NCBI GenBank assembly: GCA_018240285.1
Contig: JAFEGA010000015.1
Coordinates: 1 to 64,000 of the forward strand
DNA length: 64,000 nt
DNA from: Pseudomonadota bacterium
GTDB taxonomy: Bacteria; Pseudomonadota; Gammaproteobacteria; Burkholderiales; Nitrosomonadaceae
Direction of reading: 5' to 3'
Under the pieces are notes generated by a model. That model was not told the DNA's origin and did not search any database. It saw nothing but the letters and a program-made list of their open reading frames with translations. The position numbers and the translations under genes were made by a program. Positions 1-64,000 of the stretch are shown one piece after another. Positions within the stretch are counted from its first letter, which is position 1. Each line of letters opens with the position of its first letter.

Positions 1-356
1 CCAGCCTAAAAAACACTTTTTTACCCCCCTTCACTCCCTTATTCGATATTTTTATCAATTTGAATTAGATTTTCTCGCAATTTAGTACCATTAAATGGTA
101 GCTGCAGTTATAGCTTATAATATGAAGCTTGATTGAATGGAGAGATTCATTTAAAGAAAAAGACTGTTTGCTAGTACAGAAAATATAAAGCACGTTGTCA
201 CTGGCGGTGCATTGAAATAGTGAGATTTCATTGTCTATTTCAATGATCTCTGATGTGATTCTTTAATCACTATATAGTGGTGTCTGAATTGATTGATCCT
301 ATTTTCAATGACACTATCCGGTATACTTAACCTTATTATTATTTATTAGTTAAATT
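1..356. other. Non-coding leader region upstream of metK
   Basis: No convincing gene is present. The stretch is AT-rich. It holds a perfect 10-base inverted repeat (ATTGAAATAG at 211-220 and CTATTTCAAT at 235-244) and a 12-base palindrome CACTATATAGTG at 268-279. A loose sigma70-like pair (TTGATT near 290, CACTAT 17 bases on) lies just ahead of metK. The structures could be an operator or leader hairpin for metK; I recognise no known SAM-riboswitch consensus here. Confidence 0.5.
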
Positions 357-1520
357 ATGAGTGAATATCTTTTTACTTCCGAGTCTGTTTCCGAAGGGCA
401 TCCCGATAAGGTTGCCGATCAGATTTCCGATGCTGTATTGGATGCGATCTTGAGTCAAGATCCTAATGCGCGGGTTGCGTGCGAAACGCTTTGTAGTACC
501 GGGTTGATTGTATTATCAGGTGAAATAACGACCCATGCATCTGTCGATTACAACATTATTGCGCGCGAAACCGTTAAAAACATCGGCTATACCAGTTCGA
601 ATATTGGTTTTGATTCGACCACATGCGCGGTGCTGACTGCGTTCAACAAACAATCCCCGGATATTGCGCAGGGTGTCAACCGCTCCAAGGAAGAAGAAAT
701 GGATCAAGGGGCAGGTGACCAAGGCCTGATGTTCGGTTATGCGTGCGATGAAACGCCACAATTGATGCCTATGCCGATTTTTTATGCACACCGTTTGGTC
801 GAACGGCAAGCGGAATTGAGAAAAAAAGGCCAGCTGCCTTGGTTGCGTCCCGACGCCAAATCGCAAGTTTCTGTGCGCTATCAGAACGGAAAGCCTCAGC
901 AGATTGAGACAGTCGTGATTTCCACACAACATGATCCGGATATTACACATGCGGCATTGACTGAGGCGGTTATAGAGGAAGTCATCAAACCGGTATTACC
1001 TGCCGGGATGATCAGTAATCGTATTCAATATCTGGTCAATCCGACCGGACGGTTTGTTGTCGGCGGCCCGATGGGCGATTGCGGCCTGACCGGACGTAAA
1101 ATCATCGTCGATAGCTACGGCGGCTCGGCGCATCATGGCGGTGGCGCATTTTCGGGTAAGGATCCCTCCAAAGTGGATCGGTCGGCAACTTACGCCGGAC
1201 GTTATGTAGCAAAAAATATCGTGGCTGCCGGAATCGCCAGCAAATGTGAAGTGCAAGTTGCTTATGCCATTGGCGTTGCGCGTCCCGTTTCACTGATGGT
1301 CAACACATTCGGCACCGGCAAAATCGCCGATGAAAAGATTGCGCAATTGATCGAGAAACATTTTGATTTGCGCCCTCGCGGCATTATTCATGCCCTCAAC
1401 CTGTTGCGTCCTATCTATGGCAAAACGGCAGCTTACGGACATTTTGGACGCGAGCTTCCGGAATTCACTTGGGAAGCTACTGATAAGGCCGCGCAATTGC
1501 GTGCGGATGCCGGTCTCTAA
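357..1520 (+). CDS. metK: S-adenosylmethionine synthetase
   Basis: Makes S-adenosylmethionine from methionine and ATP in the cytoplasm, releasing phosphate and pyrophosphate. The 387-residue protein has normal family length. It opens with the typical segment [17 protein letters not shown], which carries the ATP-binding His of GHPDK. It also contains the signature [12 protein letters not shown] near residue 120 and the glycine-rich [16 protein letters not shown] motif near residue 260. The ATG start fits the conserved N-terminus. It is followed by the riboswitch-controlled ahcY, then metF and folD, so the neighbourhood is the methyl cycle. I see nothing odd in the protein. Confidence 0.98.
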
Positions 1521-1572
1521 ATTTTTAGCGGTCTCTGCCGACATCAAATGCCTTAAATCGTTTTCCCCTATG

Positions 1573-1645
1573 GTGAGGAGCGCTGCAGCGGTTGGTTCCG
1601 TGAGGCTCAGCATAGGCGGATATTGTTACAACGGCGCTCGTTCAT
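1573..1645 (+). ncRNA. S-adenosylhomocysteine (SAH) riboswitch
   Basis: The leader of ahcY matches the SAH riboswitch pattern. A conserved GAGGAGCGCTGC block starts at 1575, GAGGCTCAG lies in the middle, and ACAACGGCGCTCG is near 1628-1640. The outer helix pairs GAGCGC (1578-1583) with GCGCTC (1634-1639). The ribosome-binding site AAGGAG (1649-1654) and the ahcY ATG (1661) follow directly. This RNA class binds S-adenosylhomocysteine and turns on SAH hydrolase expression; it is well known in beta- and gammaproteobacteria. That it acts on initiation or transcription here is inference. Confidence 0.93.
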
Positions 1646-1660
1646 ACCAAGGAGAAGTAT

Positions 1661-3085
1661 ATGAACGCTGTGCTCAGCCCCAATTTTACCGACTACAAAG
1701 TTGCCGATATTGCATTGGCGGAATGGGGGCGTAAGGAAATCGCCATTGCCGAAACGGAAATGCCGGGTTTAATGGCATTACGTAAAGAATATGCCAGCCA
1801 AAAACCATTGGCGGGTGCACGTATTGCCGGTTCTCTGCATATGACGATTCAAACGGCTGTGTTGATTGAAACGTTGGTAGCGCTCGGTGCCGAAGTCCGC
1901 TGGGCTTCTTGCAATATATTTTCCACGCAGGATCATGCAGCTGCGGCGATTGCTGCCAGAAATATTCCGGTTTTTGCCTATAAAGGCGAATCGCTCGAGG
2001 ATTACTGGGAATACGCGCATAGAATTTTTGAATGGACGGCTGGAGGGCAATCGGTTGGCGCCAACATGATTCTGGACGATGGCGGGGATGCAACATTACT
2101 GTTGATTCTGGGTACGAAAGCCGAGAAGAATCCTGCGATTATCGCCAATCCGGGCAATGAGGAAGAAACTGCATTATTTGCCTCCATCAAAAAGAAACTG
2201 GCATCCGAGCCCGATTGGTATTCAAAAAATCTTGCCAGGATTCGCGGTGTAACCGAGGAAACCACGACTGGGGTGCATCGTTTGTATGAAATGCAAAAAA
2301 ATGGCGAGCTGCCGTTTCCCGCTTTCAACGTCAACGATTCCGTGACTAAATCAAAATTTGATAATCTTTATGGTTGCAGGGAATCGCTGGTGGATGGCAT
2401 CAAGCGCGCCACCGATGTCATGATAGCCGGCAAGATTGCTGTAGTTTGTGGTTACGGCGACGTCGGCAAGGGATGCGCTCAATCGTTACGCGGTCTGGGT
2501 GCCACCGTCTGGATCACCGAGATCGATCCCATTTGTGCCTTGCAGGCGGCTATGGAAGGTTATCGCGTGGTGACGATGGACGATGCTTGCAGCCAAGCGG
2601 ATATTTTTGTTACCGCAACCGGTAATTTGCGTGTCATTACGCATGATCACATGCTGAACATGAAGGACCAGGCGATAGTTTGCAATATCGGTCACTTCGA
2701 CTCTGAGATCGATATCGCTTCCATTCAGAAATACCAATGGGAAAATATCAAGCCGCAAGTGGATCATGTCATATTCCCGACCGGACGCCGCATCATCGTG
2801 CTGGCGCAAGGTCGACTGGTGAACTTGGGATGTGCTACCGGGCATCCTTCGTTTGTTATGTCCAGCTCGTTTACCAATCAAGTATTGGCGCAGATGGAGT
2901 TATGGCAGAACGGCGCGAGCTACCAGAAGAATGTCTATGTTTTACCGAAACATCTGGATGAGAAAGTCGCGCGTTTGCACGTGGGCAAATTGGGTGTGAA
3001 GCTCACCGAGTTGACCGATGAGCAGGCAAAATACTTGGGTTTGAACAAAAACGGCCCATTCAAACCGGAAATGTACCGGTATTAA
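1661..3085 (+). CDS. ahcY: Adenosylhomocysteinase (SAH hydrolase)
   Basis: Splits S-adenosylhomocysteine, the product of SAM-dependent methylation, into adenosine and homocysteine, using bound NAD. The 474-residue length fits bacterial members with the extra internal insert. Visible motifs are [15 protein letters not shown] near residue 57, [13 protein letters not shown] near 225, the Rossmann motif [10 protein letters not shown] near 268, and the C-terminal KPEMYRY tail that closes the NAD site. The ATG start sits 6 bases after AAGGAG (1649-1654). Expression is likely controlled by the SAH riboswitch in the leader. It lies between metK and metF, completing the methyl cycle. Confidence 0.98.
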
Positions 3086-3198
3086 GTTTTTTCTCTACTG
3101 GAAGAATCGACGACTGGTTTTTCCAGTAAAAATGCTGATTATGTTTGTGCGATTACGATTGTGATCGTGCTCATTTTGCATCTCTGTCCCTTGCTAAG

Positions 3199-4050
3199 AT
3201 GAAATCACAAAAAAAATTTCCTCCCGCTTTCAGCTTTGAACTTTTCCCGCCGCAAACTCCGGAAGGTGTGGAAAAATTACGGCTGACACGCCAACAACTC
3301 GCGCGATTCAATCCTAAATTCTTTTCCGTGACCTTTGGCGCCGGCGGTTCGACGCGCGAACGCACGATGGAAACCGTTCTGGAAATTCAGGCTGAAGGAC
3401 ATGTCGTTGCACCGCATCTTTCTTGTATCGGTTCCACACAAGAGAATATTCGCGCCATTCTGGAAAAGTATTATCAAGCCGGAATCCGACATATTGTGGC
3501 ATTACGCGGCGATTTACCATCCGGCATGGCGCAAGCCGGTGAGTTTCGTTACGCCAGCGAATTGGTGGCTTTTATCCGCCAGGAGTATGGCGCTTCGTTC
3601 CATATCGATGTAGCGGCTTATCCGGAATATCATCCGCAAGCGCGATCGGCACAAACGGATTTTGATAATTTCAAACGTAAAATCGAAACCGGCGCCAGTT
3701 CGGCGATTACGCAGTATTTCTATAACGCCGATGCATATTTTCATTTTGTCGAATTGTGCGAATCGGCCGGTTTGGACATTCCGATTGTACCCGGCATCAT
3801 GCCGATCAATAAATTTTCGCAATTGATGCGATTTTCCGATACTTGCGGCGCTGAAATTCCGCGCTGGATTCGTAAAAAGCTGGAGAGCTACGGTGATGAC
3901 AGTGAGTCCATTCAAGCATTCGGATTGGATGTTGTGACCAGCTTGTGTGAGCGGTTATTGCAAGCAGGCGCGCCCGGGCTGCATTTCTATACGCTCAACT
4001 CCGCCAATCTTACCTCTAAAATTTGGCAACGCCTCAATCTTCAGGGTTAA
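3199..4050 (+). CDS. metF: 5,10-methylenetetrahydrofolate reductase
   Basis: Reduces methylene-THF to methyl-THF, the methyl donor for methionine synthesis, with FAD as cofactor. The protein has the family start FSFELFPPQTPEG, then FSVTFGAGGSTR with the Thr-Arg region, and PGIMPINKFSQL in the second half. The reading frame extends upstream to a TTG at 3145, but those 18 residues are unlike the family. I therefore place the start at ATG 3199, giving 283 residues, close to the usual length. It follows ahcY, consistent with a methyl-cycle cluster. A 9-base inverted repeat lies just after the stop (4078-4104). Confidence 0.95.
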   Translation: MKSQKKFPPAFSFELFPPQTPEGVEKLRLTRQQLARFNPKFFSVTFGAGGSTRERTMETVLEIQAEGHVVAPHLSCIGSTQENIRAILEKYYQAGIRHIVALRGDLPSGMAQAGEFRYASELVAFIRQEYGASFHIDVAAYPEYHPQARSAQTDFDNFKRKIETGASSAITQYFYNADAYFHFVELCESAGLDIPIVPGIMPINKFSQLMRFSDTCGAEIPRWIRKKLESYGDDSESIQAFGLDVVTSLCERLLQAGAPGLHFYTLNSANLTSKIWQRLNLQG

Positions 4051-4077
4051 TAGCAATCACTTCGCAACAGCTTACTG

Positions 4078-4104
4078 TTTTATCGGCTTTCCGCTCCGAT
4101 AAAA
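4078..4104. terminator. Hairpin after metF, possible weak terminator
   Basis: TTTTATCGG (4078-4086) pairs with CCGATAAAA (4096-4104) around a 9-base loop. There is no clear T-tract after the hairpin on either strand beyond the stem itself, so termination is uncertain. Confidence 0.3.
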
Positions 4105-4244
4105 CATTATTCGCGCAACATCATTGAGGGCGGATTTATCGCCGGAAAACAGCGAAACCGGAATGATCTTTTTCCTGATTTCTTCAGCCAGTATATAATG
4201 CGCATCAATATTCTGATTAAAATAAAAAAGCACGAGGTTTCGAA

Positions 4245-4934
4245 ATGACAAAGAGAAAAGCGGCTTCCGATAATACAGCGATAGAAGCGTCGGCTGGGGA
4301 TGCGACGAGCCCGGATGTTTCAATCATGGATGCTTGTATCGCGCACGCTAAAGAAGTCAAAGCCACGCAACTTGAGCTGATCAAAAGCAAGGGTTATGAT
4401 TTTGCCCCTGAGTTCAAAGACATGACCATCCAGCTTTATCTATTGGGTGTCATGTGGAGATTCGCGGAAAGCATGGGGGGCGCTGATGATGCGCGTGAGT
4501 TGGCATTCGCGGCTTTGGGAGAATTATTCTTGCAAGAGCGCATGCCCAAACAAAAAGTGACCAAGCGTATCGATTTCCTGAGAAAAATGTCCAAAATCGA
4601 GGAAGATCATAATGCGTTGGCTGTCGCCATTGGTTATGAATCCGAACCCGGTGACAACAGTCTGGCGGAATTGTTTGATCATTATGTCGATGATACGCAA
4701 GTGTCCGGCGCTTTCTGGCGGTTGTACGATCGCGGCAGAAAAATCATGTTGTACGGCGGCTTATTTATAGCCTTTTTCGTGATCTGGTTTGTTACCTTAT
4801 TCATGCCGGGAAATTCTACGATTGCAATACTTGCAGCTGGGCTCATTTCCGCGGCGCTTTTTGTCATACCGGTATTCTTAATCGGTATTTTTATCTACCG
4901 TACAAAAATTAAAAAAGCTAAACAAGCGAGTTAA
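4245..4934 (+). CDS. Conserved-type membrane protein of unknown function
   Basis: I do not recognise this 229-residue protein. The first 25 residues are polar and low in complexity. A soluble, probably helical part follows (about 30-160), rich in charged residues. Two hydrophobic segments lie near the C-terminus (about 167-187 and 192-218), ending in a basic tail KTKIKKAKQAS. This suggests a cytoplasmic domain anchored in the inner membrane with both termini inside. It sits between metF and folD, about 190 bases after metF, but nothing in its sequence ties it to folate metabolism. The ATG start has no strong ribosome-binding site; GAGG lies about 10 bases upstream. Confidence 0.75.
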   Translation: MTKRKAASDNTAIEASAGDATSPDVSIMDACIAHAKEVKATQLELIKSKGYDFAPEFKDMTIQLYLLGVMWRFAESMGGADDARELAFAALGELFLQERMPKQKVTKRIDFLRKMSKIEEDHNALAVAIGYESEPGDNSLAELFDHYVDDTQVSGAFWRLYDRGRKIMLYGGLFIAFFVIWFVTLFMPGNSTIAILAAGLISAALFVIPVFLIGIFIYRTKIKKAKQAS

Positions 4935-5018
4935 CGCTTTCATGGCATAAAGATGACCGAAACTATTCGGTATGTGTAAAGATTCAAGTTGATTGATCAA
5001 CCGGTTGCTGGTGTAAAA

Positions 5019-5882
5019 ATGAGTGCTCATATTATCGATGGCAAAAAATTAGCCGAATCGGTGCGTGCGGAATGGAAAGCGCGCGCGGAAAAACTGATTC
5101 AATCGGGCACAAAACCGGGATTAGCGGTCATTATCGTTGGCGATAATGCCGCTTCCAGTCTTTATGTCAGGAATAAAGTCAAAGCGTGCAGCGAGATTGG
5201 CATTTATTCCGAAGTGCATAGCTTCCAGCAAAATGCCTCGCAAGCCGAGGTATTGGATTGTATACAGGCGCTTAATTCAAATCCGCATATTCATGGCATC
5301 CTGGTTCAACTACCGTTGCCCGCGCACTTTGAGAATAACCGGGTGATCACATCCATTGCCGTTGAGAAAGATGTCGATGGTTTTCATTTATATAACGTCG
5401 GTGCACTGGTGACTGGCAATACGATATTTTCTCCTTGCACACCGTTTGGCGTAATGGTGATGCTGGAAAGTAACCGGATTCCAATCGAAGGACAGCATGC
5501 GGTCGTGATCGGGCGCAGCAACATCGTGGGTAAACCGATGGCATTCATGCTCTTGGAGAAAGGTGCGACCGTCACTATCTGTACCTCAAAAACACGCAAT
5601 TTGGCGCAATTTACCAGAGATGCCGACATTCTGGTCGTGGCAACTGGAAAACCGCGCATGGTGAATGCGGAAATGATAAAACCCGGCGCTGCCGTCATTG
5701 ATGTAGGCATTAATCGATTGCCGGATGGAAAACTCTGCGGTGATGTCGATTTCGACTCTGTTAAGGAAATTGCCGGTTATATCACGCCCGTTCCGGGAGG
5801 GGTCGGTCCCATGACCATTACCATGTTGCTATGCAATACTATTCTGGCGGCGGAACGCGCTCAGGCCGGTATATTCAAATAG
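5019..5882 (+). CDS. folD: Bifunctional methylene-THF dehydrogenase / methenyl-THF cyclohydrolase
   Basis: Interconverts methylene-, methenyl- and 10-formyl-THF using NADP. The 287-residue protein shows the catalytic [14 protein letters not shown] region (Tyr-x3-Lys), GILVQLPLP, the KDVDGFH motif, the dinucleotide-binding segment [14 protein letters not shown], and the C-terminal [10 protein letters not shown] signature. The frame is open up to a TTG at 4989, but ATG 5019 gives the standard family N-terminus ([13 protein letters not shown]), so I chose it. With metK, ahcY and metF it makes a one-carbon gene neighbourhood. aceE begins 33 bases after the stop. Confidence 0.97.
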
Positions 5883-5915
5883 GGTAACCCGTTAATTTAA
5901 TGAGTGTGCAAGCGT

Positions 5916-8576
5916 ATGGAACAGCAACCCGATATTGATCCGCAGGAAACGCAAGAATGGCTGGATGCGCTCGATTCGGTCATCGCCAATGCCGGTGGCG
6001 AGCGCGCCCATTTCCTGCTGGAAAAACTGATAGAAAAAGCCCGCCGATCCGGCGCTTACCTGCCTTACAGCGCCACGACGGCGTATATCAACACCATACC
6101 AACGGGAAAAGAAGAGCGCTCACCGGGCAATAATGCCATCGAACACCGCATTCGTTCGTATGTGCGCTGGAATGCCATGGCAATGGTGTTACGCGCCAAC
6201 AAAAATACCAATGTCGGCGGGCACATCGCCAGCTTCGCCTCAGCCGCAACGCTCTACGATGTGGGTTACAATCATTTCTGGCACGCGCCGAGCGAAACGC
6301 ATGGCGGCGATTTGGTTTACCTGCAGGGGCATTCTTCTCCGGGTGCTTATGCGTATGCATTTCTCTCCGGCGAATTGAGTGAAGCGCAGTTGAACAATTT
6401 CCGCCAAGAAACCGGTGGCAATGGTCTTTCTTCGTACCCGCATCCGTGGCTGATGCCAACTTTCTGGCAGTTTCCCACGGTTTCGATGGGGCTTGGGCCG
6501 TTAATGGCGATTTATCAGGCGCGTTTCATGAAGTATCTGGGCAGCCGCGGATTGGTCAATACCGAGGGCCGTAAAATCTGGGCTTTCATGGGTGACGGCG
6601 AGATGGATGAGCCTGAGTCGCTTGGTGCTATCCCATTGGCATCACGCGAGAAACTGGATAATCTGATTTTTGTCGTCAATTGCAATTTGCAACGTCTAGA
6701 TGGTCCGGTGCGTGGCAACGGCAAAGTTATCCAGGAATTGGAAGGAGCTTTTCGCGGTGCCGGCTGGAATGTCATCAAAGTGATCTGGGGTTCTTACTGG
6801 GATCCGCTTTTGGCAAGGGACACCAAGGGATTATTGCAGAAGCGCATGATGGAGTGCGTCGACGGCGAATATCAGAACTTCAAAGCCAGAGACGGTGCTT
6901 ACGTGCGCGAGCATTTTTTCGGCAAATACCCCGAATTGCTGGAGATGGTCGCTACGATGTCCGACGACGATATCTGGCGGTTAAACCGCGGCGGTCATGA
7001 TCCTCATAAAGTCTATGCGGCGTATGCGGCGGCGGCCAGACACACCGGACAACCGACCGTGATTCTGGCCAAAACGATCAAAGGGTACGGCATGGGTGAG
7101 GCGGGTGAAGCGCAAAATATCACTCATCAGCAGAAAAAAATGGGAACGACTTCCCTGAAAGCTTTCCGCAATCGTTTCGGTTTGGATATTCCCGACGACA
7201 AAATCGATGATATTCCCTATCTGACTTTCCCGGAAGATTCGGCGGAATTTAAGTATATGCGGGAACGGCGGGCGGCGTTAGGCGGTACTTTTCACCGCCG
7301 TAAGACCCATGCGCAAGCGTTGCAAGTGCCACCGTTAACGGCTTTTCAAGCGCTGCTGAAAGCCAGCGGTGAAGGTCACGAGTCATCCACCACCATGGCG
7401 TTTGTGCGGATTCTGAATATCTTGGTGAAAGACAAGCAAATCGGCCAGCATATCGTACCGATTGTCGCCGACGAATCGCGCACCTTCGGTATGGAAGGTA
7501 TGTTCCGGCAACTGGGTATCTGGTCGTCAGCCGGACAGCTATATACGCCGCAAGACGCGGATCAATTGATGTATTACAAGGAAGACAAGCACGGTCAGAT
7601 TCTGCAGGAAGGTATCTGCGAGGCGGGCGCCATGTCGTCCTGGATAGCAGCGGCGACTTCGTACAGTACGCACGGCATCCAGATGATCCCGTTTTTTATT
7701 TTTTATTCCATGTTCGGTTTTCAACGCATCGGCGATTTGGCGTGGGCCGCTGGCGATATGCGCTGCCGCGGTTTTTTGCTGGGCGGAACGGCGGGGCGCA
7801 CGACATTGAATGGCGAAGGATTGCAGCATGAAGACGGGCACAGTCATATTGTCGCGTCGACGATTCCCAACTGCGTTTCGTACGATCCGGCATTTGCGTA
7901 TGAGCTGGCCGTCATCATTCAGGACGGCTTACGCCGCATGTATCAGGAGCAGGAGGATGTTTATTATTACATCACGGTGATGAATGAAAACTACTCGCAC
8001 CCTGAAATGCCGGCCGGTGCCGAGAAAGATATTTTGCGAGGGATGTATTTATTCAAAGCGGGAGATGCCGCTGCAAATAAGCCACACGTGCAGTTGCTCG
8101 GCGCGGGAACCATTCTGCGTGAGGTCATTGCAGCGTCGGAGATATTGCAACAGGAATATGGCGTGAGCGCCGATGTCTGGAGTGTGACCAGTTTCAACGA
8201 ACTAAGACGTGAGGCGCTGGCCGTTACTCGCTGGAATATGTTGCATCCGGAACAACCGGCAAGAACTTCGCATGTGGAAAATTGTTTCAAAGGGTGCGAA
8301 GGCCCGGTAGTAGCCGCAACCGATTTTATGAAGATTTATGCCGATCAAATCCGCGAATTTGTGCCGGGACGATACCGTGTGCTCGGCACCGACGGATTTG
8401 GCCGTTCCGATACGCGCCAGAAGTTGCGCCGTTTCTTCGAAGTGGATCGATTTTATATAACGATTGCAGCACTCAAGGCATTGTCGGAGGAAGGCAAAAT
8501 CGGTAAGCAGCAAGTTGCCCAGGCGATTGAGAAATATGGTATCGATCCGGAAAAATCCAATCCTGCGATCAGTTAA
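5916..8576 (+). CDS. aceE: Pyruvate dehydrogenase E1 component (homodimeric type)
   Basis: Thiamine-diphosphate enzyme that decarboxylates pyruvate and passes the acetyl group to the lipoyl domain of E2. At 886 residues it is the long single-chain E1 of Proteobacteria. The thiamine-diphosphate motif GDGEMDEPES lies near residue 225 with NCNLQRLDGPVRGNGK following. The region HQQKKMG and the GEGLQHEDGHSH segment (near 640) are also typical. An in-frame GTG at 5904 would add four residues; ATG 5916 gives the usual start. It forms an operon with aceF, which begins 54 bases later. No E3 (lpd) gene is in the window. Confidence 0.97.
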   Translation: MEQQPDIDPQETQEWLDALDSVIANAGGERAHFLLEKLIEKARRSGAYLPYSATTAYINTIPTGKEERSPGNNAIEHRIRSYVRWNAMAMVLRANKNTNVGGHIASFASAATLYDVGYNHFWHAPSETHGGDLVYLQGHSSPGAYAYAFLSGELSEAQLNNFRQETGGNGLSSYPHPWLMPTFWQFPTVSMGLGPLMAIYQARFMKYLGSRGLVNTEGRKIWAFMGDGEMDEPESLGAIPLASREKLDNLIFVVNCNLQRLDGPVRGNGKVIQELEGAFRGAGWNVIKVIWGSYWDPLLARDTKGLLQKRMMECVDGEYQNFKARDGAYVREHFFGKYPELLEMVATMSDDDIWRLNRGGHDPHKVYAAYAAAARHTGQPTVILAKTIKGYGMGEAGEAQNITHQQKKMGTTSLKAFRNRFGLDIPDDKIDDIPYLTFPEDSAEFKYMRERRAALGGTFHRRKTHAQALQVPPLTAFQALLKASGEGHESSTTMAFVRILNILVKDKQIGQHIVPIVADESRTFGMEGMFRQLGIWSSAGQLYTPQDADQLMYYKEDKHGQILQEGICEAGAMSSWIAAATSYSTHGIQMIPFFIFYSMFGFQRIGDLAWAAGDMRCRGFLLGGTAGRTTLNGEGLQHEDGHSHIVASTIPNCVSYDPAFAYELAVIIQDGLRRMYQEQEDVYYYITVMNENYSHPEMPAGAEKDILRGMYLFKAGDAAANKPHVQLLGAGTILREVIAASEILQQEYGVSADVWSVTSFNELRREALAVTRWNMLHPEQPARTSHVENCFKGCEGPVVAATDFMKIYADQIREFVPGRYRVLGTDGFGRSDTRQKLRRFFEVDRFYITIAALKALSEEGKIGKQQVAQAIEKYGIDPEKSNPAIS

Positions 8577-8630
8577 ATCAATGACAGATAGATTTGCATT
8601 CTCCATTTCGACGGCATGTGAGGAAAGCGT

Positions 8631-9938
8631 GTGGCTGAATTAAAAAAAGTGCTCATTCCCGATATCGGCGACTTCAAGGAAGTGCCGGTCATCGAAGTGC
8701 TGGTAAAAGCAGGCGACACTGTGAAAGCCGAAGATTCGCTGGTTACGCTGGAATCCGATAAAGCGACAATCGAAATTCCGTCGCCTTATTCCGGTTTGAT
8801 CAAGGAAGTGTTGATCAAAGCCGGTGACAAAGTATCGGAAGGCAGCGCAGTTCTAACTCTGGAAGCCTCGGCCAACGGTCAAACGGTAATCACTGCGCAG
8901 ACTTCCCAAACGGCCGCTGAGCAAAAGGAAACCACACCGCAACCGCAACAAGAAGTTAAGCCAGTTGTTAATCAAGCACCGCAACGCGTACCGCCAGCTG
9001 TACCGCTAGCCAGTATTGTTTCATCCAAAGCGCACGCCAGTCCGTCGATTCGCCGTTTTGCGCGGGAGCTCGGTGTCAATCTTGAGCTGATTACCGGCAG
9101 CGGACCGAAGCACCGCATTTTCAAGGAAGATGTGCAAGCTTTTGTAAAAGCCGAATTGGCAAAGTCGAGTGGCGCTGGCATGGGTGCAGCACTAAATCTG
9201 CTGCCTTGGCCGCAAGTGAGTTTTGCCAAGTTCGGCCCGGTTGAATTACGGTCGCTCACACGAATCAAGCAAATTTCCGGCGCGAATCTGCATCGCAACT
9301 GGGTGATGATTCCGCATGTGACGCAATTTGACGAAGCCGATATCACCGATTTAGAAGCGCTGCGCAAAGAATCCAATGACAATGGCAAAGAGAACAGAGT
9401 GAAATTAACGCTGCTGGCTTTTTTAATGAAAGCGTTGATTGCGCCTTTAAAAAAATTCCCGGAATTCAACGCTTCGCTCGATAATGATTCCAACGGTGAA
9501 ACCAGTTTGGTCATCAAGCATTATTACCATATTGGTTTTGCCGTCGATACGGTGAATGGATTGGTTGTGCCCGTTATCCGCGATGTCGATCAAAAAGGAA
9601 TTATTACCATCGCGGAAGAATTGGCCAGACTGTCCGCACTGGCGCGCGAAAATAAGCTGAAGCCCACCGATATGCAAGGCGCCAGTTTTACCATCTCCAG
9701 CCTGGGCGGGATCGGTGGAACGGCCTTCACACCGATCATCAATGCACCGGAAGTCGCGATTCTGGGTATTTCCAAAGCTGGCATCAAGCCGGTTTACCGC
9801 GATGATCAATTCGTGCCGCGCTTGATGTTGCCACTGTCACTGTCCTATGATCATCGCGTCATCGATGGGGCAACGGCAGCCCGCTTCACAACGCATCTAT
9901 CGGAAGTATTGACCGATATGCGCCTGGCGTTGTTATGA
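8631..9938 (+). CDS. aceF: Pyruvate dehydrogenase E2, dihydrolipoyllysine acetyltransferase
   Basis: Core of the pyruvate dehydrogenase complex; moves the acetyl group from its lipoyl arm to CoA. There is one N-terminal lipoyl domain (about 1-78) with the lipoylated Lys44 in ESDKATIE. A flexible linker rich in Gln, Pro and Thr follows, then the E1/E3-binding domain (about 135-171, SPSIRRFARELGV). The catalytic domain ends with the active-site motif SYDHRVIDG (His408, Asp412). E. coli AceF has three lipoyl domains, so this is a short single-lipoyl form of 435 residues. The start is GTG 8631, preceded by GAGGAAAG. The operon partner is aceE. Confidence 0.96.
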   Translation: MAELKKVLIPDIGDFKEVPVIEVLVKAGDTVKAEDSLVTLESDKATIEIPSPYSGLIKEVLIKAGDKVSEGSAVLTLEASANGQTVITAQTSQTAAEQKETTPQPQQEVKPVVNQAPQRVPPAVPLASIVSSKAHASPSIRRFARELGVNLELITGSGPKHRIFKEDVQAFVKAELAKSSGAGMGAALNLLPWPQVSFAKFGPVELRSLTRIKQISGANLHRNWVMIPHVTQFDEADITDLEALRKESNDNGKENRVKLTLLAFLMKALIAPLKKFPEFNASLDNDSNGETSLVIKHYYHIGFAVDTVNGLVVPVIRDVDQKGIITIAEELARLSALARENKLKPTDMQGASFTISSLGGIGGTAFTPIINAPEVAILGISKAGIKPVYRDDQFVPRLMLPLSLSYDHRVIDGATAARFTTHLSEVLTDMRLALL

Positions 9939-9956
9939 CAGGCATCTTGTATTTTT

Positions 9957-10646
9957 ATGCTCGCCGGGGAGGAGGTTATCGATAAGTTTCCTCTGGTCGG
10001 TATTTATGGCGGAACATTCGATCCGATCCATTATGGCCATTTGCGTATTGCGGAAGAACTGCTCGATTTCACCGGTTTGAAGCGTATGATCTTTGTTCCT
10101 TCGGGTGCTCCCCGCTTACGTGCCGCGCCTGCGGCGTCGAGAGGTCATCGAGCTGCCATGGTGCAGCTGGCGATTCAGGATAACAACCGGTTTGCGCTGG
10201 ATGAGCGGGAAATCAACCGGCCCGGAATCAGCACAACAGTGCAATCATTGCGGGAGTACCGGTGTGAATTGGGGGAGAATACCGCGCTGTGCTTTGTATT
10301 GGGAATCGATGCATTTGTTAAGATCAATCATTGGTCTGAATGGCAAGCGTTATTCAATTTGTGCCATTTGATTGTGGTTGGCCGCCCGGGTTTTGTTTCG
10401 GTTGACGACGAAAAAAATTTGCCAGCTGCGATACGCAAAGAATATTCAGTCCGCCATGCCGAGGATGCCGATGATTTGGCACGGCAACCTAGCGGTTGTA
10501 TTTATACTGCACGCACTTCGTTGCTGGAAATATCCGCTTCGCATATACGATCATTGATCAGCGCGGGAAAGAGCATCCGCTATTTGCTGCCTGAGAGTGT
10601 CTCTGAATATATTAAATCCAATCGGTTATATACCGGAAATCTATGA
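9957..10646 (+). CDS. nadD: Nicotinate-nucleotide adenylyltransferase
   Basis: Adenylates nicotinic acid mononucleotide in NAD synthesis. The nucleotidyltransferase motif GIYGGTFDPIHYGHL (about residues 15-29) carries the HxGH-like HYGH, and the C-terminal motif ISASHIRSLISAG carries the conserved SxxxR. The 229-residue length is normal. The ATG at 9957 is taken as start; a purine-rich GGGGAGGAGG lies inside the first codons with no standard start codon just after it, so the N-terminus is slightly uncertain. The stop overlaps the rsfS start by four bases (ATGA), showing translational coupling. Confidence 0.94.
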   Translation: MLAGEEVIDKFPLVGIYGGTFDPIHYGHLRIAEELLDFTGLKRMIFVPSGAPRLRAAPAASRGHRAAMVQLAIQDNNRFALDEREINRPGISTTVQSLREYRCELGENTALCFVLGIDAFVKINHWSEWQALFNLCHLIVVGRPGFVSVDDEKNLPAAIRKEYSVRHAEDADDLARQPSGCIYTARTSLLEISASHIRSLISAGKSIRYLLPESVSEYIKSNRLYTGNL

Positions 10647-10969
10647 ATTCTGAAAAACTGGTACCTGTCATTGTTGATGCATTGGAAGAAATCAAGGCGC
10701 ATGATATCGACGTCATCGATGTGTCTAAAATCACCTCGATGTTTGGGTTTATTATTATTGCCAGCGCGGATTCGACGCGTCAAACAAAGGCATTGGCTAA
10801 TAATGTGCAAGAAAAAGTAAAAGCTGCCGGGGGAAAAGTGTACAGTGCCGAAGGTGAACAGTCAGGTGAATGGGTGCTTGTGGATTTGGGCGATGTGGTT
10901 GTGCATATCATGCTGCCGGCCGTACGCGAATATTACAATTTGAAAGCGCTGTGGTCGGAGCGCAATTGA
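10643..10969 (+). CDS. rsfS: Ribosomal silencing factor RsfS
   Basis: Binds ribosomal protein uL14 and blocks joining of the 30S and 50S subunits under poor nutrition. The 108-residue protein shows the family core IDVSKITSMFGFIIIASADSTRQ and the C-terminal GEWVLVDLGDVVVHIMLPAVREYYNL split around GDVVVHI. The start overlaps nadD by four bases, and rlmH follows 35 bases later. The nadD-rsfS-rlmH order is a standard bacterial arrangement. Confidence 0.96.
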   Translation: MNSEKLVPVIVDALEEIKAHDIDVIDVSKITSMFGFIIIASADSTRQTKALANNVQEKVKAAGGKVYSAEGEQSGEWVLVDLGDVVVHIMLPAVREYYNLKALWSERN

Positions 10970-11004
10970 TGCTACTGAAGATTGCGAATTAGCTCCATCG
11001 GCTC

Positions 11005-11475
11005 ATGAAGTTTTTTATACTTGCGGTTGGCAACAAAATGCCGGATTGGATCAGAACGGGTTACCTTGAGTATATCAAGCGCTTATCCGGTGAAATAACT
11101 GTCAATTTGATTGAAATTAAGCCGGAAAAGCGAGTTGGCGGAAAATCAGTTGCGCAGCTTCTGCAAGCGGAATATCAACGGATTCGCGCTGCCTTACCGC
11201 CGGATTGCTTCATTGTGGTTCTCGATGAACGAGGGCAGCAATGGACTACGGTAAAATTTGCCGGCGTCATTCAAGAATGGATGATGACTCAAAATGCCAT
11301 TGCATTTATCATTGGTGGCGCGGATGGCTTGCATGACGATATCAAGCAAGCCGCGCATGCGATGATGGCGCTATCGAAACTGACTTTGCCACATGGTCTG
11401 GTGCGTGTTTTATTGGCGGAACAGATTTATCGTGCCATATCGATTAATAAGAATCACCCATATCATAGAGCTTAA
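11005..11475 (+). CDS. rlmH: 23S rRNA pseudouridine-1915 N3-methyltransferase
   Basis: SPOUT-class methyltransferase that modifies pseudouridine 1915 of 23S rRNA in the 70S ribosome, using SAM. The 156-residue protein has the trefoil-knot motifs [25 protein letters not shown] and the C-terminal [20 protein letters not shown]. The last of these carries the His-Tyr-His needed for activity. It follows rsfS in a conserved operon. About 110 bases without a clear gene separate it from maf. Confidence 0.97.
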
Positions 11476-11587
11476 ACTTGATTGCGCACTTATGAACTCA
11501 AGCCGTTTACAGCCATTACCGGAAACGTTGAATGCAATGATCAAACCGATTCAATGTGCCGAATATAGTGCGATTGTGTAGACTGAA

Positions 11588-12208
11588 ATGCTCTCCAAAA
11601 ACCAAATCTATCTTGCGTCAAGAAGCCCTCGCCGGCGCGAACTGCTGCACCAGATCGGCGTGAAATTTAATTTGTTGATGATGCGGGAAACTTTGGGCCG
11701 TGACATCGATGTCGACGAGCAGCCGCTTGCCAATGAAGTTCCTGCTGATTATATCTATCGCGTTACTCGCGCTAAAGCTGATGCCGGTTGGAAACGGATA
11801 TTGCAGCGCCGCTTGCCGGTTCAGCCAGTGCTGGCGGCTGATACCATTGTAACGATTGACGGATGTATCCTCGGTAAGCCGAGAGATAATGCGCACGCCG
11901 AAGAGATGCTGAAAATATTGTCGGGCCGTTCGCACCAAGTGCTGACCGCGATCGGGGTCGGTATCCACGATACCATACAAATGCGATTGTCGACATCGAC
12001 AGTACGTTTCCGCGAAATCAGTGAACGTGAGATCCGGCATTATCTGGCAAATAATAATGTTTTGGACAAAGCCGGGGCTTATGCGATTCAAGGCGTGGCA
12101 GCCGCTTTCATCGTCGAAATCTCGGGTAGTTATAGCGGCATCATGGGATTGCCGCTCTATGAGACGGCGCAATTGCTTGAGGAAGCGGGCATCGCAATTT
12201 TCCAATAG
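11588..12208 (+). CDS. maf: Maf-family nucleoside triphosphate pyrophosphatase
   Basis: Maf proteins hydrolyse non-canonical or excess NTPs (dTTP/UTP or modified pyrimidines) to monophosphates, and overexpression affects septation. The protein has 206 residues with the N-terminal IYLASRSPRRRELLHQIG motif, the acidic VLAADTIVTIDG (catalytic Asp) near 80, and KAGAYAIQG near 160. This set fits the dTTP/UTP-type YhdE group, although exact substrate preference cannot be read here. It is translated from an ATG and lies between rlmH and rng. Confidence 0.93.
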   Translation: MLSKNQIYLASRSPRRRELLHQIGVKFNLLMMRETLGRDIDVDEQPLANEVPADYIYRVTRAKADAGWKRILQRRLPVQPVLAADTIVTIDGCILGKPRDNAHAEEMLKILSGRSHQVLTAIGVGIHDTIQMRLSTSTVRFREISEREIRHYLANNNVLDKAGAYAIQGVAAAFIVEISGSYSGIMGLPLYETAQLLEEAGIAIFQ

Positions 12209-12342
12209 CAGTTAGTTTGGCATAGCAGCATTTACTTAAAATTGAATTGCGCTATCGCATCGTTAACAATTCGTCATATGATTTGCTGCAGAATGGAGCG
12301 TCGGCTTTAAAAATCCATTTTTTAATAAAAATCTAATCGAAT

Positions 12343-13797
12343 ATGAGTAATGAAATTCTTGTCAATATCACACCGCAAGAAACCCGGGTAGCGATACTGG
12401 AACAAGGGGTGACGCAAGAGTTGCACATTGAACGGACCAGCGGCCGGGGTATTGTTGGAAATATCTATAACGGACGTGTCAGCCGCGTTTTGCCCGGTAT
12501 GCAATCCGCTTTTGTTGATATTGGTCTGGATCGGGCTGCTTTTTTACACGTGGCGGATATCCGCGATTCCGGCCAAGAGGGGGATGCAGCCAAGCCCATC
12601 GAGAAATTATTGTATGAAGGGAACAGCATCCTGGTGCAAGTAATCAAGGATGCAATAGGTACCAAGGGTGCGCGGTTGTCGACACAGATAAGCCTAGCGG
12701 GGCGTTTGCTGGTGTTTCTGCCGCAAGAATCGCATATCGGTATTTCGCAGCGCATTGAAGACGATAGCGAACGTGAGTTACTGCGCGAGAAGTTGCAGCA
12801 GATTCTGCCTGCGGAAGAAAAGGGCGGATATATTATCCGCACCATGGCCGAGACCGCGGATGAAAGCGATTTGCGCGCCGATCTGGAATACTTACATCGG
12901 TTATGGCATGACATTCAACAGAAGTCGGTCACTATCGCCGCGCCGGTTTTGCTTTATCAAGATCTTGATCTCAGTCACCGGGTTTTACGGGATTTCGTTG
13001 ATGAAGATACCATTCGCATTCTTGTCGATTCGCGGGAAAATTATCAAAAGCTAGTACGATTTGCGCATAACTACATGACCTATATTGCAGAGCGCATCAC
13101 GCTTTATACCGGTGACCGGCCATTGTTCGATTTGTACAGTGTGGAAGAAGAAATTGAGAAATCTTTGGCGAAACGCGTCAATCTGAAGTCCGGCGGGTAT
13201 CTGATTATCGATCAAACGGAAGCGCTCACCACGATGGACGTGAATACCGGCGGATTTATCGGTGTGCGTAACTTTGACGACACTATTTTCAAAACCAACC
13301 TGGAAGCGGCTCAAGTTATTGCCAGGCAGCTTCGCTTACGCAATCTCGGCGGTATCATCATTATCGATTTTATCGATATGGATTCCGAAGAACATAAGCA
13401 GGCCGTGTTAGCGGAATTTAATAAGGCACTGTCAAAAGATCGCACACGCATAACCATCAATGGATTCAGCGCGTTAGGTCTGGTTGAAATGACGCGTAAA
13501 CGCACACGGGAAAGTCTGGCGCATGTGCTGTGCGAAACTTGCCCGACTTGCCAGGGGCGTGGCGAAATCCGCACCGCACAAACGATTTGTTACGAAATAT
13601 TGCGTGAACTGCTGCGCGAAGCCCGGCAGTTTGAAGCCAATGAGTTTCGCATTCTGGCATCTCAGCAGGTCATCGATTTGTTTCTGGATGAAGAATCGCA
13701 AAGTTTGGCGCAATTAGGTGATTTCATAGCGAAACCGATCAGCTTGCAAGTCGAGGAATCGTATACGCAAGAGCAGTATGATGTGATATTGATGTAG
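12343..13797 (+). CDS. rng: Ribonuclease G
   Basis: Endoribonuclease of the RNase E/G family; matures the 5' end of 16S rRNA and cuts some mRNAs. Domains in order are an S1-type RNA-binding domain (about 38-120) and an RNase-H-like/DNase-I-like catalytic core with the metal ligands Asp299 (TTMDVNTGG) and Asp342 (IIDFIDMDSEE). The zinc-link CETCPTCQGRG lies near 403-413. The 484-residue length fits RNase G; no long C-terminal scaffold of RNase E is present. It is the last gene of the block that starts at nadD. Decayed insertion sequences begin about 60 bases after the stop. Confidence 0.96.
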   Translation: MSNEILVNITPQETRVAILEQGVTQELHIERTSGRGIVGNIYNGRVSRVLPGMQSAFVDIGLDRAAFLHVADIRDSGQEGDAAKPIEKLLYEGNSILVQVIKDAIGTKGARLSTQISLAGRLLVFLPQESHIGISQRIEDDSERELLREKLQQILPAEEKGGYIIRTMAETADESDLRADLEYLHRLWHDIQQKSVTIAAPVLLYQDLDLSHRVLRDFVDEDTIRILVDSRENYQKLVRFAHNYMTYIAERITLYTGDRPLFDLYSVEEEIEKSLAKRVNLKSGGYLIIDQTEALTTMDVNTGGFIGVRNFDDTIFKTNLEAAQVIARQLRLRNLGGIIIIDFIDMDSEEHKQAVLAEFNKALSKDRTRITINGFSALGLVEMTRKRTRESLAHVLCETCPTCQGRGEIRTAQTICYEILRELLREARQFEANEFRILASQQVIDLFLDEESQSLAQLGDFIAKPISLQVEESYTQEQYDVILM

Positions 13798-13859
13798 TGC
13801 TGAAGTGACTCCTTAAAACTGTACAACTGAAAGTGAAGTTAAGCTTTGTCAAGGATGAT

Positions 13860-14070
13860 TAATCAGACTCAGGCAGTCTGATGAATTATTGTGCGTTGGT
13901 AATAAACTTCATTGGGTGTCTGGCTATCAAGATTTTGATGAAAGTGCGCCTAATTATACCAATCAAACCACAGAGTCAGGCTTTGCCTTACCTCTTTTAG
14001 ATCGTTGAATGCTCTGGTATATAAAAGTTCATGCTCAACAGTGCACCACATCGTTCGATAAAAAATATTG
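13860..14070 (-). pseudogene. IS3-family transposase remnant (C-terminal part)
   Basis: Read on the minus strand, the sequence gives NIFYRTMWCTVEHELLY, then ARFHQN-like FHQNLDSQTPNEVYY after an in-frame stop. This is the last part of an IS3-family OrfB integrase domain, which normally reads close to NIFVERLWRTVKYE and HSSLGDKTPDEVYY. No intact frame remains. A 7-base inverted repeat TCAGACT/AGTCTGA (13863-13881) marks the end near rng. Confidence 0.7.
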
Positions 14071-14072
14071 GC

Positions 14073-14518
14073 TCTAAATGTTTAGTTTCACGGTGTGCTG
14101 AACTGGATTAACGATCAAGCGTTCTGGCTCTTTTGTTCATATTCTGCAAATGTATTCGTAAGGCGTAAGGCTCTTGAGGGTTTTCAGTCTTTTAGTCATG
14201 TGAGTCATAGTAATAGCGTTTTACAGTCGCTTCTTTGATTGTTCCATTCATTTGCTTGACCTGTTCGTTCGTTCCGGGTGTTTTAGTTTTGTGGGCCGGT
14301 GTTCAATGCTGTGCTCATTACAGCATAGGCCGAACCTATGCATGATCTGCTGTGTTGTTGATCCGTCGCAATAACGCGGCGAATGACAGAACTGACTGCC
14401 GTTATCGATCGGGATCGTATGGATTTAATAAGGAACGGGGATCGATCGGATACAACTTGCCTTCTTTAGGCCTTACCTCGGCAATATCGATATGAAAGTA
14501 GCTAATCGGGTATTTTTT
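14073..14518 (-). pseudogene. IS481-family transposase remnant
   Basis: Minus-strand fragments read FHIDIAEVRPKEGKLY near 14500, EQVKQMNGTIKEATVKRYYY near 14220, and PEP-free VNPVQHTVKLNI just before a stop at 14073. These match the DDE core and C-terminus of IS481-like integrases, which typically have TNGQVERMNRTIKEATVKRY. Several frameshifts and stops make it non-functional. It abuts the truncated IS1595 copy at about 14518. Confidence 0.7.
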
Positions 14519-14877
14519 ACTGCTTCGGTATATATCTTGTCATCTCGCTCAAATACACCAAGTACAGGTTGCTTTAATGTGTCGCAGCCGCGTTTGAGTT
14601 CGTCATGATGATCACGATGCCGTTTTGCACAAAAATAGCTTTCATCAACTTACACTCTACCTAACAATTTGTCTTTAAGGACGGTCTGATGGCGCTATAT
14701 TACTTGCCTGAAAATGCCTTATCAGAGATTAATCATGTTACGATTTTTACCTAACAGCAGGGTTGCTTTATTGGCTGGTATATCAATGCTAAGGCATTGA
14801 ATTATTTTTCTATACTTTAATTTGCTGTTTCTTAGCATCCTGCTGGACTAACAGATTGCTTCTGCTAGTCTGGAGCC
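14519..14877 (-). mobile_element. IS1595-family element, copy A (truncated)
   Basis: Reverse complement of this stretch matches the first part of the second IS1595 copy at 15170 onward over about 350 bases. It starts with the terminal repeat (TCTGCTAGTCTGGAGCC at 14861-14877 on the plus strand). The transposase N-terminal region is degenerate, and the copy is cut at about 14519 by the IS481 fragment. It lies in inverted orientation to copy B, with a 292-base spacer holding a DUF2798 gene. Confidence 0.72.
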
Positions 14878-14886
14878 TTTAAAATT

Positions 14887-15108
14887 TCAGTGAACTATGA
14901 TTTCTACCACTCGCCGGTACACGGGTGAAAGCAATAATAAAAATGCAAAACCGATTGGGAAAGCGATACCCCATGAATAGAGCCATTCTTCGACAAAATT
15001 ATTGGAAAAGCCAAGGTTTACTGCAGTTACGGTTGCAGACACGCAACATGTCATTGTTGCGGACATAATTAAACAATACAGGCAGTGTGCTAAAAATTTT
15101 TGCTTCAT
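14887..15108 (-). CDS. DUF2798-family small membrane protein
   Basis: A 73-residue protein with two hydrophobic segments (about 8-30 and 43-65), resembling DUF2798 proteins by the start MKQKFLAHCLYCLIMSATM and the middle segment LYSWGIAFPIGFAFLLLLSP. Its function is unknown. The frame is intact. It fills the 292-base gap between two inverted IS1595 copies. On the minus strand a TTGACA (15164-15169) touches the end of IS1595 copy B and may act as a -35 box. Whether the gene was carried in by the flanking elements is inference. Confidence 0.65.
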   Translation of the reverse strand: MKQKFLAHCLYCLIMSATMTCCVSATVTAVNLGFSNNFVEEWLYSWGIAFPIGFAFLLLLSPVYRRVVEIIVH

Positions 15109-15208
15109 ATCAGCTACTGAAAATTTGAAATCCTGTATTGTATTTAATTACATGTCAAAATATTGTCAAGGCTCTAGACTAGCAGAGACAATCTGTTAAT
15201 CCAGCAGG

Positions 15209-15958
15209 ATGCTAAGAAACAGCAAATTAAAGTATGGAAAAATAATTCAATGCCTTAGCATTGATATACCAGCCAATAAAGCAACCCTGCTGTTAGATAA
15301 AAATCGTAACACGATTAATCGTTGGTATGGCATTTTCAGGCAAGTAATATATCGCCATCAGCCCCCCATCAAAGACAAGTTGTTGGGTAGAGTGGAAGTT
15401 GATGAAAGCTCTATTTTTGCGCGAAACGGCATCGTGGTTATCATGGCAAACTCAAGCGCGGACGGGGCACATTAAAATAACCCGTATTTGGTGTATTTGA
15501 GCGAGATGGCAGGGTATACACCGAAATAGTACCGGACTGTAAACGCTTGACTTTACAAGCAGTGATATTGGGTAAGGTATCCATTGAAAGTGTCATTTAT
15601 AGTGACATAATGGTTTGGTAGACGTAGGGAAACGCTGATTAATTGGCTGCACGAGCGAATCGCTTCGTTGTGCGGTACTCACGCTCTCGTCTATCTTGTT
15701 GATATGTCGCGGTTGCTGTGTTCCGTGTGCCTATCGCTTCGCTCGTTCGCCGAATTAATCAGCATTTCCGTAGGATACTCCAAGCATTTTCGTGTATCCC
15801 ATGGTGATAATGAATTTGCTCGTGAAGGGTATTGCCATATTAATGGCATCGAATCGTTCTGGAGCTTTACCAAGCGGCGGCTTGCAAAGTTTAACGGTGT
15901 GTCAGTTAATTTTAAGCTGCATTTAAAAGAATCAGTGGCGCTAGAAAAAACATCCTGA
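15209..15958 (+). pseudogene. IS1595-family transposase, broken
   Basis: The N-terminal frame runs 15209-15475 (88 codons) and ends at a frameshift. A middle piece reads in another frame to about 15620. After the MITE-like insertion the C-terminal piece continues from about 15774 to 15958. Motifs VEVDES and GIESFWSFTKRRL identify the family. No functional transposase can be made. Confidence 0.75.
15628..15769. repeat. MITE-like insertion with terminal inverted repeats
   Basis: A 142-base insert inside the IS1595 transposase. Its left end GGAAACGCTGATTAATT and right end (reverse complement GGAAATGCTGATTAATT) form imperfect inverted repeats of about 35 bases. It is flanked by the 4-base direct repeat GTAG (15624-15627 and 15770-15773), and removing it restores the transposase context. 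It has no coding capacity of its own, so a transposase supplied in trans is expected. Confidence 0.75.
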
Positions 15959-16022
15959 TGAGCTTGCCAGTGAATTATGGCAACTCATCAGATTTTATTA
16001 ATCTCTCTGCTGGTCTAGAGCC

Positions 16023-16084
16023 TATTATTACGAGCAGGACTTGGTGTGATTGCCGTTGCTCGTCGGAGATATAAAGCATCATAA
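16023..16084 (+). pseudogene. PEP-CTERM sorting-signal remnant (3' end of a lost gene)
   Basis: Immediately after the right end of IS1595 copy B, an open frame reads LLLRAGLGVIAVARRRYKAS and a stop at 16082-16084. A hydrophobic glycine-rich helix followed by an Arg cluster is the end of a PEP-CTERM domain, the exosortase sorting signal. The PEP motif and the rest of the gene are missing, displaced by the insertion. A strong terminator follows at 16108, as expected for the end of a real gene. Confidence 0.6.
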
Positions 16085-16107
16085 TTGGCGCACAAAGGAT
16101 TTTAGTA

Positions 16108-16135
16108 AAGCCACTGTGAACCAGTGGCTTTTTTT
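16108..16135 (+). terminator. Rho-independent terminator
   Basis: Perfect 9-base stem AAGCCACTG (16108-16116) / CAGTGGCTT (16122-16130), loop TGAAC, then a T-run. It lies 24 bases after the stop of the PEP-CTERM remnant and now has no intact upstream gene. Confidence 0.85.
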
Positions 16136-16198
16136 GTTTCAGTTTTCCTTTAAGGTTGCTGCATAATTTGCAAATCAATATTCAGTGTTGATTCTTTT

Positions 16199-16387
16199 GT
16201 GTTTACATTTGACGATTACATAGTTTTTGTTGACGAAAGCGGCGATCATAGTCTTACTTCCATTGATCAGAGTTATCCAATCTTTGTTTTGGCTTTTTGC
16301 GTGTTTGAGAAAAAACATCATGAAGAAAATGTGACACCAACAACTCTAAAGTTCAAATTCAAGTATTTTAGGCATGATCAGGTGATC
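16199..16387 (+). pseudogene. DUF3800-family protein, N-terminal fragment
   Basis: Reads YIVFVDESGDHSL near residue 7 and later PIFVLAFCVFEKKHH and KFKYFRHDQVI. The DESGD motif is typical of the N-terminus of DUF3800 proteins, a family of unknown function with a predicted nuclease-like fold. The frame continues to a stop at 16418, but resemblance ends at HDQVI (16387). The expected continuation, HExDIRK, is found on the opposite strand at 16520-16555. Confidence 0.6.
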
Positions 16388-16519
16388 TTTGCTGGTCGTC
16401 GAATGATCATGCAAGTATAGGGATATTGCGCCTTCCCTCTCGGATATGGTCGGTTGGGAGTGATTTTTTCATGCTAGTTTGCAGAAAAATCGATAAAAAC
16501 TTCCAATCTCCTCATCTCC

Positions 16520-16555
16520 TTACGACTGAGCCTTCCGGATATCGTTTTCATGCAA
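16520..16555 (-). pseudogene. Inverted piece of the same DUF3800 gene
   Basis: On the minus strand the sequence reads LHENDIRKAQS then a stop. In DUF3800 proteins a HE-x-DIRK motif follows directly after the HDxVI segment, which is exactly where the plus-strand fragment ends (16387). It is fused in frame to the C-terminal part of an IS5-family transposase. This points to a local inversion of about 170 bases joined to the IS end. Confidence 0.5.
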
Positions 16556-17557
16556 GAGTCCGGATAGATTTTTCAAGTTATACGCCATCGCCAGGAACAT
16601 ACGCCAAGCATGCGTTTTGGCCAGACTGCGGTGACGCAGGATTTTGACATTAAACCACTGTGCTTGGCTGCCAAAGGTGCGCTCTACAACATAACGGGAT
16701 TTCGCGATCAAGCTATTGCGGCTGCAACTGCTGGCGCGTCAATGGATTTTTCTTCGCGGCCTTATCTTGAATGCCGTTTTTAATGCCGCGTGATGTTTCT
16801 GATCTATATGCCTTGTCGGTATGAACACGGGTTCCGACTAGACTGGATATTGGCTTTGTCGAGGGCCCAGTAATGGTTTGCTGTCATGGCAATTGGCTGC
16901 GGTGGTGGTTGCTGCCATGACTAACCCGTTGTTATCTACCACCGTATGTTGCTTATAGCCAAATACCGGTTTGCCTGCCTTCCTAATCGAACGTGCTTCG
17001 CTATCCACGCCAGGTTCTTCAATAACCCGCATCGCTGATTGAGCATCTAGCATCATCCCGTTCTTCCCGGTCACCCGCCACTTCATAAGCAAGCCGGGTT
17101 TTAGGCTTACGCTGACTTTGCGTAATGCTCGCATCAACATGGCAGCTTTTTCTGACTGTGATGCCGTGCGCTTGTATCTGCTCATTCACTTGCCCCAATA
17201 AGCCATCCCACGCACTCGCCACCGTCAGCCGGATTCTGAAATGTGATAGTACGGAATGGTCCGGCATATCGTCTTCCAACGGCGCCCCAAAAAATCCCAT
17301 CACATGCAGATTCGAGTCCGCCATGTCTTCCACCGATTCATCACTTAAATCGTCGTTCCAAATTCTTGCCAACAACATCTTGAACAATAGGACCCCGAAT
17401 AGGCCGGGTGGCCCGCTGCACCCGATACCGGTGCATAATGGACTGCGATGGCTTTCTCAATTGCGTTCCAGTCTATCAACTGATCAATCTGCTTCAGAAA
17501 ATTCCCTCTCCGGGGGCGGCGGGTTACATCATATTTAAATGCCGCACTGAAGATCAA
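16556..17557 (-). pseudogene. IS5-family transposase, broken into several frames
   Basis: Minus-strand pieces in order are FKYDVTRRPRRGNFLKQID (from 17557), then WNDDLSDESVEDMADSN and HSVLSHFRIRL (to about 17060). Next come VFGYKQHTVVDNNGLV near 16930 and SRYVVERTFGSQAQW with LAMAYNLKNLSG near 16560-16710. These are the standard parts of an IS5-group transposase, DDE type. At least three frameshifts separate them, so it is inactive. It lies 12 bases downstream of the response-regulator stop, so it inserted right behind that gene. Confidence 0.8.
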
Positions 17558-17569
17558 TCATGTGTGATT

Positions 17570-18226
17570 CTATTGTTGCTGGGAAATCCAGCGTGTGGCA
17601 TAGCGGATTAGATCAGCGCCATCTTTTAGGTTTAATTTTGACCGGATATTGAAGCGGTGAGTGTCGATTGTTTTGATGCTGCGGCAAAGCATCTGGGAAA
17701 TTTCGTGGCTATTATGCCCTTGTCCGATCAAGTGTAAAACCTCAAGCTCACTGGATGTAAGCGAATTGATTAGATGCTCGGGCTCGGAGCTTTTCATAAC
17801 CATTCGCTTTAATAACTTTTTGTGCATTTGCTTGCTTAGATATACATTGCCTTTTAGAACCTCGCGGATAGCTTCAAGCAAAACTTCGCCTGGCTCGTGC
17901 TTCATGACATAACCAAGTGCTCCGGCGCGAAGGGCTCGTTCTGCATAAACCGATTCATCGTGCATGGAGATGAAAAGTACAGGTAGATCTGGAACCAAGG
18001 CATGGATACTTTTGATTACTTCAAGCCCCGATACCGTTTTGAGGGTTACATCTAACAAAATAATATCAATCGGGTTATTTTTTTTGATGATTTCCAGTGC
18101 CTCAGTGCCGTCACCTGCTTCGGCAAATACTTCCATATCCGGTTCCATATTGATGAGCATGGCAAGGCCATGCCGCAACATGGCATGATCATCAACGAGC
18201 ATTACTTTTGCTTTCTTTGTCGACAT
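17570..18226 (-). CDS. NarL/LuxR-type response regulator
   Basis: A 218-residue DNA-binding response regulator. The receiver domain (about 6-122) has the acidic pair Asp12-Asp13, the phosphoacceptor Asp59 (IILLDVTLK) and the Lys of YVMKHE near 109. A LuxR-type helix-turn-helix (about 148-212) carries LTSSELEVLHLIGQGHN and the recognition helix around SIKTIDTHRFNI. The start overlaps the end of the sensor kinase gene by 35 bases, so the two are co-translated and form a pair. Target genes are not known; the closest downstream DNA is an inactive IS. The stimulus cannot be read from the sequence. Confidence 0.93.
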   Translation of the reverse strand: MSTKKAKVMLVDDHAMLRHGLAMLINMEPDMEVFAEAGDGTEALEIIKKNNPIDIILLDVTLKTVSGLEVIKSIHALVPDLPVLFISMHDESVYAERALRAGALGYVMKHEPGEVLLEAIREVLKGNVYLSKQMHKKLLKRMVMKSSEPEHLINSLTSSELEVLHLIGQGHNSHEISQMLCRSIKTIDTHRFNIRSKLNLKDGADLIRYATRWISQQQ

Positions 18227-20666
18227 TTTTAGTGATTTGTGTTTTTAAACGAACTTCTGTACCACCTTCTTTACGAGCGAGAATTTCCAGCTTTGCACCC
18301 AATTCCTTTGCGCGGTATTGCATAATTTTAATGCCCATACCCGGTGTGGACGGATGATCGGTATCAATTCCCGTGAAACCGCAACCATCATCACTGATAG
18401 ATAAACACAGTGTTTTTTCATCGGATGTTAGGGAAATCGTTAGATGTTTTGCCTTACCGTGACGGATTGCATTATTCGCTGCTTCCTGAGTAATCCGGTA
18501 CAAATTGAGCGCCGTATTGTTATCGTTGATAATGTTAATATTATTTCCAGAAAAGTCACAATCGATATTATACGTTGTTGAAATTCTCGTCGCCAAGGTT
18601 TGCAATGCTTGGATCAAACCATTGGCTTCCAGTTCAAACGGAAGCAATCCTTGCGCAAGTTGCTTGATGTGAATTACGGCTGTCTGTGTTTGAGAAGCAA
18701 TGGAGGATGCCAGCATCGCTAAATTGTTATCTCCACTTACAGAATTAGAAATTTTCTTTTCCAATACTCTGGCTTGATATCCGATAGCCGCGATTTGTTG
18801 TCCAACATTATCGTGTAATTCCTGTCCGATCGTATGCGCTTGCTCCTCGGCAACGGATACCAATGCTTGTTCCAGATGTCTTAGTTCAAGCCAACTTTCC
18901 AAATCATTAGCAATTGCGCTGACAAGTTTTTGTTCTTCCGGTAAACAAAAAGGTTTCTCTTCCGAGTAAAAAATACTTAAATGACCGCATTCAATTCCAT
19001 TGACATGGATACCGGATCGCAAAACCGGTTTGCTCTTATATATTTCCTGACCAAGCTCAAGGTTTGCGAGATTTGTGTCTGTTTTGTTAGCGTCATGCGG
19101 TTGATTTACTTGATTCTGGTTCTCATTTCTAGAAGTAAAATATTTGCCGTTAACGTCGATTACTGCAGCGGCAATTTCCGGATATTGCAGAGCCGGTATT
19201 AAATATTTGAATATACTTAAGCAAACATCCTCTAACGAGAGCTCCACTCCCATGCTGCGGCGTATTTCATATAGGCAGGTGATTTCTTTCAGGCGGGCAT
19301 GCAATAGCTCATCCACCTGTTTGCGCTCTAGCCATAACGCCAGATCACTCGTGATGGCGTTGATCAGTCTTTGTTCTTCCAAGATTAAAAAAGGCTTATC
19401 TTTCGGATAATAAACGTTTAATTGGCCGCAGGTTTTACCATTAATACAGATTTCCGATGTCAATTCATGGGTAAAATCTCTCGTCTGAGGTACGGAGGAA
19501 ATGTGTTTTCCATCGAGTTTGATTGTAATCGAGGTGTATTCCGGGTGCTGCATTGCGGGTATTAAAAACTTAATAACATTTTGACAGGCTGCCTCAACCG
19601 ATAACTCGAGTCCGAGACTGCGGCGGATTTCGTAGAGGCATGTAATTTCTTTTAAACGTTCTCGTAATTCACTTTCTTTGCGGCTTAATTCTATCGAGTA
19701 TTGTTCGGCTGTTTCTTTTGCTTGCCGGGCTTCTTTTTCTGATTGGATAAGTTTGCGCACGAACCAGTTTAATAACAATATTTCAGCACTAATCAGTGCT
19801 GCCAGATAAATAATGATATCTTTTAATTTTTCAGTAACCGGTTTAAATAATTCTTCCTCATCCAGTTTGAGGATCATGGTAAGGCCGATGGAGTGCAACG
19901 AAGCATATGTTTCAATGACAGGCACTTGACGATAATCGAAAGTAGCGGCTACGCCACTTTTCTTGTCAAGCGTATAATTCTTTGACGGCATGCTTTCATC
20001 GGGAGTCAGATGTTTGAATTGAACTCCATCAATCTGACTAATCAGGCAAGCCATTTCGTTTTTTCCCTTTTCCGGTTTTGCACATAAGATGAACTCACCC
20101 GTTTTGCCAATGGATCGTATTCCTCTAAACCGGCGCGTTACTTGCTGCAATTTGACTTGTGTTGTGATACTGCCAATGCGTTGTTTATCTTGATCGAGCA
20201 CATCATTGGTTGTGTGAAGAATAAGCTCTTCATCCCATATCAAGAGCGTATCTTTGTTTAATCGGAGCACTTTTTTACTATTAGAAAACTGGCCTACTTG
20301 TGAAAGTTTCTTACCTTGCTTGTCATGAACGACGGCCGCCGAGAAACCTGCTTCGGGTAATGAGTTAACATTTCGTACCAGATCATGCAGCGCATTATGG
20401 TTGTCCGGTTCGCTGTTGAGTTGTTGCATTGACTGAACGATAAACGGGCGCAGCGATAGCGCGCGGGTATCCGCCAGTCCTTTTTCAATCTGAGATTCCA
20501 ATAAATGTGCTTTTCCTTGTAAAGCAACCGCCAATCCTCTGCCCAGTACCGACTCAATTTCTTGCCGCATAACGGTATACACCGTGATACCCGTTGTCAG
20601 CGTCAGTCCTAACAACAATAAGCCGCCTATAATACTGATTTTGCGATCATCACGGGTCAATGACAA
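18192..20666 (-). CDS. Membrane sensor histidine kinase (HisKA_3/NarX-like) with tandem sensor modules
   Basis: 824 residues with two transmembrane segments (about 10-33 and 282-302) enclosing a periplasmic domain with a cache-like appearance. Two homologous cytoplasmic GAF-like modules follow (about 335-449 and 456-594); both start RLKEITCLYEIRRS and end in a TSDLALWLERK- or ANDLESWLELR-like helix. The HisKA_3 dimerisation helix has the phospho-His618 in GQELHDNVGQQ. The ATPase domain has EAANNAIRHG and SDDGCGF. The frame is open to a TTG at 20699 and contains ATG 20681. Only the TTG at 20666 has a good ribosome-binding site, AAGGAG (20673-20678) at 6 bases, so I chose it. Its partner is the overlapping response regulator. 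Confidence 0.9.
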   Translation of the reverse strand: MSLTRDDRKISIIGGLLLLGLTLTTGITVYTVMRQEIESVLGRGLAVALQGKAHLLESQIEKGLADTRALSLRPFIVQSMQQLNSEPDNHNALHDLVRNVNSLPEAGFSAAVVHDKQGKKLSQVGQFSNSKKVLRLNKDTLLIWDEELILHTTNDVLDQDKQRIGSITTQVKLQQVTRRFRGIRSIGKTGEFILCAKPEKGKNEMACLISQIDGVQFKHLTPDESMPSKNYTLDKKSGVAATFDYRQVPVIETYASLHSIGLTMILKLDEEELFKPVTEKLKDIIIYLAALISAEILLLNWFVRKLIQSEKEARQAKETAEQYSIELSRKESELRERLKEITCLYEIRRSLGLELSVEAACQNVIKFLIPAMQHPEYTSITIKLDGKHISSVPQTRDFTHELTSEICINGKTCGQLNVYYPKDKPFLILEEQRLINAITSDLALWLERKQVDELLHARLKEITCLYEIRRSMGVELSLEDVCLSIFKYLIPALQYPEIAAAVIDVNGKYFTSRNENQNQVNQPHDANKTDTNLANLELGQEIYKSKPVLRSGIHVNGIECGHLSIFYSEEKPFCLPEEQKLVSAIANDLESWLELRHLEQALVSVAEEQAHTIGQELHDNVGQQIAAIGYQARVLEKKISNSVSGDNNLAMLASSIASQTQTAVIHIKQLAQGLLPFELEANGLIQALQTLATRISTTYNIDCDFSGNNINIINDNNTALNLYRITQEAANNAIRHGKAKHLTISLTSDEKTLCLSISDDGCGFTGIDTDHPSTPGMGIKIMQYRAKELGAKLEILARKEGGTEVRLKTQITKNVDKESKSNAR

Positions 20667-20672
20667 ATTATT

Positions 20673-20678
20673 CTCCTT
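20673..20678 (-). promoter_or_regulatory. Ribosome-binding site deciding the kinase start
   Basis: AAGGAG on the minus strand, 6 bases before the TTG codon at 20666-20664. The upstream in-frame ATG (20681) and TTG (20699) have no such site. Confidence 0.6.
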
Positions 20679-20835
20679 CATTGAGATCAATAAATTCAAT
20701 TAATTATATTAGAAATAAGAATGTTCATTAAAATTTAGGCGATCGGATTTTGCATATACGGCGAACGATCTATGAGTATTATAGATAACCTCATTGCGTT
20801 ATAATTCACAGTTTAATCCATCAACTGATCGAAAA

Positions 20836-21450
20836 ATGCTGCATGGTATTAATCTCGCATGTGTCCGTGGCGACCGCGAGCTATTTAGAGATGTCAATTT
20901 TTCACTCGAAGCGGGCGGCTTGATGCAGGTGCGCGGCCCGAATGGCAGTGGCAAGACTAGTTTGTTGCGCATGCTCTGCGGATTGTCCAATCCAGCCGCC
21001 GGTGAAATTCGCTGGGGTGATGCTCCAATACGCGCCTTGGATGGTGAATATTATGCGGCTATGACTTATATCGGTCATTTGAGTGGAACAAAAGACGATT
21101 TAACAGTCATTGAGAATTTATGCATTTCCAGTGCATTGGCGGGTTTCGAAATCGAAGCCGGTCAGGCAAAAGAAGCCCTCAATCACATAGGGCTGCGCGG
21201 CAGGGAGGCGCTGCCGGTCAAGGTATTGTCGCAAGGTCAGCGCCGCCGTGTTGCATTGGCGCGTTTGCTGGTATGTAAAACACCCTTATGGATTCTGGAC
21301 GAACCTTTGGTTGCGTTGGATGTTTTGGCGGTAAAATTGATTCAGGAATTGCTTGAGCGGCATCTAAAGGAAGGTGGCATGGTGGTGATGACGACGCATC
21401 AGGAAATTGATATTACAGCAACATCAACCACGCAATTACATCTGGCCTGA
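20836..21450 (+). CDS. ccmA: Cytochrome c maturation ABC transporter ATPase CcmA
   Basis: ATP-binding subunit of the CcmABCD complex, which releases holo-CcmE loaded with heme. The 204-residue protein has Walker A GPNGSGKTSLL near residue 35, the signature LSQGQRRRVALARLL near 134, and Walker B LWILDEPLVALD near 156. The frame is open to a TTG at 20794, but ATG 20836 gives the usual start of an alpha-helical CcmA (MLHGINLACVRGDRELF). ccmB starts one base after the stop. It is the first gene of a complete ccm operon. Confidence 0.95.
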   Translation: MLHGINLACVRGDRELFRDVNFSLEAGGLMQVRGPNGSGKTSLLRMLCGLSNPAAGEIRWGDAPIRALDGEYYAAMTYIGHLSGTKDDLTVIENLCISSALAGFEIEAGQAKEALNHIGLRGREALPVKVLSQGQRRRVALARLLVCKTPLWILDEPLVALDVLAVKLIQELLERHLKEGGMVVMTTHQEIDITATSTTQLHLA

Positions 21451-21451
21451 T

Positions 21452-22111
21452 ATGTTTATGTGGATAATTAAACGCGATCTTCTGCTGGCGGTGCGGCGCC
21501 AATCCGATGTGCTGACCACACTGTTTTTTTTCATCATCGTGGTAAGCTTGTTTCCACTTAGCGTTGGACCGGAAATGAACATGTTGCGCACCATGGCGCC
21601 CGGCGTGGTGTGGGTTGCGGCTTTGCTGGCTTCGATGCTATCGCTGGGGCGGATGTTTTCCAATGATTATCTCGATGGCACATTGGAACAAATGCTGTTG
21701 TCACCGCAATCGTTATCGCTTTTGGTGCTGGGAAAGGCTTTTGCGCATTGGCTGGTGACTGGCGTACCGCTGGTGTTGATGGCGCCGGTTCTGGGGATTC
21801 AATATGATTTACCGGCGGAAGCATTGCTTGTTTTAACGTCGGCCTTATTGCTGGGCACGCCGGTTCTGAGTCTGATTGGTGCAATTGGCGCAGCATTGAC
21901 ACTCGGATTGCGAGGCGGCGGGGTGCTGGTTTCACTGCTCGTACTACCTTTATATATTCCGGTATTGATTTTTGGTTCAGGTGCAGTAGAGGCCAACATG
22001 TCCGGGGTTGAATTTAGTGCGCATTTATCATTAATCGGCGCATTCCTTTTGGTGACGGCTGTTTTTGCTCCTTGGGCGGCCGCTTGGTCACTACGCGTTT
22101 CGTTGGAATAA
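21452..22111 (+). CDS. ccmB: Heme exporter membrane protein CcmB
   Basis: Integral membrane subunit of the CcmABCD complex. 219 residues with about six hydrophobic segments. Typical motifs are MFMWIIKRDLLLAVRR at the start and the central SMLSLGRMFSNDYLDGTLEQ. A longer frame begins at 21407 inside ccmA; ATG 21452, one base after the ccmA stop, gives the standard N-terminus. About 110 bases separate it from ccmC. Confidence 0.95.
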   Translation: MFMWIIKRDLLLAVRRQSDVLTTLFFFIIVVSLFPLSVGPEMNMLRTMAPGVVWVAALLASMLSLGRMFSNDYLDGTLEQMLLSPQSLSLLVLGKAFAHWLVTGVPLVLMAPVLGIQYDLPAEALLVLTSALLLGTPVLSLIGAIGAALTLGLRGGGVLVSLLVLPLYIPVLIFGSGAVEANMSGVEFSAHLSLIGAFLLVTAVFAPWAAAWSLRVSLE

Positions 22112-22222
22112 GACAGATTTTTCCGCTGCCTATTTGGTATCGATTTAGTATAAAATTAGCGGCTAAAAATTTTTCGACTGAATCGGAACAGAAGTTTAAC
22201 GTGCAGAATTATAAAATTTAAT

Positions 22223-22966
22223 ATGGCTATCAATTGGTTCAAATATTCTTCTCCGGCCAGTTTTTATTCACTGGCGGGGAAAATGATTCCGCTGTTTGTT
22301 TTTGCCGCAGTAATACTCTTAGTGGCAGGACTTTATGTTGGTTTTTTTGTTGCGCCTACCGATTTTCAGCAAGGCGAAGCGTACCGGATTATTTTTATCC
22401 ATGTACCCGCAGCGTGGATGTCGATGTTTCTTTATGTCGTGATGGCATTCTGGGCGGGCATCGGCTTGGCGTTCAATACCCGGCTTTCTTCCATGTTTGC
22501 ATCCGCAATCGCGCCGACCGGTGCGATGTTCACCTTTATTGCACTGTGGACCGGCGCATTATGGGGAAAACCGATGTGGGGAACCTGGTGGGTTTGGGAT
22601 GCGCGGCTGACTTCCGAGTTGATTCTGTTTTTTTTGTATATCGGCTTTATGTCGTTGCAAGCCGCGATTGACGATCCGCGCCGCGCTGATAAAGCAGGTG
22701 CCATCATCGCGCTGGTTGGCGTAGTGAATGTTCCGATCATTTATTTCTCGGTGCAATGGTGGAATACCTTGCATCAAGGGGCATCGGTGAGTGTCAATCA
22801 GGCACCTGCAATGGCGAGTACTATGTTGATGGGCATGTTGATTATGGTGTTTGCAAGCTGGATGTATTCCATTGCCGTCATACTGAAACGCACGCGTGTG
22901 ATTATTTTGGAGCGTGAGAGTCATACCGCGTGGGTGGCTGAGCTGCATAAGAAGGGAGCGGTATAA
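22223..22966 (+). CDS. ccmC: Heme-handling protein CcmC
   Basis: Inner-membrane protein that presents heme to CcmE and forms the CcmC-heme-CcmE adduct. 247 residues, six transmembrane segments. The tryptophan-rich WWD motif GTWWVWDARLTSELIL is near residue 120; conserved His residues lie in FIHVPAAWMS and NTLHQGAS. The stop overlaps the ccmD start (TAATG), so the two are coupled. Confidence 0.97.
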   Translation: MAINWFKYSSPASFYSLAGKMIPLFVFAAVILLVAGLYVGFFVAPTDFQQGEAYRIIFIHVPAAWMSMFLYVVMAFWAGIGLAFNTRLSSMFASAIAPTGAMFTFIALWTGALWGKPMWGTWWVWDARLTSELILFFLYIGFMSLQAAIDDPRRADKAGAIIALVGVVNVPIIYFSVQWWNTLHQGASVSVNQAPAMASTMLMGMLIMVFASWMYSIAVILKRTRVIILERESHTAWVAELHKKGAV

Positions 22967-23163
22967 TGAACTGGACAAGCTGGTCAGAGTTTTTTGCAAT
23001 GGGTGGCTATGGATTGTATGTGTGGGGTTCATACGCCGTGACATTTATTTGTGTTGCCGGTGAGGTTTTCTTAATTTCAAAACGTCACCGAACTTTGGAA
23101 AAACAATACAGTCTCATCAACGGCATCCATAAAGAAGAGATAAAAAATGAAACCACGTCATAA
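22966..23163 (+). CDS. ccmD: Heme exporter accessory protein CcmD
   Basis: A 65-residue single-pass membrane protein. It has the family-typical start [22 protein letters not shown] broken across one membrane helix, and a charged C-terminal tail. It helps release holo-CcmE from CcmABC. It overlaps ccmC by one base and ccmE by 17 bases. Confidence 0.93.
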
Positions 23164-23596
23164 AAAACTAGTAGTGATAGTATCCGGAGTGGCCGCATTA
23201 GGTGTCGCCGCTGTTCTCGTATTAAATGCATTTCAAAGTAATTTGGTTTTCTTTTTCAGCCCATCCCAGGTCGTTGCAAAAGAAGCGCCGATTGGAAAAA
23301 GCTTTCGGATCGGCGGACTGGTTGAAGAAGGCAGTGTCAAACGTGACGATAAAACCACCACAGTCCGCTTTTCAGTAACTGATACGGCACAAGCAATTCC
23401 AGTTGTGTATACCGGCATTCTTCCGGATTTATTCAGAGAAGGTAAGGGCGTCGTTGCACAAGGAAAAATAGCGGCGGACGGAGTTTTTATGGCCGACGAA
23501 GTGCTCGCCAAACACGATGAAAATTATATGCCTCCGGAAGCTGCGGAAGCCTTGGAACAGGCCGCCAAAGCGCAAAAGACATCTTTGACGCAGTAA
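23147..23596 (+). CDS. ccmE: Periplasmic heme chaperone CcmE
   Basis: Binds heme covalently and delivers it to the CcmF/H ligation step. 149 residues with an N-terminal membrane anchor (about 8-28) and a beta-barrel domain. The heme-binding His123 and Tyr127 are visible in [12 protein letters not shown] (HxxxY), the usual form rather than the CxxxY variant. The start lies inside the end of ccmD, showing coupling. ccmF begins 74 bases later. Confidence 0.97.
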
Positions 23597-23670
23597 ACCC
23601 GGTTGTTCTCATGCAGTCTGAGCGTATCATTCCCAAATTCATAATAACCATTCATTCGTAAGAAAAAATC

Positions 23671-25725
23671 ATGATCCCAGAAATTGGTAATTTTTCTTTA
23701 ATTCTCGCCCTGTTATTAGCCATTATCCAAGGAACACTGCCGATCATCGGAGCGGCGCGTGGTATCCCTTCTTGGATAGCGCTTGCCAGGCCGGTTGTTC
23801 AAGGGCAGTTTGTATTTGTTTTGATCGCATTCCTTTGTTTAGCCTATTCCTTTGTCAGCAGTGATTTTTCCGTTATGAACGTGGCAAAGAATTCGAATAC
23901 CGAATTGCCATTTCATTACCGGTTGGCGGCTACGTGGGGATCTCATGAAGGATCTTTATTGCTGTGGGTTTTTATGCTCGCAGGATGGTCAGTCGCTGTA
24001 AGTGTTTTCAGTAAGCAGTTGCCGGATGACATCGTGGCGCGGGTGCTGGGCGTACTGGGGCTTGTTGCTATCGGTTTTTATGTCTTCATGCTGTTTACTT
24101 CAAATCCTTTCGACCGCTTATTACCGGCAGCGCCAGAAGGAAGCGATTTGAATCCGTTATTGCAAGATGCGGGTATGGTAATGCATCCGCCGATGTTGTA
24201 CATGGGGTATGTAGGATTCTCCATCGCTTTTGCCTTTGCGATCGCAGCATTGCTGAGCGGGAAATTGGATGCAACCTGGGCGCGCTGGTCTCGTCCATGG
24301 ACGATTGTAGCTTGGGTATTTCTGACTTGCGGGATTATGCTCGGTAGCTGGTGGGCGTATTATGAATTAGGCTGGGGCGGCTGGTGGTTCTGGGATCCGG
24401 TCGAAAATGCTTCATTCATGCCGTGGCTGGTTGGAACGGCCTTGGTTCACTCTTTGGCAGTTACTGAAAAACGCGGCAGCTTCAAAAGCTGGACCGTTTT
24501 ATTGGCAATTTGCGCGTTTGCCTTAAGTTTGCTAGGTACATTTTTAGTTCGTTCCGGTGTTCTGACATCGGTTCATGCCTTCGCGACAGATCCTTCACGC
24601 GGGGTGTTTATCCTGGCTTTCTTGTTTGTCGTCATCAGCGGCTCACTGATATTGTTTGCGTGGCGAGCGCCAAAAGTTGGGTTGGGCGGTAAATTCGATT
24701 TGCTGTCGCGCGAATCAATGTTGTTGACCAACAATATTTTATTGCTGGTTGCTGCAGCCAGTGTTTTGCTCGGAACGCTTTATCCGTTGATCATCGATGC
24801 CTTGGGTCTGGGTAAATTGTCGGTAGGCCCTCCTTATTTCGAAGCTGTTTTTGTTCCAGTCATGACACCGGCAATTTTCCTCATCGGTGTCGGTCCGATT
24901 GCACGCTGGAAACAAATGAGTCTGCCGGCATTGGCCGTTCGCTTGCGCTGGGCGTTTGCAGTGAGTGTGGTTTCAGCGCTTTCCGCACCTTACTTCATGG
25001 GTGAATGGAAGCCGATGACAAGCTTCGGTTTATTGCTGGCGTTCTGGATTATCGTGTGTGTATTCGTCAACTTGAAGCACCGCATCAGCGCTAGCACTGA
25101 AGGTAACGTGTTTACTAGACTGTTAAAACAATCCAGAAGCTATTACGGCATGCACTGTGCGCATCTCGGCGTGGCCGTGTTCATTATCGGTGTTACCTTG
25201 GTGAATAGTTACGAGACTGAGAAAGATGTGCGTATGGAGATTGGCAGTCAGGTAACTGTTGGTGGTTATATCTTCCAGTTTAACGGTACTCGTAATGATG
25301 TAGGGCCAAACTATAAAGCCGTGATTGGTGATATTGCAGTAAGTAAGGACGGGCAATTCGTACGTAATATGTATCCGGAAAAACGCACATATAACGCATC
25401 CGGCATGGCGATGACAGAAGCCGCTATCGATACGGGATTTTTTCGCGATCTGTACGTTGCTTTAGGCGAGCCACTGACCAATGGCGCCTGGGTAGTTCGT
25501 GCGTATCATAAACCTTTTGTCGATTGGATATGGATGGGATGTCTGCTCATGGCATTCGGTGGTATTACGTCCATTACCGACCGCCGTTATCGCCTGAAGA
25601 TTACCAAAAAGAATGCTGTCAGAACTGAAGAAGAGACTAGTGCATCGGCAGAAACACCAATGCCGGTGGCTGCTGCGCCATCCGCAAACAAAGTTGAATT
25701 GGCAGCGGAGACCACCAAAGCATGA
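23671..25725 (+). CDS. ccmF: Cytochrome c heme lyase subunit CcmF
   Basis: Large membrane protein that attaches heme to apocytochrome c with CcmH and CcmI. 684 residues with many hydrophobic segments. The WWD motif WGGWWFWDPVENASFMPW is near residue 234, and His residues lie in WGSHEGSLLLW and VMHPPMLYMGY. The C-terminal tail after about 640 is charged and Ala-rich. The stop overlaps the ccmG start (ATGA). Confidence 0.97.
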   Translation: MIPEIGNFSLILALLLAIIQGTLPIIGAARGIPSWIALARPVVQGQFVFVLIAFLCLAYSFVSSDFSVMNVAKNSNTELPFHYRLAATWGSHEGSLLLWVFMLAGWSVAVSVFSKQLPDDIVARVLGVLGLVAIGFYVFMLFTSNPFDRLLPAAPEGSDLNPLLQDAGMVMHPPMLYMGYVGFSIAFAFAIAALLSGKLDATWARWSRPWTIVAWVFLTCGIMLGSWWAYYELGWGGWWFWDPVENASFMPWLVGTALVHSLAVTEKRGSFKSWTVLLAICAFALSLLGTFLVRSGVLTSVHAFATDPSRGVFILAFLFVVISGSLILFAWRAPKVGLGGKFDLLSRESMLLTNNILLLVAAASVLLGTLYPLIIDALGLGKLSVGPPYFEAVFVPVMTPAIFLIGVGPIARWKQMSLPALAVRLRWAFAVSVVSALSAPYFMGEWKPMTSFGLLLAFWIIVCVFVNLKHRISASTEGNVFTRLLKQSRSYYGMHCAHLGVAVFIIGVTLVNSYETEKDVRMEIGSQVTVGGYIFQFNGTRNDVGPNYKAVIGDIAVSKDGQFVRNMYPEKRTYNASGMAMTEAAIDTGFFRDLYVALGEPLTNGAWVVRAYHKPFVDWIWMGCLLMAFGGITSITDRRYRLKITKKNAVRTEEETSASAETPMPVAAAPSANKVELAAETTKA

Positions 25726-26252
25726 TGCGCTATTTAATTCCGTTATTTGCTTTTTTGGTGCTGGCTGCATTCTTGCTCGTCGGTTTAACGCTGAATCCGC
25801 GCCAAGTACCTTCGCCGCTGATTGATAAACCGGCACCAAAGTTTCAGCTTAGTCAGCTGCAAGAACCCGATAAGATAATGTCATCTGATGATAATCTCGG
25901 AAAAGTCTGGATGCTGAATGTGTGGGCATCATGGTGCGTGGCGTGCCGTGATGAACATCCTTTGCTGGTGCAGTTGGCAAAAACCGGGATCGTTCCGATC
26001 TATGGCTTGAATTATAAAGACGAACGAAATACTGCGATGCAATGGTTAAAACGTTACGGTGATCCCTATACCATCAGCATCGTGGATTCCGATGGCAAAG
26101 TTGGAATCGATTATGGTGTTTACGGTGTTCCGGAAACCTATGTGATTGATAAGAAGGGTATCATCAGACACAAACAAATCGGACCGGTGACTGTCGATTC
26201 ACTTGAGAAAACCATTATTCCACTCATCAAAGAACTGCAGCAACAAGCATAA
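25722..26252 (+). CDS. ccmG: Thiol:disulfide interchange protein CcmG/DsbE
   Basis: Membrane-anchored thioredoxin-like protein that reduces the apocytochrome c CxxCH motif. 176 residues; an N-terminal signal anchor (about 5-24); the redox motif WASWCVACRDEHP with Cys72 and Cys75; and the family motif YGVYGVPETYVID with a cis-Pro. The start overlaps ccmF by four bases. The middle residues of the CxxC (VA) differ from the usual PT/PV, which I note but do not over-read. Confidence 0.95.
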   Translation: MMRYLIPLFAFLVLAAFLLVGLTLNPRQVPSPLIDKPAPKFQLSQLQEPDKIMSSDDNLGKVWMLNVWASWCVACRDEHPLLVQLAKTGIVPIYGLNYKDERNTAMQWLKRYGDPYTISIVDSDGKVGIDYGVYGVPETYVIDKKGIIRHKQIGPVTVDSLEKTIIPLIKELQQQA

Positions 26253-26292
26253 GCGGATTATGCGAATCTCATAAATAAAGGTTAGTTTTGTC

Positions 26293-26793
26293 ATGAAACA
26301 TCAATTGAATGGTGTAACGAAGGCCGTAGTGCTAGTTTTTCTGCTATTTCTGCTGATTCCAATGACCGGATGGTCGAAAGAAGCGGTACCGGTCGCGGAA
26401 GATCCAGAAGTCGAAAAAAGGATGTTGACGCTGACGGAGAATTTGCGCTGTCTGGTTTGTCAGAATGAAACGATTGCGGATTCGCGTGCTGATTTTTCCA
26501 ACGACATCCGGCGTGAAATCCGCGAACAAATCAAAGCGAATAAAACCGATCCGGAGATTATTCAGTTTCTGGTCGATCGCTACGGAGACTTCGTTCTTTA
26601 TAACCCGCCGATGAAAGCCACCACCATCCTGTTATGGTTTGGTCCGGCCGCTTTGCTGGTATTTGGACTGGTTTCTTTGATTATGTATTTGCGGCGCCGT
26701 CGTGTGCAAATAGAAGAAGTGTCGCTTTCGCAAGCTCAGCTTGAAAAAGCGGAAGCGTTACTGAACGAGGATAAAAAAGGTAAAAACGTATGA
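26293..26793 (+). CDS. ccmH: Cytochrome c biogenesis protein CcmH (CcmL)
   Basis: Thiol-redox component of the heme ligation complex. 166 residues with a signal sequence (about 1-28), the active motif LRCLVCQNETIADS with Cys53 and Cys56, and a C-terminal membrane helix (about 105-130). This is the short form without TPR repeats, matched by a separate CcmI. Its stop overlaps the ccmI start by four bases. Confidence 0.96.
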   Translation: MKHQLNGVTKAVVLVFLLFLLIPMTGWSKEAVPVAEDPEVEKRMLTLTENLRCLVCQNETIADSRADFSNDIRREIREQIKANKTDPEIIQFLVDRYGDFVLYNPPMKATTILLWFGPAALLVFGLVSLIMYLRRRRVQIEEVSLSQAQLEKAEALLNEDKKGKNV

Positions 26794-28121
26794 CGGCTTT
26801 TTGGGTTATTTCCGGGGTTTTTATTGTCACTGCGCTGTTGTTCGTGGTTCCAACACTATTGCGGAGCAGAAACAATGAGCTTAAAAATTTAGAGCACGAT
26901 GCGGTTAACATCACAGTTTATCGCGATCAGATTGCCGAGCTGGATAGGGATTTGGAAAACGACATTCTCAGCCGGGAGCAATACGATAAAAGCAAGCAAG
27001 AGTTGCAACAGCGGATGCTCCAGGATGTGACTGAGCGCGACAATATTATTGTTGATAAAAACAAGAAGATTCGCAATATTGCTTTATCCGCAGTCATTGT
27101 ATTAACGCTGCCGCTGGCTGCTGTCAGTTTGTATTTGGCCATTGGCGATACACGCGGCTTGCTGCCGCAAGCGCAACTCGCCAGCGCAACGCAAATGAAT
27201 CGCGATGGCGGTGGATCACCTGCGGGGCACGACAATTTTTCATCGGTGCTGGAAAATCTGATCAAGCGCCTCAGTGAAAATCCTGAAGATGTCGAAGGTT
27301 GGGTAATGCTGGGGCGTACCTATGCCATCATGGGCCGGTACGGGGAAGCCAGCAATACGTATGCTAAGCTGGTTGAATTGATTCCTAACAATCCGCAAAT
27401 ACTGAGCGATTACGCCGATGTTTTGGCGATGAAAAATCAAGGTAATTTAGCGGGTAAACCGGCCGAATTGATTTACCAAGCGCTGAGCATTGATCCGAAA
27501 TACCCTAAAGCACTAGCCTTGGCGGGTACGGTGGAATTTGAACAGGAGAGATATGCACAAGCAGCCGAACATTGGGAAAATTTACTGCAAGTAGTTCCTG
27601 CGGATGCCCAGCTGGTTCAAACCGTGAAGGATAGTATCGCGGAGGCTAAGTTGCTGGCTTCCGGCGGCGGTAAAGCGGCAGTGCCAGAACAAGCGGTCAA
27701 AGTGGCGGAAGCGAAGCAAGAGGGCAGCGCGCAACCGGCGGAAAAAGCGGTGAGTACTGATGCGCCTGCGGCAGCGCCGTTATCTGTATCCGGTAATGTG
27801 ACGATCAGCAGCGATCTGGCAGCGAAAGTTTCTCCGGGCGATACCTTGTTCATTTACGCACGCGCCAAATCCGGACCTAAAATGCCATTGGCGATTTTGC
27901 GGTTGAAAGCGAGTGATCTTCCGGCATCATTCACGCTGACGGATGATATGGCGATGACGCCGACGATGAAAATGTCGAGCTTTCCGGAAGTCGTGATTGA
28001 AGCCAGAGTCTCGAAATCGGGGCAGGCTGTTACTGCTAGCGGGGATCTGCAAGGATTCAGCGAACCGGTCAAGCTCGGTCACAATGCTATTTCGATCGTG
28101 ATCAATAAACAGGTGCCCTAG
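26790..28121 (+). CDS. ccmI: Cytochrome c biogenesis protein CcmI (TPR)
   Basis: Apocytochrome c chaperone of the ccm system. 443 residues: a membrane helix at the N-terminus, a charged segment, a second helix near 90-115, then TPR repeats (about 150-300) with VEGWVMLGRTYAIMGRYGEA. The C-terminal domain (about 330-440, after an Ala/Pro linker) resembles the beta-rich CcmI tail. It overlaps ccmH by four bases, and the peroxiredoxin gene follows after two bases. Confidence 0.93.
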   Translation: MTAFWVISGVFIVTALLFVVPTLLRSRNNELKNLEHDAVNITVYRDQIAELDRDLENDILSREQYDKSKQELQQRMLQDVTERDNIIVDKNKKIRNIALSAVIVLTLPLAAVSLYLAIGDTRGLLPQAQLASATQMNRDGGGSPAGHDNFSSVLENLIKRLSENPEDVEGWVMLGRTYAIMGRYGEASNTYAKLVELIPNNPQILSDYADVLAMKNQGNLAGKPAELIYQALSIDPKYPKALALAGTVEFEQERYAQAAEHWENLLQVVPADAQLVQTVKDSIAEAKLLASGGGKAAVPEQAVKVAEAKQEGSAQPAEKAVSTDAPAAAPLSVSGNVTISSDLAAKVSPGDTLFIYARAKSGPKMPLAILRLKASDLPASFTLTDDMAMTPTMKMSSFPEVVIEARVSKSGQAVTASGDLQGFSEPVKLGHNAISIVINKQVP

Positions 28122-28123
28122 AG

Positions 28124-28591
28124 ATGCTCGAAATTAATCAACCTGTTGAAGATTTTGCCTTGCCGTCAACGGATAGTACAACGTTCTCATTGTCGGCTAA
28201 TGCAGGTAAACATCTGGTTATTTATTTTTATCCCAAGGACGATACACCTGGGTGCACACTGGAAGGCCAGGATTTTCGTGATCACCTGCCTGAGTTTACG
28301 AAGGAAAATTGCATCGTTGTTGGTGTTTCACGCGACAATCTCAAATCACACCAGTGTTTCAAGGAAAAAATGCAGTTTCCCTTTGAATTACTGAGTGATG
28401 AAGATGAAAAGGTCTGCAACTTGTTTGGCGTCATGAAAATGAAAAATATGTACGGCAAGCAAGTTCTCGGCATCGAACGCAGTACGTTCGTGATCGATGC
28501 GCAAGGCATCCTTAGAAAAGAATGGCGCGGCGTGAAAGTGCCCGGCCACGTTCAAGAAGTTCTGGATTTTGTAACGACACTCAATCAATAG
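28124..28591 (+). CDS. bcp: Peroxiredoxin, BCP/PrxQ family
   Basis: Thiol peroxidase of the cytoplasm that removes hydroperoxides. 155 residues. The peroxidatic Cys44 is in YPKDDTPGCTLEGQDF. In E. coli BCP a second cysteine five residues later acts as resolving residue; here that place is Gln/Asp, so this is a one-Cys form or uses another Cys (near 67, 79 or 95). The gene follows ccmI by two bases and is probably co-transcribed with the ccm operon, though its role there is not established. Confidence 0.93.
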   Translation: MLEINQPVEDFALPSTDSTTFSLSANAGKHLVIYFYPKDDTPGCTLEGQDFRDHLPEFTKENCIVVGVSRDNLKSHQCFKEKMQFPFELLSDEDEKVCNLFGVMKMKNMYGKQVLGIERSTFVIDAQGILRKEWRGVKVPGHVQEVLDFVTTLNQ

Positions 28592-28704
28592 CGCGTTTTG
28601 TCATGCATAAAATTGGCGTGCTTTCCATTTGTTTCCCTCTATCCAAGGTTGTTTTAACGCTCTCCCTGTAGCCGACGGATAAAGCAGAACGGCAGCCGGA
28701 TGAT

Positions 28705-30444
28705 ATGACCTACTTATTCAACGATCCGGCGCAGTTTGCAGATGAATTAGCCGAAGGTTATGCCGCTGCTCACCGGGATAAAATCCGCCGTGTCGACGGT
28801 GGCGTTATCCGCCGACATAAAGCTAAACCCGGTCAGGTGGTTGTCATCATTGGCGGCGGTTCGGGACATTATCCCGCGTTCGGCGGATTTGTCGGATTAG
28901 GATTGGCGCATGGCGCTGCGCTCGGCAATGTTTTCGCCGCACCATCGGCGCAGCAGATCTGCAATGTGGCGCGCGCAGTAGATGCAGGCGGCGGCATTCT
29001 TTTTTGTTACGCCAATTACGCTGGTGACGTGCTGAATTTCACACAAGCACAGGAACGTCTGCGCGCGCAGGGTATCGATGTCCGCTCGGTGGTGGTAACC
29101 GATGACATCGCTTCGGCTCCGGCCGATGAACGGCACAAACGCCGCGGTATCGCCGGTACGCTAGCGGTATTCAAAGCGGCAGCCTTTGCCGCGGATGCCG
29201 GAAAACCGCTGGATGAAGTCGTGCGTAACGCAACCGCCGCCAATGATCGCGTGCATTCGTTGGGTGTGGCGTTTTCCGGCTGCACATTGCCTGGCGCTGC
29301 CAAACCATTGTTTGAAGTTGACTCCGGCATCATGGAAATCGGCATGGGCATTCACGGCGAACCCGGTCTGGATCGTGTCAAAGCGCCAAGCGCCGATGGC
29401 TTGGCGGAAATGCTGGTGGGCAAGCTGCTAGCCGAAATTCCCGAAACCGTGAACAATCTTTCCGGTGCACGGATTGGCGTCATCCTCAATGGTCTCGGCG
29501 CGGTGAAGTACGAGGAATTATTCGTTGTTTACCGCAAAATTGAGCAACTGTTGACTGCACACGGCTTAGCCATCGTCGCACCGGTTGTGGATGAAATGAT
29601 CACCAGCTTCGACATGGCGGGGGTGTCGCTGACATTGTTTTGGCTGAATGATGAGCTTGAGCAAAGCTGGCTCGCGGCTGCCGACACACCGGCGTTTCAT
29701 CGCGGTGTGATCACCGATGCCTATTGCTTGATCGACAATGGTATCGAGTCAAAGGATACGCAAAAAGAATCTTCCATAAAGCCGGGTTCTGCGGAATCGC
29801 AAGCGGCCGCCAACATCGTGCTGGCAGCACTCGAAGCGGCGCTCGATGCAATTGCAGCACAACAGGATGAGCTGGGCCGGTTGGATGCGATAGCCGGTGA
29901 TGGCGATCACGGCATCGGCATGCAACGGGGATTGACGGCAGCCGTCAACGCGGCCAGGACTGCAATCTCCGAGCAGGCCGGAGCGGGGACCACACTGATT
30001 ACTGCCGGCGATGCCTGGTCGGATCGAGCGGGTGGTACCTCGGGCATGCTGTGGGGTGTTATTTTACGCAATCTTGGTCATGCCGTGGGCGACGAAACCA
30101 AACCGGATGCCGCAACCATTGCAACCGGTATCGCAGAGGCGCTGCAAGCTGTTATCGTTGCCGGAAAAGCGCAACTGAACGATAAAACCCTGGTCGACGT
30201 GCTTTATCCATTTTCTACTGCCTTGACGAAAGGCGCTACCCAAGGGTTTTCAACACCGGAAACCTGGACAGCCGCCGCGGAAGTTGCCAAACAATCCGCC
30301 GATGCAACCAAAAATCTTACCCCCAAAATCGGCCGCGCCCGCCCGCATGTGGATAAAAGCATCGGTAACCCCGATCCGGGAGCGGTGTCGATGGCGTTGA
30401 TTATCGATGCGACAGGTAAAATTATTAGAAGGCAGTGCTCTTAA
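28705..30444 (+). CDS. Dihydroxyacetone kinase family protein, fused DhaK-DhaL
   Basis: Single-chain ATP-dependent kinase of 579 residues. The DhaK domain (about 1-335) has the substrate-binding His217 in EIGMGIHGEPG, the residue that links covalently to dihydroxyacetone in known enzymes. The DhaL domain (about 365-578) has the metal-binding GDGDHGIGM and GGTSGMLWG. The substrate loop reads GGGSGHYP and NYAGD, while classical dihydroxyacetone kinases have GGGSGHEP and NYTGD. I recall this HYP/NYAGD form from erythrulose-type kinases, so the substrate may be a tetrulose or another short ketose. No glycerol or sugar genes flank it. An independent unit after bcp. Confidence 0.88.
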   Translation: MTYLFNDPAQFADELAEGYAAAHRDKIRRVDGGVIRRHKAKPGQVVVIIGGGSGHYPAFGGFVGLGLAHGAALGNVFAAPSAQQICNVARAVDAGGGILFCYANYAGDVLNFTQAQERLRAQGIDVRSVVVTDDIASAPADERHKRRGIAGTLAVFKAAAFAADAGKPLDEVVRNATAANDRVHSLGVAFSGCTLPGAAKPLFEVDSGIMEIGMGIHGEPGLDRVKAPSADGLAEMLVGKLLAEIPETVNNLSGARIGVILNGLGAVKYEELFVVYRKIEQLLTAHGLAIVAPVVDEMITSFDMAGVSLTLFWLNDELEQSWLAAADTPAFHRGVITDAYCLIDNGIESKDTQKESSIKPGSAESQAAANIVLAALEAALDAIAAQQDELGRLDAIAGDGDHGIGMQRGLTAAVNAARTAISEQAGAGTTLITAGDAWSDRAGGTSGMLWGVILRNLGHAVGDETKPDAATIATGIAEALQAVIVAGKAQLNDKTLVDVLYPFSTALTKGATQGFSTPETWTAAAEVAKQSADATKNLTPKIGRARPHVDKSIGNPDPGAVSMALIIDATGKIIRRQCS

Positions 30445-30557
30445 TTTATGAAACTGTTCAATTCGAGATGCCGCGCTGTAATGGTATCTCTGGTTGCAAC
30501 GGATTGCCGGTTTGATTAGACTTGAGCAATTAGTTGATCATGTCAATGGAATCCGAT

Positions 30558-30827
30558 ATGAAAGTTGTCACTTATACATATGCGCGCAATTCGCTCAAAT
30601 CGATATTGGATGAAGTGGTTCAAGACGCGGACGTGACCATCATCAGCCGCCGCGACGCTGAGGGTGATGCCGTAGTGATGTCGCTCGACAGTTACAACAG
30701 TATTATGGAAACGTTGCACCTGACTGGCAATCCGGCAAATGCAGCCGCGTTGGCCCGAGCGATCGTGCAAGACAAAGCCGGAATGGCGCAGGAACATCCA
30801 CTGCAAGATACCAGCACGGAAGGTTAA
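30558..30827 (+). CDS. yefM: Antitoxin of the Phd/YefM family
   Basis: An 89-residue antitoxin. The N-terminal DNA-binding domain (MKVVTYTYARNSLKSILDEV, then ITSRRDAEGDAVVMSLDSYN-like) matches YefM, and the C-terminal part should wrap the toxin. ATG 30558 aligns with the YefM start; upstream in-frame codons at 30534 and 30540 would add unmatched residues. The toxin gene starts two bases after the stop. YefM-type antitoxins repress their own operon together with the toxin. Confidence 0.93.
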   Translation: MKVVTYTYARNSLKSILDEVVQDADVTIISRRDAEGDAVVMSLDSYNSIMETLHLTGNPANAAALARAIVQDKAGMAQEHPLQDTSTEG

Positions 30828-30829
30828 TC

Positions 30830-31093
30830 TTGCGGATCATCCGATTCGTTCCCGATGCCTGGGAAGATTATCTGTGTTGGCAGGATCAAAACAAAAAAAC
30901 ATTGAAACGGATTAATCTGCTGATTACAGCAACGGCTCGCGATCCATTTAGTGGCATCGGCAAGCCGGAACCGCTACGCGGTGACTTATCCGGTTATTGG
31001 TCGCGGCGCATTGATGAAGTGAACCGATTGGTGTACCGGACAACCGATGCCGAGCTGGTGATTATTGCTTGCCGGTTTCATTATGAGGGATAA
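30830..31093 (+). CDS. yoeB: mRNA interferase toxin YoeB
   Basis: Ribosome-dependent RNase that cuts mRNA when the antitoxin is lost. The 87 residues match YoeB over their full length, including DPFSGIGKPEPLRG, WSRRIDEVNRLVY and CRFHY. The catalytic residues are present: Glu47, Arg66, His84 (E. coli Glu46, Arg65, His83), so the toxin looks intact. The start is TTG 30830, preceded by GGAAGG (30818-30823) at 6 bases, within the end of yefM; a weak start codon would keep toxin below antitoxin. Confidence 0.93.
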   Translation: MRIIRFVPDAWEDYLCWQDQNKKTLKRINLLITATARDPFSGIGKPEPLRGDLSGYWSRRIDEVNRLVYRTTDAELVIIACRFHYEG

Positions 31094-31095
31094 AA

Positions 31096-31257
31096 AGGGT
31101 AGGTCAGTGAAATGTCATCCACCAAAAACATTTGCAGTAATTGCATGGATGCCGGTAGATGACATTGCGGGTTTTCTTCCGCTTGCTAATTATGTTGGAG
31201 TTCCTTCTGTCACTCCAACCTACCGCGCTGGTGGATGACGCTACGCTTTCCACCCTA
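31096..31257. repeat. Imperfect inverted-repeat element (REP/MITE-like remnant)
   Basis: GTCATCCACCA near 31113 on the left and TGGTGGATGAC near 31229 on the right form an inverted pair, with related GGGTAGG and CCACCC ends outside. Inside, GTTGGAGT/ACTCCAAC forms an 8-base hairpin (about 31197-31222). It lies between the yoeB stop and the DUF2971 gene. No coding potential is seen. Confidence 0.45.
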
Positions 31258-31264
31258 TTTGCTG

Positions 31265-32307
31265 TTAGCCGACAAAAGGTATTCCTGAAGCTGTTACATC
31301 CGTTTTAATATCATGCTGATCAATAAGCATTCTGACAGCATTTATTCTTCTGTTTTTTTCTTGATCATTTTTAGTTGGACCAACGATGATTCGTTTGATT
31401 GGCAGAGTCTTTTTGTCGGCTGTTGATGTAACTCCAGCAAATAGATCGATATAAGGTATTAATGCTCCAGCTCGGAGAAAATGTTTTCTTGAAATTTCAC
31501 CTATAGTAATTCCTTCTGCTTTCATATTTTTATCGAATTTCTCATGATGCAGAGGATAAGGTAAAACAACAACACGAACTTCATTCTCTTCTTTGAATCC
31601 CCAATGCTTATATCTACAAGCACAATGCATCAGCGAAAAATAAATTTTATCTAAATTTTTCTCTCTTCTCCACTTAGATAAGCATCGAAGAAATCATTAA
31701 TAACAATTAAATCTTCTTTAAATTCTTCAATAAACTTAGGATCATGATCAAGATCGGGTGATGAATAAACCACATCTGCAAAAAATGCATACATGCTATT
31801 TTCCATTTTCTTGCCAACGTCTTTTAGCAATTCCCAAAATTGTTCAGTATTGAAAACTATCGCATAACCACCGTCATTCCCATATCCGCGCCACTGACTT
31901 AATAAACCGTGCTGTGCCACTAGCTTTCGAACACCTTTTTCTAGTCCAGATGTGGTGCAAAATGAAGCGATATATGGCTCGGCGAGAGCATCTTCAAGAA
32001 GAATTTTTTCATTTACATTCCGGGTTTCTTGGATAAATGAGTCAACTACTTTTTCTCTACCGCCTTGTCGATTAATAAGTAATTGTTTGCTTTGGTCTTG
32101 TGTGATTAATTTATCAAGATATTCGTTTCCAACAGTTCGCAAGAGATCGGGGAATCGGCACTTTAAGAAATATCTTATTTCCTCAGAATCGTTCAGGTAT
32201 GCATAATGCGTAGCCCAAATGCTTTGGCTTTCGATAATACCAATCAAGCCTTTGGCATTTGTGTAATGAAAAAGCTCAGGGTGAACTTCTGCGAGACTTT
32301 TTGTCAT
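31265..32307 (-). pseudogene. DUF2971-family protein, frameshifted
   Basis: The first frame (32307 down to 31651, 218 codons) starts HPELFHYTNAKGLIGII and includes SFCTTSGLEKGVRKLVAQHG and LSQWRGYGNDGGYAIVF, typical of DUF2971. It ends at a stop just after a run of five A (minus strand). The second frame continues the domain with NLDKIYFSLMHC, then YKHWGFKEENEVRVVV down to 31265. A single base lost from the A-run would explain this. Function of the family is unknown; it lies behind a toxin-antitoxin pair. A sequencing error or a recoding event cannot be excluded. Confidence 0.75.
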
Positions 32308-32381
32308 GTTTGGAACAAATTATGAATATCACATTCACCGATTTTATACAAAACCTCTCAATAAGTTACAGCAAGTAGAAT

Positions 32382-34709
32382 CTATCTCGTCAACCCCGCA
32401 TACAATACCGGCAGTTTCTCCGGCAGCCGTTCCACATGATCCACTACTAAGTAATTGCGTTCGCCGAAAATGCGTGAGACGTACTGATCGGCGCGTGGGT
32501 CGAGGCTCATACAATAAGTCAGGATGCCGGAGCGGCCGGCTTCTTCCACGGCTTTTTTGGTGTCGTGGCGCAGGTATTGCGGGTCGCGTACATCCACGTC
32601 GGCCGGTTCACCGTCGGTAATCACCAGCAGCAGTTTTTTCGCCGATTTTTGCAGTTTCAGATAATGCGTGGCGTGGCGCATGGCCGCACCCATGCGGGTC
32701 GACAGCTGGCCGGTCATGCCGGCGAGTTTGGCTTTCGGGATTTCGTCGTACGGCTGGTCGAAATCCTTGAAGCGGAAGTATTCGACGTCGTGCCGTCCAT
32801 CCGAACAGAAGCCGTGGATCGCGAATGGATCACCGATTTTGTTGATGGCATTGGCGAGCAACACTGTGGCTTGGCGCGTCAGGTCGAGCACGGAGTAGTC
32901 GTGTCCGGCGACTTTTTCGTTGGTCGATTCGGACAGGTCGAGCAGTACCAGCACGGAAATATCGCGTACTTTGCGCACCGAACGCATCATGATGCGCGGG
33001 TCGGGTTGCATGCCCATGCGGATGTCGATCAGCGAACGGATTGCTGCGTTGATGTCGATTTCGTCGCCGTCCTCGAGCTTGCGGATACGGCGCGTGCCTT
33101 GCGGTTGCATTGCATCGAGCAGGAATTTCATGCGCGCGATTTCGCGTTTGTACTGATTGGCGATGTCGTCGATGCACTGCATGTCGCCCAGCTTTGCGCG
33201 TTTCTCCTGTACAGTGGCCCAATCCGGACGTTCCAATTGGATTTGGTAATCCCATTCGGAATAGTGGTAGGGCGCCGAGACCGGTTCTTTGCCTTCCGCT
33301 TGATTGAACGATACGCCCATGTCCTCGTACGGGAAGAATTCGGTGCCCATGACCCAGATTTCCTGTGCGTCGTCGCCAGCGGTTTCAACGTCGATCTCGT
33401 TGGCGAATTCCATCACATTGACGTATTTGCGCACTTGTTTCGGTGCATCGTAACCGGCGGATAGCGATTTGTTGAAATCGAATTCCTCGAATTCCCAGAA
33501 ATAGCGGTTGTCATCGCGGTACGGCGCAGTAAGTATGTCGGTGCGCGGGCTGTATGGAATCTTTTTGTCCATGAAGCTGTGTGCGAGCTGTACGCCGATG
33601 TCCCATGAGGTTTTGTGACTATGCAGTTGGTCTTTGGCCGCTTTGAACAATTTGCGGCCTTCCACGATCCACGGATCTTTGTCCTGGTAATCCGGGTCGA
33701 GCAGGGCGCGCGCCAGGCGGTTCAGATAATCGCCCATCGACGCATTCATGTCCGGTGTGGCGCTATGCAATGCCGACCAGGTTTTGCGCAAACCGGGGAA
33801 GCGGCGGATCGACAGTTCCTCGATGCGCGCGTCTTCAATGACCGAAATCACGACCATCTGCAATGGATTCAAACTTTCCGCGGAAATCGGCTGCTTGGTT
33901 TCAACGAGATGAGCAGCAGCGTGCGCGGCGGCAGCGCGATAGACCTCGGTTGCCGAGACATCGCCATAGGCATCGTAAGCATCGGGTAGATGGATGAAAT
34001 AGTTTTCGATGAACGGTTTGTAGCCTTCGCGCGTTTCAAAGTCGCCGGACGTTGGTTTCATGAAAAAGTCGCGTCCCCACAGCGCGCGCAGATACATGTT
34101 GATACGGCGCTGCACGTCGACGAACAGGGTGCCTTTGCGTTCTTTTTGCAAGACCGCGAGCGATTCTTTCGATTCCAGACCAAAATAGCGGATTTGCTCT
34201 TCGTAATTGGTGCGGTGCGCATGCGCTCCCCACATCGCCCAGCGGCGCAGGCCGCCGAGTGTCAATTGCCCGAACAGAATATCCAACTTACCGAGCATCG
34301 GACGGATGCCGCGCGGTGCCTGCGCGATCAGGTTATTGAGGAATTGCAGGTAATTCTGGAACAGTTGCGCGTCACCCAGCCGTTTGGCGGCAGTTGGCGA
34401 GGTTGCCAGTACCAGCTCGATGACCGCGCCCGAGGTGCGCGATGCCAGACCCAGCACTGACGTGGCCAGATCGCCGATGACGTCTTCGCCGATTTCCTTG
34501 GCAACCAGCGGTATTTCGTCGATCCAGCAATCGACCACGCTGCGGCCGCGCCCCAGACCGCGGATTGCGGATGCACCCTTCAGGTAATTATCCAAGCCGC
34601 GTGGCGAAAAGATCTTGACCGCTTCCGGCCAGGCATTATGGAGCAATTCAACCGATTCCGGTTCCAGATCCTCGAGCAATTCTTTGTAATCGTCCAGATT
34701 GACACTCAT
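32382..34709 (-). CDS. cbbO: RuBisCO activation protein CbbO
   Basis: Partner of CbbQ; together they form the CbbQO activase, which removes inhibitory sugar phosphates from RuBisCO. 775 residues. The N-terminal and middle parts are largely helical, and a von Willebrand factor A domain forms the C-terminus. The metal-site (MIDAS) motif DLSES is near residue 595, with TGQLSTRMG and VITDGEPADVDV later. CbbO binds RuBisCO through this domain. It follows cbbQ by 48 bases on the minus strand and is the last gene of the operon. Confidence 0.95.
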   Translation of the reverse strand: MSVNLDDYKELLEDLEPESVELLHNAWPEAVKIFSPRGLDNYLKGASAIRGLGRGRSVVDCWIDEIPLVAKEIGEDVIGDLATSVLGLASRTSGAVIELVLATSPTAAKRLGDAQLFQNYLQFLNNLIAQAPRGIRPMLGKLDILFGQLTLGGLRRWAMWGAHAHRTNYEEQIRYFGLESKESLAVLQKERKGTLFVDVQRRINMYLRALWGRDFFMKPTSGDFETREGYKPFIENYFIHLPDAYDAYGDVSATEVYRAAAAHAAAHLVETKQPISAESLNPLQMVVISVIEDARIEELSIRRFPGLRKTWSALHSATPDMNASMGDYLNRLARALLDPDYQDKDPWIVEGRKLFKAAKDQLHSHKTSWDIGVQLAHSFMDKKIPYSPRTDILTAPYRDDNRYFWEFEEFDFNKSLSAGYDAPKQVRKYVNVMEFANEIDVETAGDDAQEIWVMGTEFFPYEDMGVSFNQAEGKEPVSAPYHYSEWDYQIQLERPDWATVQEKRAKLGDMQCIDDIANQYKREIARMKFLLDAMQPQGTRRIRKLEDGDEIDINAAIRSLIDIRMGMQPDPRIMMRSVRKVRDISVLVLLDLSESTNEKVAGHDYSVLDLTRQATVLLANAINKIGDPFAIHGFCSDGRHDVEYFRFKDFDQPYDEIPKAKLAGMTGQLSTRMGAAMRHATHYLKLQKSAKKLLLVITDGEPADVDVRDPQYLRHDTKKAVEEAGRSGILTYCMSLDPRADQYVSRIFGERNYLVVDHVERLPEKLPVLYAGLTR

Positions 34710-34757
34710 GGCAGCACCTGTTTAATGGATTAAAGCAAACGGGTTATGATTTCCGGG

Positions 34758-35564
34758 TTAGTTGAAGAACGTGCTGACTGCGGCGTCCAGCGCATCGCGC
34801 ATGTCCGGATCGTCGGTAATCGGGCGCACCAACGCCACGCGGCAAGCGGCATGCGCATCGACTTTCTTGGCGATTAAGCTACCCGCATAAATCAGCATAC
34901 GAGTGGAAATACCTTCGTCCAGGCCATGACCTTTCAGGTTACGCGCACGTTCGGCAATCGATACCAGCTTTTCGGCAACTTCGGTCGATACACCGGATTC
35001 ATGCGCGACGATTTCGCTTTCCACGTCATGGTTCGGATAGTTGAAATCCAGTGCGCCGAAGCGTTGCTTGGTCGATTGTTTCAGGTCTTTCATCAGACTT
35101 TGATAGCCCGGATTGTACGAAATGACGATCTGGAAATCCTTGTGTGCTTGAATCAGTTCGCCTTTTTTCTCCAAAGGCAGCACGCGGCGGTTATCGGTCA
35201 GCGGGTGAATCACGACGGTGGTATCCTGACGCGCTTCCACCACTTCGTCCAGATAGCAGATGGCACCATAACGGGCTGCGACGGCTAACGGACCATCTTG
35301 CCAGCGCGTGCCGTTGGCATCGAGCAGGAAACGGCCAACCAGATCTGAAGCGGTCATGTCTTCGTTACAGGCCACGGTGATCAGCGGTTTTTTCAGCTTC
35401 CATGCCATGTATTCGACAAAGCGAGTTTTACCGCAACCGGTCGGGCCTTTCAGCATCATGGGCATGCGCACCGAGTAGGCCGCTTCGTACAATTGCACTT
35501 CATCGGCTACTGGATGGTAATAGGGTTCTTTGGTGACACGATATTGTTCGATGATATCGCTCAT
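34758..35564 (-). CDS. cbbQ: RuBisCO activation AAA+ ATPase CbbQ
   Basis: Hexameric MoxR-type AAA+ ATPase that remodels inhibited RuBisCO. 268 residues with Walker A GPTGCGKT (40-47), Walker B ICYLDE (Asp106, Glu107), sensor-1 [10 protein letters not shown] near 150, and the C-terminal lid. Sequence and position after cbbS identify it as CbbQ rather than NorQ. A strong terminator precedes it (35619-35657), so its expression is likely lower than cbbLS or driven in part by readthrough. Confidence 0.96.
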
Positions 35565-35618
35565 GATGAGCTCCTGTAATAGTTATTTGAAAAACATGCA
35601 GTGTCTAAATTCAGGTCG

Positions 35619-35657
35619 AAAAAAAACCCCCGCCCTGTTACAGGGATATGGGGGTTT
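35619..35657 (-). terminator. Strong intrinsic terminator between cbbS and cbbQ
   Basis: On the minus strand AACCCCC, ATATCCCTG, a short TAA loop, CAGGGC, GGGGGTT and then eight T form a GC-rich hairpin with a perfect T-run. It sits in the 116-base gap after cbbS and before cbbQ, inside the operon. It would cut most transcripts after cbbLS. Confidence 0.85.
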
Positions 35658-35680
35658 CAGGGTTCGAAACCCGTTAAAGC

Positions 35681-36037
35681 TTATACCGTCTTGCCGCGGT
35701 AAATAACCATCGAGGTACCTTGGCTTTGCGAAAAATTGTCATAGCCGACCAGGCGTACATGGTTGTTCGGATTGGCTTTATGGCAAGCTTCCGCTTCACC
35801 GAGAATACGCTCGACGTCGGTTTCGCCGAACATCGGCAGTTTCCACATGTACCAGTAGTTATCCATCAAATGCTCTGGCTCGGTGTGTTCAATCGCTGGG
35901 TTCCAGCCTTTTTTAACGATGTATTCAACCTGTTGTTTGATCTGCTTGGCGTTCATTGACGGCAAATAAGAAAAAGTTTCGAATTTGCGGCTGGCAGGAT
36001 CGCTAACACGGCTTTTGTAATCCAACATTTCTGACAT
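35681..36037 (-). CDS. cbbS: RuBisCO small subunit, form I
   Basis: Small subunit of the L8S8 enzyme. 118 residues with the typical segments [36 protein letters not shown] and [12 protein letters not shown]. The gene is 68 bases after cbbL and before the terminator. The stop is followed by the intrinsic terminator at 35619. Confidence 0.97.
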
Positions 36038-36105
36038 TTTGTTACTCCTACTCCTGAGTTTGGGTTATCCGGCACAAATCGTTTGTGCCGGTCGAGTGAA
36101 ATTGA

Positions 36106-37527
36106 TTATTTGTGTGCGACGTCCAGTTTGTCGACGGTGTCGAATTCAAACTTGATTTCTTTCCAGGTTTCCATCGCGATTTTGAGTTCTGGGCTGTGTT
36201 TAGCAGCGGCAGTCAGAATCTCTTTACCTTTCTTCTCGATTTCAATACCTTGGTTACGCGCTTCAACGCAAGCTTCGAGCGCCACACGGTTAGCCGCTGC
36301 ACCAGCCGCGTTACCCCATGGATGGCCTAAGGTACCGCCACCGAACTGCAAGCAAGCATCGTCACCGAAAATCGCTACCAGCGCCGGCATGTGCCATACG
36401 TGAATACCGCCGGAAGCTACTGGGAATACGCCAGGCATTGAACCCCAGTCTTGATCGAACATGATACCGCGGCTGCGATCTTCTTTAATGAAGCTGTCGC
36501 GCATCGTATCGATCCAACCCAAGGTTGCAGCGCGGTCGCCTTCCAGTTTACCGACCACGGTACCGGAGTGCAGGTGATCACCGCCGGACAGACGCAGGAT
36601 TTTAGCCAGCACACGGAAGTGGATACCGTGGTGAGGGTTACGATCGATTACCGCGTGCATAGCACGGTGGATGTGTAACAGGAGGCCGTTGTCACGGCAC
36701 CAGTTGGCCAGACCTGTGTTAGCGCAGAAACCGCCGGTGATGTAGTCGTGCATAATGATCGGAGCGCCGATTTCTTTGGCGAATTCCGCACGTTTGTACA
36801 TTTCTTCAGGGGTAGGTGCAGTTACGTTCAGATAGTGACCTTTGCGTTCGCCGGTTTCACGTTCTGCTTTGTGAACGGCTTCCATGACGAACTCGAAACG
36901 TTGGCGCCAGCGCATGAACGGTTGGCTGTTGACGTTCTCGTCGTCCTTGGTCAGATCCAGACCGCCGCGCAGACATTCGTACACGGCACGGCCATAGTTT
37001 TTAGCCGACAGACCGAGTTTCGGTTTGATGGTGCAACCGAGCAATGCACGGCCATATTTGTTCAGTTTGTCGCGTTCAACTTGGATGCCGTGTGGAGGGC
37101 CGCCGCAAGTTTTAACGTAAGCGATCGGGAAGCGTACGTCTTCCAGACGCAAGCCACGAATCGCTTTGAAGCCGAATACGTTGCCAACGAGGGAGGTAAA
37201 CACGTTGACAACGGATCCTTCTTCGAACAGATCGATCGGGTAAGCAATAAATGCATAGAAACAGGTGTCGTCGCCAGGCACGTCTTCGATGCGGTAAGCG
37301 CGGCCTTTGTAGTAGTCCAGGTCGGTCAGCAAGTCAGTCCAAACCGTGGTCCAGGTGCCGGTTGAAGATTCCGCTGCAACAGCCGCAGCAGCTTCTTCAC
37401 GGTCAACACCGGGTTGAGGAACGATTTTGAAACAAGCCAGAATATCCGTATCCAATGGGGTGTATTCAGGTGTCCAGTAGGTTTGCCGGTATTCTTTAAC
37501 ACCTGCGTTGTATGTTTTTACTGCCAT
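36106..37527 (-). CDS. cbbL: RuBisCO large subunit, form IA
   Basis: Carboxylates ribulose-1,5-bisphosphate in the Calvin cycle. 473 residues. The N-terminal domain opens [18 protein letters not shown] as in form IA enzymes. The catalytic TIKPKLGLS holds Lys168 and Lys170; the carbamylated Lys194 with Asp196 and Glu197 is in [23 protein letters not shown] and [12 protein letters not shown] follow. The frame is open 14 codons further upstream, but ATG 37527 follows the site GGAGAAAATATC and gives the family start. A sigma70-like promoter lies at 37644-37672, with cbbR divergent. No carboxysome genes flank it. Confidence 0.98.
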
Positions 37528-37643
37528 GATATTTTCTCCTATTAGATTCCACTCAACTCCGGCCAACACTACCGACAGAAACGAGAGGACATTGCGTTAC
37601 GAACAACAAACTTAATTACTTACTTATTTACTCTATGGGTTGC

Positions 37644-37672
37644 ACTATAGCGCCATTTACCTATAAGAACAA
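37644..37672 (-). promoter_or_regulatory. Sigma70-type promoter for cbbL
   Basis: On the minus strand: -35 TTGTTC (37667-37672), a 17-base spacer, and -10 TATAGT (37644-37649, five of six matches). It gives a leader of about 110 bases. Confidence 0.65.
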
Positions 37673-37748
37673 ATCAGTAATTTTGATGTTTATAATAAGG
37701 TTATACTTATAAAACTTTACGGAATGAATCGGAACTGATTATCGACCT
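37673..37748. promoter_or_regulatory. Likely CbbR-binding region between cbbL and cbbR
   Basis: AT-rich partly symmetrical repeats, for example TTATAATAAGGTTATA and TTATACTTATAA (about 37689-37713), lie between the cbbL -35 box and the cbbR start. LysR-type regulators bind such T-N11-A-like dyads next to the promoter they control. The exact sites cannot be fixed without experiment. Confidence 0.45.
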
Positions 37749-38663
37749 ATGCTCCACCTGACATTGCGGCAACTGAAAGTGTTCGAATCCGTTGCCAGGA
37801 ACTTAAGTTACTCGCGTGCTGCCGACGAGCTGCATCTTACCCAACCTGCTGTTTCCATGCAAATTAAGCAGTTGGAAGACAACATCAGTTTACCGCTATT
37901 TGAGCATTTAGGTAAGCGAATTTATCTGACCGAAGCTGGGCGCGAGCTGTATCAATACAGCCGGGCGATTTCGCAACAATTGGCCGATATGGAAGTCGCT
38001 TTGGACGAATTGAAAGGCATGGAGCGCGGTAAATTGAATATTTCAGTGGTTACGACCGCCAATTATTTCGCGCCGCATTTACTGGCGAAGTTTTGCCAGC
38101 GTTATCGCGGTGTGACGGTCAGCTTGAACGTTTCCAACCGTGAAGCGGTATTGAAGCAGCTGGCGGACAATTTGATCGATCTGGCCATCATGGGACAACC
38201 GCCCGAGAATCTCGATATCGATAGCGAATCTTTCATGGAGAATCCACTGGTGGTGGTAGCGCCACCGGGTCATCCGTTATGCCAGGAATGTAATATTCCG
38301 GTGAAACGGCTAGCCAATGAGACTTTTCTCGTGCGTGAATCGGGCTCGGGGACGCGCAGTGCGATGGAGCGTTTTTTTGCCGCGCATAAGATCAAAATTA
38401 ATAAAGGGATGGAAACGGATACTACGGAAGCCATTAAGCAAGCCGTTCAGGCTGGCATGGGACTGGGCATCATGTCGCAACATACCGCAGAATTGGAGTT
38501 GGAAACAGGCCGGTTAAAAATCCTCGATGTGCAGGGATTTCCGATCATCCGCTATTGGCATGTCGTCAACCGTAAGAATAAGCGCTTGTCAGGCGTCGCC
38601 AATGCCTTCAAGGAGTTTTTGCTGAAAGAAGCCGCCAAGTTGCTGGATGAATCGAAAGGTTAA
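37749..38663 (+). CDS. cbbR: LysR-type regulator CbbR
   Basis: Transcriptional activator of the RuBisCO operon. 304 residues: N-terminal winged helix-turn-helix (about 4-62, SYSRAADELHLTQPAVSMQI) and a periplasmic-binding-like sensor domain (about 90-295). It is divergent from cbbL with a 221-base gap, the classic CbbR arrangement. CbbR proteins respond to Calvin-cycle metabolites such as RuBP or NADPH. Confidence 0.93.
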   Translation: MLHLTLRQLKVFESVARNLSYSRAADELHLTQPAVSMQIKQLEDNISLPLFEHLGKRIYLTEAGRELYQYSRAISQQLADMEVALDELKGMERGKLNISVVTTANYFAPHLLAKFCQRYRGVTVSLNVSNREAVLKQLADNLIDLAIMGQPPENLDIDSESFMENPLVVVAPPGHPLCQECNIPVKRLANETFLVRESGSGTRSAMERFFAAHKIKINKGMETDTTEAIKQAVQAGMGLGIMSQHTAELELETGRLKILDVQGFPIIRYWHVVNRKNKRLSGVANAFKEFLLKEAAKLLDESKG

Positions 38664-38803
38664 TTACCGCATTTTTTAATAGGAATTCAGTTTCATGGCG
38701 TGCAGGAATGATACTGTATCCGCTCGTTAAATTGAGCATTCAGCGGTAAATGGCGATACAATAAGCAAGTAATCGTATGATGAATAGTTGACAAGGAAAC
38801 GTG

Positions 38804-39031
38804 ATGCCAGTGGGACAAGGTACGGGTGGTAATGTGGTCGCAGCGGTATGCAGTTTTTTCATACCGGGATTGGGGCAATTGGTGCAAGGGCGTTTACTGC
38901 CGGCGATACTGTTCTTCATTATTACCGGAGTAGGGTATTTTTTCTGGGTACTGATTATTCCGGCAATCATTGCTGGAATCGTTCACCTCTGGTCTATCAT
39001 TGACGCGGCACGTTTCACGGTCGCCGATTAA
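38804..39031 (+). CDS. Small two-helix membrane protein (TM2-like)
   Basis: 75 residues with two hydrophobic segments (about 10-32 and 36-58). The first contains AAVCSFFIPGLGQLVQGR, a pattern found in TM2-like and related small membrane proteins, and the end reads HLWSIIDAARF. The function is unknown. ATG 38804 follows AAGGAAAC; an in-frame GTG lies one codon before. It stands alone between cbbR and rimO. Confidence 0.75.
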   Translation: MPVGQGTGGNVVAAVCSFFIPGLGQLVQGRLLPAILFFIITGVGYFFWVLIIPAIIAGIVHLWSIIDAARFTVAD

Positions 39032-39126
39032 TCATTCTTGTTATTTTAATTTCCACATGCCACCATTGGTAGGACCAATCTCCGGGGTGTGCAAAGTCTC
39101 CACATTTTTATCTGATTTTTAGTGTC

Positions 39127-40467
39127 ATGTCTTCATCAAAACAAGCTGCACGTAGAGTTGGTTTTATCTCATTGGGTTGTCCTAAAGCCTTAGTCGATTC
39201 CGAACAAATCCTGACGCAGTTACGCGCCGAGGGGTATGAAATTTCTCCGTCGTACGACGATGCCGACCTGGTGGTCGTGAATACCTGCGGTTTTATCGAT
39301 AGCGCCGTGAAGGAATCGCTGGATACCATCGGCGAAGCATTGGCCGAGAACGGCAAAGTTATCGTGACCGGTTGCCTGGGTGCCAAGGAAGATGGCGATG
39401 TAGTAAAGAAAGCGCATCCGCAAGTACTGGCTGTTACCGGGCCGCACGCATTGCCGGAAGTGATGTCCGCTATTCATACGCATTTGCCGCAACCGCACGA
39501 TCCGTATACTAGCCTAATACCGCCGCAAGGAATCCGGCTGACGCCGCGGCATTATGCCTATATCAAAATATCGGAAGGGTGCAACCATCGCTGCACGTTT
39601 TGTATCATTCCGTCGATGCGCGGCGATTTGGTGAGCCGGCCGATTCACCAGGTAATGCAGGAAGCCGAGCATCTGGTCAACGCCGGTGTGAAAGAATTGC
39701 TGATCATTTCGCAGGATACCAGCGCCTACGGCGTTGACGTCAAATACCGCACCGGTTTCTGGCAGGGGCGGCCGGTCAAAACACGCCTGACCGAGCTGGC
39801 ACAAGCGCTGGGATCACTAGGTGTCTGGGTGCGTCTGCACTATGTCTATCCGTATCCGCATGTCGATGAAGTCATTCCACTGATGGCGCAAGGAAAAATC
39901 CTGCCTTACCTGGACGTGCCGTTTCAGCACGCCAATCCGCGCATTCTAAAAGCGATGAAACGTCCGGCCAATGCAGAAAATAATTTGGCTAGAATCCGGC
40001 AATGGCGCGAGATCTGTCCCGATATCACATTGCGCAGTACGTTCATTGTCGGCTTCCCCGGAGAAACCGAGACGGAATTCGAGGAATTACTCGATTTTCT
40101 GCAGGAAGCGCAGCTGGATCGCGTGGGATGTTTCGCGTATTCCGCAGTGGAAGGCGCTGCCGCCAATCAGTTGCCGGACGCCGTGCCGGAAGAAATCAAG
40201 GAAGACCGCCGCGCGCGCTTCATGCAACTGCAGGAAGAAATCAGCCGTCAGCGCTTGGTCGCGAAAGTGGGCAGAATAATGACCGTGATGGTCGATCAGG
40301 TCACCGATGATGACGTAATTGCGCGCAGTAGCGCCGATGCACCGGAAATCGACGGCTTGGTTTATGTGGAAGACGCTGGTGAGGTGCAGCCGGGCGATTT
40401 TATTGAAGTCGAGATTACCGGTTCGGATACGCACGATCTGTTCGCGGCCGCTGTAGTACGGAACTGA
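39127..40467 (+). CDS. rimO: Ribosomal protein uS12 methylthiotransferase
   Basis: Radical SAM enzyme that methylthiolates an Asp of ribosomal protein S12. 446 residues. An N-terminal UPF0004 domain carries the auxiliary cluster ligands Cys18, Cys54 and Cys83; the radical SAM core has Cys152, Cys156, Cys159 in [11 protein letters not shown]; a C-terminal TRAM domain (about 375-445) ends the protein. The start is ATG 39127. The RimO-type spacing and [15 protein letters not shown] start distinguish it from MiaB. Confidence 0.97.
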
Positions 40468-40484
40468 TTGCGCGCTTGATGCCG

Positions 40485-41102
40485 TCAATAGAACGACGGC
40501 AACGACATTCCCATCCACAGCATGACCAGAATGATCATCGCGATGCCGATACCGATGATTCCGATAATCATGCCGATCAAAATCGTCAGACCGTCTTTGT
40601 TCAGTAGTCCGAGCGACATCACCAGGATTCCCCACCCCGGCGAGAAGTTGATCAGCGGTATCGGCAGCGCGATCGCCAAAGCGAACACGAACGAAAAGAA
40701 GCCGATAATCCGCTCCCAGGTATGCACGCTGATGTAGGTAATGCGCGGCTGCATGCGCTCTTCGATTTTCTTCAGCCAAGGATTTGCTTTAGCCAGTATC
40801 TTCTCAAGCGTGCTGCGTTTGATGTGTTTTCCTTCCAGCCAAGCAGGCAGCCAAGGGGCGCGCATGCCCAGAATCATTTGTGTCGAGAAAATAAATAACG
40901 GAATTGAAAAAACCGTGGTGTAACCGGGCGGAACAGGAATTGGGAGACAGATAGGCACCGCGGCGATCGCCATCAAAATGCCGAATCCGCGTTCATGCAG
41001 TGCATGCTTGATTTCGCCGACGGAGATAACCTCATTCTTATTCTCAACGACGACGATAGCCAGAAACTCGGAAGTAGGGCGTTCTTTTTCTTTGGCTGTC
41101 AT
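40485..41102 (-). CDS. ExoD-family membrane protein
   Basis: 205 residues with hydrophobic segments near 44-80, 135-165 and 170-200. It resembles ExoD proteins by the soluble N-terminal part (SVGEIKHALHERGFGILM) and the PIPVPPGYTTVFSIPLFIFS motif. ExoD was linked to exopolysaccharide production and alkali tolerance in rhizobia; the molecular function is unknown. It is convergent with rimO, with a gap of only 17 bases. No exopolysaccharide cluster is nearby. Confidence 0.85.
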   Translation of the reverse strand: MTAKEKERPTSEFLAIVVVENKNEVISVGEIKHALHERGFGILMAIAAVPICLPIPVPPGYTTVFSIPLFIFSTQMILGMRAPWLPAWLEGKHIKRSTLEKILAKANPWLKKIEERMQPRITYISVHTWERIIGFFSFVFALAIALPIPLINFSPGWGILVMSLGLLNKDGLTILIGMIIGIIGIGIAMIILVMLWMGMSLPSFY

Positions 41103-41238
41103 GATTGACTCCCGTTGTCAGATTGTTATCAATAGTATCGGGTAACCAGCAAATAAACTAATACTCATCATTGGAGAGTCAAGTCACGAAAAGATTCTGT
41201 GGCGTAATCGCAACAGTGTTTCCCGATTGCCACATTCG

Positions 41239-42462
41239 TTATTCGTAGCGCAATGCATCGACCGGCTTAAGAGACGCCGCTTTCTTGGCGGGATAGAAGC
41301 CGAAAAATATACCGACCGCGGAGGAAAATAGAAAAGCCAATCCGACCATGCCGGCGGTGATCACGATCAACATATCGGCCACCCGGCTGACTATCCATGC
41401 ACCGCCAATTCCCAATACCAAACCGATTACGCCACCCATGACACAGATCACGATCGCTTCGAGCAGGAATTGCGTCAGAATGGCGCGCTGGTCGGCGCCG
41501 ATCGCCATGCGGATGCCGATCTCGCGCGTGCGCTCGGTAACCGATACCAGCATGATATTCATAATGCCGATGCCACCGACCAGCAGCGATACCGAAGCGA
41601 TTGCGCCCAGCACGATGGACATGATCTTGGCGGCATCGGTTGCCACATCGGCGATCGCCGTCAAATTGCGCACGGTGAAGTCATTTTCCTTACCTTTGGC
41701 GATGCGGTGACGTTGGCGCAGCAATTGGGTGATTTCTATTTCGGCGATATCCATATCGCTGGCCGACTTGCCTTGCACCAGCATGTAGCGGATGGATCCG
41801 GGAAACTGGTTGCCGGTAATCTGGCGTTCGCTGGTGGTGATCGGGATCAGCACGGTGTCATCCTGATCGCGCCCGGTCAAGCTCTGTCCTTTCGCCATCA
41901 GCACGCCGACCACTACAAAAGGCCGGTTGGTAATGCGGATCGTTTTACCGACCGGTTCTTCATCACCAAACAGATTCTTGGCCGTTACCGAACCCAGTAC
42001 AACCACGCGCGCCGCCGAACGCAGGTCGGATTCGGTAAATGCTGTGCCCGCATCCATTTTCCAGTTGCCGACGGTGAAATAATTGGGCGTGGTGCCGGTA
42101 ATGATGGTGCTCCAATTTTTCGCCGCGTAATTGAGTTGCACGGTGCCGGTCGTGACCGGCGCGGTGGCGCTAATCGACGGTAACTCGGCGATGGCGTACG
42201 CGTCGTTGATGGTCAATGTTCTTACGCTGCCGCTGCCGAAGCTGAATCCGCCGGATGATGTTGCACCCGGCACCACGAGAAACAAATTGCTGCCCATCGC
42301 CGCGATGGTTTCATTGATTTTGGTGCGCGCGCCTTGGCCGATGGATAGCATGAGAACCACGGCGGCCACGCCGATGATCATGCCGAGCATCGTCAATCCG
42401 GTGCGCAGGCGATTTTGCCGCAACGCGCGCAGTGCTTCGCCGATGATCGTCAACAAATTCAT
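41239..42462 (-). CDS. MacB-like ABC transporter permease (FtsX-type)
   Basis: Membrane permease of a MacAB-like export system. 407 residues: one N-terminal transmembrane helix, a large periplasmic domain (about 45-270) and three C-terminal helices, with TRTREIGIRMAIGAD before the helices (the FtsX coupling motif). In E. coli, ATPase and permease are fused as MacB; here they are separate genes. It follows the ATPase gene (42481-43242) on the minus strand, with 18 bases between. Confidence 0.9.
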   Translation of the reverse strand: MNLLTIIGEALRALRQNRLRTGLTMLGMIIGVAAVVLMLSIGQGARTKINETIAAMGSNLFLVVPGATSSGGFSFGSGSVRTLTINDAYAIAELPSISATAPVTTGTVQLNYAAKNWSTIITGTTPNYFTVGNWKMDAGTAFTESDLRSAARVVVLGSVTAKNLFGDEEPVGKTIRITNRPFVVVGVLMAKGQSLTGRDQDDTVLIPITTSERQITGNQFPGSIRYMLVQGKSASDMDIAEIEITQLLRQRHRIAKGKENDFTVRNLTAIADVATDAAKIMSIVLGAIASVSLLVGGIGIMNIMLVSVTERTREIGIRMAIGADQRAILTQFLLEAIVICVMGGVIGLVLGIGGAWIVSRVADMLIVITAGMVGLAFLFSSAVGIFFGFYPAKKAASLKPVDALRYE

Positions 42463-42480
42463 AGTGTCACGCCGGATCGC

Positions 42481-43242
42481 TCATGCAGTTTCAGCCAGAA
42501 CGGCTTCGCTGGTGCCGTTACGCTGATCGACGACGATATGCCCATCCTTCAAACGTATTAAGCGCTTCGCGTAAGCCGCGATATCGTCTTCATGCGTCAC
42601 CAGCACGATAGTCATGCCTTGATCGCGATTCAATTGTTCAAACAATTGCATGATTTCGCGGCTGGTTTGCGTATCCAGATTGCCGGTGGGTTCGTCAGCC
42701 AGAATCAGCGGCGGTCGGTTGACCAAGGCGCGGCTGATCGCGACCCGTTGCTGCTGGCCGCCGGACAACTGATTCGGCAGGTGCATGGCGAAATTTTCCA
42801 ATCCGGTGCGGCGCAGTAATTCCAGCGCTTGCTGGCGGCTTTGTGAGCGGCTCGCACCGGCGTAGAGCAGTGGTGTGGCGACATTATCCAGCGCGGTCAT
42901 GCGTTTGAGCAGATTAAAACCTTGAAACACGAAACCGATGCTCTGATTGCGGATATGCGCCAATTCATTACCCGACAATGCCGCGACATTTTTCCCGGCG
43001 AGCCAGTACGATCCGCTGGTCGGCGTATCCAGGCAACCCAGGATATTCATCAGCGTGGATTTGCCGGACCCGGAATGTCCCATGATGGCGACAAACTCGC
43101 CTTGGTTGATCGTCAGATTGATATTGAACAGCACTTGATTGGAGATGGTTTGGCCGTTTGCATCTTGCAGGCTGTAGCTTTTGCACAGATCCTCGATTTG
43201 GATGAGCACACCGGGAGCGGGTGCAGCCTGAACTGAGGACAT
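42481..43242 (-). CDS. MacB/LolD-like ABC transporter ATPase
   Basis: 253 residues with Walker [10 protein letters not shown] near 55, the signature [15 protein letters not shown] near 159, Walker [13 protein letters not shown] near 178 and the His switch VLVTHE. The LolD/MacB-type core has the DEPTGNLD form. It overlaps the adaptor gene by one base and is followed by the FtsX permease, so the three make one operon. Confidence 0.93.
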
Positions 43243-44387
43243 CAGAACACCCTCAACTTGAACTTGCTGTCCGATTCTTTCTTATCCGCCACTTCGCTGA
43301 TGATGACCTTATCGCCCGGTTTAATTTCGCCGCCGGTGATCTCGGTGTAATTGCCATCGGTGATTCCCGTTGTTACATGGACAGATTCGGGGCGATCTTG
43401 CGACAGCAGGTACAGCGTAGCTTGATTCGGCGCCCGGGCTGTTTTAGCGCTTTCACCCGGTTCGGCATCTTTAGGCTGATAGCGCAGCGCCGCGTTGGAT
43501 ACACGCAAAATATCGTTTTTTTGCATGACGATGAAATTGATATTGGCCGTCATGCCGGGCAGCAGCGCACCATCATCGTTATCGACCATGGCGACGACGT
43601 TATACGTAACGACATTTTCCTGAATGGTCGGATTGAGCCGGATTTGCTTGACCTTACCGGCAAATTTGCGTTGCTGGAAAGCGTCGACGGTAAAGTTGAT
43701 CAGTTGATCGATATGCAGTTGGCCGATATCGGCTTCCGCGACGCTGATATTGACTTGCATCTGGCGCAGATCCTGGGCAATTTGAAACAACGTCGGCGTT
43801 TGAAAATTGGCCGCGACAGTCTGGCCGATGTCGACATCACGCGCGATGACCACACCGGAAATCGGCGAGCGGATCACACTGTAGTTGAGATTGGCTTGGT
43901 CGCGATCGACTTGCGCTTTACTGACGACCACCTGAGCGCGTGCCGCTTCGGCTTCCTGCTCGGCAATTTCCAATGCTTCCGGCGAAATGAAATCTTTTTC
44001 TCTCAACAAACGCTGGCGTTTTAATTTGCTTTCGGCGATTTTTGCCGCGGTTTGCGCGCTGAACAAATTGGCCTTGGATTGCTGCAACTGCGCGCGCAAT
44101 AACGCGGGGTCGAGTTCGGCCAGTACTTGGTTGATTTCCACGTGATCGTTATAGTCGGCGTGCAATTTTGCCACAGTGCCGGAAACCTGGGTGCCGACGT
44201 TGACCAGAATCACCGGCGTTAATGTGCCATTGGCGGAAATAGTTTGGATGATGTCGCCGCGCTCGATGGTACGGGTTTTATATTGACTGGCTTTCGCTTC
44301 TTTTTTACCGCCGCTATACCAGAATGCCGCCGCTGCGGCAATCACGATGATGACTAAGAGAGTTTTCCGGGTGTTGAGAGTGCGCAT
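43242..44387 (-). CDS. MacA-like periplasmic adaptor (HlyD/RND membrane fusion protein)
   Basis: 381 residues with an N-terminal membrane anchor (about 9-25). A lipoyl/barrel-sandwich part is interrupted by a coiled-coil hairpin (about 100-180, rich in Ala, Gln, Lys). A beta-barrel and membrane-proximal domain follow. ISANGTLTPVILVNVGTQVSG is the typical first strand. It forms an operon with an ABC ATPase and an FtsX permease, so it probably links them to an outer-membrane TolC-type channel, which is not in the window. The substrate is unknown. Confidence 0.9.
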   Translation of the reverse strand: MRTLNTRKTLLVIIVIAAAAAFWYSGGKKEAKASQYKTRTIERGDIIQTISANGTLTPVILVNVGTQVSGTVAKLHADYNDHVEINQVLAELDPALLRAQLQQSKANLFSAQTAAKIAESKLKRQRLLREKDFISPEALEIAEQEAEAARAQVVVSKAQVDRDQANLNYSVIRSPISGVVIARDVDIGQTVAANFQTPTLFQIAQDLRQMQVNISVAEADIGQLHIDQLINFTVDAFQQRKFAGKVKQIRLNPTIQENVVTYNVVAMVDNDDGALLPGMTANINFIVMQKNDILRVSNAALRYQPKDAEPGESAKTARAPNQATLYLLSQDRPESVHVTTGITDGNYTEITGGEIKPGDKVIISEVADKKESDSKFKLRVF

Positions 44388-44462
44388 GCAACAATACGTT
44401 TAAAAATGTTCAAGGGATGCCATGATAGCGGTAATTGCCGGGCGGGAAACGGCTACGGACAC

Positions 44463-45977
44463 TTATTTTTCTTTTTCTTCTTCCTCGACGAGCGCTTTCA
44501 TCTGTTTCAGGCGCGCTTCGATGCTCGACAGTTGATAAAAATTGCCATTATCGCTTTGCAGCGCGATTTTCAATTGATCCGCGGCGGCTTTGAAGTGATT
44601 CTTGAGAAAATACACTTCCGCCAGCGCGCGATGCTCGAGCATTTTGTTACCAAGCAGCGAATAACATTGCGCCTGCAAGTTGTACAGTTTCGGGTCGTTC
44701 TGAATCGCTTGCAGCAGTTGGTTGATAAATTCCAACGCAGTTTCGGTTTGCTTGTTTTGTATCAGCGCATTGGCATAGCCGTGGATCAGCGCGCGGTACT
44801 GCGGATACACCTTCAGTGCGGTTTTGTAGGTCGTGAAGGCTTCGGCGGTTTTGCCGTTGGCCAGCTTCACACTGGCGGATAATGTTTCGATCATCGCACC
44901 GGCGATGATATTTTTATGTTCAACCCGAATGGTTTTTCCCAACGGGTGATCCGTCAGAACCGCGGATTGCGAATCGCCGTGCAGCAGTTGATATAGATGC
45001 GCCAGCTCGGCATCTGCCTGCTTGTATTTTTTATTGCGCAACAGTGCATGGATATAACCGTAGCGCTCAACCGCCTCATTCGCATAGCGCTTCTCATCCA
45101 AACGGGTTTTGAATTGCACCACGGCATCATGCGGTTTACCCTGGAATGCGCGCAACTTGGCGCGCACCAGCAAAAAATCGATGCTGTCGGGGACCTGTCG
45201 GTAAGGCATTTCGCGCGTGCGGTTCTGGATGTCCGCGATACGTTCATACGTGATCGGGTGGGTGCGCAAGTAGGAGGGCGCGCCATTTTCATGAAAACGT
45301 CCGGATTTTTGCAAGCGCTCAAAGAAAGTGGTCATTCCTTGCGGATCGAATCCGGCGTCCAACAGGATATTCAGACCGATCCGGTCGGCTTCCTTTTCGT
45401 GATTGCGGGTGAAGTCCAGCTTCGATTGGATCATGCTGGCTTGCGAAGCAATCAAAACTGCTTGGCTGGCCTGCGGATTGTTGGAGCGCGCGGCGACAAT
45501 CGCCACGGCCAGCGCGGCCAGCGATTTGACCAGATCGAATTTTTGCGACGCGATCATGCGCGCCAAGTGTTTCTGTGTCACATGCGCAATTTCATGCGCC
45601 ATCACCGCCGCCAATTCGGATTCGCTTTGCGCAGCAATAATCAATCCGCTATTGAACCCCATGAATCCGCCCGGCAAAGCAAACGCATTGATCGACGGAT
45701 CCTCCACCGCGAAAAACTCAAATAACTGATTCGCATCGGCCTCGTCGGAATTGACGATCAGGCGATGGCCAAGATTGCTGAGATAACTGGCAATCTCCGG
45801 ATCATCCATATAACTCGGATCGGCACGGATTTGCCGCATGATTTTCAAACCAAGCTGGCGTTCTTCATGCGCCGATATGGTGGCGCGCGACACATCGCCC
45901 AGGTTGGGTAGTTCGTGCGCCAAAGTATTCGCGGGAAATGCAAAGGACAACGCAATGATCAAGCAGATTAATCTCAT
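44463..45977 (-). CDS. M48-family periplasmic metalloprotease (BepA-like) with TPR repeats
   Basis: 504 residues. A signal peptide (about 1-20, LICLIIALSFAFPANTLA) is followed by an M48 protease domain with the zinc motif AHEIAHVTQKH (His128, Glu129, His132). TPR repeats occupy the second half. BepA-type proteins take part in outer-membrane protein and LPS-export assembly and quality control. The frame opens at TTG 45983; ATG 45977 gives a clean signal peptide, so I chose it. The gene stands 75 bases from macA on the same strand. Confidence 0.88.
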   Translation of the reverse strand: MRLICLIIALSFAFPANTLAHELPNLGDVSRATISAHEERQLGLKIMRQIRADPSYMDDPEIASYLSNLGHRLIVNSDEADANQLFEFFAVEDPSINAFALPGGFMGFNSGLIIAAQSESELAAVMAHEIAHVTQKHLARMIASQKFDLVKSLAALAVAIVAARSNNPQASQAVLIASQASMIQSKLDFTRNHEKEADRIGLNILLDAGFDPQGMTTFFERLQKSGRFHENGAPSYLRTHPITYERIADIQNRTREMPYRQVPDSIDFLLVRAKLRAFQGKPHDAVVQFKTRLDEKRYANEAVERYGYIHALLRNKKYKQADAELAHLYQLLHGDSQSAVLTDHPLGKTIRVEHKNIIAGAMIETLSASVKLANGKTAEAFTTYKTALKVYPQYRALIHGYANALIQNKQTETALEFINQLLQAIQNDPKLYNLQAQCYSLLGNKMLEHRALAEVYFLKNHFKAAADQLKIALQSDNGNFYQLSSIEARLKQMKALVEEEEKEK

Positions 45978-46239
45978 GTACAAAACTGACAGCAGATGGA
46001 TAGCGAAACCGGTGATTTCCGGGTTGGATTGACCGGCTGAGCTTTGGTTTCTTGCAGATGGGGATTATTTTTTACGATTTCCACAGATTGATCGGGTGTT
46101 CCTAACTCTGGTCTATATGGCGTTTTATGATGTGCTAAAAACATTCTTGTGTTCAATGCGGTACTGTATAAGCAATCTCGGTGTTGTTGACAGGGAGATT
46201 GATTGAAATAAGTGGCGAGTATTTCATAGGGAATGGCAT
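45978..46239. other. Intergenic stretch with no recognised gene
   Basis: Between bepA and the IS427-type remnant I find no convincing gene. A minus-strand frame reads through, but it resembles nothing I recognise. Confidence 0.4.
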
Positions 46240-46619
46240 TATTCAAACATTCGCTGTATAGCCCTTGCCCGCACGGTTTTTACCAATATTGTGATTGCTG
46301 ACCTGCCGCTCCAGCACTGTGCTGATGCTAACAAAGCTGCCCCATTAATAAATTCCTATTCCCAATCCAGATCAATGGTCAATGCCTTGAAAGTCCTTAA
46401 CCATTTGCTGCTTAATGACCACGCATTGAATCTTTTGCAGATAGAATTCCAGCAGCCGAACGCTGCCGGCAAATCCCGCCATAGGCAACCAATCCGCACT
46501 CGATACAGCATACCTTCTACCGTCAGGTGCAGATTACGCTTGTTATAAATCATCGTCTCTTGAAGCAGAATCTTCTTCAGTTTCGGCCAGAACTCATCAT
46601 TGAGCATCAATCGGGGCAT
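46240..46619 (-). pseudogene. IS5-family (IS427 group) transposase remnant
   Basis: Minus-strand frame from ATG 46619: MPRLMLNDEFWPKLKKILLQ, then YNKRNLHLTVEGMLYRVRIG and DLPAAFGCWNSICKRFNAW, the N-terminal domain of IS427-type transposases. It ends at a stop at 46356. Beyond it, HQHSAGAAGQQSQ appears in another frame, the usual next segment. The catalytic part is lost. It appears to have inserted into a PEP-CTERM gene whose tail lies to its right. Confidence 0.72.
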
Positions 46620-46739
46620 CGCAAACCCGTTTTGTTGGAGATGCGGGAACCTCAATGTTACGAGTTTGCTTCTTTCTATTAAAATGCTTATCTCTAAATG
46701 TCTACAGACCATAGGAATCTTGCAATTTGTACGCGCATA

Positions 46740-46848
46740 GTCACTGCAGTTGCAGAGCCTGGAATATATGCCATGCTTAGCAGGGTTAGGGATTATTGGC
46801 GGTGCAAGGGTATTGCTAAAGTTTAATGGAGAGATGACGTTAAAATGA
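46740..46848 (+). pseudogene. PEP-CTERM sorting-signal remnant (plus strand)
   Basis: The frame ending near 46778 reads RIVTAVAEPGIYAML, which contains the PEP-type motif (here AEP) and the start of the helix. A frameshift follows, and the next frame (46777 onward) reads LAGLGIIGGARVLLKFNG to a stop at 46846-46848. Together they make a PEP-CTERM domain: motif, hydrophobic helix, basic end. The upstream gene is lost to the IS427-type remnant. A strong terminator lies at 46891. Confidence 0.55.
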
Positions 46849-46890
46849 CCGTAGTTGTAGTATTAATTAATCCTTTATCTGAGACCAGAC

Positions 46891-46925
46891 CCCGTAGAGC
46901 AGTTAACGTTCTACGGGTTTTTTTT
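46891..46925 (+). terminator. Rho-independent terminator
   Basis: CCCGTAGA (46891-46898) pairs with TCTACGGG (46910-46917), followed by eight T. It fits the end of the lost PEP-CTERM gene on the plus strand, 43 bases after its stop. Confidence 0.8.
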
Positions 46926-46990
46926 ATTGTTAACAATAACGAGAGCTTAGGCTCCCGTTCAGAATCAAATCAAAGTAATTGCATTGCTGT

Positions 46991-47312
46991 TTATTTTTTG
47001 CGGCACGCCGAGAATCCCAACAACTCCATTCCTGCTAGACCCATGGCGTAAGTTAATGGTTCTGGAATTGTTGCTGCCGCTTGAGGAAGAAAAACAGAGC
47101 CCCCGAGATCCGCATCCTTGAAAACCAATTACGAAAAATTGATTATCCCTCGCGATGGCTGAAAAATCATTGTCATTGGTTAATATAAGCGTATGGTAAA
47201 TTTCTACTCTACGATTACATCATTGCCAAAAGCCACGCCCTCTAGCTTGGCCGGGATTTTTGCATCAGTAATTCGGCTCGTATTTGGCAATGTTCTGATG
47301 TCAAGGGATAAT
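46991..47312 (-). pseudogene. Degenerate PEP-CTERM protein with esterase-like-phytase C-terminus
   Basis: Three minus-strand frames, read in order: DIRTLPNTSRITDAKIPAKL with EGVAFGNDVIVE (47312-47203); HTLILTNDNDFSAIARDNQF with FVIGF; and KDADLGGSVFLPQ followed by IPEPLTYAMGLAGMELLGFS and ACRKK, stop at 46991-46993. The last piece is a full PEP-CTERM signal. The earlier pieces resemble the C-terminal part of esterase-like phytase proteins, where LEGVAFG and NDNDF recur. Two frameshifts and the missing N-terminus make it a fossil. Confidence 0.6.
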
Positions 47313-47394
47313 TGCCAAGATTAAAAAGGTAGCGAGTGATGGTCAGACAAAGCGGAATTAGGCGAAAAAGCGCGATTTACGAGCAGTAAATGAG

Positions 47395-47457
47395 CATTTC
47401 GAGCCTGACTTCAACGCAGCATGGTTAAGCGCAGCAGTTTTTCAGAGCTTTCCTGGC
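47395..47457 (+). repeat. Dispersed repeat, copy 1
   Basis: A 63-base stretch resembles 55937-55999 with scattered differences; shared blocks include GCATG, AAGCGCA and AGTTTTTCAGAG. Neither copy lies inside a gene. Its origin is unknown. Confidence 0.6.
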
Positions 47458-47552
47458 TGGGGGAGTCTTAAGTGGTTGAGTTGCCTTACACCGGTTGGTC
47501 TTATTAGGAAATTTTTTTTCCAACTCAATGGAGGAGTGCTTTTAACCGGTAT

Positions 47553-47759
47553 TCATTTATCCGAGTCTGTGTTTTTTTCCTTTTCCTTACTATCGGGGAT
47601 AACAGCGTCGGCAATAGCGCCAACAGCTTTAACAGTGACCTTGACTGCCGTCGCAGCGGTAGTGACAGCGGCATCGGCGATTGCCAAGACGGCGCATCCT
47701 GTCAATTGAGCTAGGAGTAGTAATACTGTAAGTAATCTGAAAATAGAAAATATAGACAT
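47553..47759 (-). CDS. Small predicted lipoprotein
   Basis: 68 residues: a signal peptide with a lipobox LTGC (Cys22), then an Ala- and Val-rich stretch (AVLAIADAAVTTAATAVKV), and a charged acidic-lysine tail. I recall such short Ala-rich lipoproteins as a group of unknown function. It probably sits in a membrane facing the periplasm. It is an isolated gene in a mobile-element graveyard. Confidence 0.7.
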   Translation of the reverse strand: MSIFSIFRLLTVLLLLAQLTGCAVLAIADAAVTTAATAVKVTVKAVGAIADAVIPDSKEKEKNTDSDK

Positions 47760-47867
47760 GGAATGATGCCGTTAGGAATGGTAGAAAAAGGAAATCGAGG
47801 CAATCGGAATATATTCGTAACACACATTCTATTAATTTTATACTCCTATCCTTTTTATTTATGAAGA

Positions 47868-48341
47868 TTGCCCGGTCAGATTTGGCGCATGAATGAGTGT
47901 GGCGCTCACCATGGCGCCTTTGGAAACCAACAACTTCCCGCGCTTTGAGGTGAGCATTGACCGCTTCTAGCAATATCACTGTCAATTCGTGACGTTCCAA
48001 AAGATGACGGAAGTTCAGTATCGTGGTTTCGTCCGGCAGAGCACCGGTAACCCCGCCAAATCCCGCAAAGCGGCGCATACTCTCGATCTCGTACAGGGCA
48101 CCTTCCATCTGCCGGTCGGAGAGGTTGAACCAGTTCTGCAGGCAGTAGATGCGGAACATGCTCCAAAGCCGCCATCGGCTGACGGCCCCACCGTCCACTC
48201 TTGGGGTAATGCGGTTCTATGTGCAACGGCAACACTTGCCAGGGTATCCACCCTTTCCATCTCGCTTAAGAAAACTTCCCGGCGCATCCGGCGTTTCTTG
48301 TGATCGTAGTCTAGGTCGGCAAAGCTTGATGGGTGTGACAT
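47868..48341 (-). pseudogene. IS5-family transposase, N-terminal remnant
   Basis: Minus-strand frames read DLDYDHKKRRMRREVFLSEM (from 48341), VLPLHIEPHYPKSGRWGRQP, LQNWFNLSDRQMEGALYEIE, and ILNFRHLLERHELTVILLEA, then VSKGAMVSATLIHAPN to about 47868. This is the first half of an IS5-type transposase. Frameshifts split it, and the catalytic part is missing. Confidence 0.8.
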
Positions 48342-48547
48342 AGCGTATTAAGAAGTTGTCAGAAAGGTCATTATCTCAATTTTTGGGATTTGTTCGGCGA
48401 TTCCTTAAAGAAGGAAGGATGACTGAGAATCCGCTTGTGATAAGTATGCACCGTTGCAAATCACTAAGGCGGCATTGCCACGGATATCGCTGACGGTGCA
48501 ATTGATTTGGGCAACTGCGATGCGCACGACGCGGCAAGCCACTCAGA
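48342..48547. other. Short stretch without recognised gene
   Basis: About 200 bases between the IS5 remnant and the phosphomannomutase stop. I find no coding or clear regulatory signal. Confidence 0.4.
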
Positions 48548-49924
48548 CTAGAACGGCAGTTGCGCGTCCGGTTTTGCTTGCAGTATATTGCGGCGGAAAT
48601 CTTCCTGGATGCGTTGCAGCGCGGCTTGATTATCGGCTTCAAAGCGCAGCACGACGACCGGTGTGGTATTAGAAGCGCGCGCCAGGCCGAAGCCATCGCG
48701 GTACTCAACGCGCAAACCGTCGGTGGTGATGACTTGTTGCGGATTATCGAACTTGGCGCTTTTCTGCAATTGCGCGATCAGCGTGTGATTTTCGCCTTCG
48801 GCTGTACGCACCTGTAATTCCGGCGTGTTGAGACTATCGGGGAGATTTTTTAGCGTGGCGGTGATGTCTTGTTCGCGGCTCAGCAGCTCCAGCAAGCGTG
48901 CCCCGGCGTATAAGCCGTCGTCGAAACCGTACCAGCGTTCCTTAAAGAACAGGTGCCCGCTCATTTCCCCGGCCAATAATGCCTTTTCTTCGATGAGCTT
49001 GGATTTGATGAATGAGTGTCCGGTTTTCCACATCACCGGCGTGCCGCCGTGTTGGCTGATCCACGGCGCCAGATTGCGCGTGCATTTCACGTCGAAAATG
49101 ATTTTTCCGCCGGGATTGCGCGACAGCACGTCGGCGGCGAACAGCATCAGTTGGCGGTCAGCGTTGATGATATGACCATCCTTGGTGACGATGCCGAGCC
49201 GGTCGCCGTCGCCGTCGAATGCCAAGCCGATTTCTGCGTCGCTCGTTTTTAGCGCTTGAATGACATCATTCAGATTATCGGGCACGGAAGGATCGGGGTG
49301 GTGGTTGGGAAAAGAACCATCCACGTCGCAGAACAATTCGGTTACTTGGCAACCCAAGCCGCGATAGAGCGCCGGTGCATAAGCACCTGCTACGCCGTTG
49401 CCGCAATCGACCACGATTTTGATCGGACGCGTGAGCTTGATATCGCCGGTAATCCGCTGCAAGTAGGTTGCGGTGATGTTGTGCTCGGAATAATTGCCTG
49501 CACCCTGTGTCAGATCGTTGTTTTCAATGCGCAGGCGCAGCGCCTGGATGGTGTCGGCCGCCAGCGTCTGGCCACCCAGTACGATCTTAAAACCATTGTA
49601 TTCGGGCGGATTGTGGCTGCCGGTGACCATCACGCCGGAATATTGACATAATTCGTGCGCGGCGAAGTACAACATGGGGGTCGCCACCATGCCGACATCC
49701 ACGACATCGATGCCGCTTTTGCGGATGCCGCGTGCCAGCGCTTGCGATAATTCCGGTCCGGATAACCGGCCGTCACGGCCGATGGCGATGGCGGTCAGAT
49801 TCCTAGCGCGTGCTTCGGAGCCGATGGCATGACCGATTTTTTCGACATTTTCCGCAGTGATGGTTTTACCGACAATGCCGCGAATGTCGTAGGCTTTGAA
49901 AATTTCGTGAGGAATGGTTGGCAT
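48548..49924 (-). CDS. Phosphomannomutase/phosphoglucomutase
   Basis: Alpha-D-phosphohexomutase of 458 residues, AlgC/ManB type, converting mannose-6-P or glucose-6-P to the 1-phosphate for surface polysaccharide. The phosphoserine loop VTGSHNPPEYNGFK is near residue 100, the metal-binding AFDGDGDRLG near 240, the sugar-specificity GEMSGHLFF near 320, and the C-terminal RFEADN. The start ATG 49924 gives the usual IFKAYDIRG motif at the N-terminus. The neighbours do not identify the pathway. Confidence 0.93.
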   Translation of the reverse strand: MPTIPHEIFKAYDIRGIVGKTITAENVEKIGHAIGSEARARNLTAIAIGRDGRLSGPELSQALARGIRKSGIDVVDVGMVATPMLYFAAHELCQYSGVMVTGSHNPPEYNGFKIVLGGQTLAADTIQALRLRIENNDLTQGAGNYSEHNITATYLQRITGDIKLTRPIKIVVDCGNGVAGAYAPALYRGLGCQVTELFCDVDGSFPNHHPDPSVPDNLNDVIQALKTSDAEIGLAFDGDGDRLGIVTKDGHIINADRQLMLFAADVLSRNPGGKIIFDVKCTRNLAPWISQHGGTPVMWKTGHSFIKSKLIEEKALLAGEMSGHLFFKERWYGFDDGLYAGARLLELLSREQDITATLKNLPDSLNTPELQVRTAEGENHTLIAQLQKSAKFDNPQQVITTDGLRVEYRDGFGLARASNTTPVVVLRFEADNQAALQRIQEDFRRNILQAKPDAQLPF

Positions 49925-50030
49925 AGGTTAATCATCCGAAAGAAAGATTGTTGATAAAACGCGATCCACCATCATTGATTCCATCGCTATCGCCGCAACG
50001 CAAGTTTGCGCAGAAACCGGCAGCTTTACT

Positions 50031-50234
50031 TTAATGATGTCCTGCGACAGCGCCGCCTTTCAATGTGTAATGTGTGCCGCAGTAGGGACAGAGCGCTTCA
50101 CCGGTGGCCTCTATCGGGAGAAAAACCCGCGGATGGGTATTCCACAGCTGCATTGCCGGTGTCGGGCAATGCAGCGGTAAATCGTCGGCGGTAACTTCGA
50201 TTTCTCGGACTTTGTTATTGCTTTGTTGATTCAT
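50031..50234 (-). CDS. Zinc-finger domain protein (zf-CHCC type)
   Basis: 67 residues with Cys23, His34, Cys49 and Cys52 (LHCPTP, NTHPRVFL, CPYCGTHY), the CHCC zinc-binding set related to the mitochondrial NDUFS6 tail. The function in bacteria is unknown. It lies 24 bases downstream of ilvE on the same strand and may be co-transcribed with it. Confidence 0.88.
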   Translation of the reverse strand: MNQQSNNKVREIEVTADDLPLHCPTPAMQLWNTHPRVFLPIEATGEALCPYCGTHYTLKGGAVAGHH

Positions 50235-50258
50235 AAAAATGACTCCAATATAGCTGAA

Positions 50259-51179
50259 TTAAACTAAAGTAAGCCAATCGGCGTGATTGCTTGCCCGGCC
50301 TTTGACGCAATCAAAGAACAAATTTTGTAATTGTGCTGTGATCGGACCACGCTTGCCGGCGCCGATGATGCGATTGTCCAATTCTCGGATCGGTGTGACT
50401 TCAGCCGCAGTACCAGTAAAAAAGGCTTCGTCGGCGCAATAAATTTCATCGCGTGTGATGCGTTTTTCAATCACCGGAATACCGAGTTCCCCGGCCAATT
50501 CGATAATCGATGCACGCGTAATGCCTTCCAGGCAGGATGTTAAATCCGGCGTGTACAGTTTGCCTTGCTTAACGATGAATATATTTTCCCCGGAGCCTTC
50601 GGCCACGTAACCTTCCACGTCCAGCAGTAACGCTTCGTCGTAACCGTTCAGCGCCACTTCCTGATTGGCCAGAATGGAGTTGGCGTACGTCGTGACCGAT
50701 TTGGCGCGGCACATATTGATGTTGACGTGGTGCCGGGTAAAGGATGAAGTTTTGACGCGGATGCCGTTTTCCAGGGCTTCTGGCCCCAGATAAGTTCCCC
50801 ATGACCAAGCGGCAATGGCGATGTGCACCGATAACGTTCTGGCGGATAAGCCCATCGCCTCGGCGCCATAAAAAGCGATCGGACGGATATATGCGGACGA
50901 CAGTTTATTTTGTTTGACCACATCGCGTTGCGCTTGCATGATTGTGGCCTTGTCGTACGGCATTTTCATCATGAAAATATGCGCAGAATTGAATAGGCGG
51001 TCGGTATGTTCCTGCAAGCGGAAAATCGCCGCACCCTGAGCAGTTTCATAAGCGCGCAGCCCTTCAAAAACACCCAAACCGTAATGCAACGTGTGCGTTA
51101 ACACGTGCGTATTGGCATCCCGCCAGGGAACCATTTTCCCGTCATACCAGATCACACCATCACGGTCAGCCATTGACAT
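50259..51179 (-). CDS. ilvE: Branched-chain amino acid aminotransferase
   Basis: PLP enzyme (fold type IV) that moves amino groups between glutamate and the keto acids of valine, leucine and isoleucine. 306 residues. The motif THTLHYGLGVFEGLRAY is near residue 27, the PLP-Lys lies in CRAKSVTTYANS, and EGSGENIFIV is near 196. GTAAEVTPIREL near 255 is also typical. The ATG at 51179 is followed by a second in-frame ATG two codons later; both are plausible. Confidence 0.96.
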   Translation of the reverse strand: MSMADRDGVIWYDGKMVPWRDANTHVLTHTLHYGLGVFEGLRAYETAQGAAIFRLQEHTDRLFNSAHIFMMKMPYDKATIMQAQRDVVKQNKLSSAYIRPIAFYGAEAMGLSARTLSVHIAIAAWSWGTYLGPEALENGIRVKTSSFTRHHVNINMCRAKSVTTYANSILANQEVALNGYDEALLLDVEGYVAEGSGENIFIVKQGKLYTPDLTSCLEGITRASIIELAGELGIPVIEKRITRDEIYCADEAFFTGTAAEVTPIRELDNRIIGAGKRGPITAQLQNLFFDCVKGRASNHADWLTLV

Positions 51180-51296
51180 TCAGGAACTCCCGATAAAAAT
51201 TTCTAAAAGGCGCATATTCTAACGTATTTTTACTACAGCGATGAAATACAGCAGCATAAATGGAATTGTTTCACGGCGCGCGAATTGCCATTCACA

Positions 51297-52202
51297 TTAC
51301 TGCCGGTATATTTGTTTGAAATACGTTTCGAATTGCGGCCGGACATCGCGGGGATTTTGCACAATGGCATGAATCATCTGAAAAAGCGGATATTTTTGCG
51401 TGTTCAATAGACGGTGCTGGTGGATCATTTCCAAAGTGTGCGGTCCCTCGCCGGAAATATCGTTACATTCTTCGCGCGCCAGTTTGCGGCCTAGCTCGTG
51501 GTGATGCGAGTTTTCGCTGGTTGCCGTGGTGATCAGATCGCCCAATCCGGCCAAATGATACGGGGTATCGGTTTTTCCGCCCATTGCTTGCACAATTTGG
51601 CTCAGTTCGTGTAGAGCCGCGACGGCCAAAAAACCGCGCACGTTATCGCCGAGTTTCAGTTCGTCGGCCATACCGAAGGCCATCGCGTACACATTTTTTA
51701 AAATCACCGACCAGCTGATGCCGGTAATGTCGAAAGTATGTTCTATATGCAACCGGGTATGATTGAAGCAAGTTTGCATGACATCGAAGGCAGCCGTATC
51801 TTGGCTGCCCAATTGCGCAAATGCGTGCCGGCCGGTGCGGATTTCCTCGGAAATCATCGGGCCGTATAGCAGTGCATACGGTTGTTGGACCGGCAAATTT
51901 TCCGCAAAGATTTGCGCCGCGGTTTGACCGGATTCATCCAATCCTTTGGCGATACTGACGCAAAGACAGGTCTTTTTCAGCAATGGCGCAATGAATTGAG
52001 CAACTTCGCGGTGCGGATTAACCGGCAGGCAAAATAACACGATGTCGGCATGTGCTGCGCTATCCTCCAAAGTGACGTAGGGATAATCGTTGCTGGGAAA
52101 TTTCTCCCAGATACCCAGCTCATACCTGTCTTTGAGCAGGAATTCCATCGCATGCCCCATTTCGCCGTGACCCAGGATAAGAATTTGTAATGGTGAAGTC
52201 AT
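51297..52202 (-). CDS. GpsA-like NAD(P)-dependent glycerol-3-phosphate dehydrogenase family protein
   Basis: 301 residues. It matches the fold of GpsA in the C-terminal domain: SWSVILKNVYAMAFGMADEL with the catalytic Lys, and LAGLGDLITTATSENSHHHE. The N-terminal Rossmann loop reads ILGHGEMGHAME rather than the GpsA GAGSWGTA, and the protein is shorter by about 20-30 residues. It may be a diverged paralogue with another substrate. No lipid genes are next to it; ilvE is the next gene downstream. Confidence 0.75.
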   Translation of the reverse strand: MTSPLQILILGHGEMGHAMEFLLKDRYELGIWEKFPSNDYPYVTLEDSAAHADIVLFCLPVNPHREVAQFIAPLLKKTCLCVSIAKGLDESGQTAAQIFAENLPVQQPYALLYGPMISEEIRTGRHAFAQLGSQDTAAFDVMQTCFNHTRLHIEHTFDITGISWSVILKNVYAMAFGMADELKLGDNVRGFLAVAALHELSQIVQAMGGKTDTPYHLAGLGDLITTATSENSHHHELGRKLAREECNDISGEGPHTLEMIHQHRLLNTQKYPLFQMIHAIVQNPRDVRPQFETYFKQIYRQ

Positions 52203-52424
52203 ATATAAAATTTATGCATAACGTAATTCACACCGATTTCTGTTTCTGGATGCGGCAATTTGCCACATTGCAAATGAAAGCATTCTCACCGAGAATCAAG
52301 CGGACGAGCAGGCGAGCATTTTAGAATTAATTTAGTTTGAAGATTATATTTTGTAATCAGGTGCAATCAAAGCCACTTTTGCGGATTGCATATTAAATAG
52401 CTGGATGCAAAAGACAAATACCTC

Positions 52425-53297
52425 ATGATGATGCTCACAATTCAACAGCAGACTTCTATTCTTCAACTCATATTGACGCTATTTAATACCGCACCAGGGG
52501 CAGTCAATCTGGCAGTTCTCGGCTCGAGGTTGCGGAATGGCCAATCTTTGAGCAACTTAGCGCAATCCTTGACACAAAGCGCTTTGTTTTTTGACAGACA
52601 TTATCTCGCTCAATTGAGTCACGCTGAATTTGCCACTTCATTTATCAACGATTTAATAGGTAACCGAGCATCTGAAAGTGACAAAAATCTAATGGTGGAT
52701 TTTATTACACACAAACAAGCTAACGGTGCTACACAAGCAGAAATAATTGCCGAAGTGACGAGTGCTCTGTCGTCTGTATCATTTTCAGACCCGAATTGGG
52801 GAAAAGCTTCGCTGCATTACACCACGTACAATGCATCCAAAATCGTCAATCATTTGTTTGGTGATGCATTTTCACCGGCCAATAAGTCGGTGGTAGTGGA
52901 TCATATGCTCACGCAGATATCCACCGGTAAAACCTTCGGCGATATGGTTGTGTGGGCTGTCGATACGGTGGCTGATGTTGATCATGACAACGTGGTGTGG
53001 GGAAATGCGGCGGTACTGTTAAATAACCGCACCGAGGTTGCGCGATATTATTCGATCGACCGGGCGGGCATCGCAATCGATTACGATGCCTTGCAAAAAA
53101 TTCTGGCAAAAGTAACGGTTGATGCTCGCACAATTGCAACCGCCAAAGCTGCAATCGATCATTTGCTCAGCGATGACAATGGTTTTTCCAGCACTACGAA
53201 TGAGGATTTCCGGTTGGATGCAGTGTTGAGAACTAAAAAAAGGGATATGCCATCCATGCCAAAGGGAAAAACAAAGATGATCGAGCTTGTGATCTGA
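52425..53297 (+). CDS. DUF4214/S-layer-like repeat protein of unknown function
   Basis: 290 residues, no signal peptide. Helical repeats rich in Leu, Ala, Ser and Asn; segments like NGQSLSNLAQSLTQSALFFD and HAEFATSFINDLIGNRASES resemble DUF4214 repeats. A run KASLHYTTYNASKIVNHLF and NNRTEVARYYSIDRAG follow, as in bacterial adhesins and S-layer-like exoproteins exported by type I systems. No RTX repeat is seen. The start is ATG 52425 (a second ATG follows directly). It stands alone. Confidence 0.65.
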   Translation: MMMLTIQQQTSILQLILTLFNTAPGAVNLAVLGSRLRNGQSLSNLAQSLTQSALFFDRHYLAQLSHAEFATSFINDLIGNRASESDKNLMVDFITHKQANGATQAEIIAEVTSALSSVSFSDPNWGKASLHYTTYNASKIVNHLFGDAFSPANKSVVVDHMLTQISTGKTFGDMVVWAVDTVADVDHDNVVWGNAAVLLNNRTEVARYYSIDRAGIAIDYDALQKILAKVTVDARTIATAKAAIDHLLSDDNGFSSTTNEDFRLDAVLRTKKRDMPSMPKGKTKMIELVI

Positions 53298-53464
53298 GCG
53301 CAAGATGCATTTCTTTTTTTAGTATTCAACGTAAACTCGAATTATCTCGCGATATTCTAATTTTTCCGCGAAGAAAAGCATCTTTTCATTCTATTTTTGG
53401 TACTATTTGCACGCAGTATTCAGCTTAAAAAGTCTCTGATCTGTTGTTGAAAGGTAAATAGTCC

Positions 53465-54697
53465 ATGCCCCGCATTGAGGCCGTATTTCAAAATTCGCAA
53501 GGCGAATCGTTATCCGGTTTGCTGGAAATGCCATCCGGTGCGATCAAGTCGTACGCGTTGTTCGCGCATTGTTTTACCTGTTCCAAGGACAATCCGGCGG
53601 CCGCAAGGATTGCGCTCGCTTTGGCGGATCGCGGTATTGCAGTTTTGCGTTTTGACTTTACCGGCCTTGGCAACAGTCAAGGGGATTTTTCAAATACCAA
53701 TTTCTCATCCAATCTGCAGGATTTATTAGCCGCGGCACGCTATCTGGAGCAGCACTATGCCGCTCCGGCACTGCTGATCGGGCACAGCCTAGGCGGTGCG
53801 GCTGTGCTTGCGGTAGCGCAGGATCTGCCCTCGGTCAAAGCGGTGATCACCATCGGCGCGCCGGCAACAGCCGCGCATGTCAAGCATTTGTTCGCCGATT
53901 CTTATCAGCAATTGCAGAATCAAGAATCTGTGCAGGTCGAATTGGCGGGAAGAAGCTTTAAAATACGGCGTCAATTCATCGACGACTTGGAGCAATACAA
54001 TTCAGTAGCGCATATCGGTGCGCTAAGAAAAGCGTTATTGATACTTCATTCACCGCTGGATGAGATCGTTTCGATCGACGAAGCAGGGCGGATTTTTACC
54101 GCGGCCAAACATCCGAAAAGCTTTGTATCGCTCGATCATGCCGATCATCTACTCTCTAATCCGCACGATTCACATTATGTCGCAGAAGTTTTATCCGCTT
54201 GGGCCAGCCGTTACCTGATAACCGGTCAGATTCCGGTTAAAACAGACGGTGCGCTGCGTCCAGCCGTTGAACCGGGCAGTGTGATTGTGCGCGAAAGTGA
54301 TAAAAAATTCGCCCGTGAAATCCTGACACCGAATCACCGCTTGATCAGCGATGAGCCGATTGCAATGGGCGGAACCGATCTTGGATTCAATCCGTATGAA
54401 TTATTGCTTGCGGCATTGGGCAGCTGCACGTCGATGACCCTGCGCATGTATGCGAATCACAAAAAAATCGATTTGCAGGATATTGTCGTCGAGTTGCATC
54501 ACAGCCGGATTCACGCCGAAGATTGCGGCGGTTGCGAAAAGCAGAAAACACAAATCGATGTTATTGCCCGCAAAATTCAATTGAGCGGCAATCTGAGCGA
54601 ACAGCAACGAACCCGCTTGCTGGAAATTGCCAATCAATGTCCGGTGCATAAAACATTGCAAAGCAAGATTCAAATAGAAACCCGTCTCGTGGATTAG
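53465..54697 (+). CDS. Alpha/beta hydrolase fused to an OsmC-family domain
   Basis: 410 residues in two domains. Residues about 1-255 form an alpha/beta hydrolase: HCFTCSKDNPAA near the oxyanion site, the nucleophile elbow GHSLGG near 107, and a catalytic His in LDHADHLLSNPHD. Residues about 275-410 form an OsmC-like peroxidase domain with LAALGSCTSMTLRMYA (a redox Cys) and NQCPVHKTL. Such fusions are known in bacteria. OsmC proteins reduce organic hydroperoxides, so the fusion could act on esterified or lipid peroxides; this is inference. Confidence 0.9.
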   Translation: MPRIEAVFQNSQGESLSGLLEMPSGAIKSYALFAHCFTCSKDNPAAARIALALADRGIAVLRFDFTGLGNSQGDFSNTNFSSNLQDLLAAARYLEQHYAAPALLIGHSLGGAAVLAVAQDLPSVKAVITIGAPATAAHVKHLFADSYQQLQNQESVQVELAGRSFKIRRQFIDDLEQYNSVAHIGALRKALLILHSPLDEIVSIDEAGRIFTAAKHPKSFVSLDHADHLLSNPHDSHYVAEVLSAWASRYLITGQIPVKTDGALRPAVEPGSVIVRESDKKFAREILTPNHRLISDEPIAMGGTDLGFNPYELLLAALGSCTSMTLRMYANHKKIDLQDIVVELHHSRIHAEDCGGCEKQKTQIDVIARKIQLSGNLSEQQRTRLLEIANQCPVHKTLQSKIQIETRLVD

Positions 54698-54704
54698 CTT
54701 TGTT

Positions 54705-55109
54705 ATGCAATCAGATGATACCGTAGAAAAATTCCGCATCGACAAATGGCTGTTTGCAGCGCGTTTCTTCAAGACACGCTCACTGGCAGCCGAAGCGATA
54801 GAGCGCGGCCGTGTATCCGTGAATGATCACCGGGTTAAACCGGCCAAAGTGCTCGCTATCGGGGATAAGTTAACCATTCGCATTAACAATTATCAATATG
54901 ATGTTGAAGTATTGGGTTTATCCAATAAAAGAGGATCCGCATCAATAGCTCAGCAACTGTATCGTGAAACTAACGAAAGCAGGGAAAAGCGCGAGTTACT
55001 GGCAGCCCGCTTAAAAGCGCAACCGCAGCCGTTTTACACCAAAGGGCGGCCAACCAAGCGCGATCGCCGCGAGATTGAGCGTTTCACTTCCAATCAAGAC
55101 GACTATTAA
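54705..55109 (+). CDS. hslR: Heat-shock protein 15, S4-type RNA-binding protein
   Basis: 134 residues. The N-terminal S4 domain (about 10-65) reads FRIDKWLFAARFFKTRSLAA. The rest is basic, ending in an arginine- and lysine-rich stretch (KGRPTKRDRREIERF). Hsp15 binds blocked 50S subunits carrying nascent peptide and helps rescue them. It starts 8 bases after the hydrolase-OsmC stop, so it is in the same operon. Confidence 0.92.
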   Translation: MQSDDTVEKFRIDKWLFAARFFKTRSLAAEAIERGRVSVNDHRVKPAKVLAIGDKLTIRINNYQYDVEVLGLSNKRGSASIAQQLYRETNESREKRELLAARLKAQPQPFYTKGRPTKRDRREIERFTSNQDDY

Positions 55110-55123
55110 AATCCGGAAAAATC

Positions 55124-55909
55124 ATGAGCAATGACACTTTCAATTTAAACAAAGAGCAGTTGATTCAACAATCGTTTGTGCAAATGGATAAACATTTGCA
55201 AGGTGCCAATTACACGCAAGCGCAAAAGCTGGCGCTTACTTGCCGGATTCTGTTCGATAACGGCCACGATTCCGGGCTGGCGGGGCAAATCACCGCGCGC
55301 GGCGAACAACCGGGGACTTATTTGACGCAACGGCTGGGATTCGGGTTTGACGAAATTTGCGCGAGCAATCTGTTGCTCGTCAACGAAGATCTGGAGGTTT
55401 TGCAAGGCGACGGCATGGCCAATCCGGCCAATCGCTTTCATTCCTGGTTATACCGTGCGCGACCCGATGTGCAGTGTATTATCCATACCCATGCGGTACA
55501 TACCGCCGCACTCAGTATGCTCGAAACGCCGTTAGAAATATCGCATATGGATAATTGCGTGCTGTACGACGACGTGGCTTTTTTGCCCAAATGGCCCGGC
55601 GTGCCGGTCGGCAACGAAGAAGGTGAGTTGATTGCCAAAGCCATCGGCAACAAGCATGCGTTATTACTGGCGCATCACGGCTTATTGATCGCCAGTTCGA
55701 GCATCGAAGAGGGTTGTATTCTGGCGCTCGCCTTTGAACGTGCGGCGCGCATGCAGTTGCTGGCCGCTTCCGCCGGAACCATCCAACCGATTGATCCCGA
55801 TCTGGGCCGGGAAGCGCATGACTGGATTTTGCGTGGACAGCGCAGTGCCGTGACTTTTGCTTACTATGCCCGGCGCACCTTGAGGAAAGGTGCGGACTGT
55901 TTACAATAG
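55124..55909 (+). CDS. Class II aldolase/adducin domain protein
   Basis: 261 residues. Zinc-binding His residues lie in IIHTHAVHTAALS near 122-131, and HALLLAHHGLLIA near 185. The family includes fuculose-phosphate aldolase and relatives that work on hydroxyacids; the specific substrate cannot be read here. It starts 15 bases after hslR, so it is in the same operon. Confidence 0.88.
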   Translation: MSNDTFNLNKEQLIQQSFVQMDKHLQGANYTQAQKLALTCRILFDNGHDSGLAGQITARGEQPGTYLTQRLGFGFDEICASNLLLVNEDLEVLQGDGMANPANRFHSWLYRARPDVQCIIHTHAVHTAALSMLETPLEISHMDNCVLYDDVAFLPKWPGVPVGNEEGELIAKAIGNKHALLLAHHGLLIASSSIEEGCILALAFERAARMQLLAASAGTIQPIDPDLGREAHDWILRGQRSAVTFAYYARRTLRKGADCLQ

Positions 55910-55936
55910 GTTCGGTATTGTTGATTTCTGCTTAAA

Positions 55937-55999
55937 CATTTTGAATTTGATTTCAATGCCGCATGATCAAGCGCAATAGTTTTTCAGAGTTTCTCTGGA
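55937..55999 (+). repeat. Dispersed repeat, copy 2
   Basis: Resembles 47395-47457, sharing the blocks GCATG, AAGCGCA and AGTTTTTCAGAG. It lies in the 200-base gap between the class II aldolase and the HD-GYP gene. Confidence 0.6.
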
Positions 56000-56110
56000 A
56001 TATCACTGTAAAAGCTCCGCAAACCTACCGTTAACTTTCCAATAGAAGACTGCATAATACGCCGCGTTTTTTCTTAGTTGAGTCTTGAATCTCCAATCCT
56101 GAAATTCAAA

Positions 56111-57322
56111 ATGATAAAAAAAGTACAGGCAAGCGAAGTCCGGCTGGGAATGTATATTCATGAGATTTGCGGTAATTGGCTGGAATATCCGTTTTGGAGA
56201 AAATCGTTTAAACTGAATCAGCAGAAAGACTTGGATAAGCTTGTGAGTTGCGGGCTGGATGAAATATGGATCGATACCTGTAAAGGGCTCGACGTTGCTG
56301 ATGGTCAAAAGATTTCCGTAGAAAACCCTCAATCTGTAAAACTGATTAATACCGATATTCCAGGACAACCAGTCAAGAAAACGGTCGCACGCATTGCGGT
56401 TGAAGAGGAATTGAATACTGCAAAAAAAATCCAACAGAAAGCCAAAGAAGCAGTAACTTTGATGTTTAGTGAAGTGCGCATGGGAAAAGCGCTTGAAATC
56501 GAAGGCGCGGAGTCGCTGGTCGAAGAAATCAATCAATCGATGGAACGCAACCCGAATGCGCTATTAACGTTGATTCGCCTGAAGAATGTCAACGAGTACA
56601 CTTACATGCACTCGGTTGCGGTTTGCATGTTGATGGTGGCGCTGGGAAGGCAATTGGGCTTGGATGCAGCGCAAATCAAACAAGCGGGCACAGCCGGATT
56701 GTTGCACGACATCGGAAAAATGGTGATTCCGAACGAAGTGCTGAACAAACCGGGTCAATTGACCGACGAAGAGTTCGTCATTATGAAAAGCCACCCGGAG
56801 CGCGGCTGGGAAATTCTCAAATCCTGTTACCAAGTACATGAAACAGCGCTGGATGTGTGTTTGCATCATCACGAACGGGTCGACGGAAAGGGTTATCCGA
56901 AAAAACTATCCGGCGATGCATTGACATTGTTTGCCCGCATGGGTGCGGTGTGCGACGTATACGATGCCATTTCGTCGGATCGCTGTTACAAACCGGCCTG
57001 GTCGCCGGCGGAATCGATTCGCAAAATGGCTTCGTGGAAGGATGGGCATTTCGATGAAACCGTGTTCCAAGCCTTTGTGAAAACGATCGGTATCTATCCA
57101 AGCGGCACCTTGTTGAAACTTAAATCCGGGCGCTTGGGTGTGGTGATGGAACAGTCCACGAAGAAATTAACCACGCCCATCATTAAAACGTTCTTTTCAA
57201 CGCGCGCCAATGCGCATATACTGGTGGAAATTCTGGATTTATCGAAAGGGACCGACGGCATCGAAAAAATTGAGGATCCGGTTCAATGGGGATTTGATAT
57301 CAATAAAATACAAGGGATATGA
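56111..57322 (+). CDS. HD-GYP cyclic-di-GMP phosphodiesterase with DUF3391 domain
   Basis: 403 residues. An N-terminal DUF3391-type domain (about 1-130; KVQASEVRLGMYIHEICGNW) is followed by an HD-GYP domain (about 135-330). Metal and signature motifs are LLHDIGKMVIP, the HHER-VDGKGYP stretch, and AVCDVYDAISSDRCYKP. These indicate hydrolysis of cyclic-di-GMP. The frame opens 11 codons earlier, but ATG 56111 gives the standard start (MIKKVQASEV). No partner diguanylate cyclase is in the window. Confidence 0.93.
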   Translation: MIKKVQASEVRLGMYIHEICGNWLEYPFWRKSFKLNQQKDLDKLVSCGLDEIWIDTCKGLDVADGQKISVENPQSVKLINTDIPGQPVKKTVARIAVEEELNTAKKIQQKAKEAVTLMFSEVRMGKALEIEGAESLVEEINQSMERNPNALLTLIRLKNVNEYTYMHSVAVCMLMVALGRQLGLDAAQIKQAGTAGLLHDIGKMVIPNEVLNKPGQLTDEEFVIMKSHPERGWEILKSCYQVHETALDVCLHHHERVDGKGYPKKLSGDALTLFARMGAVCDVYDAISSDRCYKPAWSPAESIRKMASWKDGHFDETVFQAFVKTIGIYPSGTLLKLKSGRLGVVMEQSTKKLTTPIIKTFFSTRANAHILVEILDLSKGTDGIEKIEDPVQWGFDINKIQGI

Positions 57323-57407
57323 AGGGTTCCGTGACCTTGATCAATGCAGTGCAAGCGGAAATATTTATAGTGCAAAAAATAATTCATGATGAAGAGGATT
57401 GATAGTG

Positions 57408-58643
57408 ATGGCCAGTAAATACCAAAAAATACAGAACATGCTTTTTGTTACTTCGTTTTTATTGATAACAGCGCCGCTGACTACGGCCGCCGACGCGGTA
57501 ACTGACTGGAATCAGCGCGCAGGCGATATTGTAGTGAATGCCAAGATCGGGCCGTTACCGGCCGAACGCGCGCTGGCGATCGTGCAGGCATCCGTGTACG
57601 AGGCGGTCAATGCGATTACCCAACGTTATGCAGTGCAGGATACAAAACTGCAAGCCGCGCCCGGTGCGTCGGTCGAAGCGGCGGTAGCCGCGGCAAACCG
57701 GGCGGCGTTGACTCAGCTGGTGCCGTCGCAGCAATCGGCGATCGATCACGTTTATCAAGCCGCATTGGCCATGATCGCTGACGGTGAGAGTAAGGCGGGC
57801 GGCATTGCCGTGGGAGAAAAAGCTGCGCAGGCGATCCTGGCGTTGCGCGCCGGCGATGGCGCAGCCGCCGGTGAATCTTACCGTCCGTTTACCCATGCGG
57901 GGGTTTATGTGCCGACGGTTATCCCCGAAGCGCCGCAATGGATGCACCGCAAACCTTGGCTGATGACGCATCCGTCGCAATTCCGTCCGGCGCCGCCGCC
58001 TGAATTGGGCAGTGAATTATGGGCGCGCGATTACAACGAAGTAAAGGCGCTCGGCGGCAAGAATAGCCGGGAAAGAAGCGCGGAACAAACTGCCATCGCT
58101 CGTTTCTGGGAAGAAGTCATGCCGCCGATTTATCACGGTATCGTCCGTTCGGTCGCGAATATGCCGGGAAGGGAAATTACGCAAAATGCGCGCTTGTTCG
58201 CGGCGGTGACACAAGCCTCGGACGATGGGCTGATTGCGGTGTTCGACGCGAAATATCACTATGGTTTCTGGCGGCCGGTGACGGCGATCCGCAACGGCGA
58301 TATCGACGGCAATGACGCCACGGAGCGCGACGCAGCGTGGCTGCCCTTTATCGATACACCGATGCATCCGGAATATCCTTGCGCGCACTGCATCGTTTCC
58401 GCCGCTGTCGGCACGGTGCTGCAAATCGAAATCGGCGATGGCCAAATGCCGCTGCTAACAACGACCAGCGCCGCTGCGGGCGGTGTAGCGCGCAGCTGGA
58501 CCAAGCTGGACGATTTTATGCAAGAAGTTGCCAACGCGCGTATTTACGATGGCGTGCATTACCGTAATTCTGGCAAAGTGGGCTCCGAGATGGGGCAGAA
58601 AATTGCGGGTCTGGCTGCGAAAAAATATTCGTTAGGTAAATAA
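57408..58643 (+). CDS. PAP2/vanadium haloperoxidase-type protein
   Basis: 411 residues with a signal peptide (about 1-27) and the usual mostly helical fold. The vanadate/phosphate-binding motifs are present: KYHYGFWRPVTAIRNGD, HPEYPCAHCIVSAA near 310, and GVHYRNSGKVGSEMG near 380. The central PSGH of most such enzymes appears as PCAH. Members of this protein group have been called phosphatase PAP2 or haloperoxidase; activity is not clear from sequence. GTG 57405 and TTG 57399 are alternatives to ATG 57408. An inverted repeat follows the stop. Confidence 0.82.
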   Translation: MASKYQKIQNMLFVTSFLLITAPLTTAADAVTDWNQRAGDIVVNAKIGPLPAERALAIVQASVYEAVNAITQRYAVQDTKLQAAPGASVEAAVAAANRAALTQLVPSQQSAIDHVYQAALAMIADGESKAGGIAVGEKAAQAILALRAGDGAAAGESYRPFTHAGVYVPTVIPEAPQWMHRKPWLMTHPSQFRPAPPPELGSELWARDYNEVKALGGKNSRERSAEQTAIARFWEEVMPPIYHGIVRSVANMPGREITQNARLFAAVTQASDDGLIAVFDAKYHYGFWRPVTAIRNGDIDGNDATERDAAWLPFIDTPMHPEYPCAHCIVSAAVGTVLQIEIGDGQMPLLTTTSAAAGGVARSWTKLDDFMQEVANARIYDGVHYRNSGKVGSEMGQKIAGLAAKKYSLGK

Positions 58644-58648
58644 TAAAC

Positions 58649-58682
58649 CGGTAAATCCTCCACTAGTGCTGGAGATTTACCC
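58649..58682. terminator. Long inverted repeat between convergent genes
   Basis: GGTAAATC-CTCCA and TGGAG-ATTTACC form a stem of about 12 base pairs with a 7-base loop between the haloperoxidase-type gene and trmB. No T-run follows, so it is at best a weak bidirectional terminator. Confidence 0.4.
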
Positions 58683-58698
58683 GATGGGGTGATAGATC

Positions 58699-59364
58699 TC
58701 AGTTTTTCCGGAAAATCAAATCCCATACACCATGCCCGAGTTTGATTCCTCTTTGTTCAAACTTGGTCAACGGCCGGTAATCCGGCCGCGGCGCATAATC
58801 CGCTGCGGTATTGCTTAGCTGCTGTTCCTGACTCAGCACCTGTAAAATTTGCACGGCGTATTCTTCCCAATCGGTTGCAACGTGAATGTAGCCTCCTGGT
58901 TTCAAATGGCTGCATAAACGGGCAACGAATGCGGGTTGAATCAATCTGCGCTTGTGATGTCGGGCTTTCGGCCAAGGGTCGGGGAAAAAGATATGAACAC
59001 CGTCCAGACACGCGGCGGGCAACATATGCTGCAATACCGCCACGGCGTCGTATTGGATGATGCGCAGATTGGTCAAGCCGTGCTGTTCGATTTGATTGAG
59101 CAAGCTGCCCACGCCGGGTGTATGCACTTCGATGCCCAGATAATCGTTTTCCGGATGCGATTGCGCGATGATTGCGGTGCTTTCCCCCATGCCGAACCCG
59201 ATTTCCAGAATTTTAGGTGCTGGACGGCCAAACACTTGATCCAGATCGAGTAGATTCTCGCTGAACGGAATACCGTATTGCGGCAGCAAAGTTTCGCATG
59301 CGCGGCGTTGCGCATTGGAGACGCGCCCTTGGCGAAGAACGAAGCTGCGGATGGATTGTTGCAT
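58699..59364 (-). CDS. trmB: tRNA (guanine-N7-)-methyltransferase
   Basis: Methylates G46 in the variable loop of tRNA with SAM. 221 residues. The SAM motif [13 protein letters not shown] is near residue 53, IEVHTPGVG follows, [19 protein letters not shown] is near 124, and TDWEEYA is near 165. It lies 26 bases after thiG in the thiS-thiG-trmB run on the minus strand. Confidence 0.97.
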
Positions 59365-59390
59365 GGATTGATTGGCAATAGCCGAATCGG

Positions 59391-60203
59391 TCAGGATTTG
59401 CCGCTGACCGGTTTTTTTTCAGTTTTGGCGATGACGCCTTCCGTGGGCGAACTGGGGCTGGCGCTGTAGAGTTTTTTCGCCATGCGGCCGGCCAGATAGG
59501 CTTCGCGCCCGGCTTCGACGGCTTTGCGCATCGCCGAGGCCATCAAGACCGGATTTTGCGCCGCGGCAATCGCAGTGTTCATCAATACGCCGTCGCAACC
59601 CAATTCCATTGCAATAGCCGCATCGGAAGCGGTGCCGACACCGGCATCGACCAGCACCGGGATTTTTGCATTTTCGATGATGATTTGCAGATTCCACGGA
59701 TTCAAAATACCCATGCCAGAGCCGATCAGTGACGCCAGCGGCATCACGGCGACGCAGCCCATCTCTTCCAATTGCTTGGCCATGATCGGATCGTCCGATG
59801 TGTACACCATTACTTGAAATCCTTCCTTAATCAGGATTTCAGCGGCTTTGAGCGTTTCCACCACGTTCGGGTACAGAGTTTTGGGATCACCCAGCACTTC
59901 CAATTTGACCAAACTGTGACCGTCGAGCAATTCGCGCGCCAGGCGCAATGTGCGTACCGCATCGTCAACCGTGTAACAACCTGCCGTGTTGGGCAACAGC
60001 GTGTACTTCGACGGCGGCAGTACCTCCAGCAGATTCGGTTCGTTGGCATTTTGCCCGATGTTGGTGCGCCGGATCGCCACCGTGATGATCTCCGCGCCGC
60101 TGGTTTCCACCGCCGTGCGGGTTTCGTTGAAATCCTTGTATTTACCCGTACCGACCAATAAACGGGAAGCATATTTTTTGCCGGCAATGACTAAATTGTC
60201 CAT
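59391..60203 (-). CDS. thiG: Thiazole synthase ThiG
   Basis: Forms the thiazole phosphate of thiamine from DXP, ThiS-thiocarboxylate and dehydroglycine. 270 residues with [13 protein letters not shown] at the start, the Schiff-base Lys in LVKLEVLGD near 97, and [20 protein letters not shown]. It follows thiS by 36 bases, the standard order. A tail of about 15 residues follows the core ([11 protein letters not shown]). Confidence 0.97.
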
Positions 60204-60239
60204 GCGATGATGTTTCTAAAGTGTTTTTAAAAGAAATGA

Positions 60240-60443
60240 CTAACCGCCGCCGACAGCGACAACGACTTCGAGCTGATCGCCATGCGTCAGCATCTGTTCC
60301 GAAAACCGGCTGCGCGGCACGATTTCACCGTTGCATTCGATGGCGATGCGTTTGCCGTGCAACGCAAGGTGATCGATCAATTGTGCTACGTTGATCGGCG
60401 CCTCGAATTGCTGCGGCTGTCCATTAATAGTGAGTTGTATCAT
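60240..60443 (-). CDS. thiS: Sulfur-carrier protein ThiS
   Basis: Ubiquitin-like sulfur carrier; 67 residues ending VVAVGGG, the C-terminal Gly that is adenylated and thiocarboxylated. It is directly upstream of thiG and co-transcribed with it. No thiF or thiO in the window. Confidence 0.95.
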   Translation of the reverse strand: MIQLTINGQPQQFEAPINVAQLIDHLALHGKRIAIECNGEIVPRSRFSEQMLTHGDQLEVVVAVGGG

Positions 60444-60659
60444 GGAAAATCAAGCGAGGATTGATATTTCAGGTTAACCGGATGAGCAATCAAAAATCAG
60501 GGTGAATTTTAACATGCGGGCAATAAGGCATTGGAGTAATTTATTTGAACCGACTGATGAAAGTAATATTTACGACTGAAACCGCAGCTTGCTGGCTATC
60601 GCTCCGTGAGTTTGCACAATCCTGGTGTTTCTTGGGATTACCGGAATGATGCACGAAGC

Positions 60660-62171
60660 CTATTGCTTATCCAGCCTGCGATACTGAATCGCTTCCGCGG
60701 TATGTTGATTATTGATTTTCTCGATCCCTGCCAAATCCGCAATGGTGCGCGCGAGCTTCAAGATGCGGTGATACGCACGAGCGGATAGGTTCAAACGGCT
60801 GATGGCTTGGGTCAGCAGATTTTCACTGGCGTCATCGAGCGCACAGTGTTGGTCGATTTCCTTGACACTTAGACTGCTATTGGTTTTTCCTTGCCGGTTC
60901 AGTTGTAATTGATAGGCTTTCTCAACGCGCTGGCGGATGACGCTGCTTTTTTCACCGGTAATCTGTTGTTTCATCAGCTCTTGTTGCGGCACTGCCGGTA
61001 CTTCGATTTGCATGTCGATGCGGTCGAGCAGCGGACCGGAGATTCGTCCGCGGTAGCGGGCGATTTGGTCGGGGGTGCAGTGGCATTTGCCGGAGGGGTG
61101 TCCCAGGTAGCCGCAGGGGCAGGGGTTCATCGCGGCGATTAGTTGAAATCGCGCCGGAAATTCGGCTTGTCTTGCGGCGCGGGAGATGGTGATTTTGCCG
61201 GACTCTAGAGGTTCGCGCAGGACTTCCAGTACTTTACGGTCAAATTCGGCGAGTTCATCGAGAAACAGCACGCCGTGCAGCGCCAGGGAGATTTCGCCGG
61301 GGCGCGGCTGGCTGCCGCCGCCGACCAAAGCGATACCGGAAGCGGTGTGATGCGGCGAGCGGAATGGCCGGTGTTTCCAGTTTTCAATATTGAAGTTGCC
61401 GTAGCCGAGCGATTGAATGGCGGCGGATTCCAGGGCTTCTTGCTCGGTCATGGGTGGCAGAATGCCGGGAAAGCGCGCCGCCAGCATCGATTTGCCGGTG
61501 CCCGGCGGGCCGATCATCAAAAGGCTGTGTCCACCGGCAGCGGCGATTTCCAGCGCGCGTTTGGCGTGCGTTTGCCCTTTGACTTCATCCAGATCGGGGT
61601 AGGCGGAATTCTGTGTGCCGCTGCCATTCTCCGGGGGATTGCGGTAAACCGGCAAGGGTTCGTGTCCGCTCAAGTGCGCGCAGACCTGCAACAACGACTT
61701 GGCGGCATAAATCGTGGCTTTGTCGACCAGCGCAGCTTCCGCGGCGTTTTGTTGCGGCAGTACGAAACTGCGGCCGGATTGCGAGGCGTTATAAGTCATC
61801 GCCAGCGCGCCGTGGATGGGGCGTAGTTCTCCGGTCAGCGCGAGTTCTCCGGCCCATTCGTACTGATCCAGTTTGTCGCCGGGAATTTGTCCGGTGGCGG
61901 CGAGTATTCCCAACGCGATCGGTAAATCGAAACGCCCGCTTTCCTTTGGCAGATCGGCGGGCGCCAGATTCACTGTGATGCGTTGTGCGGGCATTTTGAA
62001 TTGGGCATTTTGCAACGCCGCCCGGACACGGTCTTTGCTTTCTTTGACTTCGGTATCGGGAAGACCGACGATGGTGAAACTGGGCAAGCCGTTGGCGATG
62101 TGTGTTTCCACCGTCACCAACGGCGCTTGAATGCCGGAGACTGCCCGGCTATACAGAACGGCGAGAGACAT
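60660..62171 (-). CDS. comM: Mg-chelatase-like AAA+ ATPase, ComM/YifB family
   Basis: 503 residues. An N-terminal Lon-protease-like domain (about 1-165), then the AAA+ chelatase core with Walker A GPPGTGKSMLAARF near 219 and Walker B HGVLFLDELAEF near 300. SPHHTASGIALVGGG and a C-terminal helical part follow. ComM-type proteins help branch migration in natural transformation; other members remain poorly defined. Single gene between ubiK and the thiSG-trmB run, all on the minus strand. Confidence 0.93.
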   Translation of the reverse strand: MSLAVLYSRAVSGIQAPLVTVETHIANGLPSFTIVGLPDTEVKESKDRVRAALQNAQFKMPAQRITVNLAPADLPKESGRFDLPIALGILAATGQIPGDKLDQYEWAGELALTGELRPIHGALAMTYNASQSGRSFVLPQQNAAEAALVDKATIYAAKSLLQVCAHLSGHEPLPVYRNPPENGSGTQNSAYPDLDEVKGQTHAKRALEIAAAGGHSLLMIGPPGTGKSMLAARFPGILPPMTEQEALESAAIQSLGYGNFNIENWKHRPFRSPHHTASGIALVGGGSQPRPGEISLALHGVLFLDELAEFDRKVLEVLREPLESGKITISRAARQAEFPARFQLIAAMNPCPCGYLGHPSGKCHCTPDQIARYRGRISGPLLDRIDMQIEVPAVPQQELMKQQITGEKSSVIRQRVEKAYQLQLNRQGKTNSSLSVKEIDQHCALDDASENLLTQAISRLNLSARAYHRILKLARTIADLAGIEKINNQHTAEAIQYRRLDKQ

Positions 62172-62255
62172 TTAAAAAAAGCGATCCTGAGCGCAGTCAG
62201 GTGCAGACGGGGAAATGCTCAAGGATAACAAACCGCAAGCAGAGATTGTTTCAGC

Positions 62256-62552
62256 TTACCCTTCCGTTTGTACGCGATCCGATGTTTCATTATTTTCTGT
62301 TGAACTCAGTGTGGATTGGTTTAAGCGTGCTTCCAATTCGGCCACCCGGGCTTCGAGCAGAATCAGTTTTTCCCGGGTGCGCTGCAGAACTTCCTGTTGT
62401 ATGTCAAATTCGTCGCGTGTGACGAGATCAAGCCGGGTAAATGCACCCGACAGCAACACCCGCATATTTTTTTCAATATCCTTGGCCGGGCTGTTGTGCA
62501 GAATTTCGCTGACTTTGGCATTGATTTCGTCGATTACATTTTTGTTAAGCAT
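62256..62552 (-). CDS. ubiK: Ubiquinone biosynthesis accessory factor UbiK (BMFP domain)
   Basis: 98 residues. Helical with a coiled coil in the C-terminal half ([20 protein letters not shown]). The core starts [21 protein letters not shown] and matches the UbiK/YqiC family, which supports aerobic ubiquinone synthesis. The last 20 residues are polar and variable. Confidence 0.9.
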
Positions 62553-62783
62553 TGATGTTCTCCTTGTTGATGACTCACCAGTTAATCAGCTTGATTGGAA
62601 TGACTACGTGATAAAATCCGAAACAATTTTATTTTACGAAAACGGATTATCCACTGTTATTGCGAACGGTTCCAGTGTTAAGGATCCGTCTTTATTTTGC
62701 CATGTCGCAGATGACCGGTGAATAGAGGCATACCTTTAAAATTATGGACTGTTTCAATAACGGTTAATAATCCGGATATATGA

Positions 62784-64000
<1,217 letters not shown>

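Follow-up and report, generated by a model that had tools for sequence, protein, structure and literature searches.

Remnants of a probable facing PEP-CTERM gene pair in the nadE2 scar of a Nitrosomonas genome

Two decayed PEP-CTERM gene ends that face each other in a Nitrosomonas genome (G000) are probably the 3′ ends of one convergent gene pair, stranded in the scar of nadE2, a gene whose loss was likely permitted by a second NAD synthetase, NadE1, the predicted substitute. As PEP-CTERM fossils, the two remnants represent ordinary decay; the informative part is the place in which they lie. The scar likely reflects a displacement in which a NadE1-class NAD synthetase took over from a NadE2-class one.

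The window analysed here spans positions 1 to 64,000 of contig C6, which is 106,498 bases long, and the remnants lie well inside the contig. The genome has a size of 2.97 Mb in 48 contigs and is 99.98% complete. Among the named matches listed for the phosphomannomutase/phosphoglucomutase (PGM) protein of the window, that of Nitrosomonas oligotropha Nm75 is the closest (93%). Genus-wide searches covered 85 Nitrosomonas genomes, G000 included. The features of the region are given in Table 1.

Table 1. Features in and around the interval between the M48 and PGM genes (window coordinates)
Feature	Position	Strand	Evidence and remarks
M48 metallopeptidase with TPRs, intact, left border	44463..45983	-	PF01435 E 1e-34; likely ATG 45978
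IS-end fragment	46157..46251	-	82% over 83 bp to L298 6371-6453; matches elsewhere
IS fragment A, DUF4096, IS4/5 type	46316..46721	-	PF13340 E 8.5e-15; 83% over 406 bp to C21:18365-18766
PEP-CTERM gene tail, one frameshift	46727..46830	+	profile 41.8 bits; PEP reads AEP; facing counterpart in G059
Terminator-like hairpin, CCCGTAGAGCAGTTAACGTTCTACGGG+T8	46891..46917	+	between both remnants
Phytase PEP-CTERM gene 3′ end	46988..47314	-	about codons 366-473 of 476-aa query; stops, frameshifts
PEP-CTERM motif of phytase remnant	46997-47071	-	PF07589 22.8 bits, Pfam cut-off 20.7
MITE-like repeat	47323..47465	.	left terminal repeat ruined; abuts phytase remnant end
IS fragment B, DUF772 transposase part	47866..48407	-	PF05598 E 3.6e-16 on ORF 47629-48198; 87% over 543 bp to C21:19471-20011
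nadE2 relic, codons 103-119	48401..48451	-	tblastn with G059 NadE2 E 3e-4; relatives' DNA matches 48398-48448
nadE2 relic, about codons 1-20	48468..48527	-	tblastn E 1e-9 (codons 1-34); 86% over 59 bp to G003
PGM, intact, right border	48548..49924	-	Pfam PGM_PMM domains; gene order in relatives

Two facing PEP-CTERM remnants

Both strands of the window were scanned, with frameshifts allowed, using a profile of 26 positions derived from 20 tails of other genes in G000. The minus-strand tail, ending at 47000, ranks first with 46.4 bits, and the plus-strand tail, ending at 46800, ranks second with 41.8 bits; the third place in the 64 kb has 20.1 bits, and the maximum in 40 random first-order Markov windows was 23.4. 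The two remnants described in an earlier sequence-only reading of the window, which had proposed such a frameshift-aware search, are thus the two best places in the window, and both tails were recovered above all 40 random windows.

The minus remnant contains a PEP motif, a hydrophobic helix and a basic cluster with a short basic end (ACRKK); in the genome-wide search, its tail scored 21.9 bits, the weakest of 36 matches. A tblastn search with phytase-like proteins of relatives gave one alignment, from 47314 to 46994. The remnant corresponds to residues 372–478 of 482-aa proteins with 54% identity (G022, E 1e-28; G020, E 1e-27), and the G022 protein carries both PF13449 and PF07589. The earlier description of a PEP signal together with pieces of an esterase-like-phytase gene agrees with this identity and with the PF07589 match above the cut-off. 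An intact full-length frame is absent; what is left is the last 107 codons or so, with four stops (one TAG and three TAA), and the remnant is a pseudogene of the family rather than a member protein. PF13449 has no match anywhere in G000, where only the 3′ part aligned by tblastn survives, and a DNA search of this genome found neither the 5′ part of the phytase gene nor the gene that lies upstream of it in G059.

The plus remnant had been read as split by a frameshift, and VTAVAEPGIYAML and AGLGIIGGARVL do lie in two different frames; neither single frame has a Pfam match, and the tail is found only if a frameshift is allowed. The terminator that had been ascribed to it is present as a hairpin followed by T8. 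The stretch contains two terminator-like sites against a mean of 2.8 in shuffles, so the shuffles are not poorer in such sites. Pfam, tblastn and the frameshift-tolerant profile together support the decay of two PEP-CTERM genes, of which that on the minus strand is phytase-like.

A third decayed PEP-CTERM gene, claimed at 16 kb, was not confirmed: only LLRAGLGVIAVARRRYKAS is in frame there, with no PEP motif. With 13.3 bits ungapped, it is outside the ten best places (the tenth has 15.6 bits), and it was rejected as a certain fossil because it is too short to exceed chance in the profile. An IS-like element, recognised by eye at 15182–16086, immediately precedes this possible tail. A palindromic dispersed sequence starting with GGGAAACGCTGATTAATT, also found by eye, occurs at 15623–15775 of the window and at about 8280–8358 of L302, at the phytase-relic break of G016.

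The DNA of the phytase remnant is 81% identical to that of G059 over 321 bp; the flanking stretches have 88–90% identity. The remnant and G059 differ at 19, 14 and 31 sites in codon positions 1, 2 and 3, respectively (107–108 sites each); when G059 is compared with the intact copies in G022, G020, G053 and G054, the corresponding numbers are 11–14, 3–5 and 41–50. The second-position difference is 13% between the remnant and G059 versus 1.9–6.5% in ten pairs of five intact copies, and the third-position difference, 29%, is below that between G059 and the four other intact copies (38–46%). Judging from this pattern of codon-position differences, selective constraint on the phytase remnant appears to be gone.

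The phytase gene was surveyed in the 85 genomes by scoring at most 19 matches per genome, and weaker pieces may be missed. It is near full length in six genomes (G020, G022, G053, G054, G059 and G064) and in pieces in five of the 11 with a clear piece (G000, G016, G063, G071 and G087). In both G063 and G087, Mutator-type transposase genes sit in the break or directly at it; G087 has a second element there, of the integrase-core type. The breaks in G071 and G016 may be assembly effects, since the former borders unread bases (N) and the latter is 97 bases from a contig end. The proposed hot spot for IS insertion into PEP-CTERM genes is supported for the phytase gene itself, given its five broken copies and the transposase genes at two breaks; for PEP-CTERM genes in general it would be a conjecture.

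The genome of G059 is a single contig, and in it the phytase gene has a PEP-CTERM tail on the plus strand pointing towards it. The distance from the tail end to the phytase stop is about 192 bp in the window; in G059 it is 195 bp, measured from reference bases that are offset by about one position. Because the facing tail of G059 has nearly the same spacing, the two remnants are very probably one inherited pair, derived from an ancestor shared with G059, and a single convergent pair implies one history rather than two. G059 is the only one of nine relatives with a phytase 3′ end to show a facing tail within 1.5 kb; none was found within this distance in the eight others (best 11.6–16.4 bits). 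Positions 46750–47311 of the window form one continuous alignment with G059 (69% over 587 columns). The plus-side alignment score was reached by none of 1000 shuffles and none of 1000 random pieces of relatives, and that of the intergenic part alone by five of 1000 shuffles and one of 1000 random segments.

Sequence similarity alone was rejected as a basis for the pair, since paralogous tails of G000 score equally well. For the plus tail alone, G059 scores 24, and at least five of 35 other PEP-CTERM 3′ ends of G000 score 25–29; for the tail with the intergenic part, G059 has 31 versus a best of 29 among these 35, and for the intergenic part alone 17 versus a best of 18 among 35 flanks. The claim of a pair therefore rests on position and spacing. 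Two unrelated PEP-CTERM fossils, each moved separately by IS elements, might have met by chance, as the IS fragments on both sides and the similarity of the plus tail to its paralogues would allow; however, the facing arrangement recurs in G059 at nearly the same spacing, and by arithmetic (49 tails in 3.28 Mb) chance would set a facing tail no more than 400 bp from any one gene in about 0.3% of cases, which makes such a meeting improbable.

The facing gene of G059 has a DUF4114-like stretch before the tail, in another frame (20.5 bits, cut-off 27). It contains a frameshift, and its first 98 codons or so were not found, so this gene is also broken. Contig C31 of G063 carries a 218-aa gene with DUF4114 (38.7 bits) and a PEP-CTERM motif of 18.4 bits, below the cut-off. 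The plus remnant in the window begins 3′ of any DUF4114 region.

The interval between the M48 and PGM genes

The usual gene order in relatives is PGM–nadE2–M48, all on the same strand and in most cases preceded by ilvE. It is contiguous in 14 of the 20 relatives examined, nine of these 14 being G007, G020, G016, G010, G008 (where M48 lies in two frames), G013, G012, G022 and G001; the same order is given by coordinates on short contigs in G004, G014 and G015, and G059 and G063 also have it. In G006, G024 and G002, nadE2 follows PGM, and in G060 it lies by PGM, with the M48 side outside the examined stretch in all four. The contig of G003 ends inside nadE2, and in G011 PGM adjoins M48 without nadE2.

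In G000, the gap between the intact M48 and PGM genes is 2.5 kb. Its contents, from left to right, are an IS end, IS fragment A, the PEP-CTERM pair, a MITE, a small ORF, IS fragment B and scraps of nadE2. The M48 DNA is 90% identical to that of G059 up to 45978, where similarity stops, and similarity resumes at 48430. The scraps show residual homology to nadE2 at the orthologous place between PGM and M48, as expected of a pseudogene. An internal deletion separates the relic of codons 1–20 from codon 103. In the alignments, IS fragment B, which ends at 48407, runs about seven bases into the relic of codons 103–119.

A large rearrangement that broke nadE2 was considered and rejected: roughly 4 kb compared per side is collinear with G059, and local replacement is preferred because both flanks stay collinear. 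The scar may also be a mis-assembly.

The IS end belongs to the same element family as the one splitting the phytase gene of G087, which has an integrase-core transposase there (rve_3, E 5e-17 in L298:6386-6856); the window piece itself has no Pfam match. IS fragment A has its right end at about 46717, just before the plus tail, and similarity to L003 and to L091 stops at 46714 and 46717, respectively. The small ORF (47553–47759, minus strand, 68 aa) is lipoprotein-like, with no family above the Pfam cut-off. On contig C21 (L258 1716-2145), 3′ relics of nadE2 (codons 461–531, 81%) and of PGM are neighbours with their order swapped, an arrangement that lies outside the preferred account; these relics adjoin an intact PEP-CTERM gene, with copies of both IS fragments further on.

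MITEs are short non-autonomous DNA transposons. Full copies of the family represented in the scar are about 146 bp long and have the terminal inverted repeat TTAAGGAAGCTCTGAAAAA (30-row alignment); TA is seen by eye at the ends of many copies. At least 38 other matches occur in G000 (best 40 of 71 candidates scored), including 55937–55998 and L010–L038. The family is thus short and multi-copy with terminal inverted repeats, and the window copy is without a clear left repeat. Copies were also observed in the relatives' loci L131, L299, L094 and L104. Outside C6, two of 37 MITEs are within 300 bp of a tail versus 0.3 expected (p 0.04) and four of 37 within 1.5 kb versus 1.4 expected (p 0.05), an expectation computed with 38 matches; targeting of PEP-CTERM genes by MITEs is not claimed, because the comparison is post hoc and the preference for intergenic DNA uncontrolled. 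A literature search on Nitrosomonas with miniature inverted-repeat found only an integron review.

NAD synthetase classes in Nitrosomonas

NadE searches of G000 found a single complete NAD synthetase, a protein of 688–710 aa encoded on C7. It is closest to 3dla (E 2e-231), which we take to be the M. tuberculosis NAD synthetase, and is therefore on the NadE1 side. For the lost enzyme, the G007 orthologue served as query and has its best match in 4f4h (E 4e-174), presumably B. thailandensis NadE, which places it on the NadE2 side. PMC7196632 assigns the M. tuberculosis enzyme to an octameric NadE1 group and that of B. thailandensis to a dimeric NadE2 group; in its account, NAD inhibits NadE2 and PII lifts this inhibition. 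Gene neighbourhoods suggest that NadE1 might also be PII-regulated, which is a prediction in that paper. Since a second NAD synthetase is present in G000, nadE2 was likely dispensable.

Among the 85 genomes, 56 have NadE2 only, 14 have both enzymes, 13 have NadE1 only and two have neither. Full NadE1 occurs in 27 genomes and NadE2 in 70, the latter including G047 and G072, with NadE2 in two pieces, and G003, where it is cut by the contig end. NadE1 is present in 13 of the 15 genomes without intact NadE2 versus 14 of the 70 with NadE2 (Fisher p 2e-6, the genomes being related and kinship uncorrected). No full NadE1 or NadE2 was found in G076 (98% complete) and G062 (85%), and because of these two genomes a loss of nadE2 without NadE1 may be conceivable.

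In a tree of all 27 NadE1 proteins, G000 groups with G059, G063 and G060, which all have both enzymes; support is 97/94 for G000 with G059 and G063, and 100/99 with G060 added. The state needs 4–5 changes on this tree, which is a gene tree rather than a species tree and shows that the state changed, not in which direction. Synteny of the NadE1 locus extends across G000, G059 and G063; in G060 it is limited to the gene itself. As the neighbours in the tree have both enzymes and the locus is syntenic, redundancy of NadE1 and NadE2 most likely preceded the loss of nadE2. Alternatively, nadE2 was lost by an IS-driven accident, and NadE1 was gained later or is coincidental. The two genomes without either full enzyme and the contact of IS fragment B with the nadE2 relic would fit such an accident, but it has little probability in view of the nearest NadE1-tree relatives, which have both enzymes, two with NadE1 at the same locus, and of the uneven occurrence of NadE1 in genomes without and with intact NadE2.

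A decayed NadE1 accompanies an intact NadE2 in G051 (C61:104269-105267), which is the reverse outcome. Short NadE1-like pieces with 54–56% identity, possibly relics, are located at G044:C1:117047-117157 and G080:C116:2-145, in two genomes without full NadE1.

With redundancy preceding the loss, NadE1 would have made nadE2 dispensable, and IS B and deletions would then have destroyed it. A piece of the PEP-CTERM pair may have been brought into the scar by IS or MITE activity or by recombination, and IS A and the MITE, which flank it left and right, may show the limits to which it was cut back; no donor place for the pair was found. The remnants would yield no surface protein, and the terminator between them may at most still act. 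It is also conceivable, if rather unlikely, that parallel NadE2 losses (the 4–5 state changes) uncouple NAD synthesis from PII nitrogen sensing and that the vacated site catches IS debris and surface-gene fragments; the possible PII regulation of NadE1 suggested in PMC7196632 speaks against this.

Because genomes with NadE2 only, with both enzymes and with NadE1 only, as well as the decayed NadE1 of G051, occur within one genus, Nitrosomonas offers a natural series in which gene displacement can be tested. The series also bears on whether ammonia oxidisers give up PII control of NAD synthesis. Literature searches on NAD synthetase with horizontal gene transfer and gene displacement, and on Nitrosomonas with nonorthologous gene displacement, found no reports in the mostly non-subscription literature covered.

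The PEP-CTERM system and comparison with known systems

G000 has one exosortase gene, which is full (C9:13947-14714, PF09721 E 6e-67), and 33 of its 36 PEP-CTERM tails lie in open frames at least 138 codons long. The sequence-only reading had proposed this count and the exosortase search, together with a past expansion and later loss of an exosortase-sorted protein set; loss of the whole set in G000 is not supported, given the exosortase gene and the tails in frame. The expansion draws weak support from the number of tails, which is 35–53 in 12 of the 85 genomes, G000 among them, and 0–26 in the other 73; the near relative G063 (88% complete), with only 21 tails, speaks against it.

All ten tail-free genomes of the 85 are also without an exosortase match, so loss of the whole system may happen in the genus. 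Nine further genomes without an exosortase match have 1–19 tails; G008 (97% complete) has 19. The whole PEP-CTERM system is absent from G042, G043, G011, G018 and G089 and from five genomes of lower completeness. Selective shedding of exosortase-sorted surface proteins, with the remnants as first casualties, would accord with the tail-free genomes and with the broken phytase gene in five of 11 carriers, but the full exosortase gene and the 33 tails in long frames make it highly improbable for G000. Stranding of a convergent pair in the nadE2 scar is preferred.

Literature searches on PEP-CTERM with Nitrosomonas, pseudogenes or insertion sequences found nothing on decayed PEP-CTERM genes in Nitrosomonas (titles and abstract starts, with subscription journals largely outside), and a search linking PEP-CTERM with esterase-like activity of phytase found none.

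The PEP-CTERM/exosortase (EpsH) sorting system is described in PMC1569441. The minus remnant shares with it the PEP motif, the hydrophobic stretch and the basic C-terminal end, and an exosortase gene is present in the genome; in contrast to that system, both window genes are truncated pseudogenes, and the plus tail carries a frameshift, with AEP in place of PEP. Compared with the Nitrosomonas esterase-like-phytase PEP-CTERM protein (PF13449 and PF07589), the 3′ end of the remnant is homologous over about 107 codons, whereas the first 366 codons or so are missing and four stops are present. The repeat beside it resembles known MITEs in being short (about 146 bp), in its terminal inverted repeats and high copy number and in the TA at the ends of many copies, and differs in the ruined left end of the window copy. 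The main text of PMC7196632, which defines the NadE1Gln and NadE2Gln classes, does not contain the word Nitrosomonas. With respect to these classes, the kept enzyme of G000 is on the NadE1 side and the lost enzyme on the NadE2 side, the latter being represented here by relics.
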